A stretch of DNA of 56,638 bases, taken from Candidatus Gastranaerophilales bacterium (GTDB lineage: Bacteria; Cyanobacteriota; Vampirovibrionia; Gastranaerophilales; Gastranaerophilaceae). Below the pieces are notes generated by a model that was given only the letters and a program-made list of their open reading frames with translations, made no database searches and was not told the origin of the DNA. Location of the stretch: positions 1 through 56,638 of the forward strand of contig JAFQHZ010000014.1 in assembly GCA_017415185.1 (NCBI GenBank), in the 5' to 3' direction. Numbering within the stretch: the first letter of the stretch is position 1; the number at the start of each line of letters is the position of its first letter. Both the position numbers and the translations under genes were made by a program. Shown piece by piece: positions 1-56,638 of the stretch.

Positions 1-48
1 CCAAAAAGAAAGAAACTTCGGCTTTGTTGTTTTGTTGGTTTCTAGTGG

Positions 49-129
49 TGCACTAAGCTCAACATTATTCCTTCGGACAACTCGCTTTCGCTCAAACAAT
101 TCCTACGGAATATGTTTCGCTAAGTGCAC
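49..129. repeat. Inverted GTGCACTAAGC / GCTAAGTGCAC pair, left copy of a two-copy intergenic module
   Basis: The decamer TGCACTAAGC at 49-58 recurs as its near reverse complement (one mismatch) at 119-128, enclosing about 60 bases that contain the small palindrome ATTCCTACGGAAT. The same two elements, in the opposite order, occur at 42779-42803. No coding sequence is supported in bases 1-193. The origin of the module is unknown; see the second part of the module at 163-188. Confidence 0.5.
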
Positions 130-162
130 AATATAATGGGTGGTTTTATATAAAATAGATTT

Positions 163-188
163 GAGGAAATTAGGGTGGATGGGGGAGG
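163..188. repeat. Purine-rich 24-bp intergenic repeat, left copy
   Basis: The block GGAAATTAG..TGGAT...GGAGG here matches 42857-42880 at all but four positions, and all four differences are G/A transitions. In both places it lies a few dozen bases beyond the stop codon of a minus-strand gene and close to a GTGCAC inverted pair. Its role is unknown; it may be a dispersed intergenic element. Confidence 0.5.
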
Positions 189-193
189 AATAA

Positions 194-215
194 AAAAGAC
201 CCTTTCGGGTCTTTT
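194..215 (-). terminator. Rho-independent terminator of the 99-aa gene
   Basis: A 9-bp perfect stem AAAAGACCC/GGGTCTTTT with a GAAA tetraloop (read on the minus strand) is followed by T residues. It lies 5 bases after the stop codon of the gene at 221-520. Confidence 0.85.
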
Positions 216-220
216 AAATA

Positions 221-520
221 TTACATACTCCACTCAAGTTTATGTCTTTCAAGATATTCATCAAGAGTTTCGCCTTGCAATTCTTCAAGTGGGCGAGCAT
301 TTTCTCTTGCTAATCTATTTGCTTCAATATTATCTTCATACATTTTCATTTGAGAAGCAGTAACTGGGTAAAAATAATCTGGTCCCATTGAAGCATAGGC
401 AACAACTTTATCTTCTTTTGCATCTTTTGGATCAAAAGCAGGATATTGCGGTGCTTGTTCGCATTTTGCGCATTTAAAACTTGGATTTGCTTGCATCATT
501 GCTACTGGGGAAATATTCAT
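221..520 (-). CDS. Small hypothetical protein with CxxC motif and N-terminal F-x-C tag
   Basis: This 99-aa protein is not recognised. The start at 520 is chosen because AAGGAG sits 6 bases upstream; a longer reading frame to 559 has no such site. The N-terminus MNISPVAMMQANPSFKC resembles the openings of several other unrelated proteins in this window (see findings), and the following Cys-Ala-Lys-Cys is the only metal- or disulfide-type motif. The rest is charged and soluble, with a helical C-terminal part rich in Glu and Arg. There is no signal peptide or membrane segment. The gene stands alone, with its own terminator just downstream. Function unknown; existence as a gene is well supported by the ribosome-binding site and terminator. 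Confidence 0.75.
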   Translation of the reverse strand: MNISPVAMMQANPSFKCAKCEQAPQYPAFDPKDAKEDKVVAYASMGPDYFYPVTASQMKMYEDNIEANRLARENARPLEELQGETLDEYLERHKLEWSM

Positions 521-568
521 TTTGTTCTCCTTCATTTTTTTATGTTCATATAAAACCAAAACAAAAAA

Positions 569-1552
569 TTAATTGCCCTCTTTTTTAACTTTGCTTAATT
601 TATCAGAAGCAAAAGTCGTCAAAACAGGGATTATTCCATAATATATCAAAGCAAAAATTATTGTTGGACGAACAATATTTAACCCTTCAAGATATTTTGC
701 AAGCTTCTTGTCGTCAATATTTGCTTGTTTAAATTTTTCAACAAAACCAGTACCAAATCCTTGAACAAGATTGTCAATGAAGCATCCAGCAGTGATACTA
801 ATTCCTGTTGAAATAAATTTGTTTAAAATTAATGGCTTTTTTTGCTCTTTTTTAATTTTTTTAGAATTAAGCGTTGTAACAGCAGAAGTTGCGCTTAATA
901 AAATATCTGTCGCAACAGACATATTTCTTGCAATATTTTTACTATTTGAAGAATTTTTTATTGCATAATTTTGCATATCATTTGATTCAATTACTGATTT
1001 AACGATTTTTTCAGGCAATCTTCCTTTAAAACTTGTTTGTTTTTTAAATGTATCAAAATTTTGTTTTTTTTCGATTGGAATATTTTGCTTTTTTTCTTTA
1101 TGAAATAAATCCATAACCAAAGGAATCAAAGAAACACTCAAAATTGACTTAGGAATTGCACTAATAAGATTAGAGGCAAGCTTGATATTCTGAGTTAAAA
1201 AATCATAATCTTTTTTAGACAAATTTTTAAGCAAATCTGGATTTAAAAATTCTTTCGGATTTTCGTTAATTTTTTTAATTGCATTTTCAATAGGAATCGA
1301 AACCCCAAGAGCAATCAATAATTTTATTACACCCGATGCAATTGAATCAGCGCTAAAAATTTTTTTATTTTCACTATCTGCTTTTGGAGTAAGGGAAATT
1401 GCCAAGGGTCTTAAACTAATAGCCGACAAAAAAGAAATGCCCGCAGCAAAACTCGCCCCATGGTCGGAAATTTTTTCCAAGGTAGATAGCAAATGTTTAT
1501 TATTATATAACCCATTAAAATTTTGAGTATTTTTTATTTGATTAATTCTCAC
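569..1552 (-). CDS. Hypothetical polytopic membrane protein with N-terminal NFNG tag
   Basis: The 327-aa protein begins from a GTG codon. Residues 1-17 (MRINQIKNTQNFNGLYN) carry the F-x-G segment seen in other proteins here. Hydrophobic stretches near residues 32-55, 72-92, 125-150, 250-270 and 300-320 suggest an integral membrane protein; the loops are Lys/Asn-rich. No family is recognised. There is no Shine-Dalgarno: a TATAAT-type box lies 7 bases before the GTG, so the transcript is probably leaderless. The gene is divergent from pnuC, 21 bases away, sharing a palindromic -10 element. Gene call sound; function unknown. Confidence 0.75.
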   Translation of the reverse strand: MRINQIKNTQNFNGLYNNKHLLSTLEKISDHGASFAAGISFLSAISLRPLAISLTPKADSENKKIFSADSIASGVIKLLIALGVSIPIENAIKKINENPKEFLNPDLLKNLSKKDYDFLTQNIKLASNLISAIPKSILSVSLIPLVMDLFHKEKKQNIPIEKKQNFDTFKKQTSFKGRLPEKIVKSVIESNDMQNYAIKNSSNSKNIARNMSVATDILLSATSAVTTLNSKKIKKEQKKPLILNKFISTGISITAGCFIDNLVQGFGTGFVEKFKQANIDDKKLAKYLEGLNIVRPTIIFALIYYGIIPVLTTFASDKLSKVKKEGN

Positions 1553-1559
1553 TTTTTAA

Positions 1560-1567
1560 ATTATAAT
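1560..1567. promoter_or_regulatory. Shared palindromic -10 box for two divergent leaderless genes
   Basis: The octamer ATTATAAT equals its own reverse complement. On the plus strand TATAAT ends 6 bases before the pnuC ATG at 1574; on the minus strand TATAAT ends 7 bases before the GTG at 1552. Transcription from a -10 box starts about 7 bases downstream, so both mRNAs would begin at or next to the start codon. No clear -35 element is visible on either side. Confidence 0.6.
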
Positions 1568-1573
1568 TTAAAA

Positions 1574-2275
1574 ATGAAATTAAAAGATTTTTTATTACGA
1601 GAATTAAAGGGTTTTACGTTTTTTGAAAAAATATTTTTTCCAAGCGCTATCATTGCAATAATAACTATCTCATTTATACTTAACGACAACAAAATTGCGC
1701 TAATTTCAGCAATTTGTGGCTTAAGTTATACTTTTTTAGCGGGCAAAGGAAAAATTTCTTGCTATTTTCTTGGTTTAATGGGAACATTCTGCTATTGTTT
1801 CATAGCTTATAAAAACGCACTATATGGAAATTTAGCCTTATATGCTTTTTATGTTTTTCCAATGCATATAATAGGAATTATAAAATGGTCTAAAAATCTC
1901 AAAAAAGACACAGGAACAATAATTAAAACTTATTTAACCAAAAAAGAAAAAATGTTTTATTTTCCTTTGATGTTTGTAATGGCGATAATAATGGGTTTCG
2001 TTTTGACAAAATTAGGCGGAAAAACCCCTTTTATTGATTCAATTGCAACAACTTTTTCAATTTTTGGACAAATTTTTACAGTTAAAAGATGCATTGAACA
2101 ATGGTATGTTTGGTTTGTTGTAAACGTTTTAACGCTTTCAATGTGGATAATTGCTTATATTAATGGTTCAAATTGTTTTGTCACAATCATCATGTGGGCA
2201 ATTTATACATTTTTTGCAATTTATTTTTTCCAAAAATGGAAAAAAGAGCTTAATTCCAATGAGGAAAATATTTAA
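1574..2275 (+). CDS. pnuC: PnuC-type nicotinamide riboside (vitamin) transporter
   Basis: A 233-aa integral membrane protein with about seven hydrophobic segments. The C-terminal region holds the family signature EQWYVW at residues 165-170 followed by VNVLTLSMW; the middle has the GIIKW segment typical of PnuC proteins. Family members carry nicotinamide riboside (or, in related branches, thiamine or riboflavin) across the inner membrane by facilitated diffusion, with a cytoplasmic kinase trapping the substrate. The start at 1574 is preferred over the open frame from 1523 because homologues begin near this point and TATAAT lies 6 bases upstream, suggesting a leaderless mRNA. The 3' end overlaps the convergent exported-protein gene by 26 bases. 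Substrate not decidable from sequence alone. Confidence 0.85.
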   Translation: MKLKDFLLRELKGFTFFEKIFFPSAIIAIITISFILNDNKIALISAICGLSYTFLAGKGKISCYFLGLMGTFCYCFIAYKNALYGNLALYAFYVFPMHIIGIIKWSKNLKKDTGTIIKTYLTKKEKMFYFPLMFVMAIIMGFVLTKLGGKTPFIDSIATTFSIFGQIFTVKRCIEQWYVWFVVNVLTLSMWIIAYINGSNCFVTIIMWAIYTFFAIYFFQKWKKELNSNEENI

Positions 2276-2750
2276 TTTTTATAATATCATCAGTGTCTAA
2301 TTTAACCTCGCCGCCGTGGATTAAATTTGTAAGACTACCAACAAAAGGAATTGGCGTAAGCGCCCATTTAATCGGATAAACAAGAAGGGCATAGCTTCTT
2401 CCTGTTTTTGTATATGTGCTCATAAGTTGCTCTTTTTTTATTCCATCAATTTCAAAATTATCAATTATAATTTCAGCAGGAAAGCCATTCATCCCTTTGG
2501 TTATAATTGTTTCAATTCGTGCTTTTGCAATTGTTCCTTTTTTAATCAAAAGACAATTATGGCAATAAATATTTTTCTTAACCTTAAGCTCAATTTCTTG
2601 TCCTTCAAATATCTCTTGATTTGTTGCCAAGGGTTTTAAAAGGGTTAATGGAATATCAACCGAACTAACATCAGAAAAATCATAAGGAAGTCCAAAAGCA
2701 ACATTAATCATCAAGAAAAAACAAATCAAAAAACCAAAAAATCTATTCAT
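2250..2750 (-). CDS. Exported hypothetical protein with CxxC
   Basis: A 166-aa protein with a clear signal peptide (residues 1-20, Phe/Leu-rich core ending AFG) and no further membrane span except a mildly hydrophobic stretch near residues 123-142. Residues 63-66 are Cys-His-Asn-Cys, which in an exported protein could be a disulfide or metal site. The family is not recognised. The ATG lies inside the last codons of the upstream M48-like gene (8-base overlap), so the two are translationally coupled and probably act together in the envelope. The 3' end overlaps pnuC on the other strand. Confidence 0.75.
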   Translation of the reverse strand: MNRFFGFLICFFLMINVAFGLPYDFSDVSSVDIPLTLLKPLATNQEIFEGQEIELKVKKNIYCHNCLLIKKGTIAKARIETIITKGMNGFPAEIIIDNFEIDGIKKEQLMSTYTKTGRSYALLVYPIKWALTPIPFVGSLTNLIHGGEVKLDTDDIIKIKYFPHWN

Positions 2751-3438
2751 ATTTTAATTCTTTCGTTGATTTTGTATTAATTTTTTCTTTCAGCATTGCT
2801 CTGTTTTTAATTGATGTTAATAAAAAATTTTGATAATATTTATTGTTTAAATATTCATTATTTTCCAATACTTGTGGATATTTGTATGTGATATATTCAT
2901 ATATTCTTGCTAGTCTTTTTGATGTTAAATTTGAACGAGCAATTTTATCATTTCTTTTTTGAGGACAAGTTTTATTAATATACGTTATTAAAGCAAGAGG
3001 GTTATAACCCGCATTAATCATAAAATCAACAGCTCTTTTATCAGCAGCGATTTCGAATTTTTTGGGACTTGCAGCAATTTGTAAAGCGTCAATCCTTCCT
3101 CCCCAAATTCCATTGTATGATTTAATAACAAGCATGATTTCCCTTGCCAACATTGCAGCAAGCTCATTATCGTCTTCAACTGCTGAATATAAATCACCAT
3201 AAACAACAACTTGGCGCTTAGTAAGTTCATTATAAATATCCAGCATTCTTTTTTTATCAGTTTCATTATAAGCAAACACAACCCTTTTAGGGATTTTGTT
3301 ATGATTTAATATATCCAAACCAACATTATTAATCCTTGTTTGTATAGAATTATTTTTGCTTAGTTCGTTTTCAATTTCATTTGCAAAAACGGGCAAAAAA
3401 AGCATTCCAAACAATATAAAAAATATTTTTATCTTCAT
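2743..3438 (-). CDS. Exported peptidase M48-like protein with degenerate active site
   Basis: A 231-aa protein starting at an ATG with GGAG 5 bases upstream; residues 1-19 form a signal peptide. Residues 88-104 (VEDDNELAAMLAREIML) align with the zinc-binding region of M48 metallopeptidases, where the family has HExxH, but here it reads R99-E100-I-M-L103: both zinc-ligand histidines are gone. The downstream E119-x-x-x-D123 helix and the AGYNP segment (residues 133-137), which in active enzymes supply the third ligand and its surroundings, are kept. I infer a non-catalytic family member, perhaps a chaperone or binding protein in the envelope. It is coupled to the exported CHNC protein that follows. 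Alternative: a rapidly diverged enzyme using other ligands, which I think less likely. Confidence 0.7.
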   Translation of the reverse strand: MKIKIFFILFGMLFLPVFANEIENELSKNNSIQTRINNVGLDILNHNKIPKRVVFAYNETDKKRMLDIYNELTKRQVVVYGDLYSAVEDDNELAAMLAREIMLVIKSYNGIWGGRIDALQIAASPKKFEIAADKRAVDFMINAGYNPLALITYINKTCPQKRNDKIARSNLTSKRLARIYEYITYKYPQVLENNEYLNNKYYQNFLLTSIKNRAMLKEKINTKSTKELKYE

Positions 3439-3445
3439 AAAACTC

Positions 3446-3480
3446 CAAAAAAATATGAGTGTATAATTGCACACTCATAT
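3446..3480 (-). terminator. Terminator or attenuator hairpin just before the M48-like gene
   Basis: A perfect 10-bp inverted repeat (ATATGAGTGT at 3453-3462, ACACTCATAT at 3471-3480, 8-base loop) is followed on the minus strand by a run of seven T. It sits between the stop of the 149-aa gene (3517) and the GGAG of the M48-like gene. It may terminate the upstream transcript, or act as a 5' leader hairpin if transcription starts at the TATGAT box near 3485-3490. Confidence 0.7.
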
Positions 3481-3516
3481 TATCATATTTATTTTTATTC
3501 AATCAAAAAATTTACA

Positions 3517-3966
3517 TTAAATTATCAAATTAACAGATTTAATTTCGCCTTTTTTATTTGTTTCAAGCTCAATTTCACCATCTAAAGAGCTGTAAACAAC
3601 GTCTTTTGCTAAGTCAACAAATCTGTCTTCTTCGCATTGCGCAACAAGATCAACAATTTGAGAATCTTCGCCGTATGTGTCTTGGGCAATTGCAATTCGA
3701 TGAACCATATCGATTCTTAATTTTGAAAGCTCTTCGCTTTCTTTTCCTGAAACAATAAATGAAGTTTTGCCGTTATTAAAAGAAACGGATTTTGCTTCAC
3801 CTGTCATTGTTGTATCATAAAAAGCTTTTTGCAATCTTTGTTGAGCATAAGCTTCATTTAAAGTTGCGCTTTCAGGACAATTTATTAAATCAACAGCACG
3901 ACTTACAACATTAGCAGGAGCTGTTGTCTTAAGGGTTCTTCCAAAACTAATAGGATTTATATTCAT
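3517..3966 (-). CDS. Hypothetical protein with N-terminal ISFG tag
   Basis: A 149-aa soluble protein with no recognised family, signal peptide or membrane segment. It opens with MNINPISFGRTLK, the clearest example in this window of the recurring short N-terminal segment ending in F-x-G. The body is acidic, with predicted helices at residues 20-55 and 75-120 and a C-terminal beta-like segment (GEIELETNKKGEIKSVNL). AAAGG lies 7 bases before the ATG. A strong hairpin with a T-run follows the gene, so it is probably a single-gene transcript. Gene call is good; function unknown. Confidence 0.75.
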   Translation of the reverse strand: MNINPISFGRTLKTTAPANVVSRAVDLINCPESATLNEAYAQQRLQKAFYDTTMTGEAKSVSFNNGKTSFIVSGKESEELSKLRIDMVHRIAIAQDTYGEDSQIVDLVAQCEEDRFVDLAKDVVYSSLDGEIELETNKKGEIKSVNLII

Positions 3967-4104
3967 GATATCGCCTTTCGATTCGTTTATATCGTTTTAA
4001 AACATGAAAATATCATTCTTTGCTCACAAAAATAGAATTTTGCAAAATTGATTTTCATTTTTTTTCATTCTAACATGATTAATTGGATAAAGGAAAAGTT
4101 TTTT

Positions 4105-5661
4105 ATGGAAGCACAACAACAAGAATGGAAACCAAAATCAAGCCTGTTAATGATTACAATAGCTTGCATGCTTGCAACATTTGTTGAAGTATTAAACACA
4201 TCAATCGCCAATGTTGCACTAAAATATATTGCAGGAAGTTTTTCGATTTCAAACGACGAAAGTCTTTGGATTGTTACAATATTTTTAATCGCTTGTTCTG
4301 TTTTATTGCCTGCAACAGATTATTGTTGCACAACTTTTGGCAGAAAAAATTTCTTCTTGTTTTGCGTTGCATTATTTGGAATTTCCGCAATGATTTGCGG
4401 ACTTGCGCCAAATTTTGAAATTATGATAATAGGAAGAATTCTTCAAGGTTTAGGAGGAGGCTGTTTGCTTCCTTTATCGCAAGCAATTTTATTAGAGAGT
4501 TATCCTAAAGAAGAACAGCCAAAAGCAATGGCAATTTTTTCAACAGGAATCACAATTGCTCCAATCATAGCGCCAATCATTGGCGGTTGGCTGACATCAA
4601 ATTTATCATGGAATTATGTGTTTTTTATTTCAGTTCCTTTTTGCGTTGCAGCATTCATAATGATTTTAGCTCATATCGAAGATCCGCCATATTTAAAAGT
4701 TCAAAAAGGCTTGAAATTTGATTATATTGGAATGCTTTTATTGATTTTATGGATAGGAACATTTCAAGTTGCAGTCGATAACGGACAAAAAAACGGCTGG
4801 TTTGATTCAGAATATATAAGAAATCTTGGAATTGTGAGTTTAATTTCTTTTGTTTCTTTAATTTGGTGGGAATTAAAATGCGAAAAACCGCTTTTAGATT
4901 TAAAAATATTTAAAAATTGGAATTTCACATTTGGAACAATTGTTTTAACAATACTTTTTGGAGTTGCTTACGGAACAATTGCAATGCTGCCGCAATTTTT
5001 ACAAAACATGTTAGGATATGATTCGCTTTTAGCAGGACTTGCAGCTGGACCAATGGGCTTTGGAACGATGAGCGGTGTAATGTTTTGCGCAATAACTTCA
5101 AAAACAATGGATTTAAGACACCAGGTTTTATTTGGCATAATTGTTTTTTCAATAGGCTGCTTAATGTTTTCAAGCTTAAATTTAGATATTGCACTATCAA
5201 ATGTTATTGTGCCAAATATCGTTTTAGGAATTGGTATGACATCAATTATCATTCCAGGAACAACATTATTATTTTCAACCGTTTCAAAACAAGAAATGAC
5301 AAATGCTTCAAGCATTCAAAACTTAATTAAAAATGTTGGTTGCGCTGTTGGAACATCTTCTGTTGGCTTTTTGGTTTCAAGCTATTCTCAAGTTTACCAA
5401 AGCTATTTAGTCGACAAATTGACCCCATTAAACGAAGTTTTTTATGGAAAAATAATGGCTATGCAAGCACAATTTATGGGTTTAGGAATGGACCATATAA
5501 CAGCGCTTGGCGCAGCGCAAGGCAAAATTTATGGGCAATTAGTTCAACAATCAACACTTTGCGCTTTTATAAATGCTTACAAAATTTATGCAATTTCGAT
5601 AATTGTTTTAATTCCTTTTGTGTTTATTTTGAAAAAATTCAATGCAAATCCAGAGAAATAA
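4105..5661 (+). CDS. DHA2-family (EmrB/QacA) multidrug efflux transporter
   Basis: A 518-aa protein with about 14 hydrophobic segments, the number expected for the DHA2 branch of the major facilitator superfamily. The first helix contains VEVLNTSIANVAL, matching the EmrB signature; residues after helix 3 show GRxLQGLGGG (family motif RxxQGxGaA) and helix 5 shows the antiporter-type TGITIAPIIAPIIGGWL. It is expected to export hydrophobic compounds in exchange for protons. The start at 4105 is chosen for AAAGGA 7 bases upstream, which removes a 19-residue extension. No adjacent emrA-type membrane-fusion gene is present. It meets the pyrophosphatase gene tail to tail with a 1-base gap. Confidence 0.88.
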   Translation: MEAQQQEWKPKSSLLMITIACMLATFVEVLNTSIANVALKYIAGSFSISNDESLWIVTIFLIACSVLLPATDYCCTTFGRKNFFLFCVALFGISAMICGLAPNFEIMIIGRILQGLGGGCLLPLSQAILLESYPKEEQPKAMAIFSTGITIAPIIAPIIGGWLTSNLSWNYVFFISVPFCVAAFIMILAHIEDPPYLKVQKGLKFDYIGMLLLILWIGTFQVAVDNGQKNGWFDSEYIRNLGIVSLISFVSLIWWELKCEKPLLDLKIFKNWNFTFGTIVLTILFGVAYGTIAMLPQFLQNMLGYDSLLAGLAAGPMGFGTMSGVMFCAITSKTMDLRHQVLFGIIVFSIGCLMFSSLNLDIALSNVIVPNIVLGIGMTSIIIPGTTLLFSTVSKQEMTNASSIQNLIKNVGCAVGTSSVGFLVSSYSQVYQSYLVDKLTPLNEVFYGKIMAMQAQFMGLGMDHITALGAAQGKIYGQLVQQSTLCAFINAYKIYAISIIVLIPFVFILKKFNANPEK

Positions 5662-5662
5662 A

Positions 5663-7444
5663 TTAATTTGCCAGCTCAACCAATTGGGAAATGAATGGCT
5701 GAATTTGTTCTTTTCTTGATTGAACATTTGGAATTCTTAAAATTATTCTATTGTTTTGCATAGCAATCAAAGCATTTTTATATGTCAGCGGACTTTGATA
5801 AATTTGTTTAGATAAAAATTGTTCATTATTTAATTCTTTAACTTTATGAACAGCTTCCCTAATTTTATCAGAGAATAGTAAAAACGTTGCGTTTTGAGAC
5901 AAATCGGTAATCATCAAAACGGAACCAGAAGTTGAATTTTCCCTATCTAGCGCATTCAAAACCTCTTCAATTTCTTCTTTATTTTTAATGTATTTTTCGC
6001 TTTGATATGTTTTAATTTGACTTACGCAAAATGGAACTTTTGTTTTTGTTTGCAAAATTTTCAAATCTTGCTTAACCAATTCTTCACTTGTTAAGCCTTC
6101 TAAATTTGCGTCTCTTTGCGCAAGAAGCTTGTTTGCAAGAACCTCCGGTTGTGTAATTTGCGCAATTTGCGCAAGTTCATTTGCAATTTTAACATCTTCA
6201 AGCGTTGTTGTAACAGAAGTGAACTTATCTGTATCAGAAACAATTGCACACCACAAAATGCCAGCAATATCTTTTGGAATTTCAATTCCATTTGCCTTAT
6301 AATTTCTTGCAACAAGAGTTGCTGTTGCACCAACAGGCATATACATTATTGGAACTCTTGAAGAGTCAAGAACAAGTTGTTGAACATGGTGGTCAATAAC
6401 GCCTTCAATATCATCCTTATCAACCCCTTTTGCAAATTGACTTGGGTTATTATGATCAACCAAAATTATACCATTATTGTCGGGCGCCAATATTTCTTCA
6501 CGGCTGATTATTCCGATAAATTTATCATTTTCCAAAACTGGAAAATACCCAAATTTTGTGTTTTTGACCAAATTTAAGGCTTCGTTTATTTTTTGCTTAG
6601 AATCCAAAGAAGCAACAGAAGCACTCATAATATGAGAAACAGGAGTTGCTTGTTCTAATAAACTTGTAACTTTTGCAATACCATATTTTGTAGACAAAAT
6701 TATGACATTATTTTCTTTTGCAAGCTCAATTATATCTGAATCAACTTGACTTTCTCTTGAAATAATTAAAGCTTTTGCGCCGTTTTCAATTGCTGATTTT
6801 TGAATATCATATCTATCACCAACAACAACAATTCCTTCTTTCAAATCTAATTCTTCAAGCGTTTCAACACTATATGCGCCAGTTTGAATATCCCCTTTGA
6901 TTGTATCATTCAAAGACAGACTTCCTGTAATAACTTCAGCATCGATTAATTTTTTAATTGTTTCATAAGAAACATCAAACTCTTTAAGTTGTTTTAAATG
7001 ATCAATTGGTCTAATCAAAAATTCGGCAAGGCTTTTCCTTGAAACAACACCTGCAATTGTTCCGTTATCATTCAAAACAGCGGCTGTTTTGATATCTTTA
7101 TCCATAACCAAATCAATAAATTCTCTTATTGTTGAATTTTTTCTAACCGAAACATCGCTTAAAGCTTGCTTTGGCATTGCTTGTTTGACAGTCAAACTAA
7201 CGTCTTCTTTGACTTTAGGTTGCTCAATTCCAAAATATGCAAGAGCAAATGCGGTTTCAGCATTAATATCTCCCGCTGCAATCGGTTGATATTCTTTTTG
7301 CGGTTTTAATTGACTTTGCAAATGCGCAACCCCAATCGCCGAACAAACCGAATCCGAATCAGGATTTTTATGTCCTATAACATAAGTTTTATTTGAACAA
7401 AAAGAAATATTATATCTTGGAAATTTTGTAATTGGATTAATCAT
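5663..7444 (-). CDS. ppaC: Family II (DHH) Mn-dependent inorganic pyrophosphatase with CBS and DRTGG domains
   Basis: A 593-aa protein with the domain order of regulated family II pyrophosphatases: DHH N-terminal part with GHKNPDSDS at residues 24-32, a CBS domain at about 85-145, a DRTGG-like domain at about 165-260, a second CBS at about 268-320, the DHH motif at 350-353 preceded by VDHNN, and a DHHA2 domain at about 465-590. The enzyme hydrolyses pyrophosphate in the cytoplasm; in known relatives the CBS pair binds adenine nucleotides and tunes activity. Unusual is the roughly 20-residue leader MINPITKFPRYNISFCSNK before the catalytic domain, which ends in the S-F-x-[GAC] segment shared by unrelated proteins in this window. 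AAGGG lies 9 bases before the start. It lies 54 bases after the end of the polysaccharide operon and might be co-transcribed. Confidence 0.88.
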   Translation of the reverse strand: MINPITKFPRYNISFCSNKTYVIGHKNPDSDSVCSAIGVAHLQSQLKPQKEYQPIAAGDINAETAFALAYFGIEQPKVKEDVSLTVKQAMPKQALSDVSVRKNSTIREFIDLVMDKDIKTAAVLNDNGTIAGVVSRKSLAEFLIRPIDHLKQLKEFDVSYETIKKLIDAEVITGSLSLNDTIKGDIQTGAYSVETLEELDLKEGIVVVGDRYDIQKSAIENGAKALIISRESQVDSDIIELAKENNVIILSTKYGIAKVTSLLEQATPVSHIMSASVASLDSKQKINEALNLVKNTKFGYFPVLENDKFIGIISREEILAPDNNGIILVDHNNPSQFAKGVDKDDIEGVIDHHVQQLVLDSSRVPIMYMPVGATATLVARNYKANGIEIPKDIAGILWCAIVSDTDKFTSVTTTLEDVKIANELAQIAQITQPEVLANKLLAQRDANLEGLTSEELVKQDLKILQTKTKVPFCVSQIKTYQSEKYIKNKEEIEEVLNALDRENSTSGSVLMITDLSQNATFLLFSDKIREAVHKVKELNNEQFLSKQIYQSPLTYKNALIAMQNNRIILRIPNVQSRKEQIQPFISQLVELAN

Positions 7445-7498
7445 ATTTAAACACCCTTCAGGGATACAAAATTCCTAAATTATATTTTTTGCGAAATA

Positions 7499-8527
7499 TT
7501 ATTTTTTGCTTCTGATTTTAATATAAATTCCAAAAATTATAATAATTTTATGTTTTTTATCAACAGAATTTCTAATTGAAAATATAGAATTAAAAAACAG
7601 CTTAAATTTTGTTTTTTGAAATTTTTTATATGATTTTAAGTTTCTTATTTCTTTTTTGCCAAACTTTGATTCCATATATTCAAAAACAATTTGTGCAGTT
7701 TTTAATACTTCTTTAATCTTTTTTTTATGGTCACGAAATCTTGGCAAATAATATTCCCAACCATTACAAAATCGATTTACCACTTTTAATTGATTATCTT
7801 TTGTTTGACTTTTAAAAATTTCTTTTTCGCTAAATTTTTTAAACGTTTCAAGATCTGAAAGTATGCCAATTTTTGACGTAGTCACAGAATCAAAATTATC
7901 AACTCTATAAATATAAAGCGGCTCATAAATACAAGAAATTTTCGCACCATTAAACAAGCACTCCCAACAAAAAGAAATATCTTCTGAGGTTTTGCAGTTT
8001 TTCATAAAAGAAATATTATTTTGCCTTAAAAAATCTGTTTTATAAATTTTATCCCATATAAAAACTAAAGCTTCAGAAAGCTCTTCTTTATCGTTAATTG
8101 AAGAAAAATGTTGACCTTGATTAAAAAATTTTGCTCTTTTTATTTCATTGTTTATTTTAGAACTAAAACCAAAAACACAAATTTCAGAATTATCTTTTGT
8201 TATGTTTCGATAAGCAATTTCAAGAGCATTAGGGGCATAGCAATCATCCGAATCTAAAAACATAATATATTTGCCTTTGGCTTCTAAAATGCCATCGTTT
8301 CTTGCTTGGGCAGCGCCTTCGTTAATTTTATCAATAATTTTTACTCTTTCGTCTTTTAAAGAAAATTCTTTTAAAATTTCAAGAGTGTTATCCAAAGAGC
8401 CGTCATTTATGCAAATTAATTCAAAATCTTTAAAAGTTTGAATTAAAACGCTATTTATGCATTCTTTAAGATATTTTTGCGCATTATAACACGGTATAAT
8501 AACAGAAATTTTAATATTATTTTGCAT
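7499..8527 (-). CDS. GT2 family glycosyltransferase
   Basis: A 342-aa protein with a GT-A fold N-terminus: ISVIIPCYNAQ at residues 7-17, nucleotide-sugar binding INDGSLDNT at 40-48 and the metal-binding DSD at 92-94. The C-terminal third is basic (Lys-rich) and may contact the membrane. It should add one sugar to a lipid-linked polysaccharide. The start is placed at 8527 (AGGA upstream) rather than the in-frame 8584; it overlaps the end of the ABC-fusion gene by 11 bases, so it is translationally coupled and is the last gene of the polysaccharide operon. Donor and acceptor sugars cannot be told from sequence. Confidence 0.87.
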   Translation of the reverse strand: MQNNIKISVIIPCYNAQKYLKECINSVLIQTFKDFELICINDGSLDNTLEILKEFSLKDERVKIIDKINEGAAQARNDGILEAKGKYIMFLDSDDCYAPNALEIAYRNITKDNSEICVFGFSSKINNEIKRAKFFNQGQHFSSINDKEELSEALVFIWDKIYKTDFLRQNNISFMKNCKTSEDISFCWECLFNGAKISCIYEPLYIYRVDNFDSVTTSKIGILSDLETFKKFSEKEIFKSQTKDNQLKVVNRFCNGWEYYLPRFRDHKKKIKEVLKTAQIVFEYMESKFGKKEIRNLKSYKKFQKTKFKLFFNSIFSIRNSVDKKHKIIIIFGIYIKIRSKK

Positions 8528-11162
8528 TTTCTTCCTGTTTTTTAAACTGCATTTCATACAATGCTTTATATTGACCATTTTCAATTTGCATTAATTGTTC
8601 ATGGGTGCCTAATTCTGCAAGTTCACCTTCGTTAATAACAGCGATTCTATCAGCATTTTTGATTGTTGAAAGCCTGTGTGCAATTATGAACACTGTTTTT
8701 TCTTTAACCAAATTATCCATCGCCTTTTGAACAATTGCTTCTGATTCATTATCAAGAGCCGAAGTTGCCTCATCAAGAATTACAATTGGCGCATTTCTAA
8801 GCATAGCCCTTGCAATTGCAACCCTTTGTCTTTGACCACCCGAAAGAGTTAAACCCCTTTCTCCTAGCTCAGTATCAAGCCCTTCAGGAAGTTCTGAAAC
8901 CATATCTTGTAAATGGGCAGATTTAATCGCCTGCATAAGCTCATCCATGCTAGCATCAGGATTTCCCATCATAATATTCTCTTTGATTGTTCCAGTGTAT
9001 AGGAAATTATCCTGAAAAACCATAGAAATATTTTGTCTTAAAGATTTCAAAGAAAATTCTTTTATATCAATTCCATCAAATTTAATTGAACCAGATTTTA
9101 TATCATAAAATCTTGGAATTAAATTAACCAAAGTTGATTTTCCTCCGCCAGAATTACCAACAATTGCCAATGTTTCATTTTTCTTAACTGACAAATTAAG
9201 ATTTTTCAACACAGGCTTGTTTGGAATATATTCAAAAACAACATTTTCAAAAGTAATATTTGAATTAAACCCTTTCATTTCTTTTGGGTTTTCGCAATCA
9301 ACAATTGCAGGAGTTAAATCAAACAATTCAAAAACCCTTCCCATTGCAACAAAAATGTTTTGAATTCCCGTTAAGGTGTTTCCAAGAGTCTTAACGGGCT
9401 TATAAAGTAACAACAAAGAAGTCACAAAAGAAGCAAAAGCCCCCGCTGTCATTTGACCCGTATTAATTAAATATGTTCCAACGCCCAAAACTGTTGCAAT
9501 TCCAAAAGAAGCAATTAGATACATCATTGGGCTCATCCAACCAGCACGCTTATATAAAGACATTCCAATATGATAACTTTCCCAAACTTTTTCTTGGAAA
9601 TATTTGTTTTGTCTTTCTTGCAAGCCATAAGCAGTCATCACTTTGTTGCCTGAATATGTTTCATTGATGTTTGTTGTAATTTTGCCTCCAATAACCATAT
9701 TTTTATTTGAAGCTTCTTTGATTCTTTTCCTAATTAAAATTACAGGAATAAAAGCAACGCAAAGAACAATTACACCAATAAAAGCAAGCTTCCAAGAGCT
9801 ATATATCATAACCGCAATTAAGCCTAAAGCTCCACAAAGACTTGTTGTGATTGTTTTAATGTTATCAACAATCCCTGCAGAAGCCGCCCCAGGATCACTC
9901 ATATATCTTGAAATTACAATACCCGATGAATTATCATCAAAAAATTGAGGATGCATGTGGATAAGGCGCTCAAACAAATCAAATTTAACATCGTTTGTTA
10001 TTCTAGCACTAACCCAGCTTGAAAAATAACCATTCAAATAACGAAGAACCCCTTGAATAGCAGCAAAAAGAATAACCCCGATTGGAATTACCCAAGCCAT
10101 TTGCAAGCTTGAAATTGAAATATTTAACCCATGCCAGCTATATTCAAAGGCTTGCCCTCCAATAACATAATCCATATATGGCTTAAGCGCAAAGGCCGTA
10201 ACGCCATCTAATAAACCCAAAGGAATAGCTATTGCAAAACCAAGAAAAATCCTAAACCAATATGGTTTAATATATGGAAAAATTCTTGATAACAACCAAG
10301 CGTATTTGAATGAATTTTGCGCAGAAGTTGTTGAGAGTTTATATGATTGCATTTCACAGTATTCATAATCTATAATATCGGCATATTTTTTCCAAATTTC
10401 TTTAAGATTTTTATCAGCAGTTGAAAAATCAGCCTTAACCTCATAAGAGAAATTAATTATTTTTCCATTAAATTCACTTAATGATTCGATAATTTTTGAA
10501 TGTTTTTTTCTATATTTAAATATATGAAAATTATATTTATAAGGAATCTTTTTCCATTTATCCTTTAGAAACACAGCATATAATATTTGATTATGCTTAG
10601 TCGAATAATGATATTCATTTCGTGCAAATTGAATAGCCTCTTCATAAAGTTTTTCTTCTCTAGCTTTTTTACAATCAATTACCAATATTGAAAAATCTAA
10701 AAATTCTTTTTTTGAGATACCAGTCTCTTTGCTCCATTCGTCCTCAATTTTTGGATGATTGACTCCTGCAAACATATAATCATCAAGTGAAAGATTGTTT
10801 AATTCCGCAATATCATCATTTACAATTGAAAATGAAGGCAATTTAATAATTTTATCAACATCAGGCAATAGTTTTGGCAAAACAAAAGGATATAAATTTA
10901 AAATATTTCCACCCAAATATAAATATTCAAAGGGTTTTAATGATTCTTTAACATCAACATATCTTATTTGCAATTTTTCATATTTGTTGACTAGCTTATC
11001 AAATTCGTTTTTGGCTTCTTGAAATATTTCTTCGTTGTGAACCAAAACTACTTCACAAGGAATGCTTGCATTTTCCATCAAGCTTGCGATAGAAATCAAA
11101 ACATATTTCCAACTATATATATTAAAAGGATAAGCAACAGTAGCTTTTTGCATATTTTTCAT
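8517..11162 (-). CDS. Fusion of a GT8-like domain to an MsbA-like ABC exporter
   Basis: An 881-aa single reading frame. Residues 1 to about 285 resemble the GT8 glycosyltransferase fold, with the FNSGV-type segment represented by DFSILVIDCKKAREE (156-170), but the metal-binding DxD position (near 109-111) reads Pro-Ser-Phe, so it may be inactive. Residues about 290-615 are a six-helix exporter membrane domain. Residues about 635-870 are the ATPase: Walker A GNSGGGKST at 669-677, signature LSGGQRQR at 773-780, Walker B VILDEAT ending at 800 and the switch histidine in IAHRLST. Relatives flip lipid A or lipid-linked glycans across the inner membrane. It starts 4 bases after the pyruvyl transferase gene, GGG-type site upstream. 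I infer that the N-terminal domain recognises the glycan to be exported. Confidence 0.85.
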   Translation of the reverse strand: MKNMQKATVAYPFNIYSWKYVLISIASLMENASIPCEVVLVHNEEIFQEAKNEFDKLVNKYEKLQIRYVDVKESLKPFEYLYLGGNILNLYPFVLPKLLPDVDKIIKLPSFSIVNDDIAELNNLSLDDYMFAGVNHPKIEDEWSKETGISKKEFLDFSILVIDCKKAREEKLYEEAIQFARNEYHYSTKHNQILYAVFLKDKWKKIPYKYNFHIFKYRKKHSKIIESLSEFNGKIINFSYEVKADFSTADKNLKEIWKKYADIIDYEYCEMQSYKLSTTSAQNSFKYAWLLSRIFPYIKPYWFRIFLGFAIAIPLGLLDGVTAFALKPYMDYVIGGQAFEYSWHGLNISISSLQMAWVIPIGVILFAAIQGVLRYLNGYFSSWVSARITNDVKFDLFERLIHMHPQFFDDNSSGIVISRYMSDPGAASAGIVDNIKTITTSLCGALGLIAVMIYSSWKLAFIGVIVLCVAFIPVILIRKRIKEASNKNMVIGGKITTNINETYSGNKVMTAYGLQERQNKYFQEKVWESYHIGMSLYKRAGWMSPMMYLIASFGIATVLGVGTYLINTGQMTAGAFASFVTSLLLLYKPVKTLGNTLTGIQNIFVAMGRVFELFDLTPAIVDCENPKEMKGFNSNITFENVVFEYIPNKPVLKNLNLSVKKNETLAIVGNSGGGKSTLVNLIPRFYDIKSGSIKFDGIDIKEFSLKSLRQNISMVFQDNFLYTGTIKENIMMGNPDASMDELMQAIKSAHLQDMVSELPEGLDTELGERGLTLSGGQRQRVAIARAMLRNAPIVILDEATSALDNESEAIVQKAMDNLVKEKTVFIIAHRLSTIKNADRIAVINEGELAELGTHEQLMQIENGQYKALYEMQFKKQEENAK

Positions 11163-11166
11163 TTTT

Positions 11167-12516
11167 CTACCCTACTATAATTTCGTCAACCATTTTTAAG
11201 AACTTGTCTTTTCTTTCGTCTAATATTTTTATATTTTTTTCAATAATTTCTTTGATTTCTTGGGAGTTATTTATAATTTTATCAAATAAAATTATAAAAT
11301 CTTGTAAATAGTTTTCTGATTCCAAATCAATGCAATATTCCTCCTGACCATATTGAGCCAAAGCGCCAAGATTTTTATGCATATAATATTTTGAAAAAGC
11401 CAAGCTTATAACAGGAACCAATTCGCCCATCGCAAATATAATTGGATGATGTTTCATTGTAATACACATCTTAGAGTCGGCTATAACCCTTCTAATTTCT
11501 CTAAAATCATAATTATATTCAAAACATTGAACCCTTGTATTAGGATATTTTTTTATATATTCATCAAATGAATCTTTATCAGCAGAAAACATTGGAATAA
11601 AAACAATATCGGCTTCGGTTTTTTCAAGTATCAAATTAACAATTTTATTAATTTTAGCCAAATAAATTCTTTTTTCCCTTCCTTTCATGCCCCAATAATG
11701 AAAGTTCAAAGTAACATAATCCTTTTTATCAATTAATTGCTTTTGCGTTTTTTCGCAATGGAGTGCATCATCATGAGTTGCAAAATATCTTTCCCCGAAC
11801 AAATTAATTTCCTTTAAATCCTTAAGTGAAAATTCTTCGTCTCGAACACTGATAAGTTGAACATGCTTAAAGCCCCATCTTGCGTAAGCCTTATTGAAAT
11901 TATTTTCCCATATACCAATTGTTTGTCCGCTCATCACTACCGGAGTTTTAAACAAATGAGCCAAGCGACAAATCAATATTCCATCCCAAAATCTCGAAAG
12001 AGTGCTACCAGTCAAATATCCACCGCCACAAAAATAAAACAAGGAAGCTTCTTTTAATTCATATAAAAATTTTGCAACTCTAGCATTAATGAAAAAAGTT
12101 GGCAAATCAGCCCTAACCAACAGCGCATTAAATAAAATATGAAACGACTTTAACAAAAAAACAATTCTTACAAGAAGCGTTCTTTTAAAATCATACCCGT
12201 TTGATTCTCTTCCCTGATTAAAAAGCAAAACCCTTGATGCAAAATCATGATTATAAAGAGGATGTTGCTTTTTAGAATATTCAACATTAGGAGTTAAATT
12301 AACAATTTGATAATCAGGGTATCTTTCGCTTAATAATTTCAAAGTTGCACTACATTGAGCTTCATCCCCAACATTTCCATAACCATATCCGCCACCAACC
12401 AAAATCTTTTTAGTTGTATATTTTCTGTCTTTGTTTTTATATTTAAAAAACTTTCTTAAAGATTTACGAAAACCAACTGCGCAACTTTGAATATATTCTT
12501 TCGTATCTTTAATCAT
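11167..12516 (-). CDS. Polysaccharide pyruvyl transferase family protein
   Basis: A 449-aa protein. Near residue 38 it shows ILVGGGYGYGNVGDEAQ, the Gly-rich opening motif with NxGDE typical of the CsaB/WcaK polysaccharide pyruvyl transferase family; a second Gly motif FCGGGYLTG and the TPVVMSGQTIG strand follow in the middle, and KHHPIIFAMG in the C-terminal half is the usual conserved block. Members move a pyruvate ketal from phosphoenolpyruvate onto a sugar of a surface polymer. The ATG overlaps the stop of the upstream FrhB-like gene by 4 bases (ATGA), showing coupling. In several polysaccharide loci the two families are neighbours, which supports a shared step. Acceptor unknown. Confidence 0.82.
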   Translation of the reverse strand: MIKDTKEYIQSCAVGFRKSLRKFFKYKNKDRKYTTKKILVGGGYGYGNVGDEAQCSATLKLLSERYPDYQIVNLTPNVEYSKKQHPLYNHDFASRVLLFNQGRESNGYDFKRTLLVRIVFLLKSFHILFNALLVRADLPTFFINARVAKFLYELKEASLFYFCGGGYLTGSTLSRFWDGILICRLAHLFKTPVVMSGQTIGIWENNFNKAYARWGFKHVQLISVRDEEFSLKDLKEINLFGERYFATHDDALHCEKTQKQLIDKKDYVTLNFHYWGMKGREKRIYLAKINKIVNLILEKTEADIVFIPMFSADKDSFDEYIKKYPNTRVQCFEYNYDFREIRRVIADSKMCITMKHHPIIFAMGELVPVISLAFSKYYMHKNLGALAQYGQEEYCIDLESENYLQDFIILFDKIINNSQEIKEIIEKNIKILDERKDKFLKMVDEIIVG

Positions 12517-13787
12517 ATTTTCTCACTCCATAGCGCAATTTTTTCTACTAAAATCATAACCATTCTAGTTATATTATAACCAAAAAATTTATATAAAAAT
12601 TTTGAGCTTTTTGAAATAATAAAATATTTCAACAAAAGGTTTTTTCTGTTCGAGCGTGAAAATATAGATTTATAATTTTTATTATAAGCTTGCGTTTGTT
12701 TGTATATCGAAGTTGCAGATTGATGATTCTTTAAATCATCATAAGATAGCTCTTCTTGAATTATGCCAGAATTTAAAAAATACTCTTCTAATTGTGTGCT
12801 TCTTATTACAACAAGCGATTTTCCTTTTGGATCACTTGCCCATTCGCCCCAAGCGTCTTTGATTGAAATATCGGCTTCAACTCCCCAAAAATCTGGACAT
12901 TTCAAACAAGCTTCCATTGCAAAATAATAATTGCGCCAAATATGAGTCCATCCGCTTTCAAATCGATTTTTATTTAAAAGTATTTCATTATCGGTATATA
13001 TTAAATTTTTAAAATTATTAGCATCTTTTATACTGTTGTCCTTGTGCCTAATATCAACTTTCCAACTCTTCTTTTCGCACAGTTCATTGATTAGCGTTAG
13101 ATAATCAATGACCTGTGCGTTGGTGTTGTGAGAACACACCAACGCACAGGTCATGATTTTTGATTTTGAAAATTTTTTATCTTCAGAAAAAATTTTTTTA
13201 ATTCCTCGAATAACACAAGGTGTTCCAGTCATAAAATATGTTTTATTTTCTTCAATTTGTTCAAGAACTTTAGAAAAATCAATTTGCTGATAAGCAGAGC
13301 TAACATGTTCGTTAATTTCATCAATCGTTGTACTCATTCTTGCACCATAATGCAAATCGCCACGTCTACCCCAAAGGCGCTCAACATGAATCATTCCATC
13401 AATAATTTTGTTTTCAAGTAAATATTGAGCCAGTTTTGTAACGGCTCCGCCAGAACAGCACTTCATCCTTTGGTTATCATCATTATGCCAAGCTAAATAG
13501 TATTTTGCATTTTGTAATCCATAAGCATGCTTGGGTTCAGACGAAGAAATTTTATCAATTAACTCTTTAATATTGCCTTTGGAGTTTGGGCAAAATTTAA
13601 CACATTTAGCACAATTAATGCATTTTTTCTTATCAATCTTTGGCTTAATTTCACCACACCAATTTCTTCTCATTGAAATTGCGCCTTGCTTGCAAACAGA
13701 AAAACACAACCCGCAACCAATACAATTACCCCTGCAAACGGTGCTTTTAATTATATTATTGTCAGGCTTTTTAAATATAATTGCCAT
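12513..13787 (-). CDS. FrhB-like (F420 hydrogenase beta subunit family) ferredoxin-containing protein
   Basis: A 424-aa protein. The N-terminus has two four-cysteine clusters, C22-x2-C25-x2-C28-x3-C32 and C56-x2-C59-x2-C62-x3-C66, each fit to hold a [4Fe-4S] centre. The remainder matches the coenzyme F420 hydrogenase/dehydrogenase beta-subunit family in layout (NADH- or flavin-dependent reductase fold). In polysaccharide operons such proteins accompany pyruvyl transferases; the reaction there is not well established. The ATG at 13787 has GGGAG upstream and is preferred over the adjoining TTG. The coding region contains a perfect 19-bp inverted repeat at 13108-13154, an odd feature discussed in findings. 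Function in this locus is inferred only. Confidence 0.8.
   Translation of the reverse strand: MAIIFKKPDNNIIKSTVCRGNCIGCGLCFSVCKQGAISMRRNWCGEIKPKIDKKKCINCAKCVKFCPNSKGNIKELIDKISSSEPKHAYGLQNAKYYLAWHNDDNQRMKCCSGGAVTKLAQYLLENKIIDGMIHVERLWGRRGDLHYGARMSTTIDEINEHVSSAYQQIDFSKVLEQIEENKTYFMTGTPCVIRGIKKIFSEDKKFSKSKIMTCALVCSHNTNAQVIDYLTLINELCEKKSWKVDIRHKDNSIKDANNFKNLIYTDNEILLNKNRFESGWTHIWRNYYFAMEACLKCPDFWGVEADISIKDAWGEWASDPKGKSLVVIRSTQLEEYFLNSGIIQEELSYDDLKNHQSATSIYKQTQAYNKNYKSIFSRSNRKNLLLKYFIISKSSKFLYKFFGYNITRMVMILVEKIALWSEKI
13108..13154. repeat. Perfect 19-bp inverted repeat inside the FrhB-like gene
   Basis: The arm ATGACCTGTGCGTTGGTGT (13108-13126) and its exact complement (13136-13154) are separated by 9 bases. 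The arms are far more GC-rich than the surrounding gene. The repeat is translated in frame within the FrhB-like protein (segment MTCALVC...NTNAQVI). Such a long hairpin in the mRNA could pause ribosomes, shorten the transcript or serve as a recombination site. Confidence 0.9.
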
Positions 13788-13796
13788 CAAAGCTCC

Positions 13797-14765
13797 CTAT
13801 CTTTCAAACTCAGATTTTTCAGGAAACAATTCCTCTAAAATCTCTTTAACTCTCATTCTATCATTATCAGTTGTTAATTCGTCGTCGTTAATGCAGAACA
13901 ATTTTGGTTTGTATTTTTTTATATGCCACATTATATTATCATTTGAAGCTGAAACATCAATCGAATCTTTTGAATAATTTTTAAAAATTCTATTAATAAT
14001 TTTTTTATACCAAGGAAGCCAGCTATCAATTCTTGAAATAATTTTCATATATGCGTTGTTTGTTGCAAGGGCATAATTGGCATAAATTGATTTTTGAATA
14101 TCGGTTTTTAATCTAAATTGAGAAAATATTGTGTTATCAATTTCTTTTTTAAATTCATTATAACAAGCGCTAACACTGCTTTTTAAATATGGCTCAATAT
14201 TATGATGAGGATATCTATTATATCTTTTCCCATATTTTTTAAAAACCAATTCTTCCGAATTTGCTAAAAATTGATTGTATAAATTTTCGTTCTTTTCATA
14301 AAAATCATTATAGCGATAAATTGGCTTTAAATTCTTAAAAAAGAATTCAGGAATAACATAATCAACAAAAAAAGTATCATCATTTGCACACAAAAAATAT
14401 TCACTTAAATTTGGAATATTAATCAAGCAATGTTCAATTGCATTTGAATTAAAACAAGGCATAGATTCCTTAGGCATAATTTCCTTGTGATCAACAATTG
14501 TAATCTTGGAATTATCAAGATTCAGCCATTTTGGAACTTGATTATTTGTGACAATGAAAATTTTGTTAATCCAAGAAGCATATTTTTCAAGCGAACGAAG
14601 AGAATATTTCAACTCGTCGTTATCAATAAAGCGACATTTTTCATTTGCTTGTCCTAGCATGCCAAGCTTTTTTCTTGTTTCATTTTTAATTTCTTGGTAT
14701 TTCAGGTCGGCTCCATCAACCCACAAATATACAATATCTATTTTTAAATTTCCAACTTCTTCCAT
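13797..14765 (-). CDS. Stealth family sugar-phosphate transferase
   Basis: A 322-aa protein. Residues 8-20 contain IDIVYLWVDGAD, the conserved region 1 of Stealth proteins; conserved region 2 is seen at about 44-130 (IDNDELKYSLRSLEKYASW, then IFIVTNNQVP and the FLCANDDTFF segment with the acidic triad). Stealth enzymes transfer hexose-1-phosphate from a UDP-sugar to the growing chain, making phosphodiester-linked capsule polymers; GlcNAc-1-phosphotransferase is the eukaryotic relative. This suggests that the polymer made here contains sugar phosphates. AAGG lies 6 bases before the ATG; the gene ends 9 bases before the FrhB-like start. Confidence 0.85.
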   Translation of the reverse strand: MEEVGNLKIDIVYLWVDGADLKYQEIKNETRKKLGMLGQANEKCRFIDNDELKYSLRSLEKYASWINKIFIVTNNQVPKWLNLDNSKITIVDHKEIMPKESMPCFNSNAIEHCLINIPNLSEYFLCANDDTFFVDYVIPEFFFKNLKPIYRYNDFYEKNENLYNQFLANSEELVFKKYGKRYNRYPHHNIEPYLKSSVSACYNEFKKEIDNTIFSQFRLKTDIQKSIYANYALATNNAYMKIISRIDSWLPWYKKIINRIFKNYSKDSIDVSASNDNIMWHIKKYKPKLFCINDDELTTDNDRMRVKEILEELFPEKSEFER

Positions 14766-14774
14766 ATAAGCCTT

Positions 14775-16133
14775 TTACAATTTGATTTTTGCAAAATAAT
14801 TGATTTTTTCAATATATTTTTCATATATAGCTTTTTTTTCTTCATAATATTTCTTTTTAGAACCAAAAGAAATCAACGACAAAAATTTATATCTTTTATA
14901 TCTTTTAAAAATCATATCTTTTTGAAGAATATAAGAAAAAATTTCTTCATATTTTTTTCTATTGTTTTTAATTTGCTCTTGTGTTTGCTCGATAAGCGCA
15001 TGCAACTCACGATTTAATCTTGCATTCTCATCTTGCAATTTTTTAATATTATCAAGTTTTTGATAACCCCAATAAAGGTTTTTAATGTCTCTTACTTTAT
15101 TTTGTGTTTCATTGAATAAAACTTCATCAAGAACTTCGCTTTTGATTTCAAAAAATCCTGATAAAATATCTGCCCAAAATTTTGGATTAAAATAATTATT
15201 TAAAATTGACGTAAATGAATTTAATCCAAATTCGCCATCAATATCAAACAAAGGCTGATATAAATATTCAATTTCTTTATTAAAAAATTGAGCTTCGTAT
15301 AAAACCGAAGAAGATATTCCAACAACTTTTTTAATTTTGTCGCTTGCTAAAAGATAATATGTTGGAATATTTTCAAGCTTTTCTAAATATTCTTTTGATT
15401 CAATATATTCATCAACTTCTTGAATATTTAAAACGTACGGATGGGGAAGATAATAAATTTTATTATATTTTTTTGAAAATTCTTCTAATTTTTCTTTAAA
15501 ATCAAGAATATTTAAATATTTATCTCCTTTTTTAATTGAAACATCTTCAAAAGTTTGCCCAACAAAAAGAAGCGAATTTTCTTCGATTGAATCATCCAAA
15601 GACGAATTCTCGCTTATTATGCTATTTTCAACCAATCGTTGTTTCCAATAATTTGCATAAAATTCAAACTTTATTTTTGGAATTTTATAATTTTGCAATT
15701 TTAAAAAGATTTCTTTATTATTTGTGTTTATCATAAAAGGAACATCATCAAACAATTTAAAAGAATGAACCCAAAAATTAACAAAATTTATTCCTTTTTT
15801 GTCTAAAACCTCCCTTATTTCAAGGCTTAATTCAAACCCAAAAACAAAAGTGTCATTATCAATATATTTAAAAAGATATTCCCAAGACTCTTGCTTAATA
15901 TTTTCAATATCGCAAAGATAATAGCTATTTAAAGGATTTTTAATTCCTGAAAGATTATAAAATTTTTCTCTTGAAAATTTTTCGCCATTAATTTCAATAT
16001 CATATAAATAAGAGATTTTTGTTTTAACAGCAGAAAAAATTAACGGTGAAAACAACTTCGCAAACCATTTATGATATGCGGGTTCATAAGTCACATCATG
16101 CATTAAAAAATTATTTAAAAATAATAATTTCAT
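14775..16133 (-). CDS. Putative capsular glycosyltransferase-like protein, family uncertain
   Basis: A 452-aa protein without a signal peptide. The middle part, with YLPHPYV (about residues 233-239) and VVGISSSVLYEAQFF (about 272-286), resembles the KpsC/polysialyltransferase-type GT-B folds in which a Ser-Ser and a downstream Glu line the nucleotide site, but this is a weak, recalled similarity. Residues about 365-400 form a coiled coil (LQDENARLNRELHALIEQ). The C-terminus is strongly basic. The start codon overlaps the stop of the upstream GT4 gene by one base (TAATG). Operon position argues strongly for a role in the same surface polymer; the reaction is not known. Confidence 0.6.
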   Translation of the reverse strand: MKLLFLNNFLMHDVTYEPAYHKWFAKLFSPLIFSAVKTKISYLYDIEINGEKFSREKFYNLSGIKNPLNSYYLCDIENIKQESWEYLFKYIDNDTFVFGFELSLEIREVLDKKGINFVNFWVHSFKLFDDVPFMINTNNKEIFLKLQNYKIPKIKFEFYANYWKQRLVENSIISENSSLDDSIEENSLLFVGQTFEDVSIKKGDKYLNILDFKEKLEEFSKKYNKIYYLPHPYVLNIQEVDEYIESKEYLEKLENIPTYYLLASDKIKKVVGISSSVLYEAQFFNKEIEYLYQPLFDIDGEFGLNSFTSILNNYFNPKFWADILSGFFEIKSEVLDEVLFNETQNKVRDIKNLYWGYQKLDNIKKLQDENARLNRELHALIEQTQEQIKNNRKKYEEIFSYILQKDMIFKRYKRYKFLSLISFGSKKKYYEEKKAIYEKYIEKINYFAKIKL

Positions 16134-17422
16134 TATTTCCTCATTATTTCAATCATTTCATCAAAACAAGAATCCCAAGAAAATTCTTTTGCTCGCTCGA
16201 GTCCTTTTTTTGAATTTTCTTTTCTTAATTGTTCATTAAAGTAATAATTTTCATACGCTTCAATGTGTTGAATATCGCTATCCCAATCAATCATTATTCC
16301 TGAATTTCCTACAACTTCAGGCAGGGAAGAATTATTTGATGTTATTACAGGACAACCACAGCTCATCGCTTCAAGAGGAGGTAAACCAAAGCCTTCATAT
16401 CTTGAAGTATAAACAAACCATTGAGCGTTTGAATATAATGGTGCTAAATCTTCATCATCAACGTAGCCTGCTTTAATAATTTTAGATTTAAAATCTCCAA
16501 GGTCTATAACTTCTTTTTCAAGCTGACCGATAAAATTATCCCATTGACCACCGCCAAGAACAAAGACAAGATCATCGATATTATGTTTTTTGATGAATTC
16601 AACAAATGTTTTAACTGAACGAATTAAATTTTTTCTTGGTTCTAAGGTGCATAAGCTAAAGATATATTTTTTATCAAGCGGGATATTATATTTTGTTTTA
16701 ATATTGTCAATATTTCCTTCGCTTGGTTTAAAATTATCTGCGCAAGCAAGCAAAGTTGTATGAATTTTGTTTGGGTCGATTTGCGGACAATGCTTGAGGA
16801 AATCTTGACGAGTGTATTCAGAAATTGAAAAATAATTGTCTTTTGAGTTGAGGGAATACAATAATTTATAAAACCATGAATCAAGCTCTTTTTCAGGTCT
16901 ATATTCCGGCAAAATCAAAGGTATTAAATCATATAAAATTGTATATCTTTCAACTTTGTATTTTTTTAAAGACCTATGAAATTCAAAAACAGGAGAGAAA
17001 AATGCATCATAATTTTTCAATTTATCCATTTTTAATTTATGAGCTAAATTATCAACAAGCATAAAAAGATTTAAAAAAAACAAAAATCCTTGAATTAAAA
17101 ATTTAAAAAGAGGTTGTTTTTTTTCTTTTGCAAATTTTCTTGCGTCTTTAATTTTTTCATATATGAATGTTTTAGAATTATAGGGTTTATCGGTTATAAT
17201 ATCAAATTCAATATTTGGAAATTCATTTTTCAAATTTTCTTTAACATTTTTATAATCCCAAATTGTGCAAAATAAAGATAATTGAATATCACTTCTTTTA
17301 GTTAAATATTTCAAAAAATTAATCGCAACAAAATATATTCCAGAACGACAATAATTTTTCTTTACCCCACTTCCCAAAATTGCCGCATCGAGCAATAATT
17401 TTAATTTTTTATTTTCCTTCAT
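16133..17422 (-). CDS. GT4 family glycosyltransferase, copy 1 of a tandem pair
   Basis: A 429-aa GT-B protein of the GT4 family. The C-terminal half holds LCTLEPRKNL (donor site), GYVDDEDLAPLYSNA and EGFGLPPLEAMSCG, the last carrying the Glu-x7-Glu pattern that binds the nucleotide sugar. From about residue 190 to 420 it is almost identical to the next gene, while the N-terminal acceptor-binding half is clearly different. This pattern implies a tandem duplication with later divergence of the acceptor domain, or gene conversion of the donor domain. The two enzymes therefore probably use the same donor on different acceptors. Its start overlaps the end of its paralogue by 14 bases. Confidence 0.88.
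   Translation of the reverse strand: MKENKKLKLLLDAAILGSGVKKNYCRSGIYFVAINFLKYLTKRSDIQLSLFCTIWDYKNVKENLKNEFPNIEFDIITDKPYNSKTFIYEKIKDARKFAKEKKQPLFKFLIQGFLFFLNLFMLVDNLAHKLKMDKLKNYDAFFSPVFEFHRSLKKYKVERYTILYDLIPLILPEYRPEKELDSWFYKLLYSLNSKDNYFSISEYTRQDFLKHCPQIDPNKIHTTLLACADNFKPSEGNIDNIKTKYNIPLDKKYIFSLCTLEPRKNLIRSVKTFVEFIKKHNIDDLVFVLGGGQWDNFIGQLEKEVIDLGDFKSKIIKAGYVDDEDLAPLYSNAQWFVYTSRYEGFGLPPLEAMSCGCPVITSNNSSLPEVVGNSGIMIDWDSDIQHIEAYENYYFNEQLRKENSKKGLERAKEFSWDSCFDEMIEIMRK
16173..16855. repeat. Near-identical direct repeat, copy 1 (GT4 donor domain)
   Basis: About 680 bases match 17464-18146 with only scattered substitutions and no visible indel; the offset is 1291 bases. It spans the donor-binding half of the two GT4 genes. 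Identity stops sharply at both ends, as expected after recombination. Confidence 0.9.
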
Positions 17423-18707
17423 TATTTCCTCGCATAATATTAATCATTGTATCAACACATTTTTCCCAAGAAAATTCTTTTGCTCGCTCGAGCCCTTTTT
17501 TTGAATTTTCTTTTCTTAATTGTTCGCTAAAGTAATAATTTTCATACGCTTCAATGTGTTGAATATCACTATCCCAATCAATCATTATTCCTGAATTTCC
17601 TACAACTTCAGGCAGGGAAGAATTATTTGATGTTATTACAGGACAACCACAGCTCATCGCTTCAAGAGGAGGTAAACCAAATCCTTCATATCTTGAAGTA
17701 TAAACAAACCATTGAGCGTTTGAATAAAGTGGGGCTAAATCTTCATCATCAACATAGCCTGCTTTAATAATTTTAGATTTAAAATCTCCAAGGTCTATAA
17801 CTTCTTTTTCAAGCTGACCGATAAAATTATCCCATTGACCACCACCAAGAACAAAAACAAGATCATCGATATTATGTTTTTTGATGAATTCAACAAATGT
17901 TTTAACTGAACGAATTAAATTTTTTCTTGGTTCTAAGGTGCATAAGCTAAAGATATATTTTTTATCAAGTGGAATATTATATTTTGTTTTAATATTATCA
18001 ATATTTCCTTCAACTGGTTTAAAGTTATCTGCGCAAGCAAGCAAGGTTGTATGAATTTTGTTTGGGTCGATTTGCGGACAATGCTTGAGGAAATCTTGAC
18101 GAGTGTATTCAGAATTTGAAAAATAATTATCTTTAGAATTAAGGGAATTAAAAAGCTGGTTATACCAATGATCTTCATATTTTATTCCAGGATAAAATTC
18201 AGGAAAAATCTTAGGCATTAAATCATGCACAACAATATATCGATTTTTGATATTTATTTCATTAATAAAATCGTGAACTTTATATAAAGGAGACAAAAAA
18301 GCAGCATATTTTGAATATTTAGCTTTTAAAACAATTCTCTCTAAATATGCAAAAGGACTAAATAAAACCATCAATAATTGCAGAAAATTTTTTTTGATTT
18401 TTTTAGATTTATTTTTTGCTTTAGCTCTTGATTTTTTTAATTTCTCATAAATTTTTGTCATAGGACCAAGGATTTTATCGGAAATTAAATCAAATTTTAT
18501 ATTAGGATAATTTAATTTTAAATATTTTCTAACACCTCCATAACAAAAATCTTCACAAAATAAAGTCAATTGAACGTCTTTTTTTAAAACAAAAACATCT
18601 AAAATATTAGCAACAACGAAAAAAAGCCCTGTTCTCATTGCATCGCTATTCATTCCAAAGCGAAGATATGTTGCGTCATAAAGCACTTTTGTTTTTTTAT
18701 TTGACAC
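17409..18707 (-). CDS. GT4 family glycosyltransferase, copy 2 of a tandem pair
   Basis: A 432-aa paralogue of the preceding protein with the same motifs (LCTLEPRKNL, EGFGLPPLEAM). Its N-terminal 190 residues diverge strongly, with a Lys-rich hydrophobic stretch near residues 95-125 that may sit on the membrane. No Shine-Dalgarno stands out, but the ATG lies within the last codons of the upstream gene (11-base overlap), implying coupling. The near-identity of the C-terminal half to copy 1, at the DNA level as well, points to recent conversion. Confidence 0.88.
   Translation of the reverse strand: MSNKKTKVLYDATYLRFGMNSDAMRTGLFFVVANILDVFVLKKDVQLTLFCEDFCYGGVRKYLKLNYPNIKFDLISDKILGPMTKIYEKLKKSRAKAKNKSKKIKKNFLQLLMVLFSPFAYLERIVLKAKYSKYAAFLSPLYKVHDFINEINIKNRYIVVHDLMPKIFPEFYPGIKYEDHWYNQLFNSLNSKDNYFSNSEYTRQDFLKHCPQIDPNKIHTTLLACADNFKPVEGNIDNIKTKYNIPLDKKYIFSLCTLEPRKNLIRSVKTFVEFIKKHNIDDLVFVLGGGQWDNFIGQLEKEVIDLGDFKSKIIKAGYVDDEDLAPLYSNAQWFVYTSRYEGFGLPPLEAMSCGCPVITSNNSSLPEVVGNSGIMIDWDSDIQHIEAYENYYFSEQLRKENSKKGLERAKEFSWEKCVDTMINIMRGNNEGK
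17464..18146. repeat. Near-identical direct repeat, copy 2 (GT4 donor domain)
   Basis: Partner of 16173-16855. Recombination between the two copies would delete 1291 bases and leave one in-frame chimeric gene, so this pair is a potential site of phase-like variation in surface polymer. Confidence 0.9.
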
Positions 18708-19995
18708 AATTAGACCCCAATATTTTTTCTAGGTTTATTTTATTTTTTTCTTTTGAAAAATTGCTTTTAAAATATTCAATAGTATTTTTTTGAGCTAAAT
18801 TATAAAATTCACTATCTTCTAACAATTTTTCAATATAGCTTGCAAATTCTTTTGGATTATCGCTAACAAGGCAACCATTATTGCTTTTATCAATAAATCC
18901 ATCAACTCCAAGCTCAGTTGTAACCGTTGGAATTCCATAGCTCATTGATGTTATTGTTTTAATTTTCATGCCTGTTCCACTAACCATTGGCGCAATTGAA
19001 ATTTTTGTTTTTGAATATAAATCATCCAAATTTTCAACAAAATCTATAAATTTAGCGCCATAATCGAGCATTTTTTGATAAGATTCAAAACAAGTTTCTT
19101 TTAAGCCTGTACCAACTTTTCCACAAACATATATTTTAATTCCTTTTTTTAATTCAGGAAGAATATTTTTTTCAAACCAAATTAAAGAATTAACATTATG
19201 GTAATTATTTGCACCCAAAAAAACGCAATCATATTTTTTTTCTTGAGCATTTGAATTTATTTTTAAATCATCAAAAAACGGCAAAAATTCAATTTGTTTA
19301 TCAGGATAAAATCTTTTAAAGAAACATTTTTCATCATTTGAAATGCAAAGTATTTTATCCACACAACTAAGCAATTGAATTTCTTGAGAAATATTGCTCC
19401 CAAAACCAATAAATGGTTCTCTTTTTTGATTTTTTGCAGCAAGAAAATTTTGTATTGAATCAAAATCTGAAGCAAGCAATACAATAGGAACTTGAAGTTT
19501 ATATTTTGAAAATCTAATTAAATCAAGATAATTAACATAATGAATAAAAATATAGTCATAATTGTTTTTGCCAATTATTTCATCAAATTTATCCACAGCA
19601 TCATCATTACACCAAGTTGTTTGATAATACTTTCTTTGTTTATGGTTTTTTCCATCAATCGACAGATAAAGATTATCAACTAAATTATCCTTGGCCTTAT
19701 TTGATTCATCAAAATTATCATAATCAGAAATAATATCACTCCAAGGAACTGCAAAAAAATCAATCGAATATCCAAGTTCTTTTAATGTTTTTGTAATGTT
19801 ATATGCGTATTGATTATTTCCAGCATCACAATATAAAAAATTTCTATGGTAAACCATTAAAATTTTATTACTTTTTTCTTTTTTTAATAATAATTTTTTA
19901 TTTTGAGGGAAGTCCAACAATTGCGCTTGAACGCTTCTTGGGTATTTCTTCCCTCTTATTTTATCGATTGCTTTTTGAACAAATTTGATTTTCAT
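18697..19995 (-). CDS. GT4-like glycosyltransferase
   Basis: A 432-aa protein with a GT-B layout. The N-terminal half has ILMVYHRNFLYCDAGNNQYAY near residue 45 (a Gly-rich acceptor-side loop), and the C-terminal half has CVFLGANNYHN, IYVCGKVGTG, and SIAPMVSGTGMKIKTITSM, which is the typical donor-site block of the Glyco_trans_1_4 group. It likely adds a sugar to the same polymer. It lies 13 bases after gmd and overlaps the next GT4 gene by 11 bases. Donor unknown. Confidence 0.83.
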   Translation of the reverse strand: MKIKFVQKAIDKIRGKKYPRSVQAQLLDFPQNKKLLLKKEKSNKILMVYHRNFLYCDAGNNQYAYNITKTLKELGYSIDFFAVPWSDIISDYDNFDESNKAKDNLVDNLYLSIDGKNHKQRKYYQTTWCNDDAVDKFDEIIGKNNYDYIFIHYVNYLDLIRFSKYKLQVPIVLLASDFDSIQNFLAAKNQKREPFIGFGSNISQEIQLLSCVDKILCISNDEKCFFKRFYPDKQIEFLPFFDDLKINSNAQEKKYDCVFLGANNYHNVNSLIWFEKNILPELKKGIKIYVCGKVGTGLKETCFESYQKMLDYGAKFIDFVENLDDLYSKTKISIAPMVSGTGMKIKTITSMSYGIPTVTTELGVDGFIDKSNNGCLVSDNPKEFASYIEKLLEDSEFYNLAQKNTIEYFKSNFSKEKNKINLEKILGSNCVK

Positions 19996-20008
19996 TTATC
20001 CTCAAAAA

Positions 20009-21052
20009 TTAAACTGTTGCCATTACTTTTTGTTGTTTATATCTCTTAATATCAGCTTCTACCATCATTTGACACAAACCTTCATAAGAAACTTTTCTTT
20101 TCCAGCCAAGAACAGTTTGCGCTTTTGTAGGATCACCAATCAGCAATTCAACTTCAGCAGGACGGAAGAATTTTGGATTAACTTTTACTAAAGTTCTTCC
20201 GGTCTTTTTATCAATACCAATTTCATTAACGCCTTCGCCTTGCCATTCAATTTCAAAACCTGCATGTTTTGCAGCAAGAGTTGCAAAATCTCTTATTGGA
20301 TGAGTTTCGCCAGTTGATAACACATAAGTGTCACCTTTTTCTTGTTGCATCATTAACCACATTCCTTCAACATAATCACCCGCAAAGCCCCAATCTCTTT
20401 TAGCGTTTAAATTGCCCAATTCAAGAGGTTCTTGAGTTAAACCTAGGGCCAATCTTGCAAAATGGTCAGTGATTTTTCTTGTAACAAATTCTTTTCCTCT
20501 CATTGGAGATTCATGGTTAAACAAGATTCCTGAGCAAGTGAAAACATTAAAAGATTCTCTATAATTAACACTCATCCAATGAGCCATTACTTTTGCAACG
20601 CCGTAAGGGCTTCTTGGATACAAAGGAGTTGTTTCTCTTTGTGGAACTTCTTGCACTTTTCCAAACATTTCAGAAGTTGAAGCTTGATAAAATTTTGTAT
20701 GAGGAGAAAATTCTCTAATTGCTTCAAGAATATATAATGGACCCATGCCGTCTGCTTGAGCAGTGTATATTGGCTCTTCCCAAGAAGCAGCAACAAACGA
20801 TTGAGCAGCTAAATTATAAAATTCATCAGGTTGATATTTTTTTATAATTCTGCAAATATTTGAAAATTCAAGCAATTCAAAATCAATTAATTCGATTTTT
20901 TCAAAAATTCCATGTTCTTTAAGCTTTGTAAAAGTATCAGTTGCACCGCGTCTATACAAACCAACAACTCTGTACCCTTTTTCAAGCAAAAATTTTGCTA
21001 AATATCCACCGTCTTGACCAGTAATTCCTGTAATTAAAGCAGTTTTTTGCAT
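20009..21052 (-). CDS. gmd: GDP-mannose 4,6-dehydratase
   Basis: A 347-aa short-chain dehydrogenase of the extended type. GITGQDGGYLAKFLL at residues 8-22 is the NADP-binding glycine motif exactly as in Gmd; the catalytic residues are visible as STSEMFG and YGVAK; the RGxTD and NHESPMRG blocks are also Gmd-specific. It converts GDP-mannose to GDP-4-keto-6-deoxymannose, precursor of GDP-fucose, GDP-rhamnose or GDP-perosamine. No fcl, rmd or per gene lies nearby, so the final sugar must be decided by a gene elsewhere. Length is typical. Codon usage is less AT-biased than in the adjoining glycosyltransferases, suggesting higher expression or a different origin. Confidence 0.95.
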   Translation of the reverse strand: MQKTALITGITGQDGGYLAKFLLEKGYRVVGLYRRGATDTFTKLKEHGIFEKIELIDFELLEFSNICRIIKKYQPDEFYNLAAQSFVAASWEEPIYTAQADGMGPLYILEAIREFSPHTKFYQASTSEMFGKVQEVPQRETTPLYPRSPYGVAKVMAHWMSVNYRESFNVFTCSGILFNHESPMRGKEFVTRKITDHFARLALGLTQEPLELGNLNAKRDWGFAGDYVEGMWLMMQQEKGDTYVLSTGETHPIRDFATLAAKHAGFEIEWQGEGVNEIGIDKKTGRTLVKVNPKFFRPAEVELLIGDPTKAQTVLGWKRKVSYEGLCQMMVEADIKRYKQQKVMATV

Positions 21053-21071
21053 TATATTCTCCTTTTATTAA

Positions 21072-22130
21072 TTAAACTTCTTTATAATAAATTGCTTTTG
21101 AAAAAAGCAAAATATATTTACTCTTTTTACCCAATCTTATTTCCAAAATCGATCTTAAAAACCTTTTTAAAAGGAGTTTAATTCTTGATAATTTTGGATT
21201 TTTGAAACTTTTATATGTTTTTTGCAATTTTTTAGAAAAACAACTTTCGTCAAAAACTATTTCATTATTCATTCTAGCAAGCATATTTTGAATTTGAGAA
21301 AAACAATCATTTTTATTTACAATCTTTTTCATTCCCAAAACAATTGAAATATAAGAAAGCTCTCTTTTGTATAAATTTGCTAAAATTTTCTTATCAAAAA
21401 TCCCTTTTTCTTTAAGCCAAGAGTGAATTTCTTCGCTTCTTTTAAAAGGAATTGAATAATCTTTCAAATCATCAGAAGAAAAACGGTTCAAAACTCGCCA
21501 ATGATAATACGCTTTGTTGATATAATTAATGCGATTTGCAAGGCACATCGTTTGAACTTGGAAAGGATTATCGCTCCAACCAGCACCAGAAGCCTCAACA
21601 AAAGCAATTTTATTTTGAATTAAAAATTCTTTTTTATAAATACAGCTCCAAATGCTTGGATGATAATAAAGAAATTCAGGATGTTCAACAAGTTTAAAGC
21701 TTCTATTTTGAGGAATTTCACTAGACCAATTAGGGCTAATTTGTCTTTTTAAACCTATTGTTTCAAGATTTTCAAAATATGGAGATTTAACAATATCGGA
21801 ATCATATTTTTTTGCAATTTCATACAAATCTTCATACATGTTTGGTTCAATAAAATCATCGGGTTCAAAAATTGCAATATATTCGCCATTAGCTTTCTCG
21901 ATTCCAAAATTGCAAGTTTGCCCATAGCCGCCGTTTTCTTTATGAAAAACTTTTATTCTAGAATCTTTTTTAGCATATTCATCAATAATTGAAGGGCAAT
22001 TATCTTTTGAACCATCGTCAATTAAAAGAAATTCGATTTCTTGAAAAGTTTGGTTTAACAGACTATCAAGCGCCTGTGCTAAATATTTTTCAACGCCATA
22101 TATCGGCACTATGACAGAAATTTTAAGCAT
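21072..22130 (-). CDS. GT2 family glycosyltransferase
   Basis: A 352-aa protein with the GT-A signature: ISVIVPIYGVEKYL at residues 3-16, LLIDDGSKDN at about 40-49 and FEPDDFIEPNMYEDLY near 90, in which PDD replaces the usual DxD and can still bind metal. The C-terminal part contains a YYHWR segment as in many teichoic-acid and capsule transferases. The ATG at 22130 is preferred over the in-frame start at 22169; GGAG is 10 bases upstream. It overlaps the upstream GT2 gene by 8 bases. Confidence 0.86.
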   Translation of the reverse strand: MLKISVIVPIYGVEKYLAQALDSLLNQTFQEIEFLLIDDGSKDNCPSIIDEYAKKDSRIKVFHKENGGYGQTCNFGIEKANGEYIAIFEPDDFIEPNMYEDLYEIAKKYDSDIVKSPYFENLETIGLKRQISPNWSSEIPQNRSFKLVEHPEFLYYHPSIWSCIYKKEFLIQNKIAFVEASGAGWSDNPFQVQTMCLANRINYINKAYYHWRVLNRFSSDDLKDYSIPFKRSEEIHSWLKEKGIFDKKILANLYKRELSYISIVLGMKKIVNKNDCFSQIQNMLARMNNEIVFDESCFSKKLQKTYKSFKNPKLSRIKLLLKRFLRSILEIRLGKKSKYILLFSKAIYYKEV

Positions 22131-23208
22131 TGTTTTCAATCTCCACAATTTGTTTTCCAAACAAAACAATGCTTATTCTTGAAGGATTAATGCGAATTGA
22201 AAACAATTTTTTACGCTCATCACATTTAATTTGATTTTTTGCCATTTTATCAATTAAAGCCCTAAAAGCCACTTTATCATTAAGCAAAAGACTAACTTCG
22301 TTTTTGTTAATTTTTGAATAAAAAGCTTTATCAAGCATTTTTTGAATTTCAAATTCTTTATAAGTATTGCTAAATTTTTCAATAAAAGAATCTCTATAAA
22401 CTTCATCAATTCTTTTCAAATTCCAAATATAAGCACGATATTGCCTAATTAATTTTTGAGAATTTGCAAATTTTTTAATCTCGGGTTTTTCGTTTAAAAA
22501 CCTTGTAATTTCATCGTATTCATCGCAAATATAAAAAACTTTGTTTTTTTGATGAACAGAAGAAGAAATGTTATCTTGCCTGTAATATAAATATGCTTTA
22601 TCGGTTAAAACAACTCTTGAAGCACTCGCCATAACCTTGAAAGAAAAGCTTGTGTCCTGATAGCTTGCCCCAGGAGTTTCGAGAAATTTTATATCATTTT
22701 TAATTAAAAAATCTTTTTTATAAATAGCATTCCAAATTGTTGGCTGCATTTTTAAAAGTTTCAAATATTTTTTTGCGTTAATTACTTGATTTGTTCTATA
22801 TTTTGAAATTTTGCCAGCTTTTCTTGCTTCATTGCTGCTTGTTAAATAATAAAAATAATCAGATTTAACAACATCAGCATTATTTTTTGAAGCAATTTTA
22901 TACAAATCTTCAAACATATTATTTTTAACAAAATCATCAGATTCAACTATGCCAATATATTCCCCTTTCGCAGTATTCAAGGCGATATTCATCGAAGAAC
23001 CATAACCAGAATTTTCTTTGTTAATTATTACAATTCTATTATCTTTGTTTTTAAATTCTTCCAAAATATTTAAAGAATTATCAGTTGAGCCATCATTAAC
23101 ACAAACGATTTCGATATCAGATAAAGTTTGCGAAACTAAGCTTTCAAGGCATTCTTTAAGATATTTTTCAACATTATAAACAGGAACAAGAATTGAAACT
23201 TTAGGCAT
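22123..23208 (-). CDS. GT2 family glycosyltransferase
   Basis: A 361-aa paralogue of the preceding protein: VSILVPVYNVEKYL at residues 4-17, VCVNDGSTDNS at about 36-46 and VESDDFVKNNMFEDLY near 89, with SDD as the metal site. Its middle region (TIWNAIYKKDFL) matches the SIWSCIYKKEFL block of the next gene, showing that the two arose from a common ancestor. Its start overlaps galE by 8 bases. It should add one hexose to the polymer; the presence of glf upstream makes a galactofuranosyl transfer a reasonable but unproven guess for one of the two. Confidence 0.86.
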   Translation of the reverse strand: MPKVSILVPVYNVEKYLKECLESLVSQTLSDIEIVCVNDGSTDNSLNILEEFKNKDNRIVIINKENSGYGSSMNIALNTAKGEYIGIVESDDFVKNNMFEDLYKIASKNNADVVKSDYFYYLTSSNEARKAGKISKYRTNQVINAKKYLKLLKMQPTIWNAIYKKDFLIKNDIKFLETPGASYQDTSFSFKVMASASRVVLTDKAYLYYRQDNISSSVHQKNKVFYICDEYDEITRFLNEKPEIKKFANSQKLIRQYRAYIWNLKRIDEVYRDSFIEKFSNTYKEFEIQKMLDKAFYSKINKNEVSLLLNDKVAFRALIDKMAKNQIKCDERKKLFSIRINPSRISIVLFGKQIVEIENNA

Positions 23209-24202
23209 TTTTTAATCCTCCTTGCAATTTCTTCTCCCATTCATACGCAGCTTTAATTCCATATTCCAAATTTCGCTTTGGATTCCAATTCAAAATTTCT
23301 TTTGCTTTTTTATTGTCAGCAACCAATTTTTCAGGGTCACCTTCTCGTCTTTTATTAATATTAAATTGAATATCTTTTTCAGTTACTTTTTTGCATATTT
23401 CAAAAACTTCTTTAACACTGTATCCTTGAGCATTTCCAAGATTAAAAAAGTCTGTTTTTCCGCCATTTTCAAGATATTTTAATGCTTTTAAATGCGCATC
23501 AATTAAATCTTCAATGTTAATATAATCTCTTATACAAGTGCCGTCTTTTGTGTTGTAATCATTTCCATAAATTTCAAAAGGTCTTGCATCATTAAATGTA
23601 GATTTTAAAACATTAGGAATTAAATGTGTTTCAGGGTTATGGCGCTCACCAATTCTTTTTTTAATATCTGCACCAACAACGTTAAAATATCTTAAACGAA
23701 CAGATTTAACACCATAAGCATTATCATAATCATCCAAAATATTTTCAATCATCAATTTTGTTTTGCCATAAGGATTCATTGGCTTTTGAATATGTTTTTC
23801 ATCAATTGGAACATATTGCACTTCACCATAAATTGCCGCAGTTGAAGAAAAAACAATCTTTTTAACATTGTTTTTTATCATTGCTTCTAATAAATTGATT
23901 GTTCCTGAAACATTATTTGAATAATATTTTTGAGGATTTAGCACAGATTCTTTAACTTGCGAAAAAGCAGCAAAATGAAAAACAGAATCAATTTTGTAAT
24001 TTTCAAAAAGAGAATTTAAATCTTCTTTTTTTGATAAATCGCCTTTAATAAATTTTAAATTTCCAATTTTTTTCAATTCATCAATTGTTTCTTGAAATCC
24101 TGTTGATAAATTATCAAAAACAACGACTTCTTGCTTGTTTTCAAGCAAGGATAAAACGCAATGACTTCCAATATAACCAGCTCCGCCTGTTACTAATATC
24201 AT
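23201..24202 (-). CDS. galE: UDP-glucose 4-epimerase
   Basis: A 333-aa extended short-chain dehydrogenase. Residues 2-15 read ILVTGGAGYIGSHC, the NAD-binding motif; FSSTAAIYGE and the catalytic YGKTK follow; RYFNVVGAD and the YIN.EDL block are as in GalE. It interconverts UDP-glucose and UDP-galactose, feeding the UDP-galactopyranose mutase encoded immediately upstream. The ATG overlaps the glf stop by 4 bases. Length and motifs are all intact. Confidence 0.94.
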   Translation of the reverse strand: MILVTGGAGYIGSHCVLSLLENKQEVVVFDNLSTGFQETIDELKKIGNLKFIKGDLSKKEDLNSLFENYKIDSVFHFAAFSQVKESVLNPQKYYSNNVSGTINLLEAMIKNNVKKIVFSSTAAIYGEVQYVPIDEKHIQKPMNPYGKTKLMIENILDDYDNAYGVKSVRLRYFNVVGADIKKRIGERHNPETHLIPNVLKSTFNDARPFEIYGNDYNTKDGTCIRDYINIEDLIDAHLKALKYLENGGKTDFFNLGNAQGYSVKEVFEICKKVTEKDIQFNINKRREGDPEKLVADNKKAKEILNWNPKRNLEYGIKAAYEWEKKLQGGLKNA

Positions 24203-25305
24203 TGAGCAATCTCCTCAAATAATTCCATTGCTCTTAAAATAGCTTTATCCATATCGTAATATTTATAATCACCGAGGCGACCAAGGAAATAAACATTTTT
24301 TAAGTCTTTTGCTTTGTTTTTATATTTTAAATATAGTTCGTTATTTTCATCCTTTGGAATAGGATAATATCTTTCATTTTTTCCAAGTTCAAAAAATTCA
24401 GAATATTCTTTTGCGATAACTGTTTTTGAAGATTTATCATTCAAATAATATTTGTATTCGTGGATTCTTGTAAAATCATAATTACAAGGATAATTTACAA
24501 CAGAATTATTTTGATAAAATTCAAAATCATATTCTTCTAATTTAAAATTAACGCTTCTGTATGGTAATTGTCCTAATTCATAATTAAAATATTCATCAAT
24601 CGCACCAGTGTAAAATATTTTATTAAAATCGCCATCAATATCCTTAAAATCGGTATTCAATTGAACTTCGATATTTGGGTGATTAAGCATATTCTGAACC
24701 AGACTCGTATAACCTTTTAAAGGAATACCTTGAAATTTATCTTGAAAATAGCGATTATCTTTGCTTAAATATACAGGAACTCTTGCCGTAACAGCGCCAT
24801 CAACATCATTTGGACTTAGCCCCCATTGTTTTGTTGTGTAATGAAGAAAAACTTTTTCATAAACATAATTAGCAAGAAATTTTAAATCTTCATCGTCTTG
24901 CTTTTGGAATTCTAAAATTGGAATCTTTTTATTATATTCAAATTTATTTAATAATTTTTCTTCAAGCCTTTTTGCTAAAGTTTGAGGAAAAACATCATAA
25001 AGAGTATTAAAATTAAAAGGAATCGTTGTTTCAATTCCATCTATTATTGCAATAACTTTATGCATGTATTGATTAAAATCGGCAAATTGAGAAACGAAAC
25101 TCCACACTTTTTCGCTATTTGTGTGAAAAATATGGGACCCATATTTATGAATCATAATATTATTTTTGTCTTTATAATCATAACAATTGCCCGCAATATG
25201 ATTTTTTTTGTCAATTACAAGAACTTTTTCATCAAGCTTCGTTGCTAACAAATTAGCAATAACAGCGCCTGATATTCCTGCTCCTATGACCAAATTTTTA
25301 TCCAT
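24199..25305 (-). CDS. glf: UDP-galactopyranose mutase
   Basis: A 368-aa flavoprotein. LVIGAGISGAVIANLLA near residue 5 is the FAD-binding motif; HIAGNCYDY, KYGSHIFHTN and the C-terminal FLGRLGDYKYYDMDKAI block are diagnostic of Glf. The enzyme converts UDP-galactopyranose to UDP-galactofuranose, so the polymer made here probably contains galactofuranose. The start at 25305 has GAGGA 4 bases upstream and replaces a longer frame from 25332. It is the first gene of the polysaccharide operon; the 138 bases upstream must hold the promoter, but I see no strong -35/-10 pair. Confidence 0.95.
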   Translation of the reverse strand: MDKNLVIGAGISGAVIANLLATKLDEKVLVIDKKNHIAGNCYDYKDKNNIMIHKYGSHIFHTNSEKVWSFVSQFADFNQYMHKVIAIIDGIETTIPFNFNTLYDVFPQTLAKRLEEKLLNKFEYNKKIPILEFQKQDDEDLKFLANYVYEKVFLHYTTKQWGLSPNDVDGAVTARVPVYLSKDNRYFQDKFQGIPLKGYTSLVQNMLNHPNIEVQLNTDFKDIDGDFNKIFYTGAIDEYFNYELGQLPYRSVNFKLEEYDFEFYQNNSVVNYPCNYDFTRIHEYKYYLNDKSSKTVIAKEYSEFFELGKNERYYPIPKDENNELYLKYKNKAKDLKNVYFLGRLGDYKYYDMDKAILRAMELFEEIAQ

Positions 25306-25443
25306 ATTTTCCTCAGCCAATATATTAAACAATAATATAAATTTTATTGATAGCTAAATTTTAACACAAAAATTTTTAATATTTTGCATATATAAACTTT
25401 TGTAATTTAACAATTTTTTTCTATCAGGATATTTGTATTAAGC

Positions 25444-26040
25444 GTGAAAATATCAAATCAAAACAAAATAAACTTTAAAGCAATAATCCCCAAGATAAGA
25501 TTGCAAGTTCAAAACAAAAAAACAGGAGAAAATATTCCTGCAACTTTTTATGAAATCGATTGCAAAGACAAATTTGACTGTCTCGAATTTAAAAGATTAT
25601 CAAAAGATTGGTGGTATGGGGAATCACTTTATCATTCAGTTTTTGGGAACTATTATAATGCAATTAACGATAACTATCGAATGAGACATTATGAAATTAA
25701 AACCGACGACGATGAAACAATTGCAATTTGCCGAACTTGGCAAACAGGGGAAAACTCTTGCGATATTGAATATTTAGAATCAAAACCAGATTCACAATAT
25801 CATTTTGCAGGACAAACAATTCTTGCTTCAATTGCAAAAGAAGAATTAAAAAGAAATTGCGAAAAATTAACAGTCTTAAGCCCGATTGCAAGCGCATATA
25901 GCTTTTACAAAAAAGCTTGCGGTTTTAGATATAACGACGATTTTCTTGAAATGAACAAATATGAACTCCAAGATTTCATCAAAAGAACAGAACAAAAAAC
26001 AAAACACAAACTTGAAGAGATAAAAAACCCGATTGAATAA
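25444..26040 (+). CDS. GNAT-like acetyltransferase family protein, paralogue 1, with NFKA tag
   Basis: A 198-aa protein starting at GTG, with no Shine-Dalgarno and no well-placed -10 box. The opening MKISNQNKINFKAIIPK carries the recurring N-terminal F-x-A segment. The C-terminal half has a strand IEYLESKP, then AGQTILASIAKEEL and KLTVLSP...AYSFYKKACGF, the order of elements expected for the acetyl-CoA site of GNAT enzymes, although the Q/RxxGxG/A loop is not classic. It is clearly paralogous to the protein at 31942-32502 (shared LQNKKTGE, DCKDK, YLESKP, FYKxACGF). Substrate unknown. The last codons form the left arm of a terminator. Confidence 0.7.
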   Translation: MKISNQNKINFKAIIPKIRLQVQNKKTGENIPATFYEIDCKDKFDCLEFKRLSKDWWYGESLYHSVFGNYYNAINDNYRMRHYEIKTDDDETIAICRTWQTGENSCDIEYLESKPDSQYHFAGQTILASIAKEELKRNCEKLTVLSPIASAYSFYKKACGFRYNDDFLEMNKYELQDFIKRTEQKTKHKLEEIKNPIE

Positions 26041-26051
26041 TCAATCGGGTT
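26026..26051. terminator. Bidirectional terminator overlapping a stop codon
   Basis: A perfect 11-bp stem (AACCCGATTGA at 26026-26036 against 26041-26051) has the loop ATAA, whose last three bases are the TAA stop of the GNAT-like gene. On the minus strand a T-run follows, ending the LysM gene transcript; on the plus strand an AT-rich tract follows. Confidence 0.85.
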
Positions 26052-26069
26052 AATTTTATTTTTATTTAT

Positions 26070-27389
26070 TTAATCTTGTATTAATCTAAGATTTCCATAT
26101 GTATCAAATTGTTGTCTTATGTCAATATTTCCTAATGCATCAAGATATTCAACACAATATCCATTTTTCAACATATCAAATCTAATAACATTTCCATCAA
26201 TTGTTGCTGTATATGCCCCAGAACCAATCACATCATCGTTGCAAACAAAACTTCCAAAATCCATTTCCCAAGTTTTTGCGCCAATTGTTGCTGTTCCTAA
26301 TACAAAATCAAAAGTTGCATAAACACCTTTATTAACAACAAATTGTCTTGAATTAATAGAACCAGTTTTGATATCAAAAGTTGTTATAACTTGATCAACT
26401 TCGTCTTTTACAGCAGTTTTGTCAGTTGTCGTTACAACAATTGAATCTGTTTTATATGCATAATTTGAAACAGTTTGAGGTTTATTGTCTTTATATTCAA
26501 TTACTTCAATAATTTTTCCATCTTCATCGTAAGTTGTTTTTTGTGCAACATTTGAATCAGAATTAGAACCTTCATATCTTACATATTCCAATTCACCATT
26601 CATTTTTGTTTTCAAGACAACAAATTGTTCAAAAATTAAACCTTCATAATCATTTCCAAATTTTGGCTTCATTGTTCCTAAATCAAAGCTAAATTTTAAA
26701 CCATTAAGAACAATTGTGTCTTCTGGAGAAGTTTTTTGTTCTGGTTGTGTTGGAGCAGGCTCTTCAACAGGAGCGTCTGGAGTTTGAGTTTGTGCAATAT
26801 TAATATATTCAATATTAATATTTTCTCTTGCAATAGCGTCAACACGAATTTTTGAACCAATTCGAATAACGTTTCTATCTTCCCAAGCGCCAGGGTTATC
26901 TGCTTCTAAAAGTTCATAATATGGAATAAGTTTTTCATCAGGAGTATCTTGGTCTAATTTTGCATAATATTTAACAATATCAGCCAATCTATCGCCTTCT
27001 TTAACGGTATGATAATCAGGAGTTCTTTGGTTTAATGGACGAGTTGTTATAACTTCAACATAAATTGGTTGCACTTGTTGAGTCATTTGATTATAAGCAT
27101 CTTGCGAAGGTATATTTTCCATTGTCTCCGTATAAGAGCTTGATGGAGCAGTTTGAGATTGATTTTGAGAAGGTGTTTGATTTGTTTTTACATTTGGAAT
27201 TCCAAATATTGTTGTTAAAACAGCTGCAATTGCAAGACCGACTCCGCCTATAACTTGTGCAGGTTTAACAGTAGTTTGTTTTGATGGTTTTGATTGAGGC
27301 TTTTTAGGAGCTTCACTTAAAAATCTGCCTTTTGATTTTGCTCTAAAAGCAGTGTTATTGTATGAATTTATTGAAGTTATGTTCATCAT
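26070..27389 (-). CDS. LysM-domain protein with N-terminal TAFRAK tag and one membrane segment
   Basis: A 439-aa protein. It opens with MMNITSINSYNNTAFRAK, another copy of the recurring F-x-A segment, then has a basic stretch and a hydrophobic helix at about residues 46-64 that could anchor it in the inner membrane. A Ser/Gln/Pro-rich linker leads to a LysM-like region at about 125-190 (YHTVKEGDRLADIVKYY ... IRIGSKIRV), which would bind peptidoglycan. The C-terminal 200 residues are beta-rich with DEDGKIIEVIEY and DTYGNLRLIQD segments resembling YD/MORN-like repeats. AAAGGA precedes the ATG by a few bases. Role in the envelope is inferred. Confidence 0.75.
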   Translation of the reverse strand: MMNITSINSYNNTAFRAKSKGRFLSEAPKKPQSKPSKQTTVKPAQVIGGVGLAIAAVLTTIFGIPNVKTNQTPSQNQSQTAPSSSYTETMENIPSQDAYNQMTQQVQPIYVEVITTRPLNQRTPDYHTVKEGDRLADIVKYYAKLDQDTPDEKLIPYYELLEADNPGAWEDRNVIRIGSKIRVDAIARENINIEYINIAQTQTPDAPVEEPAPTQPEQKTSPEDTIVLNGLKFSFDLGTMKPKFGNDYEGLIFEQFVVLKTKMNGELEYVRYEGSNSDSNVAQKTTYDEDGKIIEVIEYKDNKPQTVSNYAYKTDSIVVTTTDKTAVKDEVDQVITTFDIKTGSINSRQFVVNKGVYATFDFVLGTATIGAKTWEMDFGSFVCNDDVIGSGAYTATIDGNVIRFDMLKNGYCVEYLDALGNIDIRQQFDTYGNLRLIQD

Positions 27390-27495
27390 TTTTTCCTTTT
27401 GTTAAATATAAGCGTAAATATACAAAACTTGAGAAAAAAATATTTTGCTAATAGATAATTTTAATGTTTTAAGTCGTATATCTAATTAAAACAAT

Positions 27496-27527
27496 AAAAA
27501 ACCAAAGGCAAAACACCCTTGGTTTTT
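27496..27527 (-). terminator. Terminator of the 118-aa exported-protein gene
   Basis: An imperfect 11-bp stem (AAAACCAAGG against CCTTTGGTTTT, one bulged base) followed by a T-run on the minus strand, about 30 bases after the stop at 27557. Confidence 0.75.
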
Positions 27528-27556
27528 AAATTATTGATAATTGAGCAATTTAAAAT

Positions 27557-27913
27557 TTAATAGCCCAATCTCAACATGTATTCTGTTAAATCGGCACTTT
27601 GTTTTCTGCCCCAAGCAACAAAACAAGAATTCAAACCTGCTTGGTCAGTAGGGTCTTTTGATTGAATGCATCCCCAAGTTTGATTAATTAATTGTTGTCT
27701 ATTTATATTGCTTCTTGCAAAATTTGCAACCTGTTGCTTTTTGTCTTGCGAAATTGGCATAGATTGAATTTGTTGAGTTGCAGTTGATAAATAAGTTGAA
27801 ATAAATAAGTCGTAAAGCGCTTTTTTCTGCTCGCTTGAATATTCATACGAAAAAGCAACGGAATTAAAACCAAACGCCAAAACAAAAACCAAACCAATTA
27901 ACATTTTTTTCAT
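27557..27913 (-). CDS. Small exported protein
   Basis: A 118-aa protein with a signal peptide (residues 1-20, ending VAFS or nearby). The mature part is helical and Gln-rich with two cysteines (in WGCIQSKD and NSCFVAW) that could form a disulfide in the periplasm. AAGGAG lies 9 bases before the ATG. No family is recognised. It forms a single-gene unit with its own terminator and lies beside the repeat-dense region. Confidence 0.75.
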   Translation of the reverse strand: MKKMLIGLVFVLAFGFNSVAFSYEYSSEQKKALYDLFISTYLSTATQQIQSMPISQDKKQQVANFARSNINRQQLINQTWGCIQSKDPTDQAGLNSCFVAWGRKQSADLTEYMLRLGY

Positions 27914-28013
27914 TTTCTACACTCCTTAGATATTCATACGATATAAATACCCAAAATTTTTCAAACGAAACATTGATTTTTAATATATATAACCGGATGT
28001 TCTTGAAAAAAAA

Positions 28014-28481
28014 TGTAATCTATTCAACTACCCTATAACTCCCTGTGTGTTTGAGTTTGAGGCTACTTCCCTCGGTTTTGGTTGGACAAAGTAATTATGT
28101 CCGAAATGTCCGTTTCGTGTCCTTTGCCTATCCTCAACTTGTCCCTCAAATGTCCTTTATATATTTAAACTTTAGCGTTTTTATAAAGTGTAATCGAAAA
28201 TTTTCGATTACATTTTCAATTACATTAGTTTTTTACTTCCCACTTTAGGGGAAGTACTTTTTTCCCTCTCATAATAACGACTTCCGCCCTAGAGGGAAGT
28301 TGTTAAACAAAATCTCGAAAAATGTAATTGAACACATTTCAATTACATTTTAATAAAATAGGTTTAAATTAAGTTATTAAAAGAGTTTAGGGCTAATTTT
28401 ATAAATATTGTTTTTATGGAAGAAAAGAGAAAATTTGCATAAATTTTTATGCAAATGTAATTGAAAGTATGTAATTGAAAA
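28014..28481. repeat. Eight copies of TGTAATTGAAAA in direct and inverted arrangement
   Basis: Copies lie at 28014 (partial), 28189-28200, 28201-28212 (inverted), 28213-28224 (inverted), 28323-28334, 28336-28347 (inverted), 28456-28467 and 28470-28481. The second and third together form a perfect 24-bp palindrome; the fifth and sixth form a hairpin with one base between the arms. Two hairpins with ACTTCC arms (28236-28256, 28280-28300) and one with ATTTGCATAAA arms near 28433-28456 lie between. The whole 27914-28562 stretch has no supported gene. It looks like an operator or iteron array controlling, or carried with, the restriction-modification gene that follows. Confidence 0.75.
28098..28155. 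repeat. Cluster of five TGTCC pentamers
   Basis: TGTCC occurs five times within 58 bases on the plus strand (about 28098, 28107, 28118, 28140 and 28151), with one inverted copy (GGACA) at 28084. This is far above what AT-rich sequence should give. It may be a decayed coding remnant or binding sites; nothing decides between these. Confidence 0.4.
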
Positions 28482-28562
28482 TTTTTGTAATAATAAATAA
28501 AAAATGTTAAGTTTTTGCCCTGCATTTTAAAAGAAATTAGTATATAAATGGAGAGTTTAATT

Positions 28563-31382
28563 ATGAATACGATGCCATTAGAAAAAGATACCATATATTT
28601 AATTAACAGAAGTCTTGAGAATTTAGGCTGGAAGTTTGAGGGTAAAGATAAAAATGTCTATCAGGAACAACCAAGAACAGAGGCTGAAAGACGAGTTTTA
28701 GAACACAAACGTCCTGACTATGTTTTGTATTCAAAAGATCATGAACCCTTAATTGTTATTGAGGCAAAGAAAAAAGGAGAACGTATTGATTCTGCTCTTG
28801 AACAGGGTATTTTTTATGCTAAAAAATTAAAAGCGCCTTTAGTTTTTGCAACTGACGGCGTATTTTGCAAATCTTTCCATACTCAAGCAAATAAGACACC
28901 ATTGCTTAATGGTGAAGAACTTGACGAATTTATTCGTGAAGCCATGGCTATGAAATTTTTGGGTGAATGGAATGTGAATACCGTCAGTCAAAAAGTTCAA
29001 TACGACAGACAAGAACTGATTAAAATATTTGATACTGCCAACAACATGCTACGTAGTGAGGGTTTAAGAGCAGGCGAAGAACGTTTTGGCGAATTTGCAA
29101 ATATATTATTTTTGAAACTCATTAGCGAAAGTGAACAAAATAAACTTAATATGGGTATTCATACTGATTTTAATTTTTCAACTTGTAGTTGGGATATAAT
29201 CAAAAAACAATCATCAAGTAGCCGTGTTGAATACATAAATAACATGGTTTACAAAAAATTGAACGATTTGTATAATACCGAAATTTTTACATCATTAAAG
29301 ATTAGAGATAATGATGTGCTTAAAGAAATCATGGGATTACTTGACCCATTGGTTTTGACAGATATTGATAGTGATGTAAAGGGTGATGCCTTTGAATATT
29401 TCTTAAAAGCTTCAACTGCTACAAAGAACGATTTAGGTGAATATTTCACACCAAGACATATTGTAAAAACTATGGTGCGTTTGGTTAATCCGCAAATAGG
29501 CGAAAAAGTTTATGATCCGTTCTGTGGAACAGGCGGTTTTTTGATTGAAAGCTTTAGGCATATTTACAACAATATGCCACGCAACAAAGAAACAGAAAAA
29601 ATGTTGCGAGAAAACACTATTTTTGGTAATGAAATCACAAGTACGGCAAGAATTACCAAAATGAATATGATTTTGGCAGGTGACGGACATAGTGGCATTC
29701 ACATGCAAGATAGTTTGGCAAATCCAGTCGAGGGCAAATATGATGTTGTTTTAGCAAATATGCCGTATTCACAAAGGACAAAACATGGTTCATTGTATGA
29801 TTTACCGTCTACAAATGGTGACAGTATTTGTGTTCAGCACTGCATGAAAGCAATTAGCTCTACATCTGAAAACGGCAGAATGGCTATTGTCGTTCCTGAG
29901 GGATTTTTATTTAAAAAGGAATTAGCAAAAACAAGAGAATATTTGCTTGAAAATAGTGAATTGCAAAGTATTATATCACTTCCTCAAGGCGTATTTTTGC
30001 CATATACAAGTGTTAAAACAAATATTATTTATGCAACTAAAATTAACCAAAAAATTGCAAAAGCTAGTAAAAGAAGTAATTTTTGGTATTTTGAGGTAAA
30101 AAGTGACGGATATTCACTTGATAATCACAGACGTAAACTTGAAACTCCAAGCGATTTACAAAAATATGAAGAATTTCGTAAATTTGATTCTGAACAAGAA
30201 GAAGAGATGTTTAATGTTGGATTTAATATTATTCCATTAGAAAAAGTAGCTGAAAATAGATATATATTATTAGGTAATCGTTACAAAGCAAGAAAAAGTG
30301 TAAATACAAAATATGGTACAGTACAATTAAATCAAATTCTTGATTATGAACAACCTACAAAGTATATAGTTCACAGTACAGAATACAATGACAAATTTCC
30401 AACACCTGTTCTGACAGCAGGTAAAACTTTTCTGTTAGGTTATACAGATGAACGTGACGGTATATATCAAGCGACAAAAGAAAATCCAGTAATTATTTTT
30501 GATGATTTTACAACAGCAACAAAACTTGTAGATTTTCCTTTTAAGGTTAAATCTTCAGCTATGAAGATTCTAAAAACCAAAAAAAATGATATAAATATAC
30601 GATATGCGTATTACGCAATGAACGGCATAAAATTCAATAGTATAACCCACAAAAGATATTGGTTAGATGAATTTTCCAAATTACATATTCCATTACCATC
30701 ATTACAGGTTCAAAATAGAATAGTTGAAGAGCTGGATAGTTATCAACAAATTATTGACGGGGCAAAAAAAATTGTAGACAATTACAAACCAAATATCAAA
30801 ATTAGACCAGAATATAATATGGTAAAAGTCGAAGATGTTGTTGATTTTATAAGTGGAGTAACTCTATCAGTTGGACAATGTGAAGATAAAAACGGTATTC
30901 CATTAATAACAATAGCAGATGTCGATGAAAATGGAACTATAATTTATGACACAATTCGTAAAGTAAGAACATCAAAAAATACAACAAAACTTCAAAAGGG
31001 CGATTTGCTTTTTAACTGGCGTAATGGTAGCAAACATTTAGTTGGAAAAACTGCTTTGTTTGATAAAGAAGGGGAGTATATATTTGCTTCATTTTTATTA
31101 GGTTTACGACCAAGAAAATCTGTTGATAATAGATTTTTATGGATAATTCTTAATCAATATAGAAGAAATGGTATATATTTGAATCAAATGAGACAACAAG
31201 TAAATGGTTTATTTAATAGAGAAGAATTAAAAGATATTTTAATCCCACTACCACCTATTGAAGAACAAAAAGAAATTGTTGCAAAAATTGAGGCAGAACA
31301 AGCTTTAATAGAACCCAACAAACAAATTATTGAAGTTTTTTCAAAGAAAATTCAAGACCGAATTAGTGAAATTTTCCAATAA
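28563..31382 (+). CDS. Single-chain restriction-modification enzyme (nuclease, N6-adenine methylase and specificity domains)
   Basis: A 939-aa protein joining three parts. Residues about 1-135 are an HsdR-type N-terminal nuclease domain with PDYVLYS and, 11 residues on, IEAKK, the PD-(D/E)xK catalytic pattern. Residues about 145-560 are an HsdM-like N6-adenine methylase with DPFCGTGGFLIES (SAM site) and LANMPYSQR, a variant of the NPPY motif. Residues about 575-939 are an HsdS-like region with two target-recognition domains, each ended by a conserved helix (IPLPSLQVQNRIVEEL and IPLPPIEEQKEIVAKI). No helicase domain is present. This matches type IIB/IIG enzymes, which both cut and methylate. 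The start at 28563 has GGAGAG upstream. It stands alone and is likely horizontally acquired. Confidence 0.88.
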   Translation: MNTMPLEKDTIYLINRSLENLGWKFEGKDKNVYQEQPRTEAERRVLEHKRPDYVLYSKDHEPLIVIEAKKKGERIDSALEQGIFYAKKLKAPLVFATDGVFCKSFHTQANKTPLLNGEELDEFIREAMAMKFLGEWNVNTVSQKVQYDRQELIKIFDTANNMLRSEGLRAGEERFGEFANILFLKLISESEQNKLNMGIHTDFNFSTCSWDIIKKQSSSSRVEYINNMVYKKLNDLYNTEIFTSLKIRDNDVLKEIMGLLDPLVLTDIDSDVKGDAFEYFLKASTATKNDLGEYFTPRHIVKTMVRLVNPQIGEKVYDPFCGTGGFLIESFRHIYNNMPRNKETEKMLRENTIFGNEITSTARITKMNMILAGDGHSGIHMQDSLANPVEGKYDVVLANMPYSQRTKHGSLYDLPSTNGDSICVQHCMKAISSTSENGRMAIVVPEGFLFKKELAKTREYLLENSELQSIISLPQGVFLPYTSVKTNIIYATKINQKIAKASKRSNFWYFEVKSDGYSLDNHRRKLETPSDLQKYEEFRKFDSEQEEEMFNVGFNIIPLEKVAENRYILLGNRYKARKSVNTKYGTVQLNQILDYEQPTKYIVHSTEYNDKFPTPVLTAGKTFLLGYTDERDGIYQATKENPVIIFDDFTTATKLVDFPFKVKSSAMKILKTKKNDINIRYAYYAMNGIKFNSITHKRYWLDEFSKLHIPLPSLQVQNRIVEELDSYQQIIDGAKKIVDNYKPNIKIRPEYNMVKVEDVVDFISGVTLSVGQCEDKNGIPLITIADVDENGTIIYDTIRKVRTSKNTTKLQKGDLLFNWRNGSKHLVGKTALFDKEGEYIFASFLLGLRPRKSVDNRFLWIILNQYRRNGIYLNQMRQQVNGLFNREELKDILIPLPPIEEQKEIVAKIEAEQALIEPNKQIIEVFSKKIQDRISEIFQ

Positions 31383-31596
31383 ACACAATAATATTTCAAA
31401 ACCAACTGTCCAAAACTCTCATTTTTAGAGTTAAATTCTCGTTTTGCAGTCGGAAATTCTCAACCTGCAAGACAATTTATATTTAAAAGTATTGCTATTT
31501 TTTTAAATTTAAAGGATGGAATCATAGCAAAATGCAAACAATTGAGCATTTTTCAAGAGGGCGACCCTTGAGGTCGCATCCCGAATGGCAACAAAA

Positions 31597-31619
31597 AAGA
31601 CAAGTCTGAAACTTGTCTT
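31597..31619 (-). terminator. Terminator of the tRNA gene
   Basis: A perfect 9-bp stem (AAGACAAGT/ACTTGTCTT, 5-base loop) followed by a T-run on the minus strand, 3 bases beyond the encoded CCA end of the tRNA. Confidence 0.85.
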
Positions 31620-31622
31620 AAA

Positions 31623-31686
<64 letters not shown>

Positions 31687-31697
<11 letters not shown>

Positions 31698-31734
31698 ACG
31701 GTAATTTTATTTAATTGTCTCAGGGCTTGCGGTA
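31687..31734. repeat. 48-bp tandem duplication, copy 1 (tRNA 5' end plus promoter)
   Basis: This 48-base unit contains the first 11 bases of the tRNA gene and its upstream promoter region. It recurs at 31796-31843 with one substitution and an offset of 109 bases. Confidence 0.9.
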
Positions 31735-31795
31735 GCGCTCTGCGCTATCCTTCCCTCCACTTCGGAAGATACTTAATCTTCCTCGCGGAGTCCTT

Positions 31796-31843
31796 GCCAT
31801 AGCCCCACGGTAATTTTATTTAGTTGTCTCAGGGCTTGCGGTA
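31796..31843. repeat. 48-bp tandem duplication, copy 2
   Basis: The distal copy repeats the TAAAAT box and the first 11 bases of the tRNA, then runs into unrelated sequence containing the inverted repeat GGAAGAT...ATCTTCC. Transcription from it would read through to the real tRNA. A further short piece (ACCCCACGG) follows at about 31844-31852. Confidence 0.9.
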
Positions 31844-31941
31844 ACCCCACGGTTTAACTTTAATCATTCTAGCAAATAATGAAATATTTTCAAGTTAATT
31901 TTTCATTCGCAATTTTAATCTTTCACAAGACTTACTAAATT

Positions 31942-32502
31942 ATGAAATTAAATATTCAAAATGTATCCTTTAGTGCATTAATCCCCAAAGAAAAAACCGC
32001 CTTACAAAACAAAAAAACAGGCGAATTTGAACCTGCGATTTTTTGCGAAGTTGATTGCAAAGACAAAAACGATTATCAAATTTTCACTCCATTAAAAGAA
32101 TCCTGGGAATATGGGCTTTGCCTTGAATTAACTTCAAATTGGAAATATGGAAACTATGCCAATAAAATTCCCGATCCTCGTGGGCATTATATCTTACAAA
32201 AAGAAAGCGGCGAAATTCTTGCAATATGCAGAACTACTGAAGCAGATGGCACTATACGAATCGACTATCTTGAATCAAAACCGCAAACAGTCTATCGCTT
32301 TGCTGGTCAAATGATGTTATCAAGAATTGCAAAAGAAGGAATCAAAAAAGGCTACAAAAAATTAACAATTCCATATCCTGTTGAAGGAACAGAAAGATTT
32401 TACAAAAATGCTTGCGGTTTCAAAGAACAAAATGATGGATATATTATGGAAAACGAAGAATTAATTGATTTTGTAGCTAATTCACCAAGAAAAATCAATT
32501 AA
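31942..32502 (+). CDS. GNAT-like acetyltransferase family protein, paralogue 2, with VSFSA tag
   Basis: A 186-aa protein opening MKLNIQNVSFSALIPK, with the F-x-A segment at residues 10-12. The C-terminal half reads IDYLESKP, then FAGQMMLSRIAKEGIKKGYKKL and TERFYKNACGF, as in GNAT acetyltransferases: a helix that would hold acetyl-CoA followed by the strand and the F-Y-x-x-x-G-F element. It is homologous to the protein at 25444-26040 across its whole length. No Shine-Dalgarno is visible. Substrate unknown; the strong match of tag and body between the two copies shows the tag is part of the inherited protein. Confidence 0.72.
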   Translation: MKLNIQNVSFSALIPKEKTALQNKKTGEFEPAIFCEVDCKDKNDYQIFTPLKESWEYGLCLELTSNWKYGNYANKIPDPRGHYILQKESGEILAICRTTEADGTIRIDYLESKPQTVYRFAGQMMLSRIAKEGIKKGYKKLTIPYPVEGTERFYKNACGFKEQNDGYIMENEELIDFVANSPRKIN

Positions 32503-32542
32503 TCAAGTTTTCATGACCCAATTTTTAAGATAAACTAAAAAT

Positions 32543-33001
32543 ATGGTTTTAAGGATTGTTTTAGTATTACTATTTTTCACTTTAAGCGCAGATGCTAAGC
32601 ATTTGTTTCCCGAAAAATATTATCAAGAAATTTGGTGTTCAAAAAATAATGGTCAACTTGAAGCAAAATTAATTGACAACACAAGAATTGATTGCCTTAC
32701 TCAAACTCAAGCAGTCGAATTTGATTTTGCTTCAAAATGGGCTGAAGCAATTGGTCAAAGTCTTTATTACGGAAGAATGACAGGAAAAACCCCAGCAATA
32801 GTTTTAATAATCGAAAAAGAATCCGATTTTAAATATTACACAAAAATAAAGCCCCTTTGTGAAGATTACAAAATAAATCTTTCATATATAACCCCACTCG
32901 ACAAACCAGCAAAACCCAACAAACTCTATTATTTAGTACAATTCATAGAGTTTATCATGAAGGTTTTTAAAGAATTAATGAAATTACTTTCCTATTTCTA
33001 A
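32543..33001 (+). CDS. Conserved exported protein with nuclease-like core
   Basis: A 152-aa protein with a signal peptide (residues 1-18, ending ADA). The body contains RIDCLTQTQAVEFDFASKW followed by AEAIGQSLYYGRMTGK and a strand AIVLIIEK. I recall a widespread small-protein family with this block; the spacing of Asp, Glu-x-Asp and Lys is like a PD-(D/E)xK nuclease core, but this is inference. A hydrophobic/basic helix closes the protein. No Shine-Dalgarno; a weak TAAACT box lies 6 bases before the ATG. It overlaps flgC on the other strand by 18 bases. Confidence 0.7.
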   Translation: MVLRIVLVLLFFTLSADAKHLFPEKYYQEIWCSKNNGQLEAKLIDNTRIDCLTQTQAVEFDFASKWAEAIGQSLYYGRMTGKTPAIVLIIEKESDFKYYTKIKPLCEDYKINLSYITPLDKPAKPNKLYYLVQFIEFIMKVFKELMKLLSYF

Positions 33002-33418
33002 GGATGCAACGGCCATCGCTTTTGAAATAGACATTACACCCAAAGAAGCCTCGAATGCACGTTGCGCAATTGTTGCATCGGCAATGTCAACCATTGCATT
33101 AGTGTTTGATGTTCTAATATATCCATTTTCATCGGCGTCAGGATGCCCTGGTTTATATATTTTTGTTCCTGGGGTTGGATCTTCAACTATACCGTCAAAA
33201 TTAACTCCACCCATAGAACTTGAACCCGTAAGCGCACCAACGCCCATTGAAGATAAAACGGTTGCAAAGCTTTGATCTTGATTTGAAGAAATAATAGGAA
33301 TTTTTCTAGTATAATTTGGCGTATCAATATTGGCAATGTTTTTTGCTGCTATTTCAACACGTTTGCCATGAACAGTTAAGCCTTCGCCGCCAATTTTAAA
33401 TGCATTCATTAAACCCAT
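32984..33418 (-). CDS. flgC: Flagellar basal-body rod protein FlgC
   Basis: A 144-aa protein with the rod/hook signature near the N-terminus (AAKNIANIDTPNYTRK) and the C-terminal heptad helix containing MVDIADATIAQRAFEAS. FlgC is one of the proximal rod subunits of the flagellar basal body, exported by the flagellar type III apparatus. It is last in the operon of four rod genes, 15 bases after flgB. Length is typical for the family. Confidence 0.93.
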   Translation of the reverse strand: MGLMNAFKIGGEGLTVHGKRVEIAAKNIANIDTPNYTRKIPIISSNQDQSFATVLSSMGVGALTGSSSMGGVNFDGIVEDPTPGTKIYKPGHPDADENGYIRTSNTNAMVDIADATIAQRAFEASLGVMSISKAMAVASLEIGK

Positions 33419-33433
33419 GATTTACCCCTCAAA

Positions 33434-33793
33434 TTATCCATTAGCCGACACATTAAGCGCAGTTTTAATTTCTGTAATCGTGCTTGATAATCTTCTTACT
33501 GCAACGTTATACAACAAATAGTTTTCTTGGACTTTTGCTAATTCTTCCTCAGGAGTGATGTTTTCTCCAGTTGAACTTGAAGAAATAGGGCTAGGTCCAT
33601 ATTTTTCAACCAAATTTGCCTCAAGACGAGAAGAAATTCCAGTATTTAAATATTGAGAAAAATCAACATCTTTTCTTCTATATCCCTTTGTGTGCATATT
33701 TGCAATGTTATCAGAAAGACATTCTTGTCTTTGCGAAATCATTGACAACATTTTTTGTGGTTCATTTAACAGATGCATTGGCACTATGCCCAT
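33434..33793 (-). CDS. flgB: Flagellar basal-body rod protein FlgB
   Basis: A 119-aa protein with SDNIANMHTKGYRRKDVDF near residue 27, the FlgB version of the rod signature, and a short C-terminal helix (NYLLYNVAVRRLSSTI). FlgB is a proximal rod subunit. It lies between the FlgG-like gene and flgC, which is the usual flgBC order, though fliE is not adjacent here. Confidence 0.92.
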   Translation of the reverse strand: MGIVPMHLLNEPQKMLSMISQRQECLSDNIANMHTKGYRRKDVDFSQYLNTGISSRLEANLVEKYGPSPISSSSTGENITPEEELAKVQENYLLYNVAVRRLSSTITEIKTALNVSANG

Positions 33794-33803
33794 TTTTACT
33801 CCT

Positions 33804-34520
33804 TTATTGAGTTAAATTAATCGCTTCGTCATACATTGTATTAATCGCTTTCATTAGCGAATTGCTTGCCAAAATTGAAGCATTTATACGAGAAACAGTA
33901 TAAATATCGGAAATTACATCAACATTAGCACGCTCTATACCATATTGTTTAATATAATTATGGTCTTCAACAAGTTTCATTTTTCCAGAATTTTCTGTTG
34001 CAACAAATTCATTAGCGCCAACATCCTTTAGTGCTTCAGGATTCTCAAATTGAACAACCGGAATTGTTCCAACGTATTCTGGTTCATCAAAAACTCTTTT
34101 ATATGTATAAATATCGCCATTTGTTCTAATTTCAATTTTTTCGCAAGTTCCGTCAATTTTTATACCAGACCCAACCAAATCGCCAGTTTTTGTAACAAGA
34201 AAACCGTCTTTATTTTTCATAAAAGAACCATCTCTTGTATATCTTATTTCGCCATTTGGAGTTGTAACAGGAATATATCCGGCTCCTTGAAGAGCAATAT
34301 CAAGAGGATTATTAGTAATTAAATAATCGCCTGTTTTCATATCAACCCTCTCAACGCCATGTACTGACCCATCAGCGTCAATTATTTCTTCAAAGCGAAC
34401 TGATTTATATCCATTAGTATTCACATTTGCAAAATTTTGAGTAATATATGCCAATTTATCAAATTCAACTGACATATTTGTTGTGGCTTTTCTTATAATA
34501 CCTTGTAAATTATATGCCAT
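33804..34520 (-). CDS. Flagellar rod protein of the FlgF/FlgG family
   Basis: A 238-aa protein with NFANVNTNGYKSVRFEE near residue 29 (rod signature) and the core FlgF/FlgG beta domain (NNPLDIALQGAGYIPV, then IRYTRDGSFMKNKDGFLVT). Such proteins build the rod; FlgG is about 260 and FlgF about 250 residues, so length does not settle which this is. The neighbouring paralogue is the other member. The start follows its paralogue by 9 bases. Confidence 0.88.
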   Translation of the reverse strand: MAYNLQGIIRKATTNMSVEFDKLAYITQNFANVNTNGYKSVRFEEIIDADGSVHGVERVDMKTGDYLITNNPLDIALQGAGYIPVTTPNGEIRYTRDGSFMKNKDGFLVTKTGDLVGSGIKIDGTCEKIEIRTNGDIYTYKRVFDEPEYVGTIPVVQFENPEALKDVGANEFVATENSGKMKLVEDHNYIKQYGIERANVDVISDIYTVSRINASILASNSLMKAINTMYDEAINLTQ

Positions 34521-34529
34521 AAATTACCC

Positions 34530-35228
34530 CTATACTTGACCTAATTTTGAAATTGCAGACGATAAATTATTGTTTTGAATTTTAAACATTTGCCTATTTG
34601 CTTCAAAACTTCTTTTATAATTTGCAACTTCCATATATTCTTTTTCTAACTGAACGTTAGACGATTCAACATATCCTTGACGTACGCAATTTGAAGAAAC
34701 CAAAGTTCCATCACAAGAAACAACCCCGATTGTTCCTGCAGGCAAAAGTCCTCTTGTTTTTTCGTCAAATACGCCAATTTTTCCATCAAGACCGATTTTG
34801 ATTTTATCAATTCCATCAGGAACAACAGACAAAACGATTGGAAGTCCGCCACTTGATAAAACTTTTTGCCCTGTTTGGGTTAGAATTTCACCATTTTTAT
34901 TCATTTGAAAACGACCATCTCTTGTTAATTCAATACTGCCGTCGTTATTTAAAACTTGGAAATATCCTTTATCTGACAAAGCTATATCAAGCGGTTTTAG
35001 AGTCATTGCCAATCTGCCAACTTGTTCATCAACACTATGAGAAAGAGCATTTGTTCCAATATATTCTGCAAAAGAAGAAATAACAGCTTCTTTTCTTTGA
35101 TAACCAATTTTGTCAAAACCAACAACATTTTCGGAAAATATGCCCATAATATCCATGCTCATTTGCATAGCATTAATCGATTGGGCAATCCCAGTTGCAT
35201 CAAAGTTTATTCCTGCTGCTAGCTTCAT
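34530..35228 (-). CDS. Flagellar rod protein of the FlgF/FlgG family, first gene of rod operon
   Basis: A 232-aa paralogue of the next protein. The signature is altered to FSENVVGFDKIGYQRKEAV, and LKPLDIALSDKGYFQV plus ELTRDGRFQMNKNGEILT give the core domain. AAGGAG precedes the ATG. It is first in the four-gene rod operon. The weaker N-terminal signature hints that it is the FlgF-type member. I see no clear sigma-28 or sigma-54 promoter in the 159 bases upstream. Confidence 0.86.
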   Translation of the reverse strand: MKLAAGINFDATGIAQSINAMQMSMDIMGIFSENVVGFDKIGYQRKEAVISSFAEYIGTNALSHSVDEQVGRLAMTLKPLDIALSDKGYFQVLNNDGSIELTRDGRFQMNKNGEILTQTGQKVLSSGGLPIVLSVVPDGIDKIKIGLDGKIGVFDEKTRGLLPAGTIGVVSCDGTLVSSNCVRQGYVESSNVQLEKEYMEVANYKRSFEANRQMFKIQNNNLSSAISKLGQV

Positions 35229-35351
35229 TAATTGATACTCCTTTTTTATAGAGCAACGACGAGACTTTTTTATTCTTTAGAAGGAACAAAAAAAATACTG
35301 CGTATGAATTACATTTAATGCTATTTTTAAAAAAGTCAAATATATCAATTA

Positions 35352-35380
35352 TTGTATTAAGCAAAAAAATAAAATATAAT
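35352..35380 (+). promoter_or_regulatory. Promoter of the 555-aa TPR gene, predicted leaderless
   Basis: TTGTAT at 35352-35357 and TATAAT at 35375-35380 are 17 bases apart. The -10 box ends 7 bases before the ATG at 35388, so the transcript should start at or next to the start codon. No Shine-Dalgarno is present. Confidence 0.7.
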
Positions 35381-35387
35381 AATTCTT

Positions 35388-37055
35388 ATGGGACATCATG
35401 AAGAAGAAAAAATCGAATTAATTAAAAAATCATTCGAGCTTAGGAAACAAAAAAAATACAAACAAGCTATTGAAACACTTTATAAAGTTTTAGAATACCA
35501 AAACGAACTTGATGACAATATCGAAATATTGTCACAACTTGGAGATTTATATATTCTTATTGGCAGTTTTGATAGAGCGCTTGACCAGTATCAAAAAGCA
35601 TTGTCAACGAAGCCAAACAACGAATATTGTTCTCAAAAATGCTTTGAAATTTATCTTCAAACAAATCAATTAAACAAAGCGCTTAAGACTGCAATGGCAA
35701 TGTGTGAAAATAACAAAAGCACAAAAAGTTTTCACAACCACATCAAAGCCTTGATTACGCTTGACAAAAAACAAGACGCTATTGAAGTTTTCAATTCTCT
35801 TGATGAATCAATTAAAATGGATGTTGATATTTTATATTTAATTTCAACAATCGACACAGAAAAAAAAGAAATTATTTTAAAGAAGATTTTAGAATTCGAT
35901 TTGGCTCACAAAGAAGCAAATATCGAACTTGCAAAAATTGAATTCGAGAAAAAAAATTATGATAAAGTTATTCCTTATTGTTTAAATATAGACGAGGATT
36001 GCGCTTTTGCTTGCTATTACCTTGCAAGAATTGAAGCAATAAGAAAAAATCACACAAGGGCAATTGAATTATATATTAAAGCAATTGAACTTGATGATGA
36101 TGAAAACGATTTTTACACAGATTTAGCAAAATCATACATCGACATTTCTTGGCTTGATGAAGCAATTTTGTCTCTTAAAAAATCAATAAATATGTCTATT
36201 GTAAAAAATAACTTGCAAAATCTCGACGAAAAACATTTTCTTTCAGGTTGGACTTACATTAAGAAAAATGAATTATCAAAAGCGCTTTTGAGCTTAAATT
36301 CTATTAAAAAAGATTCTCATTTATATCCAAAAGCTCAAATCTTAATTCAAATTATCAATTTAAAAAATTCAAATATTTCTACTGCAATCTCAAAACTAGA
36401 AAATATTTCATTAAACGAAGAAGAAAATGGAATTTTGCTTGATACGCTTGCATTATGCTACAAAGAACTAAAACTATACAAAAAAGCAATTAACACATAC
36501 AAAAAAGGTCTTGAGCTTTATCCTGAATCAATATATTACACTCTTGAATTGATTGATTTATTAATTGATGACAAAAATTACGATGAAGCACTTGAATTAA
36601 TAAACGAATTTAGCAAAAAGAACAAAAATTGTGCTGCAATATATAATTCCCTTGCAAGGATATATTACCGTTTAAAAGACTTAAACAAAGCGCTAGAATC
36701 AATTGAACAATATTTAAAATTAGACAAAAACAATGCGGAATCATATTATTTCAAAGGTTTAATTTTAAACGATATGGAAAATTATGAAGAAGCAAAAAGC
36801 TCAATTTATTGCGCAATTAGAACAAATCCGCTTATTGCAAAATATTATTCTCAAATGGCAAGAAGCTACACTGGAATAAAAGAATATGAAAACGCTCTAA
36901 CATACGCAAAAGAAGCAATTGAAATTGACCAAAAAGAAATAAATTACAAAAAACAAGCTTATGAAATTTCAATTTTAATCGGCAACGAAGAGCAAATTCA
37001 AAACTTCAAAAAACAACTTGAACGTAGCGAAAAGATATTGAAATTAAGAAAATAA
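35388..37055 (+). CDS. TPR-repeat protein
   Basis: A 555-aa protein made almost wholly of about 14 tetratricopeptide repeats, recognised by the periodic YxxAI/L and ALxxDPxN-type pattern (for example LYKKAINTYKKGLELYPES and KALESIEQYLKLDKNNAES). There is no signal peptide. Such proteins are scaffolds for protein assembly; the position beside flagellar rod genes and an Asn/Gln-rich protein suggests a link to surface structures, but no specific partner can be named. It is predicted to be leaderless. A hairpin GGGAGGTT...AACCCCC follows at about 37075-37095 and may terminate transcription, although it lacks a T-run. Confidence 0.83.
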   Translation: MGHHEEEKIELIKKSFELRKQKKYKQAIETLYKVLEYQNELDDNIEILSQLGDLYILIGSFDRALDQYQKALSTKPNNEYCSQKCFEIYLQTNQLNKALKTAMAMCENNKSTKSFHNHIKALITLDKKQDAIEVFNSLDESIKMDVDILYLISTIDTEKKEIILKKILEFDLAHKEANIELAKIEFEKKNYDKVIPYCLNIDEDCAFACYYLARIEAIRKNHTRAIELYIKAIELDDDENDFYTDLAKSYIDISWLDEAILSLKKSINMSIVKNNLQNLDEKHFLSGWTYIKKNELSKALLSLNSIKKDSHLYPKAQILIQIINLKNSNISTAISKLENISLNEEENGILLDTLALCYKELKLYKKAINTYKKGLELYPESIYYTLELIDLLIDDKNYDEALELINEFSKKNKNCAAIYNSLARIYYRLKDLNKALESIEQYLKLDKNNAESYYFKGLILNDMENYEEAKSSIYCAIRTNPLIAKYYSQMARSYTGIKEYENALTYAKEAIEIDQKEINYKKQAYEISILIGNEEQIQNFKKQLERSEKILKLRK

Positions 37056-37338
37056 ACCAAAAAAATATAAAAAAAGGGAGGTTATCAAAACCCCCATTTC
37101 CCCATTAAAAAATTATTTATAATAAACCAAAAGTTTTCTAACTTTTATAATTACATTTTAAACTAATATTTATACTTATGCAAATTAAACAACCTATTAT
37201 TATTTTACATGTGTAGCATTGGTCATTCATCGTATAAATAAAGGGTTTTAGGCACTTAAAAAAAGTTTACAATTATAATAAATTTTGTAAATTTTGGGCA
37301 ATAATTTTTTAAAAGCATGCCAAATATTTTTTTTAAAT

Positions 37339-37344
37339 TAAAAT
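37339..37344 (+). promoter_or_regulatory. -10 box of the 305-aa gene, predicted leaderless
   Basis: TAAAAT ends 6 bases before the ATG at 37351. No Shine-Dalgarno and no clear -35 element. Confidence 0.55.
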
Positions 37345-37350
37345 ACTTCT

Positions 37351-38268
37351 ATGGAATTTAATTCAATAAACAATTTCAATATAAACACCATTGCGCAACA
37401 AAAAGCTGGTTTAGTGCAAAATTCGCAAAATCAAAACCAAAACCAAGCTCCGCAGCCCCAAATTCAACAACAAGCGCAAACACAAACGCAATATATTAAT
37501 CCTTCTTTAATGTATGATTTTCAAAGTGCAAAAATGGATAATGAAACAATATTGAAATATCTTCAAAATTTACTTAAATTGCCAAATTCCATTGAAAAAT
37601 TTGTTAATCAACTAAGCTCAAAAAATATAGATGCAAAATTGGCTTCAGTTTTGGTTGAAAACATGATTAGTATAAAAGCATTAAACGAATTTTTAAACCA
37701 AAACTCAAGCGAAGCAATATCTAAATTAATGCAAACAATTTCTTTAACACTTAAATCAGGAAGTTCTGATATTAGCCAGCTTAAAGACATACTTTCAATT
37801 TTAACAACAATTCAAACAACAACAAGTCTAAATACAAACACAATCAAAGAACTTTTGCTTTTGTATATTCCCCTAAACGCACCGGTTTTCGATAAAATAT
37901 CGCAAAGCGAAATTCAAGACGAAGAAGAAAAAGAAGCAATCAAAAATTCAAAATTAAGCATACTTTTTGAAACAATTAATTTTTCAAATTTATTAATAAC
38001 AATAAACGAATCTGAAAACAATTTGTTTATCGATTTTTATGCACCAGAAACATTCCCAAAAGACGACTTTATAAGAATCACAAATGCACTTTCAAAGGAA
38101 GCAAATATTGTTTCTATTGTGGATTTTAAAATCAAACAACCAAGTAAAACAAAAAATGAAACACAAAATTTCAAAGTAACATCAGACAATTTCATTTCAA
38201 GCAACGCCTTGATTTTATCACATTTAATTATTAAAACTATTTTAAAAATAGACAGCGATTTTATTTAA
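37351..38268 (+). CDS. Gln/Asn-rich hypothetical protein, possibly FliK-like
   Basis: A 305-aa soluble protein. Residues 1-50 are low complexity (MEFNSINNFNINTIAQQ followed by alternating Gln, Asn and Pro), the middle is helical and the C-terminal 100 residues alternate strands and helices (LITINESENNLFIDFY, IVSIVDFKI). A disordered Gln-rich N-terminus with a compact C-terminal domain is the layout of flagellar hook-length proteins (FliK), and the rod operon is close by, but no diagnostic motif confirms this. It overlaps the end of the AsmA-like gene by 8 bases. Confidence 0.6.
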   Translation: MEFNSINNFNINTIAQQKAGLVQNSQNQNQNQAPQPQIQQQAQTQTQYINPSLMYDFQSAKMDNETILKYLQNLLKLPNSIEKFVNQLSSKNIDAKLASVLVENMISIKALNEFLNQNSSEAISKLMQTISLTLKSGSSDISQLKDILSILTTIQTTTSLNTNTIKELLLLYIPLNAPVFDKISQSEIQDEEEKEAIKNSKLSILFETINFSNLLITINESENNLFIDFYAPETFPKDDFIRITNALSKEANIVSIVDFKIKQPSKTKNETQNFKVTSDNFISSNALILSHLIIKTILKIDSDFI

Positions 38269-40990
38269 TTTTTTTCAAACTCGATAAGAAATTAAAATGT
38301 TCAATATCGCCTTCAACTTGCGTTAAGAAAACCTGAGTTTTTTCTTGTTCTACTTCAATTTGAGGCAATTGAGATAATTCAGAAGCATAATAATTTTCAT
38401 CATTAGAATTTCCTTTAACTTTATTAGCTAAAGCATTTAGCGAGATATTTCTCAATATTCCAAACATTGATTTTTTGTCAGTTGAAAAACGAGTATAAAT
38501 TCTAATTGAAGCGTCGTGTCTTTCTAGATCAAATTTTCCTTTAATCAAAGCGCTAAGCGATTTTGAATATGATTTAATATCAATTGGCGCTAAAACATTG
38601 TCTTTGATTTTAATATTTCCTGCAATCCTGTCAAATTTTCCCTCAGGAATTGAAATAATATCCATAATTGTCGCAGGACTAACCATAACAACAGGATTTC
38701 TAAACACCGAAGCAACTTTCATCAAATATTCAACCAAACCAATTTTGCCAATTGTTCCATTATTAATTGAAAATTTGATATCACCATTCATTTTTAAACT
38801 TCTATCGCCATTTAATTCAATCAAACCATTGGCTAGACCTGTAATTTCTTTGTCTAAATTAAACAAAGTTTTTGCCATTAAATTTGAATCAATTCCTTTG
38901 ACTCCAAGACGAATATAATATTTTAATTTATTTAAATCACATTCGACTTTTAAAGTCGAAATCCCATGAGCAATATCAAATTTATTTGATTTGATTTTTA
39001 ATATTCCATCCTCATTTAAAACCAAATCCGCATCAATATTTCCAAAGGTCAATTCTTTATAGTTGCCATTTTTTAATTTAAAATTGCAATCTTCAATTCT
39101 AATCAAATTCGTATCAAACATATAATCATCATCAACAACATCGTTTTCGCTTTCAACAACAATATCGTTAGCTTTATTTTGATTATTGAAAGACGCTAAA
39201 ACCCTTTCAATATCAAGATTATCAATTTCAAGAGCCAAATTTTTAATAACAAATGGCGGTTTTAAACCATTTTTAATTTTGCCATTAAAATCAAAACCCG
39301 CTCTTTTAAATTTTCCAGAAGTTGTTAAAAATATCAAAGAATCATCAGCTTTAATTTTTGCTTCTTTTATAAACATTCTTTGCGTTGGAATCAAAGTTTT
39401 CTTAATTTCCATATCAGCATTTAAATATGGAATTTCATTTTTAAATGCAACATCAATTTTTCCTTTTATTGTGCCTTTTTTAAAGAGTTTTTGTCCCAAA
39501 AAAACATTCAAAAATTCACAAGGCATTTCTCTTCCAAAAGCAAAACCTGCATGACTAATTTTGCCTTCAAAATCCATCAAAGCTTTTGCTTGCAATATCG
39601 GTTGCAATTTAACTCCTCGAACAATATTCGAAGAAATATAATAATTAATATTTTTAATATCAATTTTATTTTCTTTAATTTGAAATTCGCCCAAAACCGC
39701 CCTGTCATAATTTGAAAGCGCTGATTTTTCTTTCGTTATTCCAAAATCAACCCCTTTGTCGATTTGCGCAAACCAAATTAAATCAATAATATTGTTTTTA
39801 GATTTATAAATAATTTTTGTTCTTGAAGGTTTTGAAACATAAAGCTCAGTTTTATTAATCAAAGGAGCAAGATATTTCACAAAAAATTCGTTTGTAATTT
39901 TTGATTCAACTTCAATATTTGAATCGAAGGTTTTATAATAATCTTTTATATCTCCATTAATTGAAATTTTATTTGTTTTTGTTTCGCCATAATAGCCCAA
40001 AAGATTATCAAATAATATTTTATCTTTGAATATTTTAATTTTTCCATTAGTAATTTTAATCGGAAGATTTGAAACATCTTTAATTTTAATTCCTGTTTGA
40101 TTAACATTAATCAAACCAGACAAATCAAAATTATTCAAATCAATATCAAAAGAAACATTGCCTTTTGGAGAATTTAGAGGTGAAAGCATAATATCGCCAT
40201 TAGGAATAATTAAATTTGAATTGATAATTTTAAAAATATCAGCAAGATAAAACTTTTTTGATTTAGCGTTTAACAAAATATTTTTATTATCAATTTGAGA
40301 ATTCAAAACCAACTTCGAATCATTAATTGAAACATTAAAATCATTAATTTGAATTTTATCAGGCAAAATTGCAATTTCTTTTTCAGAATTTGCATTAATT
40401 TTAATTAAATTATTGTTATTTTTTGAAATTTTTAAATCAGATTTAAAAACAAAGAAATTTTCCCTTAATTCAACGTCTTTAATCAATGCGCTGAGTTTTG
40501 TTTTGCCTTGAACATAAGAAAAATTAATTTCTTTAAAATCGATTTTTGAATCTAAAAATTTGATTTTATAATCAAAAGATTTTGAATTATTTTTTTCTTG
40601 CTTAGGCAAAATCAAAAGCAATTCATCCGCTTTTATTAAGGCTTTTTCAAAGCATAACTTTTTTATAAAAATTTCTTTTTTCAAAATGTTTTTAAAATCA
40701 ACCTCAAAGCCAAATTTTTCTATATCGAAGATTATTTTTTCTTTTTTTGATAAAGAAAGCTTATCAACATCAAAAGAAATTTGAGGCTTAATTGATGTTT
40801 TTAATTTTGGATTTTGAATTATTAATTCTAAATCAAATTGCTTTTTTGTAATGTTGCTAATCGATTTAAGAGCATAATTTGATTGTATAAAATTAGGCAA
40901 AATAACAAAATAAGCCAAAGCAACAAAAGCAAATATGGAAGCAAAAATTATTGAAAAAACAACAAAAATCGATTTAAAACTAGTTTTCAT
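38261..40990 (-). CDS. AsmA-like large envelope protein
   Basis: A 909-aa protein. One transmembrane helix near residues 8-30 anchors it in the inner membrane; the rest is a long run of beta-strands, as in the AsmA/YhdP/TamB group of bridge-like lipid-transport proteins. The C-terminal 230 residues (GLANGLIELNGDRSLKMNGDIKF..., FDRIAGNIKIKDNVLAPIDI) match the AsmA C-terminal domain. Members span the periplasm and help move phospholipids to the outer membrane, so this supports a didermous envelope. A TATAAT box ends exactly 6 bases before the ATG and no Shine-Dalgarno is visible. It is divergent from the WG-repeat gene. Confidence 0.82.
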   Translation of the reverse strand: MKTSFKSIFVVFSIIFASIFAFVALAYFVILPNFIQSNYALKSISNITKKQFDLELIIQNPKLKTSIKPQISFDVDKLSLSKKEKIIFDIEKFGFEVDFKNILKKEIFIKKLCFEKALIKADELLLILPKQEKNNSKSFDYKIKFLDSKIDFKEINFSYVQGKTKLSALIKDVELRENFFVFKSDLKISKNNNNLIKINANSEKEIAILPDKIQINDFNVSINDSKLVLNSQIDNKNILLNAKSKKFYLADIFKIINSNLIIPNGDIMLSPLNSPKGNVSFDIDLNNFDLSGLINVNQTGIKIKDVSNLPIKITNGKIKIFKDKILFDNLLGYYGETKTNKISINGDIKDYYKTFDSNIEVESKITNEFFVKYLAPLINKTELYVSKPSRTKIIYKSKNNIIDLIWFAQIDKGVDFGITKEKSALSNYDRAVLGEFQIKENKIDIKNINYYISSNIVRGVKLQPILQAKALMDFEGKISHAGFAFGREMPCEFLNVFLGQKLFKKGTIKGKIDVAFKNEIPYLNADMEIKKTLIPTQRMFIKEAKIKADDSLIFLTTSGKFKRAGFDFNGKIKNGLKPPFVIKNLALEIDNLDIERVLASFNNQNKANDIVVESENDVVDDDYMFDTNLIRIEDCNFKLKNGNYKELTFGNIDADLVLNEDGILKIKSNKFDIAHGISTLKVECDLNKLKYYIRLGVKGIDSNLMAKTLFNLDKEITGLANGLIELNGDRSLKMNGDIKFSINNGTIGKIGLVEYLMKVASVFRNPVVMVSPATIMDIISIPEGKFDRIAGNIKIKDNVLAPIDIKSYSKSLSALIKGKFDLERHDASIRIYTRFSTDKKSMFGILRNISLNALANKVKGNSNDENYYASELSQLPQIEVEQEKTQVFLTQVEGDIEHFNFLSSLKKIK

Positions 40991-40996
40991 AAAAAA

Positions 40997-41002
40997 ATTA
41001 TA
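40997..41002 (-). promoter_or_regulatory. -10 box of the AsmA-like gene, predicted leaderless
   Basis: TATAAT on the minus strand, then six T residues, then the ATG at 40990. No Shine-Dalgarno. Confidence 0.65.
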
Positions 41003-41014
41003 TCACGATTATGT

Positions 41015-41020
41015 TATTAT
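41015..41020 (+). promoter_or_regulatory. -10 box of the WG-repeat gene, predicted leaderless
   Basis: TATTAT ends 6 bases before the ATG at 41027. It lies only 12 bases from the opposite-facing box of the AsmA-like gene, so the two promoters must compete or share a single polymerase site. Confidence 0.55.
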
Positions 41021-41026
41021 ATTTTT

Positions 41027-41908
41027 ATGAAAAACATTTTTATAATTTTTTCAATATTGCTTTTAAATATATTTCAAGCTTGCGCAAGCCAAGAGTTAAT
41101 CCAAAGTTATGGAGAAAACAACAAATTTGGTTTAATAAAAAATGACCAAAAAATCACCCCTGCAATTTATAAAAAATTAATTCGCCTTGGAGATAATTCA
41201 TGGTTATTTTTAAAAAATACAAAATATGGAATAATTTCAAACGAAGGCGAAATTCTAATAGAAGCAAAATATACAAACGCATATCGATTCAGCGGAGGAA
41301 AATTTGCACGCCTTGGCTCAAAAGGAAAATATGCTCTTTTTAACGAATTTGGACAAGCAATCACAACGCAAGAATATCAATCAATCGAAATATTATATGG
41401 AAAAATGTTTCTTGTTGAAAAAGATTATAAATTTGGCTTAATAAATTATGACGGGGACATCATCCTTGCTCCAATTGCAGATGATATTTATATGCCAAAA
41501 CCAAATGTTTTAAAAATTCAATATGAAAATGTTTGGTATGAAATCGAACAAAAAAACAAAGAATCGATAGAACTTCCTTCAGATTTAGCAGATATTGACG
41601 AAAATAATGAAAATTTTAAAATTACACAACTTGCGCAAAAACCAATCGCATCAACAGGCTATGGCATAATTAGCGCAAGCGATTATTGCATTAAACTTTT
41701 TTCTTCAATTTCGCCATCTTATGAACAAACAATCGATGAATTAATTTTTAACAACGGAGCAGACAGCTTGAGCGCTCTGGTTAAATTTTCTTGGCTTTTT
41801 AAATTTCCTTATGTTTATACAAAAAATTATATAAATAATATTAAAACACCAAACAATGGTCCATTGTCTGATGTTAAAAACAATTTAAAAAACAAAATCA
41901 AAAACTAA
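41027..41908 (+). CDS. Exported WG-repeat protein
   Basis: A 293-aa protein with a signal peptide (residues 1-20); the sequence FQAC could also be a lipobox. Residues about 27-165 hold four WG-type beta repeats (FGLIKNDQKITPAIYKKL, YGIISNEGEILIEAKYTNA, YALFNEFGQAITTQEYQS, FGLINYDGDIILAPIADD). The C-terminal 100 residues are different and helical. WG repeats are thought to bind other proteins or glycans; the exact role is unknown. Leaderless promoter predicted. It ends tail to tail with the prepilin-like gene (4-base overlap). Confidence 0.78.
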   Translation: MKNIFIIFSILLLNIFQACASQELIQSYGENNKFGLIKNDQKITPAIYKKLIRLGDNSWLFLKNTKYGIISNEGEILIEAKYTNAYRFSGGKFARLGSKGKYALFNEFGQAITTQEYQSIEILYGKMFLVEKDYKFGLINYDGDIILAPIADDIYMPKPNVLKIQYENVWYEIEQKNKESIELPSDLADIDENNENFKITQLAQKPIASTGYGIISASDYCIKLFSSISPSYEQTIDELIFNNGADSLSALVKFSWLFKFPYVYTKNYINNIKTPNNGPLSDVKNNLKNKIKN

Positions 41909-42663
41909 TCATTGCCTTGGACGGATTTTTTAACCCATTCACCAGCACGCTTGCCCTGAAAAATTCTTCCATCCATTCGAACACCGTAAGCAAAAGGCTT
42001 TTCGCCCTCGTTCATTCCATCAATATCCATACAAAATACTTTATAAACTGTGTTAGTGCCGATTTCTGTTTTTGAATATCCATCAAAAAGTCTTTTGTGG
42101 CAATTTCCATCCGACGTACAAACATCGATATTTCCATTGTAATTCATATTATAATCATGGTAATTAATTCCAAAAGGAGTATCAGGAGCAGTTTGATAAT
42201 AAATTATATTATCAGAAGTTTTAATTTCATAAGGCAAATTTCTTTTTTCATATTCTTGACACATTAAATCCATAGCATTTTGATAATAAAGAAAATTATC
42301 TTCAGGTCGCCACAAATATAAATATGGCTGCAATCCCGAAACGGTTTCGCTTTGGCAATTTTTCTCTTTAACATTAACAATGTCTGCAAAAGTTTCGCAA
42401 AAAAATGTGTTATCGCCAGAATGATTTCCATCAATAATTGTTTTATCAGCTCTAAAACCAAAATCGCCATTAAAATAATATTTTTCAGAATTAATTAATT
42501 CCCTGACTGTTTCAGAAAAAGTTTTGTGCCCTTTTTTAAATTTCATAACATCATTATCAGGCATTGCATTTCGAACCGCAGGAAGCAAAATCGCAGTCAA
42601 GACACCAATAACAGAAAGAACAATCATAAGCTCCGCCAAAGTAAACGCAAATTTTTGTTTCAT
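41905..42663 (-). CDS. Type IV prepilin-like (pseudopilin) protein
   Basis: A 252-aa protein with a class III signal: MKQKFAFTLAELMIVLSVIG, cleaved before Phe by a prepilin peptidase, with Glu at position 5 of the mature part (FTLAE), followed by the hydrophobic assembly helix. The large C-terminal domain has six to eight cysteines and the segment FCMDIDGMNEGEKPFAYGV, which recurs in the partial gene at the right edge. AAAGGAG lies upstream of the start at 42663, which replaces a longer frame to 42729. It probably builds or caps a type IV pilus or type II secretion pseudopilus; no pilus assembly genes are in the window. Confidence 0.85.
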   Translation of the reverse strand: MKQKFAFTLAELMIVLSVIGVLTAILLPAVRNAMPDNDVMKFKKGHKTFSETVRELINSEKYYFNGDFGFRADKTIIDGNHSGDNTFFCETFADIVNVKEKNCQSETVSGLQPYLYLWRPEDNFLYYQNAMDLMCQEYEKRNLPYEIKTSDNIIYYQTAPDTPFGINYHDYNMNYNGNIDVCTSDGNCHKRLFDGYSKTEIGTNTVYKVFCMDIDGMNEGEKPFAYGVRMDGRIFQGKRAGEWVKKSVQGND

Positions 42664-42778
42664 ATTTATACTCCTTTGATTTTGAGTCCGCACACAAGGG
42701 GTATGGTTCCGTGCTTGCCGCCTGCTCAACGCAGCCGTCGGCGCACATCACACACCTTGTGCCTTAGACTTCGCAAAA

Positions 42779-42880
42779 CTAAGTGCACACAAGTGCACTA
42801 AGCTTTGCTCGTCAAAGGAATTCTAATATATATATATATATTTCAAGTTGAATGTGGGAAATTAGAATGGATAGAGGAGG
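42779..42880. repeat. Right copy of the two-copy intergenic module, with an AT microsatellite
   Basis: CTAAGTGCAC at 42779-42788 and GTGCACTAAGC at 42793-42803 form a nearly perfect inverted pair, a 16-base AT dinucleotide run lies at 42826-42841, and the purine-rich 24-mer at 42857-42880 matches 165-188. The 42664-42778 stretch upstream of the prepilin gene is unusually GC-rich for this sequence and holds nothing I can name. Confidence 0.55.
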
Positions 42881-42899
42881 ATTATTTTGCAACACCAAT

Positions 42900-43319
42900 C
42901 TAATCAATCAACACGTTTTTGGAGCTTTTTGAATTTTTTTTCGAACTTGAATTTATAATATTGTAATCAAAGCTGAATTCTATTGGCAAGGTTCTTTTTA
43001 TATATTCTTTGGGAAATTTTTCAAAAGGTTGGGATTTATATAATGTTTCAATGGCGTAATCTTGCGCAGCTTTGTTTCCAGTTGAACTTGTAATATTTAT
43101 GCTTTCAATATAGCCATCTTTATTCAAAATAAAAAGAACAACAATTTTATATGATTTATGATATTTTTGCGGTTTCCAATTGCTTTTTATCTTTTTTTCT
43201 AAATTTGCCATATATTTTTGCCAATATTTTGGTATAGTACTGCCTTGCTCATAAGAAAAGCAAGGCAGTATATTTAAAAATAAAATTGTTATTAAAAAGA
43301 TAGATATTTTTTTAAGCAA
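42900..43319 (-). CDS. Exported TonB/TolA C-terminal domain protein
   Basis: A 139-aa protein with a signal peptide (residues 1-22). Residues about 33-125 match the C-terminal domain of TonB and TolA (WQKYMANLEKKIKSNWKP, VLFILNKDGYIESINITSSTG, LPIEFSF), without the N-terminal anchor and Pro-rich arm of a true TonB, so it is a short secreted version. The start is a TTG at 43319, chosen because AAGGA lies 7 bases upstream and the codon immediately overlaps the ahcY stop region (TAAATTG). It is translationally coupled to ahcY, an odd pairing. Confidence 0.78.
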   Translation of the reverse strand: MLKKISIFLITILFLNILPCFSYEQGSTIPKYWQKYMANLEKKIKSNWKPQKYHKSYKIVVLFILNKDGYIESINITSSTGNKAAQDYAIETLYKSQPFEKFPKEYIKRTLPIEFSFDYNIINSSSKKNSKSSKNVLID

Positions 43320-43320
43320 T

Positions 43321-44610
<1,290 letters not shown>

Positions 44611-44614
44611 TTAA

Positions 44615-44623
44615 ATTTTAACA
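44615..44623 (-). promoter_or_regulatory. Extended -10 promoter of ahcY
   Basis: TGTTAAAAT on the minus strand fits the extended TGnTAAAAT type, about 25 bases before the ATG with AAGGAG in the leader. No -35 is needed or seen. Confidence 0.6.
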
Positions 44624-44667
44624 TAAAATAATTTAATGATTTATATATTTGATTGTATTTTTAACAC

Positions 44668-44696
44668 TTGTAACACTAATATTTTTGATATAAAAT
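44668..44696 (+). promoter_or_regulatory. Promoter of pckA
   Basis: TTGTAA at 44668-44673 and TAAAAT at 44691-44696 are 17 bases apart; an overlapping extended TGaTATAAA reading is also possible. AAGGAG at about 44722 provides the ribosome site. Confidence 0.7.
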
Positions 44697-44734
44697 GAAC
44701 TTGATTATGCTGACTAAAAAGAAGGAGTAAATTT

Positions 44735-46390
44735 ATGTCAACAGTAGAACATTTTACTAATTCAGAGGAATTAAAGAAAATTATGTCTGCAGCTCGTGCA
44801 ACAATTACTGCACCTTTCTTTGGCAACAATGTTGAAGAAGTTAAATCAGTAGCTGAAGCATACAAGCTTGCAAAAGATTCATCAGGAACAGTTGAATTAA
44901 CAGGCATGCCAGTTTATGAACCTGAAAAATTAGGCTTACCAAAAGGAGCTAACCAATTATTATTCAATGACGGTACAGTTGTTGGAAGATGTGCAGCTGC
45001 AAGAAAAATCGTTGGCGAACCAGGTTGCGATATGGCTTATTTATTGCCAATCATTCGTGAAGCAGTTTATGCATCTCGTGATAAATTAATGTATAAAACA
45101 GAAGCAGTTGTTGGCTTAGACAATGACTTTATGATTAAAGCGCATTTATTAATCCCTGCTGGCTTTGAAAACGTTATGTATTCTTGGATGTTAAACTTCC
45201 AATACATCAACGAAGAATACGCTAAAATGTATAGCGAATCAAAATTATATAACGAAGGCGATATCTATGTGTTCTCTGATCCAGATTGGACACACCCAGA
45301 CTTCCCATACGGCTTAACATTCTTTGATCCAGAACACAACTGCGCTTGTATTCTTGGTATGAGATACTTTGGCGAACACAAAAAAGGTACTTTAACTCTT
45401 GCTTGGGGTTCAGCTGCAAGAAATGGTTATGCATCATGCCATGGTGGTATGAAAAGATATAACCTTGAAAATGGTTCATTCCAAGTAGCAGTATTTGGTC
45501 TATCTGGTTCAGGTAAATCTACAATTACTCACGCTAAACACGGCGGAAAATATGATATCACAGTTCTTCACGATGATGCATTCATTATCAATGTTGAAGA
45601 CAAATACACAATCGCTCTTGAACCTGCATATTTCGACAAAACTGCAGATTATCCAATCGGTTGTGAAGATAACAAATATATCTTAACTCAACAAAACAAT
45701 GGCGTTATTGCGCTAGAAGACGGCAAACTAGTTTCTGTAACTGAAGATATCAGAAATGGCAACGGACGTGCTGTTAAATCTAAATTATGGTCTCCAAACA
45801 GAGTTGATAGAATCGACCAACCAATTAACGCAATTTTCTGGTTAATGAAAGACCCAACAATTCCTCCTGTATTAAAATTATCTGGAGCTGCTTTGGGTTC
45901 AGCTATGGGAGCTACATTAGCTACAAAACGTTCTTCTGCTGAAAGATTAGCTGCTGGCGTTGATCCTAATGCACTAGTTGTTGAACCATACGCTAACCCA
46001 TTCCGTGTATATCCTCTTTCAGTTGATTACACAAGATTCAAACAATTAATTGAAGATGGCGTTGATTGCTATATCTTAAATACTGGCGAATTCATGGGTA
46101 CAAAAGTTCAACCAAAACATACTCTTGGAATTATTGAAGCAATCGTTTCTGGCGAAGCTAAATTCCACAAATGGGAAAACTTCTCAGATATCGAAATTAT
46201 GGACATCGAAGGATTTGATGCATCATTTGCTAACCAAGAATATGCGAAAGAATTCACTGCTCGTATGCAAGATAGAATCAACTTCGTTAAATCAAGAGAA
46301 ACAGAAAAAGCAGGAATTGATAAACTTCCAGCTGACGCTTTAGAAGCTCTTGAAAACGTTGTTAAACAAACTCAATGCGTAAACGTATAA
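44735..46390 (+). CDS. pckA: Phosphoenolpyruvate carboxykinase (ATP)
   Basis: A 551-aa protein with the kinase P-loop GLSGSGKST near residue 256, the conserved TLAWGSAARNGYASCHGGMKRY region and the HDDAFII metal-site segment. The C-terminal half contains ATLATKRSSAERL. It interconverts oxaloacetate and phosphoenolpyruvate with ATP; in fermenting bacteria it often runs toward oxaloacetate and yields ATP. Codon choice is clearly more biased (many GCT, GGC and CCA codons) than in the neighbours, a sign of high expression. It has its own promoter, a good AAGGAG and a strong terminator. Confidence 0.93.
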   Translation: MSTVEHFTNSEELKKIMSAARATITAPFFGNNVEEVKSVAEAYKLAKDSSGTVELTGMPVYEPEKLGLPKGANQLLFNDGTVVGRCAAARKIVGEPGCDMAYLLPIIREAVYASRDKLMYKTEAVVGLDNDFMIKAHLLIPAGFENVMYSWMLNFQYINEEYAKMYSESKLYNEGDIYVFSDPDWTHPDFPYGLTFFDPEHNCACILGMRYFGEHKKGTLTLAWGSAARNGYASCHGGMKRYNLENGSFQVAVFGLSGSGKSTITHAKHGGKYDITVLHDDAFIINVEDKYTIALEPAYFDKTADYPIGCEDNKYILTQQNNGVIALEDGKLVSVTEDIRNGNGRAVKSKLWSPNRVDRIDQPINAIFWLMKDPTIPPVLKLSGAALGSAMGATLATKRSSAERLAAGVDPNALVVEPYANPFRVYPLSVDYTRFKQLIEDGVDCYILNTGEFMGTKVQPKHTLGIIEAIVSGEAKFHKWENFSDIEIMDIEGFDASFANQEYAKEFTARMQDRINFVKSRETEKAGIDKLPADALEALENVVKQTQCVNV

Positions 46391-46405
46391 GTTTATAAGC
46401 AAATT

Positions 46406-46435
46406 AAATCCCCTAGGTTTTCCTAGGGGATTTTT
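46406..46435. terminator. Strong bidirectional terminator after pckA
   Basis: A perfect 12-bp stem (AAATCCCCTAGG/CCTAGGGGATTT) with loop TTTT and a T-run on the plus strand. It also abuts the stop codon of the small minus-strand gene at 46434. Confidence 0.92.
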
Positions 46436-46604
46436 ATATTTTATTAATCTGACTTAAGAAAAATTCATCGTATAGCTTATATTTTTTCATTAAATCATTT
46501 ATTTCCTTTTCTTCAACTTTATCATTTTTTAATATTGATAATACGCTAATTAATTTTCTTTTATTAATTTGATAAATTTGCTTTTTGTATTTAATTACAA
46601 TCAT
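46434..46604 (-). CDS. Small 56-aa hypothetical protein
   Basis: A minus-strand frame of 56 codons beginning ATG at 46604, with a perfect GGAGG 7 bases upstream. The protein is basic and helical (MIVIKYKKQIYQINKRKLIS, then an acidic centre KVEEKEINDLMKK). It contains no Cys and no membrane segment. It is too short for family recognition, but the excellent ribosome site, the AT-rich codon usage and the shared terminator at its end make it a likely real gene. It could be a small DNA- or RNA-binding or regulatory protein; this is a guess. Confidence 0.7.
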   Translation of the reverse strand: MIVIKYKKQIYQINKRKLISVLSILKNDKVEEKEINDLMKKYKLYDEFFLSQINKI

Positions 46605-46786
46605 TTTAACCTCCGTATTTTCAATATATCATAGAGGTTCGAAATGGTGATTCTCAGTATGCTTTAACGATAAAAACGTTTAAAAAAATAATTTTCTTGT
46701 TTTTATGGGAAAAATGAAAAAATATGGTTCGCCTATTTGGAGCATGGAGCAATTATTTTTTATTTAAAAATTTTACATTTCTTTAT

Positions 46787-46822
46787 ATAAAAAACCGCCC
46801 CTATAATGGAGCGGATTTTTTT
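46787..46822 (-). terminator. Terminator of the 121-aa gene
   Basis: On the minus strand CCGCTCC and GGGGCGG (one G-U pair) form a stem with loop ATTATA, flanked by A and T runs, 15 bases after the stop at 46838. Confidence 0.82.
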
Positions 46823-46837
46823 ATAAATTGGATGTTA

Positions 46838-47203
46838 TTATATCATTTTTAAATCTTCAGCTAATGATTGAGCTTCGTCAGCAGTTGTGCCAACTTTTGA
46901 AGCAACATTTGTTGTTGTTTTTTTGAATGCAACTGCTACATCGTTTGCTTTTTTAGCAACCCAAGCACCAAAGTCTGAAGCTTTGCTTGCAATAAATGAG
47001 CCCATTTGTTTGTATCCAGCGCCGATTTTGTTTAATAATTTTGCATCTGGTTGAACTTTTTTACCCATAACGCCTGCTGCAATTGTTGTTGCTACTGCTG
47101 CTGTTGCAACTACTGCGCCAGTGATAGCTGCTGCTTTTTGAGCTTTTGTTAATGGTTTTTTAGCGTGTGGTTGATGACCAACATTGTTGATTTTTAGACT
47201 CAT
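46838..47203 (-). CDS. Small Ala/Lys-rich membrane-anchored hypothetical protein
   Basis: A 121-aa protein. Residues 1-16 (MSLKINNVGHQPHAKK) are reminiscent of the N-terminal tags elsewhere in the window, though the Phe is missing. A hydrophobic helix at about residues 26-46 is rich in Ala, Val and Thr, and the remainder is amphipathic, with repeated VAKKANDVA/VASKV-type helices. AAAGG lies 7 bases before the ATG and a TATAAT box at about 47240 fits a promoter. Codon usage is biased as in highly expressed genes. Function unknown; it could be a small envelope-associated abundant protein. Confidence 0.72.
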   Translation of the reverse strand: MSLKINNVGHQPHAKKPLTKAQKAAAITGAVVATAAVATTIAAGVMGKKVQPDAKLLNKIGAGYKQMGSFIASKASDFGAWVAKKANDVAVAFKKTTTNVASKVGTTADEAQSLAEDLKMI

Positions 47204-47335
47204 AATAACACCTTTATCTTTCTATTTTTTTATTTCTGATTATATAACAACACTGAATAATTTTTTTTGCGCGAATTAATTTATGAATTTATAATATCCT
47301 AAAAACAAATAAAAAACAACCAATTAACATTATTG

Positions 47336-47344
47336 TGATAAAAT
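47336..47344 (+). promoter_or_regulatory. Extended -10 box of the small TPR gene, predicted leaderless
   Basis: TGATAAAAT (extended -10) ends 6 bases before the ATG at 47351, with no Shine-Dalgarno. Confidence 0.65.
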
Positions 47345-47350
47345 TTATTT

Positions 47351-47833
47351 ATGAATAACGAATATAAAAATTTGCTAGACGAAGGCATTGGTTTAATCCA
47401 TCAAGGAAAATTGAACCAAGCGATTGATCTCATTTCGAAATCTATTAATCTTAAAAACGATTGGGAAATTTCTTATTTTTATCGAGCAGTTGCCCATCAA
47501 GCAAACGAACAAATGCAAGAAGCAATTTTGGATTATACAAAAGCTATTAAGTTAAATCCTAAAATGGCTGATGCATATTATAATCGAGCAAAAATTTTGC
47601 TTGAAATGAAAAATTGCGATGTTAATTTAGACAAAATTATTGATGATTTAAACATTGCATTAAGTTTGGATGAAAATTTTATTGATGCCTTATTTGCAAT
47701 GGCAGCAGCACAAAAAAAGAAGCAAAATTATCGCTCTTCTTTAGAATATATTGAACGATTATTATCAATCCAGCCCGATATGATTCATGCTCGAGCTTTT
47801 AAAAAATTATTGTTACAAAAATATATTGTTTAA
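47351..47833 (+). CDS. Small TPR-repeat protein
   Basis: A 160-aa protein consisting of about four tetratricopeptide repeats (for example GLIHQGKLNQAIDLISKSI, AILDYTKAIKLNPKMADAY, SLEYIERLLSIQPDMIHA). No signal peptide. It has no partner that can be named; the following flavoprotein gene has its own ribosome site 83 bases on. Predicted leaderless expression from an extended -10 box. Confidence 0.8.
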   Translation: MNNEYKNLLDEGIGLIHQGKLNQAIDLISKSINLKNDWEISYFYRAVAHQANEQMQEAILDYTKAIKLNPKMADAYYNRAKILLEMKNCDVNLDKIIDDLNIALSLDENFIDALFAMAAAQKKKQNYRSSLEYIERLLSIQPDMIHARAFKKLLLQKYIV

Positions 47834-47915
47834 GTTTACAAATAGCTTCACAAAGTGACAAAGCAAAATTTTTGCTATATCATGATTTTAATTGATACTA
47901 ATCGGAGGAAAATTA

Positions 47916-48776
47916 ATGGGATACGAAATTTTATATAAAAAAGAATTGTGTGCAAATCAATATGAAATTCGAGTTAAAGCACCGTTCATCACAAAAAACG
48001 CTAAAGCTGGACAATTTATCATCCTAAGAACAGATAAAAATTCAGAGCGTATTCCTTTGACTATCGCTGATTATGACAGACAAAACGAAATTTTAACAAT
48101 CGTTTATATGGCAGTTGGTTATACTACTAAAAAGCTTGCTTCGCTTGATGTTGGTGATGAAATTGAAGACATCGTTGGACCATTGGGTGTTCCAACTCAT
48201 ATTAAAAATTATGGAACAGTTATCTGTGTTGCAGGCGGATATGGCGCTGCGCCTTGTTATTTAATTGCAAAAGCATTCAAAGAAGCAGGAAACAAAGTTC
48301 ATATGGTAATGGGTGCAAGAACAAAAGATTTGATTTTCTGGGAAAACAAAATGAAAAATGCTTGCGAAGAGCTTCATATCACAACTGACGATGGTTCATT
48401 AGGAACAAAAGGCTTCACGACTCAAGTTGCAAAAGAAATTATTGATAGCGAAAAAGTTGATTATGTTATTGCGGTTGGTCCAATGCCTATGATGAGAGCA
48501 GTTGCCGAATTAACCCGTCCTTATGGAATTAAAACAGAAGCTTCAATGAATCCAATTATGGTTGATGGAACAGGCATGTGTGGAGCATGTCGAGTTACTG
48601 TTGGCGGCAAAGTTAAGTTTGCTTGCGTAGATGGACCTGATTTTGATGCTCATTTAATTGATTTTGATGAAGTTATTAATAGAACAAAAATATATAAACG
48701 AGAAGAAAAACATTGCGACGAAACAAAATGCAATTTAATTAAAAAAGGTATAGAATTAGAAAATACAAGAGTATAG
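47916..48776 (+). CDS. NfnA/SudB-type ferredoxin-NADP reductase subunit alpha-like flavoprotein
   Basis: A 286-aa protein with an N-terminal FAD domain (RIPLTIADYDRQN binding block), an NAD domain with CVAGGYGAAPCYLIA and a C-terminal cysteine set, CGACRVTVGGKVKFAC, that binds a [2Fe-2S] centre. This is the sulfide dehydrogenase/NfnA group related to PyrK, the electron-transfer subunit of dihydroorotate dehydrogenase B. With its large partner (NfnB/SudA) it would bifurcate electrons between NAD(P)H and ferredoxin. The partner gene is not beside it. The start at 47916 has GGAGG upstream. An extra C-terminal CDETKC pair may add a metal or disulfide. Confidence 0.85.
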   Translation: MGYEILYKKELCANQYEIRVKAPFITKNAKAGQFIILRTDKNSERIPLTIADYDRQNEILTIVYMAVGYTTKKLASLDVGDEIEDIVGPLGVPTHIKNYGTVICVAGGYGAAPCYLIAKAFKEAGNKVHMVMGARTKDLIFWENKMKNACEELHITTDDGSLGTKGFTTQVAKEIIDSEKVDYVIAVGPMPMMRAVAELTRPYGIKTEASMNPIMVDGTGMCGACRVTVGGKVKFACVDGPDFDAHLIDFDEVINRTKIYKREEKHCDETKCNLIKKGIELENTRV

Positions 48777-48784
48777 AGGTAAGA

Positions 48785-48970
48785 ATGAGCGAACCAATAA
48801 GCAGAAAAAAAATTCCTTTTTGCCCAATGTTGTCAGCAGGGACTGATGGAAATTTGCAAATTTGCTTGCAAGAAAAATGCGCTTGGTGGGTTGCAAGCAC
48901 TAAAACTTGCGCAGCGTATGTAATCGCGCATAATAACGTTTTGGATATCAAACAAAAACAAGGAAAATAA
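48785..48970 (+). CDS. Small cysteine-rich protein
   Basis: A 61-aa protein with cysteines at C13, C27, C32 and C42 in the pattern C-x13-C-x4-C-x9-C, together with an aromatic pair in CAWWVAS. I recall small proteins of this pattern (CPML...CAWW...CAAY) beside metabolic genes, probably binding a metal or an Fe-S cluster, with no firm function. It lies 8 bases after the flavoprotein gene and ends one base before the leuC-type gene, so all three are one transcript. GAGG precedes the start. Confidence 0.75.
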
Positions 48971-48971
48971 A

Positions 48972-50246
48972 ATGTCTAAAAAGCCAATGACGATTACTGA
49001 GAAGATTTTTGCGCTTCATGCTAATAAAGAATATGTTCAAGCAGGAGACTTAATTGAAGCAAAAATTGATATTGCATTGGCAAACGATATCACAGGTCCT
49101 ATTGCAATTAATGAATTTAAAAAAACAGGTTTTAATAAAGTATTTGATAAAGCTCGAATTGCCTTGGTTCCTGATCATTTTGTTCCAAACAAAGATATTA
49201 AATCTGCCCTTCAAGCAAAACAGCTTAAAGAATTTGTCTGGGAGCAAGATTTAGAACATAAATTTGATGTTGGCACAATGGGAATTGAACATGCACTTTT
49301 ACCCGAAAAAGGGATTGTCACAGCAGGCGATTTAATCATTGGAGCCGATTCACATACTTGCACTTATGGCGCATTAGGTGCTTTTTCAACAGGTGTTGGT
49401 TCAACAGATTTGGGTTGTGCTATGGCAACTGGAAACACTTGGTTTAAAGTTCCTTCAACAATCAAAGTTATTTTTAATGGCAAATTAAACAAATATGTTA
49501 CAGCTAAAGATTTAATTTTGCATTTAATTGGCGACATCGGTGTTGATGGTGCATTATATAAGGCATTAGAATTTTCTGGCGATGCCATTAAAGAAATGGA
49601 TATGGATGGCAGATTTACCATTTGCAATATGGCAATTGAAGCTGGCGCCAAAAATGGGATTATTGAGCCCGATGAAAAAACAATTGAATATCTTAAAAAT
49701 CGCTCAATTAGAGAACCTTTAATCCTAAAAAGCGATATGGACGCAAAATATGAAAGAATTATTGAATATGATGTTTCAAAAATTGAGCCAATCGTTGCAT
49801 ATCCTCATTTGCCAGAAAACACTCGCTCAATTACTCAAGCAATCAAAGACAACATTAAAATAGACCAAGTAGTCATTGGAAGCTGCACAAATGGTCGCCT
49901 AGAAGACATTAAGGCAGCTGCTGAAATTTTCAAAGGGAAAAAAGTTCATCCCAAAGTTAGGGCAATTGTTTTTCCTGCAACTCAAGATATTATTTTAAAA
50001 TCTATTGAGCTTGGCTATTATCAAACTTTAATTCAAGCAGGAGTTGCAATTTCAACTCCGACTTGCGGACCTTGTTTGGGTGGTCATTGCGGAATATTGG
50101 CAGATGGCGAAGTTTGTATTTCAACAACAAACCGAAATTTTGTTGGAAGAATGGGTCATATTGATTCAAAAATTTATTTAGCAAGCCCATACATTGCCGC
50201 AGCAAGCGCAATATTAGGAAGAATAGGAAGTCCTGAGGAATTATAA
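48972..50246 (+). CDS. leuC: 3-isopropylmalate dehydratase large subunit (LeuC/HacA-type)
   Basis: A 424-aa aconitase-superfamily protein of the shorter archaeal/clostridial class (typical length about 420, versus 466 for the enterobacterial type). [19 protein letters not shown] is the active-site block; GSCTNG and [10 protein letters not shown] supply the cysteines that hold the [4Fe-4S] cluster. Normally it pairs with a small subunit (LeuD) to isomerise isopropylmalate in leucine synthesis, or a homocitrate-type substrate. No leuD is adjacent: the next gene is a PBP4-type carboxypeptidase. Substrate choice (leucine, methionine-like or lysine-type pathway) is open. Confidence 0.88.
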
Positions 50247-50247
50247 T

Positions 50248-51573
50248 TTGAATAAATTTTTCTTGTCATTATTGGTTGGTGTGTTTTTAAATTTGTCAGT
50301 AAGCGCTGATGAAATAAATAAATATATTAAAAATCAAACGTTTGGCGTTGGTTCAACCGTTGCAGTTCATGTTTTAGATAATAACAACAATAAAGTTATT
50401 TACAAAAAAAATGAAAATAAATCCTTGAATCCTGCAAGCATTTTAAAAGTTTTAACTTTTGGTGCTTCTTATGATGTTTTAGGAGAGGATTATATCTTTG
50501 AAACAGGCTTATATCAAGATGAAGAAAAAAATATTTATATAAAACTCGGAGGAGATGTTTTACTTAATCAAGACAATTTGAATCTTCTTGTTGGAAATTT
50601 AAAAGACATTGATTTTAAAGAAATCTATATTGATGATTCAATTTTTGATAAAGAAAAATATCCAAATTCTTGGATTGACGAGGATAAATGGCCTAATCAA
50701 AGAATGATTTCTCCTTATATTATTGATGGAAATTTTGTTGATGTTGCAATAAATCGCTCTTCATTAGCCAAAAAGGTCGATATTATTCAAGAAAATGAAT
50801 ATAAAATTGCCTTCATTAATGAATTAAGCATTTCAGATGTTCATAATATTGAAATCAAAAGAAATTATGGCGATGATTCTTTAATTGTTAATTTAACTGG
50901 CACAGTTGCAAAAGACGATGTTCTTCATTTGCCTGTTTTAAAACCCGAAATCAATTTTAATATTAAATTAAACAAAGCTTTAGATAAAAATAAAATCATA
51001 CATTCAAATATAATCGGCGTTAAAAAAGTTCCCAAAAATTCAAGAAAAATTGCCTCAGTTGGGCATACTATTCAAGAAATTTCGAAATTAATCTTGCATA
51101 ATTCCGATAATTTTACTTCTGAAGTTGTTTTCAAGGTTGCCGCTTCAAAAAAGAACAACTATCTTAAAGAAGCAACACTTTCAGATGCAATTAAAATATT
51201 TGAAGAATTCTATGCTCCCTATTTATCTAAACACGACACAATTGCAGACGCCAGCGGAGTTTCAAGAGAAAACAAGCTTTGCTTAAAAACAATATCAAAT
51301 ATTTTGACTAAACTTTTTAAAAACGAAAATTATAAAAAACTTCTTCCTACGGCAAACCAAGGCACAATGAAAGAAAGGCTTATTTTCTTGCAAGATAATT
51401 TACGAGCAAAAACCGGCTCAATGCGAGAACTTTCTGCACTTACTGCAAATTTTAAAACAAGAAACAATACAGATATAATTTTTGTTAGCATTGTTCAAGA
51501 TTCTCCAAAAAGAAAATCTCTTTTGAAAAACTACGAAAATGGCTTGATTGGTTTAATATATAAAAAATATTAA
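50248..51573 (+). CDS. dacB: D-alanyl-D-alanine carboxypeptidase, PBP4 (S13) family
   Basis: A 441-aa protein with a signal peptide (residues 1-20). All three penicillin-binding motifs are present: SILK at 64-67 (S-x-x-K with the nucleophile), SDN at about residue 285 and KTG near 388; the family block DASGVSRENK is also seen. It trims or cuts cross-links in peptidoglycan in the periplasm. The start is TTG, which has GAGGA 8 bases upstream and follows the leuC stop by one base. The 3' end overlaps the patatin gene by 4 bases. Confidence 0.9.
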   Translation: MNKFFLSLLVGVFLNLSVSADEINKYIKNQTFGVGSTVAVHVLDNNNNKVIYKKNENKSLNPASILKVLTFGASYDVLGEDYIFETGLYQDEEKNIYIKLGGDVLLNQDNLNLLVGNLKDIDFKEIYIDDSIFDKEKYPNSWIDEDKWPNQRMISPYIIDGNFVDVAINRSSLAKKVDIIQENEYKIAFINELSISDVHNIEIKRNYGDDSLIVNLTGTVAKDDVLHLPVLKPEINFNIKLNKALDKNKIIHSNIIGVKKVPKNSRKIASVGHTIQEISKLILHNSDNFTSEVVFKVAASKKNNYLKEATLSDAIKIFEEFYAPYLSKHDTIADASGVSRENKLCLKTISNILTKLFKNENYKKLLPTANQGTMKERLIFLQDNLRAKTGSMRELSALTANFKTRNNTDIIFVSIVQDSPKRKSLLKNYENGLIGLIYKKY

Positions 51574-52754
51574 TCTTTTAATTCGTTGATTTTAACAGTA
51601 ATACTTTTAATTATTCCTAAAACCATTTTGGAAATTTCTTCTTTGTTGTCAACATTTGCTGTTTTAAAGCCAAAAAAATTAAAATATTTATAATTATTAG
51701 TAAATTTATTTTTTAAATTAGAAAGTTCTTGATAAATGCAAGAATCAAGATATCTTTTTTCATCGCAAAGATACATAAAAGTTTCACAAAGTTTAAGATA
51801 AGAATTCACAAGCTTTGAATTATTGAATTCTTTTTGAAATTTAATAATGTAGGAAATAAGGGTTTCGTATTTTTTCAAAAGTTTTTTTCTTTTTTCAGGA
51901 TAATAATCGCTAAAATATTCTTTTGTTTTTTGATATCCTGTGTCAAACAGTTCTTGTTTTTTTTCTTTTGGAATCAAAAAATCAACAACAGAAACATCTT
52001 TTGTGTTTATTTTAATATAATCAAATTTATCTTTTTCTTTATACAAATCAACAATGTAATCCGTTGCAAAACCGCAAATTGCATTATAAACGCGGTTTAA
52101 ATATTCAATCGAATTTTCGATTTTTTTGGGTGTTTCATTGTCTTCTAATCTAAATTCTAAAATTCTATCTTTTGAATTTTTTATTGTTTCGCTAACTCTC
52201 CAAAGAGGAGTTGATTTTAATAAATCTCCGTCAACAATTAAATTTCCGTTTAGTTCCATCGGAGTAAACAGCCCTGGCATCGAAACACTTGCTCTAACCG
52301 CTTGCGCAATTTCAAAATCAGGAGTTTTAATGTTTGAAAATTCATGAAATTTCAAATTTGTTAAATCAACAGAATAAATAACTAAATTATATTTTAAATC
52401 TCCAAATTTAACGGGAGGCATTTCTCCTTTTTTATAATTTTCGCCGTAGAATTTTTTTTCAATTTTTTCCCTTATCCACTCAAGAAAAATTTTGCCCTTT
52501 GAAAAAGCAAGTTCTTTTTTAATGTCCATATTTATATCAATAAACATTTCAAAACTCACATCAGAAAGCATTTTATAAATTTCTTGATAATCATAGCCAA
52601 TGGATAACAACGAAGCAAAAACAGAACCAATTGAACTTCCAGCACAACCAGTTAAGCTAATATTGTATTCTTTCAATGCTTTAAAAGCACCACAATATGC
52701 TAAGCCTCTGATTCCGCCGCCGCCAAATATTGCAAAATATTCGTTTTTATCCAT
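51570..52754 (-). CDS. Patatin-like phospholipase
   Basis: A 394-aa protein. Residues 11-17 (GGGGIRG) form the oxyanion-hole glycine loop, 39-43 (GSSIG) the nucleophile elbow with Ser41, and VDGDLL near residue 172 supplies the catalytic Asp. The C-terminal 180 residues are Lys-rich, helical and not recognised. Bacterial patatins hydrolyse phospholipids or act as effectors. It follows motB with a 2-base gap and its GGAG lies inside the motB end, so the two are co-translated, an unusual association for motor genes. Confidence 0.87.
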   Translation of the reverse strand: MDKNEYFAIFGGGGIRGLAYCGAFKALKEYNISLTGCAGSSIGSVFASLLSIGYDYQEIYKMLSDVSFEMFIDINMDIKKELAFSKGKIFLEWIREKIEKKFYGENYKKGEMPPVKFGDLKYNLVIYSVDLTNLKFHEFSNIKTPDFEIAQAVRASVSMPGLFTPMELNGNLIVDGDLLKSTPLWRVSETIKNSKDRILEFRLEDNETPKKIENSIEYLNRVYNAICGFATDYIVDLYKEKDKFDYIKINTKDVSVVDFLIPKEKKQELFDTGYQKTKEYFSDYYPEKRKKLLKKYETLISYIIKFQKEFNNSKLVNSYLKLCETFMYLCDEKRYLDSCIYQELSNLKNKFTNNYKYFNFFGFKTANVDNKEEISKMVLGIIKSITVKINELKD

Positions 52755-52756
52755 TT

Positions 52757-53734
52757 TTACTCCATAAATGAAGGTTTTTCGCCATCATGAAGATATGTTT
52801 CATCGTCTAGCGAATTTATTCTTTTGTTTTCGTTTTTATATTGTTCTGACATGTCAATAACATTTTTAAGCATTTCTCTATCATCGCCAACAAGCCCTTC
52901 AATAGCTTGGGAAGGAACTTTTGCGCCGATAGCGCTTTTCTTTTGATGAAGCTTTGCTTCTTTCAATATTTCTTGCATATCTTTTTTTGATAAGTTTTTA
53001 AGTTTATTTCTTAAAATAATAATTTCAACACGTCTATTTTTTGCTTTGTTTTGCACTGTGTCATTTTTTGCAATTGGAACAGTATCTGCCAAACCAACTG
53101 CTGAAAAGATTTTTGGATTAAAATCATGATTTTTAATCAAATAACGAATAACGCTTGACGCCCTTGCTGAAGAAAGTTCCCAATTTGAAGGAAATTTTGC
53201 CGTTTTAATTGCGTCTGAATCGCTATGACCTTCAACATCAATATAATGGATTGCAAAACGTTTTTTAATTATTCCAGCGAGCATATCTAAAACCAAATAT
53301 GATTCTTTTGTTAAATCTGCTGTTCCTGCTGAATATTTAATCGCATGTTCATTCATTCGAATAATCAAGCCTCTATCGTCAATTTCGGCAGATAAACCTT
53401 CTTTTTTCAATCTTTCAACATCTTCTTTGATGTCTTCATAAGAAGATTGTTCATATTTTTGGCTCATATATTCGAGCATTAAAGGGTTTGTTGCCCCTGC
53501 TTGACCATCTAAAATTGAATCTTGACCAGACATAATTGATGTTTGATTATCAAAAATATTTTGGCTAAATGCTCTTCTAAGCGCTTCTTCGATTCCTTTA
53601 AAAGCATTAACGTCAGACTGTGCAAGCGCATACAAAACAACAAACGTTGCAAACAACAACGTCATAAAGTCAGCATAAGATACTAGCCAACGTTCAAGAT
53701 TTTCGTGTTCTTCTGCGTGTTTTTTTCTTGCCAT
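52757..53734 (-). CDS. motB: Flagellar motor stator protein MotB
   Basis: A 325-aa protein. The single N-terminal helix contains SYADFMTLLFATFVVLYAL, with Asp22 corresponding to the proton-carrying residue of MotB. The OmpA-type peptidoglycan-binding domain at about 140-255 has VEGHSDSDA and SSARASSVIRYLI. A Lys-rich tail of about 70 residues follows. With MotA it forms the ion channel and anchors the stator to the wall. Its ATG overlaps the motA stop by one base. Confidence 0.94.
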   Translation of the reverse strand: MARKKHAEEHENLERWLVSYADFMTLLFATFVVLYALAQSDVNAFKGIEEALRRAFSQNIFDNQTSIMSGQDSILDGQAGATNPLMLEYMSQKYEQSSYEDIKEDVERLKKEGLSAEIDDRGLIIRMNEHAIKYSAGTADLTKESYLVLDMLAGIIKKRFAIHYIDVEGHSDSDAIKTAKFPSNWELSSARASSVIRYLIKNHDFNPKIFSAVGLADTVPIAKNDTVQNKAKNRRVEIIILRNKLKNLSKKDMQEILKEAKLHQKKSAIGAKVPSQAIEGLVGDDREMLKNVIDMSEQYKNENKRINSLDDETYLHDGEKPSFME

Positions 53735-54504
53735 TAAGCGTTGTTTCCTTTTGATGGTTTTTTATCAACAATGTAGCATTCAAGTTTTCTTTCAATTAAT
53801 GCTGGAGATTCACCTGCTTGAATTGACAAAATTCCTTCAATCATAAGTTCCATTAAAGTGAATATATGTGCATATTTTCTTTTTGCACGAGTAGAATACG
53901 GAATTGTGAACAAGTTCGCAACAACAAGACCATAGATTGTAGCAACGAACGCAACCGCAATACCAGCACCAAGTTTTGATGGGTCTGATAAATTCTGCAT
54001 AACTTGGATAAGACCAAGTACAGCACCAATAATACCCAATGTTGGAGAATAACCACCGGCAGATTCAAGAACTTTTGCACCAGCGGCAATTTTTTCTTGA
54101 ATTTGAGAAAGTTGCGTTTCCATCATGTCTTTTACCAATGTAGGATCAGCTCCATCGGCAACAGCTTCAAGACCAAGCTTTAACAATGGATGTGAAGCGT
54201 TTTTTGCTTCTTTTTCAAGAACAATAACGCCTTCTTTTCTTGCTTTTTGGGCATATCCAATGATTTCTTCAATCAATGTTTCAAATTTTGGTGGTTTTCC
54301 AAAATATACTACGCCAATACAATGCCCAGCGGTCTTAAAATCTTCAATTGGGAAACTTAAAAATACAGCACCAGCTGTACCACCCACAACGATGAATGCA
54401 GCGGTGATTTGCAATAATTGACCAATATTTCCGCCTTCAAGAGCTTGCCCTGCAAGAATGAAAGCCAAACCCATAACCGTACCGATAAATGCTGCTATAT
54501 CCAT
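53734..54504 (-). CDS. motA: Flagellar motor stator protein MotA
   Basis: A 256-aa membrane protein with four transmembrane segments. The conserved ESAGGYSPTLGIIGAVLGLIQ and AGIAVAFVATIYGLVVANLF blocks are the MotA channel helices, and the cytoplasmic loop has the charged residues that contact FliG (KARKEGVIVLEKEA). It conducts protons (or sodium) with MotB to drive rotation. GGAG lies 12 bases before the start. It heads the motA-motB-patatin operon. Confidence 0.94.
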   Translation of the reverse strand: MDIAAFIGTVMGLAFILAGQALEGGNIGQLLQITAAFIVVGGTAGAVFLSFPIEDFKTAGHCIGVVYFGKPPKFETLIEEIIGYAQKARKEGVIVLEKEAKNASHPLLKLGLEAVADGADPTLVKDMMETQLSQIQEKIAAGAKVLESAGGYSPTLGIIGAVLGLIQVMQNLSDPSKLGAGIAVAFVATIYGLVVANLFTIPYSTRAKRKYAHIFTLMELMIEGILSIQAGESPALIERKLECYIVDKKPSKGNNA

Positions 54505-54592
54505 ATTGTATAAAACTCCTAATTTATTGTTTTATTATCCAAAAAAACAAGCAATTTGTTATCGTATGATTAAATGAATCTTTGATTAAAAC

Positions 54593-54624
54593 ATAAAAAA
54601 AAGGGGTTAAACATAGTTTAACCC
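54593..54624 (-). terminator. Terminator of the flagellin gene
   Basis: A perfect 9-bp stem GGGTTAAAC/GTTTAACCC with a 3-base loop, followed on the minus strand by a run of T. It lies about 40 bases after the flagellin stop. Confidence 0.93.
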
Positions 54625-54662
54625 ACTTGTATTGCCATCACCAGTTAGATTCTTGTATACAT

Positions 54663-55559
54663 CTACACTAAGCTCAACGCAATTGCTGGAGCTTGGTTAG
54701 CTTGAGCCAACAATGAAGTTGATACTTGTTGAAGAATTTGTTGTTGTGTGAAGTTTGAAGCTTCTGCCGCAATGTCAGCGTCAGTGATGATAGATTTTGC
54801 ACTTGACAAGTTTTCATATTGAGTTGTCAATGTGTTAAGTGCTGAATCCATACGGTTACCAGCAGAACCAATAATTGATTTTCTGTTAGTAATGTCATTA
54901 ATAGCTTCATCTAATGCTTTAATAGCTTTGTCAAATGCTGTATCGCCTTCAACTTCAGTAGGCGCAGTTTTACCATTTTTTCCATACTCAATTTGAGAAA
55001 TTTTTGATAAATTAAAGCTACCTGCACCTGTTAAAGCAGAGAATTGAACTGATTTAAATAATGCACCTTCTGCTTTAATTGTGTTGTCAATACCAGCATC
55101 TGCGCCAACTTGGAAAGTTGCACCGTTAGTACCTAAATCTCCGCCGAATAATTTCAAAGAAGAATATTCAGCTGAATTGTTGATACGGTCTATTTCTGCC
55201 ATACGTTCTGAAACTTCGTCTTGCATTGCTTTAATTTCTTCATTAGAATAAGTACCGTTTTTTGCTTGAAGAGTCAAGTCACGAATTCTTGAAACGTTGT
55301 CTTGAATTACATCAAGGTTACCTTCTGCTGTTGATAATAAAGCGTTAGCGTTTTGTACGTTTTTTTGAGCGATTTGATTACCGTTCAATTGTACTTGCAT
55401 TTTTGCAGAAATTACTGTACCAGCTGCATCGTCTTTAGCTGAAAGAATTTTCAAACCAGAAGACATTCTTTGCATAGAATTTGATAAGTTAGTTGTTGAA
55501 CTATTCAACATACTTTGGATTTTTAACGAATCCACATTCGTGTTGATAACTACTGCCAT
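54663..55559 (-). CDS. Flagellin
   Basis: A 298-aa protein, near the minimal flagellin length, made of the conserved D0/D1 N-terminus (INTNVDSLKIQSMLNSSTT, MQRMSSGLKI) and C-terminus (ITDADIAAEASNFTQQQIL, LLAQANQAPAIALSLV) with a short variable middle (about residues 130-200). Codon usage is strongly biased, as expected for an abundant protein. AAAGGAG lies 7 bases upstream. A 7-bp hairpin in the 5' leader and several GGA motifs could be sites of post-transcriptional control. Confidence 0.96.
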   Translation of the reverse strand: MAVVINTNVDSLKIQSMLNSSTTNLSNSMQRMSSGLKILSAKDDAAGTVISAKMQVQLNGNQIAQKNVQNANALLSTAEGNLDVIQDNVSRIRDLTLQAKNGTYSNEEIKAMQDEVSERMAEIDRINNSAEYSSLKLFGGDLGTNGATFQVGADAGIDNTIKAEGALFKSVQFSALTGAGSFNLSKISQIEYGKNGKTAPTEVEGDTAFDKAIKALDEAINDITNRKSIIGSAGNRMDSALNTLTTQYENLSSAKSIITDADIAAEASNFTQQQILQQVSTSLLAQANQAPAIALSLV

Positions 55560-55591
55560 CTTAATACTCCTTTATTTACACTTAGCCACCT

Positions 55592-55609
55592 GTTGAATGG
55601 GGATTCAAC
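55592..55609 (-). promoter_or_regulatory. 5'-leader hairpin of flagellin mRNA
   Basis: GTTGAAT-CCCC-ATTCAAC on the minus strand makes a 7-bp stem with a 4-base loop, about 35 bases before the flagellin start. AAGGATG, CAAGGAA and AAAGGAG motifs in the leader resemble CsrA sites; in other flagellated bacteria CsrA and FliW regulate flagellin translation. This link is inferred. Confidence 0.45.
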
Positions 55610-55764
55610 TTTTTCCTTGTGACCTTCATCCTTATTACATTGTTACTATATAACTTTTTTCAATGATAAAGAATTAAAATAAAGAAGGTATTTTATTATA
55701 CTAAAGTATGAGGTTTGAAAATATTTAAAAGGTCTTTATAATTTACACAAAACAAACAAAATTA

Positions 55765-55956
55765 TTACAAGTAGTCACGCGGCATTTCACAACTTCTAAA
55801 CACATGTCCGCAAGGATGTCTGCAAAAATCGCCACTAGCATCAGGGTCCCCCTCTTCTGAAAAAACCCAACCATTTCCAAGTCCATTACACCAATCGTCA
55901 AAACCACTACAAGGCGTCCAATAAGAATGTTCTGTGTTCTTTTTGTAGTTAGTCAA
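55765..55956 (-). CDS. Cys-rich 63-aa frame, likely the out-of-frame continuation of the adjacent prepilin-like gene
   Basis: A 63-codon frame opening at a TTG (55956) that overlaps the end of the upstream gene in the +1 frame. It encodes CSGFDDWCNGLGNGWVFSEE and DFCRHPCGHVFRSC, i.e. five cysteines and a G-x-G-W-V block that echoes LPGKWVYE in the upstream protein. There is no Shine-Dalgarno. Two readings are possible: a separate small gene, or the true C-terminus of the prepilin-like protein displaced by a +1 frameshift (assembly error, mutation or programmed shift). I favour the second. Confidence 0.5.
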   Translation of the reverse strand: MTNYKKNTEHSYWTPCSGFDDWCNGLGNGWVFSEEGDPDASGDFCRHPCGHVFRSCEMPRDYL

Positions 55957-56638
55957 CTAAGTCACACGTCACTGACGAGCCGACGTTAGTTCGACATTTT
56001 TCATGACGACATACTGGGTCACCTACAATACCCGAAACAGCACAAGACCGTAGAGCTTTGTATTCTTCCTCTGTATCAAAATAACAAGAATCAAGACCAC
56101 ATTTACTAGGATTTTTACAACTCATATACCCGCGCTCATACACCCATTTTCCAGGCAAAGTAGCACAAAATTCAGGAGTAACAAATTCTGATATTTTTTC
56201 GCAATTTTGTTGTTCGATAGCATAAGCTTCTTCGCAAGTAATGTCTTCTTTTTCCTCCTCGGCAGGCGTATTAACCGATTCAGGAGTACTTCCACTCCAA
56301 GTTAAAGCTCGAGCACCATAAGTTATTTTGCCATCGGCTCTTAATTTAAGACCGAAAGGAGCTTCGCCTTTACCTATGCCATCAATATCAAAGCAGATTG
56401 TTTTTTGAGAGTTTTCATTTGTGAAAGGTGCGTTTGATGAAAAGAAATATTCAACTCCATTTTTGGTTGTTATTTGAGCTTTGTTTGATGAATTAGCACA
56501 ATCTTCGTCAGGATTTGATGTGTCTGTTGTTGAATTGGTGTTGTTACAGTTTGATGTTTTAAAGTTAAGAGTGTTTGCAAAAGCAGAACATACATTGATT
56601 GAAGTTGATGATGTTCCATTAATTTTTTTAGACATATC
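55949..56638 (-). CDS. Cys-rich prepilin-like protein, C-terminal part (5' end outside window)
   Basis: The frame is open to the right edge, so the gene probably begins beyond the window; the ATG at 56635 has no ribosome site in view. The segment ICFDIDGIGKGEAPFGLKL (about 80 residues from the window edge) matches FCMDIDGMNEGEKPFAYGV of the prepilin-like protein at 41905-42663, showing common descent. After it comes a Cys-rich module (CEEAYAIEQQNCEKISEF, FCATLPGKWVYERGYMSC) with at least ten cysteines. It likely has the usual FTLAE prepilin signal upstream. The stop at 55949 overlaps the Cys-rich frame that follows. Confidence 0.7.
   Translation of the reverse strand, partial: DMSKKINGTSSTSINVCSAFANTLNFKTSNCNNTNSTTDTSNPDEDCANSSNKAQITTKNGVEYFFSSNAPFTNENSQKTICFDIDGIGKGEAPFGLKLRADGKITYGARALTWSGSTPESVNTPAEEEKEDITCEEAYAIEQQNCEKISEFVTPEFCATLPGKWVYERGYMSCKNPSKCGLDSCYFDTEEEYKALRSCAVSGIVGDPVCRHEKCRTNVGSSVTCDLVD

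Follow-up and report, generated by a model that had tools for sequence, protein, structure and literature searches.

The repeat-rich region upstream of a restriction-modification gene in a Gastranaerophilales bacterium is one end of a mobile element located near a tRNA gene

The repeat-rich stretch in front of a restriction-modification (RM) gene of Candidatus Gastranaerophilales is the left end of a 3,498-bp mobile element (27984-31481 of the window, by which is meant the whole 56,638-nucleotide stretch of DNA analysed), and not an operator of the RM gene. The sole cargo of the element is the window gene at 28548-31382, and its right end lies near a tRNA-Met gene. The element probably belongs to a kind of non-autonomous DNA transposon that targets tRNA genes and brings phage-defence genes with it, and the repeat region would be its tRNA-distal end. 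Its features are as follows.

27979..27983, no strand: left copy of the target duplication, TTTAA, identical to 31482-31486 and at a fixed offset from the termini
27984..28485, no strand: left (tRNA-distal) end, starting with the terminus TATATATAACCGG; conserved in whole or in part in 11 of 21 elements
about 28085-28180, no strand: TGTCC-rich part of the left end
28189..28481, no strand: array of seven TGTAATTGAAA sites including the palindrome, starting at 28189, 28201, 28213, 28323, 28336, 28456 and 28470; putative transposase-binding sites
about 28230-28310, no strand: ACTTCC inverted repeats of the left end
28548..31382, plus strand: cargo, a 944-aa single-chain RM protein (HSDR_N, N6_Mtase and Methylase_S; Pfam, PADLOC)
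31391..31481, minus strand: right (tRNA-proximal) end, from a match of model R1 (31391-31476) and alignments; terminus TATAAATTGTCTTGCAG on the minus strand, ATTGTCTTGCAG starting at 31476
31482..31486, no strand: right copy of the target duplication, TTTAA
31623..31697, minus strand: tRNA-Met (cat), intact, chromosomal and outside the element, which lies 136 bp past the tRNA 3' end

Partial tandem copies of the tRNA-Met end and its flank occur upstream of the tRNA (31692-31860), and a pair of paralogous genes (25444-26040 and 31942-32502, 43% identity) brackets the island.

The repeat cluster is real. Allowing one mismatch, seven TGTAATTGAAA sites lie within 541 bp (27960-28500) against seven elsewhere in the window (0.12 per kb), and none of 300 dinucleotide shuffles of the repeat region attained seven. 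An earlier sequence-only reading of this DNA had counted eight elements in about 470 bases; the cluster stands, while the count comes down to seven sites within one mismatch of the 12-mer TGTAATTGAAAA, two of them exact, spanning about 290 bp (28189-28481). The perfect 24-bp palindrome it placed at 28189-28212 is present. With two mismatches allowed, the 12-mer is not enriched in the window (60 observed vs 52 expected), so that the reading's point is valid for clustering only: what is unusual about this 12-mer is where it gathers, not how often it occurs. In the genome-wide motif search that it proposed, five of 16 genome sites of TGTAATYGAAAW fell in the repeat region, and the reversed-pattern control gave seven. 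A difference in composition from the flanks, also claimed, is slight and makes a weak argument: the G+C fraction is 0.30-0.36 in the left half of the region and 0.18-0.20 at 28300-28599, as compared with roughly 0.23-0.39 in the near flanks. The hairpins with ACTTCC and ATTTGCAT arms exist as inverted repeats in the DNA, but an alignment of five left ends gave no covariation support to a conserved RNA fold (covariation term +6.4), and in an Rfam scan only tRNA exceeded its gathering score; a structured RNA was rejected on both grounds.

Contig C43 of the window's own genome has a second copy of the repeat region, with 70-73% identity in pieces, and the congener G017 a third, with 83% identity. 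The left end adjoins different cargo, both within the same genome and in other genomes. On the opposite side of each cargo there is a second conserved sequence of about 90-140 bp, the right end, with the outer consensus ATWGTCTTGCAG and an outermost 12 bp that is nearly invariant. The model of this right end, R1, has 17 strong matches (>60 bits; matches <40 bits were left out of the count) in 11 of 383 genomes of the order, from one family and six genera. A pattern scan of the GTDB collection for right ends returned 22 loci, many of them in Gastranaerophilales or in MAGs from ruminant or deer gut. The 21 right ends considered here exclude, from 24 loci, L175, L179, L193 and L194, judged to be chance matches, and also L177, L188 and L189, where the outer 30-40 bp are kept, or 70 bp weakly; GTDB loci duplicating G-labelled genomes were counted once. 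A recognisable left end, whole or partial, lies beyond 11 of these 21, and the elements are about 0.7-6.9 kb long. The right ends L171 and L176 are on sheep-colon contigs labelled Alphaproteobacteria and Helicobacteraceae, possibly through mis-binning or else through genuine transfer across phyla. Unlike the other left ends, that of C43 has an insertion of about 90 bp, palindromic and repeat-like (L038, about 10130-10225). Three elements that differ in cargo share, directly inside their left ends, an ORF of 71 aa, 96-100% conserved, which also occurs several kb away from the TniA gene of L118 discussed below (L039:9283-9495, L225:10055-10267, L050:9314-9526, L118:2887-3099).

The position of the elements relative to tRNA genes is regular. 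For 19 of the 21 right ends there is a tRNA upstream, on the same strand, in constant orientation and at a variable distance of 41-211 bp; the tRNAs used are Met, Ser (gct, gga, tga), His, Gln, Gly and Arg. At the right end in G111C6 there is an apparent tRNA-Ser 3' fragment (judged by eye), and no tRNA was seen upstream of that in G173C12. Orthologous sites occur both with and without the element. At tRNA-Ser(gct), next to a lytic transglycosylase gene, a right end is found in three of 22 congeners with enough sequence, and the three occupants differ in cargo (type I RM; Mrr-type nuclease with AbiH; type III RM). In G006 a degraded right end is found at this site, and in the remaining congeners the right-end core was not found there. 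At the tRNA-Met site, G003 and G020 have the same gene order on the tRNA side as the window, without the element; they do not share its left flank, so the exact sequence before insertion is not readable from them.

In the window, TTTAA (plus strand) stands directly outside TATATATAACCGG on the left and TATAAATTGTC on the right (minus strand). At the same offset, ATGGA is duplicated around the element of G149 and GTCAT around that of G373. Exact 5-bp duplications are thus present in three of the six copies in which both termini are delimited, at an offset recognised only once the flanks had been inspected; cross-pairings of the flanks match in 0 of 30 cases (by eye). The flanks of C43, G017a and G338, compared by eye, have no matching 5-bp duplication. 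In G017a the tRNA-Met/xerC neighbourhood is joined to that of dnaJ, which in G000 follows a gene that we take, from inspection by eye, to be ruvB-like; the flanks of G017a have therefore been rearranged. In G338 the left end adjoins an older right end that lacks its outer bases. Unlike these two, the missing duplication of C43 stays unexplained. Stacked insertions, in which newer ends lie inside older right ends at or beside GTGAG, occur at L230 (G338), L176 and L265, and suggest a preference for older ends as targets. The termini read TANNNATTGTC on the right and TATAGATAAAC or TATATATAACC at the other end, so that none has the form 5'-TGT...ACA-3'; Tn7 termini begin TGT. Transposases of the Tn7/Tn5053/Mu group typically duplicate five bases of the target, and tRNA-homing Tn7-like transposons have such duplications in common with the present elements.

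The association with tRNA genes, the fixed orientation and the nearly invariant outer 12 bp of the right end might also be expected if the ends were attachment sites of a tyrosine or serine recombinase, in an integrative island that has lost its integrase, like other tRNA-associated islands; the left end in G338 that abuts an older right end without its outer bases could be read in the same way. This is unlikely, however, because insertion is behind the tRNA and not inside it, at varying distance, and because three copies have terminal 5-bp duplications. Although 16 of 28 genomes contain the ATWGTCTTGCAG pattern (the reversed control is rare), its core is absent as a free site behind tRNAs: among 30 hits examined in the genus there was, besides right ends, a single one behind a tRNA, abutted by another transposon, and a pre-existing attachment site of this sequence was rejected on that account. 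No integrase was seen in the cargo. The only recombinase seen, upstream in G006C7, is a segment of a resolvase that has an early stop and is not linked to these ends elsewhere; it behaves as cargo, and a serine resolvase was therefore rejected as the mobiliser.

The cargo between these ends is diverse, and by PADLOC and Pfam it is mostly of defence type. C43 has type I HsdM and HsdS; G017a an NgoPII-type (type II) endonuclease with a C5 methylase; G373 and G006C7 type IIG RM; G149 type III RM with a TIR protein; G005C1 Mrr and AbiH; G111C13 a GmrSD-type system with an ADP-ribosylglycohydrolase; G269C31 an EcoRI-type methylase with a DUF262 nuclease; and G111C6 Gabija. That of G017b is a type III RM, judged from its likeness to G149 alone. 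PADLOC gave matches for 16 of the 17 cargo proteins scanned, the exception being the ADP-ribosylglycohydrolase. The ORFs of G338 and G111C5 are unlike defence genes, so the cargo is not invariably of this kind. Among the ORFs listed for 13 elements, some of them scanned with profiles, no transposase or integrase was seen, nor a TnsB/TniA transposase with a TnsC/TniB ATPase.

These cargo genes bear on the proposal that the region is the operator or promoter of the RM gene, with its repeats as cooperative binding sites for a regulator, or for the RM protein, that would control expression. The palindromic, clustered sites do resemble operators, and the RM start codon of the window follows the region directly; in G017a too the RM genes lie downstream of it. 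Yet the direction of the cargo varies, and in C43, G149, G373 and G111C13 it faces the left end; the C43 genes read towards the region, which cannot therefore be their promoter. The cargo proteins come from different families and the left end also occurs with non-RM cargo. The sequence-only reading had already remarked that no RM controller gene is nearby, and none was seen adjoining the window gene, which counts against regulation of the controller-protein type; its suggestion that the enzyme regulates itself is not supported, because the same region elsewhere adjoins unrelated cargo facing either direction. An operator is thus very unlikely as the explanation of the region, although the left end may serve as a cargo promoter in a secondary role. 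There is hardly any chance that the repeats are iterons of a plasmid or phage origin, or of a chromosomal one, as might be suggested by their density, the local AT-richness and a local minimum of the cumulative GC skew near 28300, given that no replication gene was seen among the ORFs of the element or its relatives, that the skew change tracks gene direction and dnaA is on another contig (for which a chromosomal origin was rejected), and that the repeats have no convincing plasmid, phage or viral relative: the plasmid check gave weak matches only, each ≤10% of the query with no listed E-value <0.01, and a left end used as query had zero phage matches, so a plasmid or phage origin was also rejected. 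The alternative offered by the sequence-only reading, a lost mobile element, was right as to mobility but not as to loss, for both ends and the 5-bp target duplication are in place, nor as to a plasmid or phage source.

To return to the transposon, clusters of at least three TGTAATTGAAA were found in left ends only, in a scan of 77 loci (992 kb). The two ends have different repeat motifs: seven or more 11-bp TGTAATTGAAA sites on the left, and on the right two repeats of GTCGGACA type about 20-22 bp apart (by eye). The left end of G269C6 has diverged, yet keeps nine TGTAATTGAAA sites. C43 and G111C13 have no TGTAATTGAAA and G269C31 has one, and all three carry the variant TGTAATTTATT at several positions, while the left ends of G017a and G373 are mosaics of TGTAATTGAAA and TGTAATTTATT. 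Motifs that are kept in a diverging background, and that change together, are as expected of binding sites for a protein that recognises the ends. Judged by this pattern, the TGTAATTGAAA sites are most likely transposase-binding sites.

The 5-bp duplications and the repeat-array ends fit transposition of Tn7/Tn5053/Mu type, mobilised in trans; we infer the class of enzyme, its action in trans and its binding to TGTAATTGAAA. Each end is an array of short repeats, with TGTAATTGAAA in tandem, inverted and palindromic arrangement on the left. In the mechanism proposed, a DDE transposase of Tn7/Tn5053/Mu type (TnsB/TniA), together with an ATPase, would be supplied by another element, bind the arrays and then pair both ends. 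Insertion would take place a few tens of bp behind a tRNA gene, which would stay intact, and would produce the 5-bp duplication. Among the sequences searched, neither an autonomous copy with these ends nor a helper for them was found. The element behaves like a trans-mobilised Tn7/Tn5053-type transposon; because it lacks a transposase and its termini differ, membership of that group is not claimed.

The same genus contains TniA-type (rve + Mu-transpos_C) transposases and TniB-type ATPases, in elements likewise located just behind tRNAs. One conserved end of such elements, about 320 bp, is found behind tRNA-Met (G005), tRNA-Lys (G006) and tRNA-Leu (G001), a partly matching one behind tRNA-Ala (G008), and there is a related TniA element behind tRNA-Gly in the window's genome. 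The TniA/TniB transposons at L118 (G000:C43), L121, L124, L131 and L265, behind tRNA-Gly, -Lys, -Leu, -Ala and -Met, have a conserved 5'-TATA...CAGGAC terminus; at L265 the TniA-element end is joined directly to the outermost 18 bp of one of the right ends described here. For four TniA elements, a search at the expected sequences did not reveal the distal ends or duplications. The end repeats of the TniA elements are of TTGCACT type, not TGTAATTGAAA or GTCGGACA, which makes them neighbours in the niche and not proven helpers; as the direct autonomous parent they were rejected for this difference in repeats. In the L118 element, a phage-integrase SAM-like domain is encoded by the third ORF. According to passages of PMC10293859 (Mol Cell 2023), a Tn7-like element homes 30-33 nt downstream of tRNA-Leu, and a selector, TnsF, has a XerH-like recombinase domain. 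Taken with the SAM-like domain of L118, this is a lead only.

A limited literature search turned up no description that we recognised as that of these elements, but several known systems share features with them. As described in parts of PMC10293859 and PMC8649781, tRNA-homing Tn7-like transposons (e.g. the cyanobacterial CAST I-D element CyCAST) also insert behind a tRNA and leave the gene unharmed, have asymmetric repeat-array ends, and carry diverse defence cargo, RM being the commonest. The present elements differ from these in being much smaller, in having no transposase, ATPase or target selector, in termini that start with TA rather than TGT, and in using several different tRNAs. They share with the TniA/TniB transposons of the genus (L118, L121, L124, L131) the niche behind tRNAs, the same host genomes, and a right terminus that begins TATA with CAGG nearby, whereas those transposons encode TniA and TniB and have end repeats of the other type. 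Mobile insertion cassettes (MICs) are likewise transposon-like ends around passenger genes, without a transposase; they have the short inverted-repeat ends of insertion sequences, however, while the present elements have long arrays and tRNA targeting. Tycheposons resemble them as tRNA-associated cargo islands in relatives of cyanobacteria, but their attachment site is the tRNA itself and their enzymes are tyrosine recombinases; the present elements showed neither.

A wider view, held tentatively, is that these elements form a family of satellite transposons with mainly phage-defence cargo and no mobility gene, reliant on the transposases of others and using many tRNAs, in which defence systems (all main RM types, Gabija, AbiH/Mrr, GmrSD) may be swapped between the same ends while the arrays would change in concert with helper specificity. 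There is also a caution here: an RM gene may be preceded by dense repeats that are not its operator. Defence systems pass from genome to genome and accumulate at hot spots, often by a vehicle that is unknown; surveys anchored on transposases, such as that described in part of PMC8649781, cannot detect units without one. The present ends provide an anchor for finding the vehicle, predict a location behind tRNAs for defence genes, and open the relation of helper and satellite among transposons to test.
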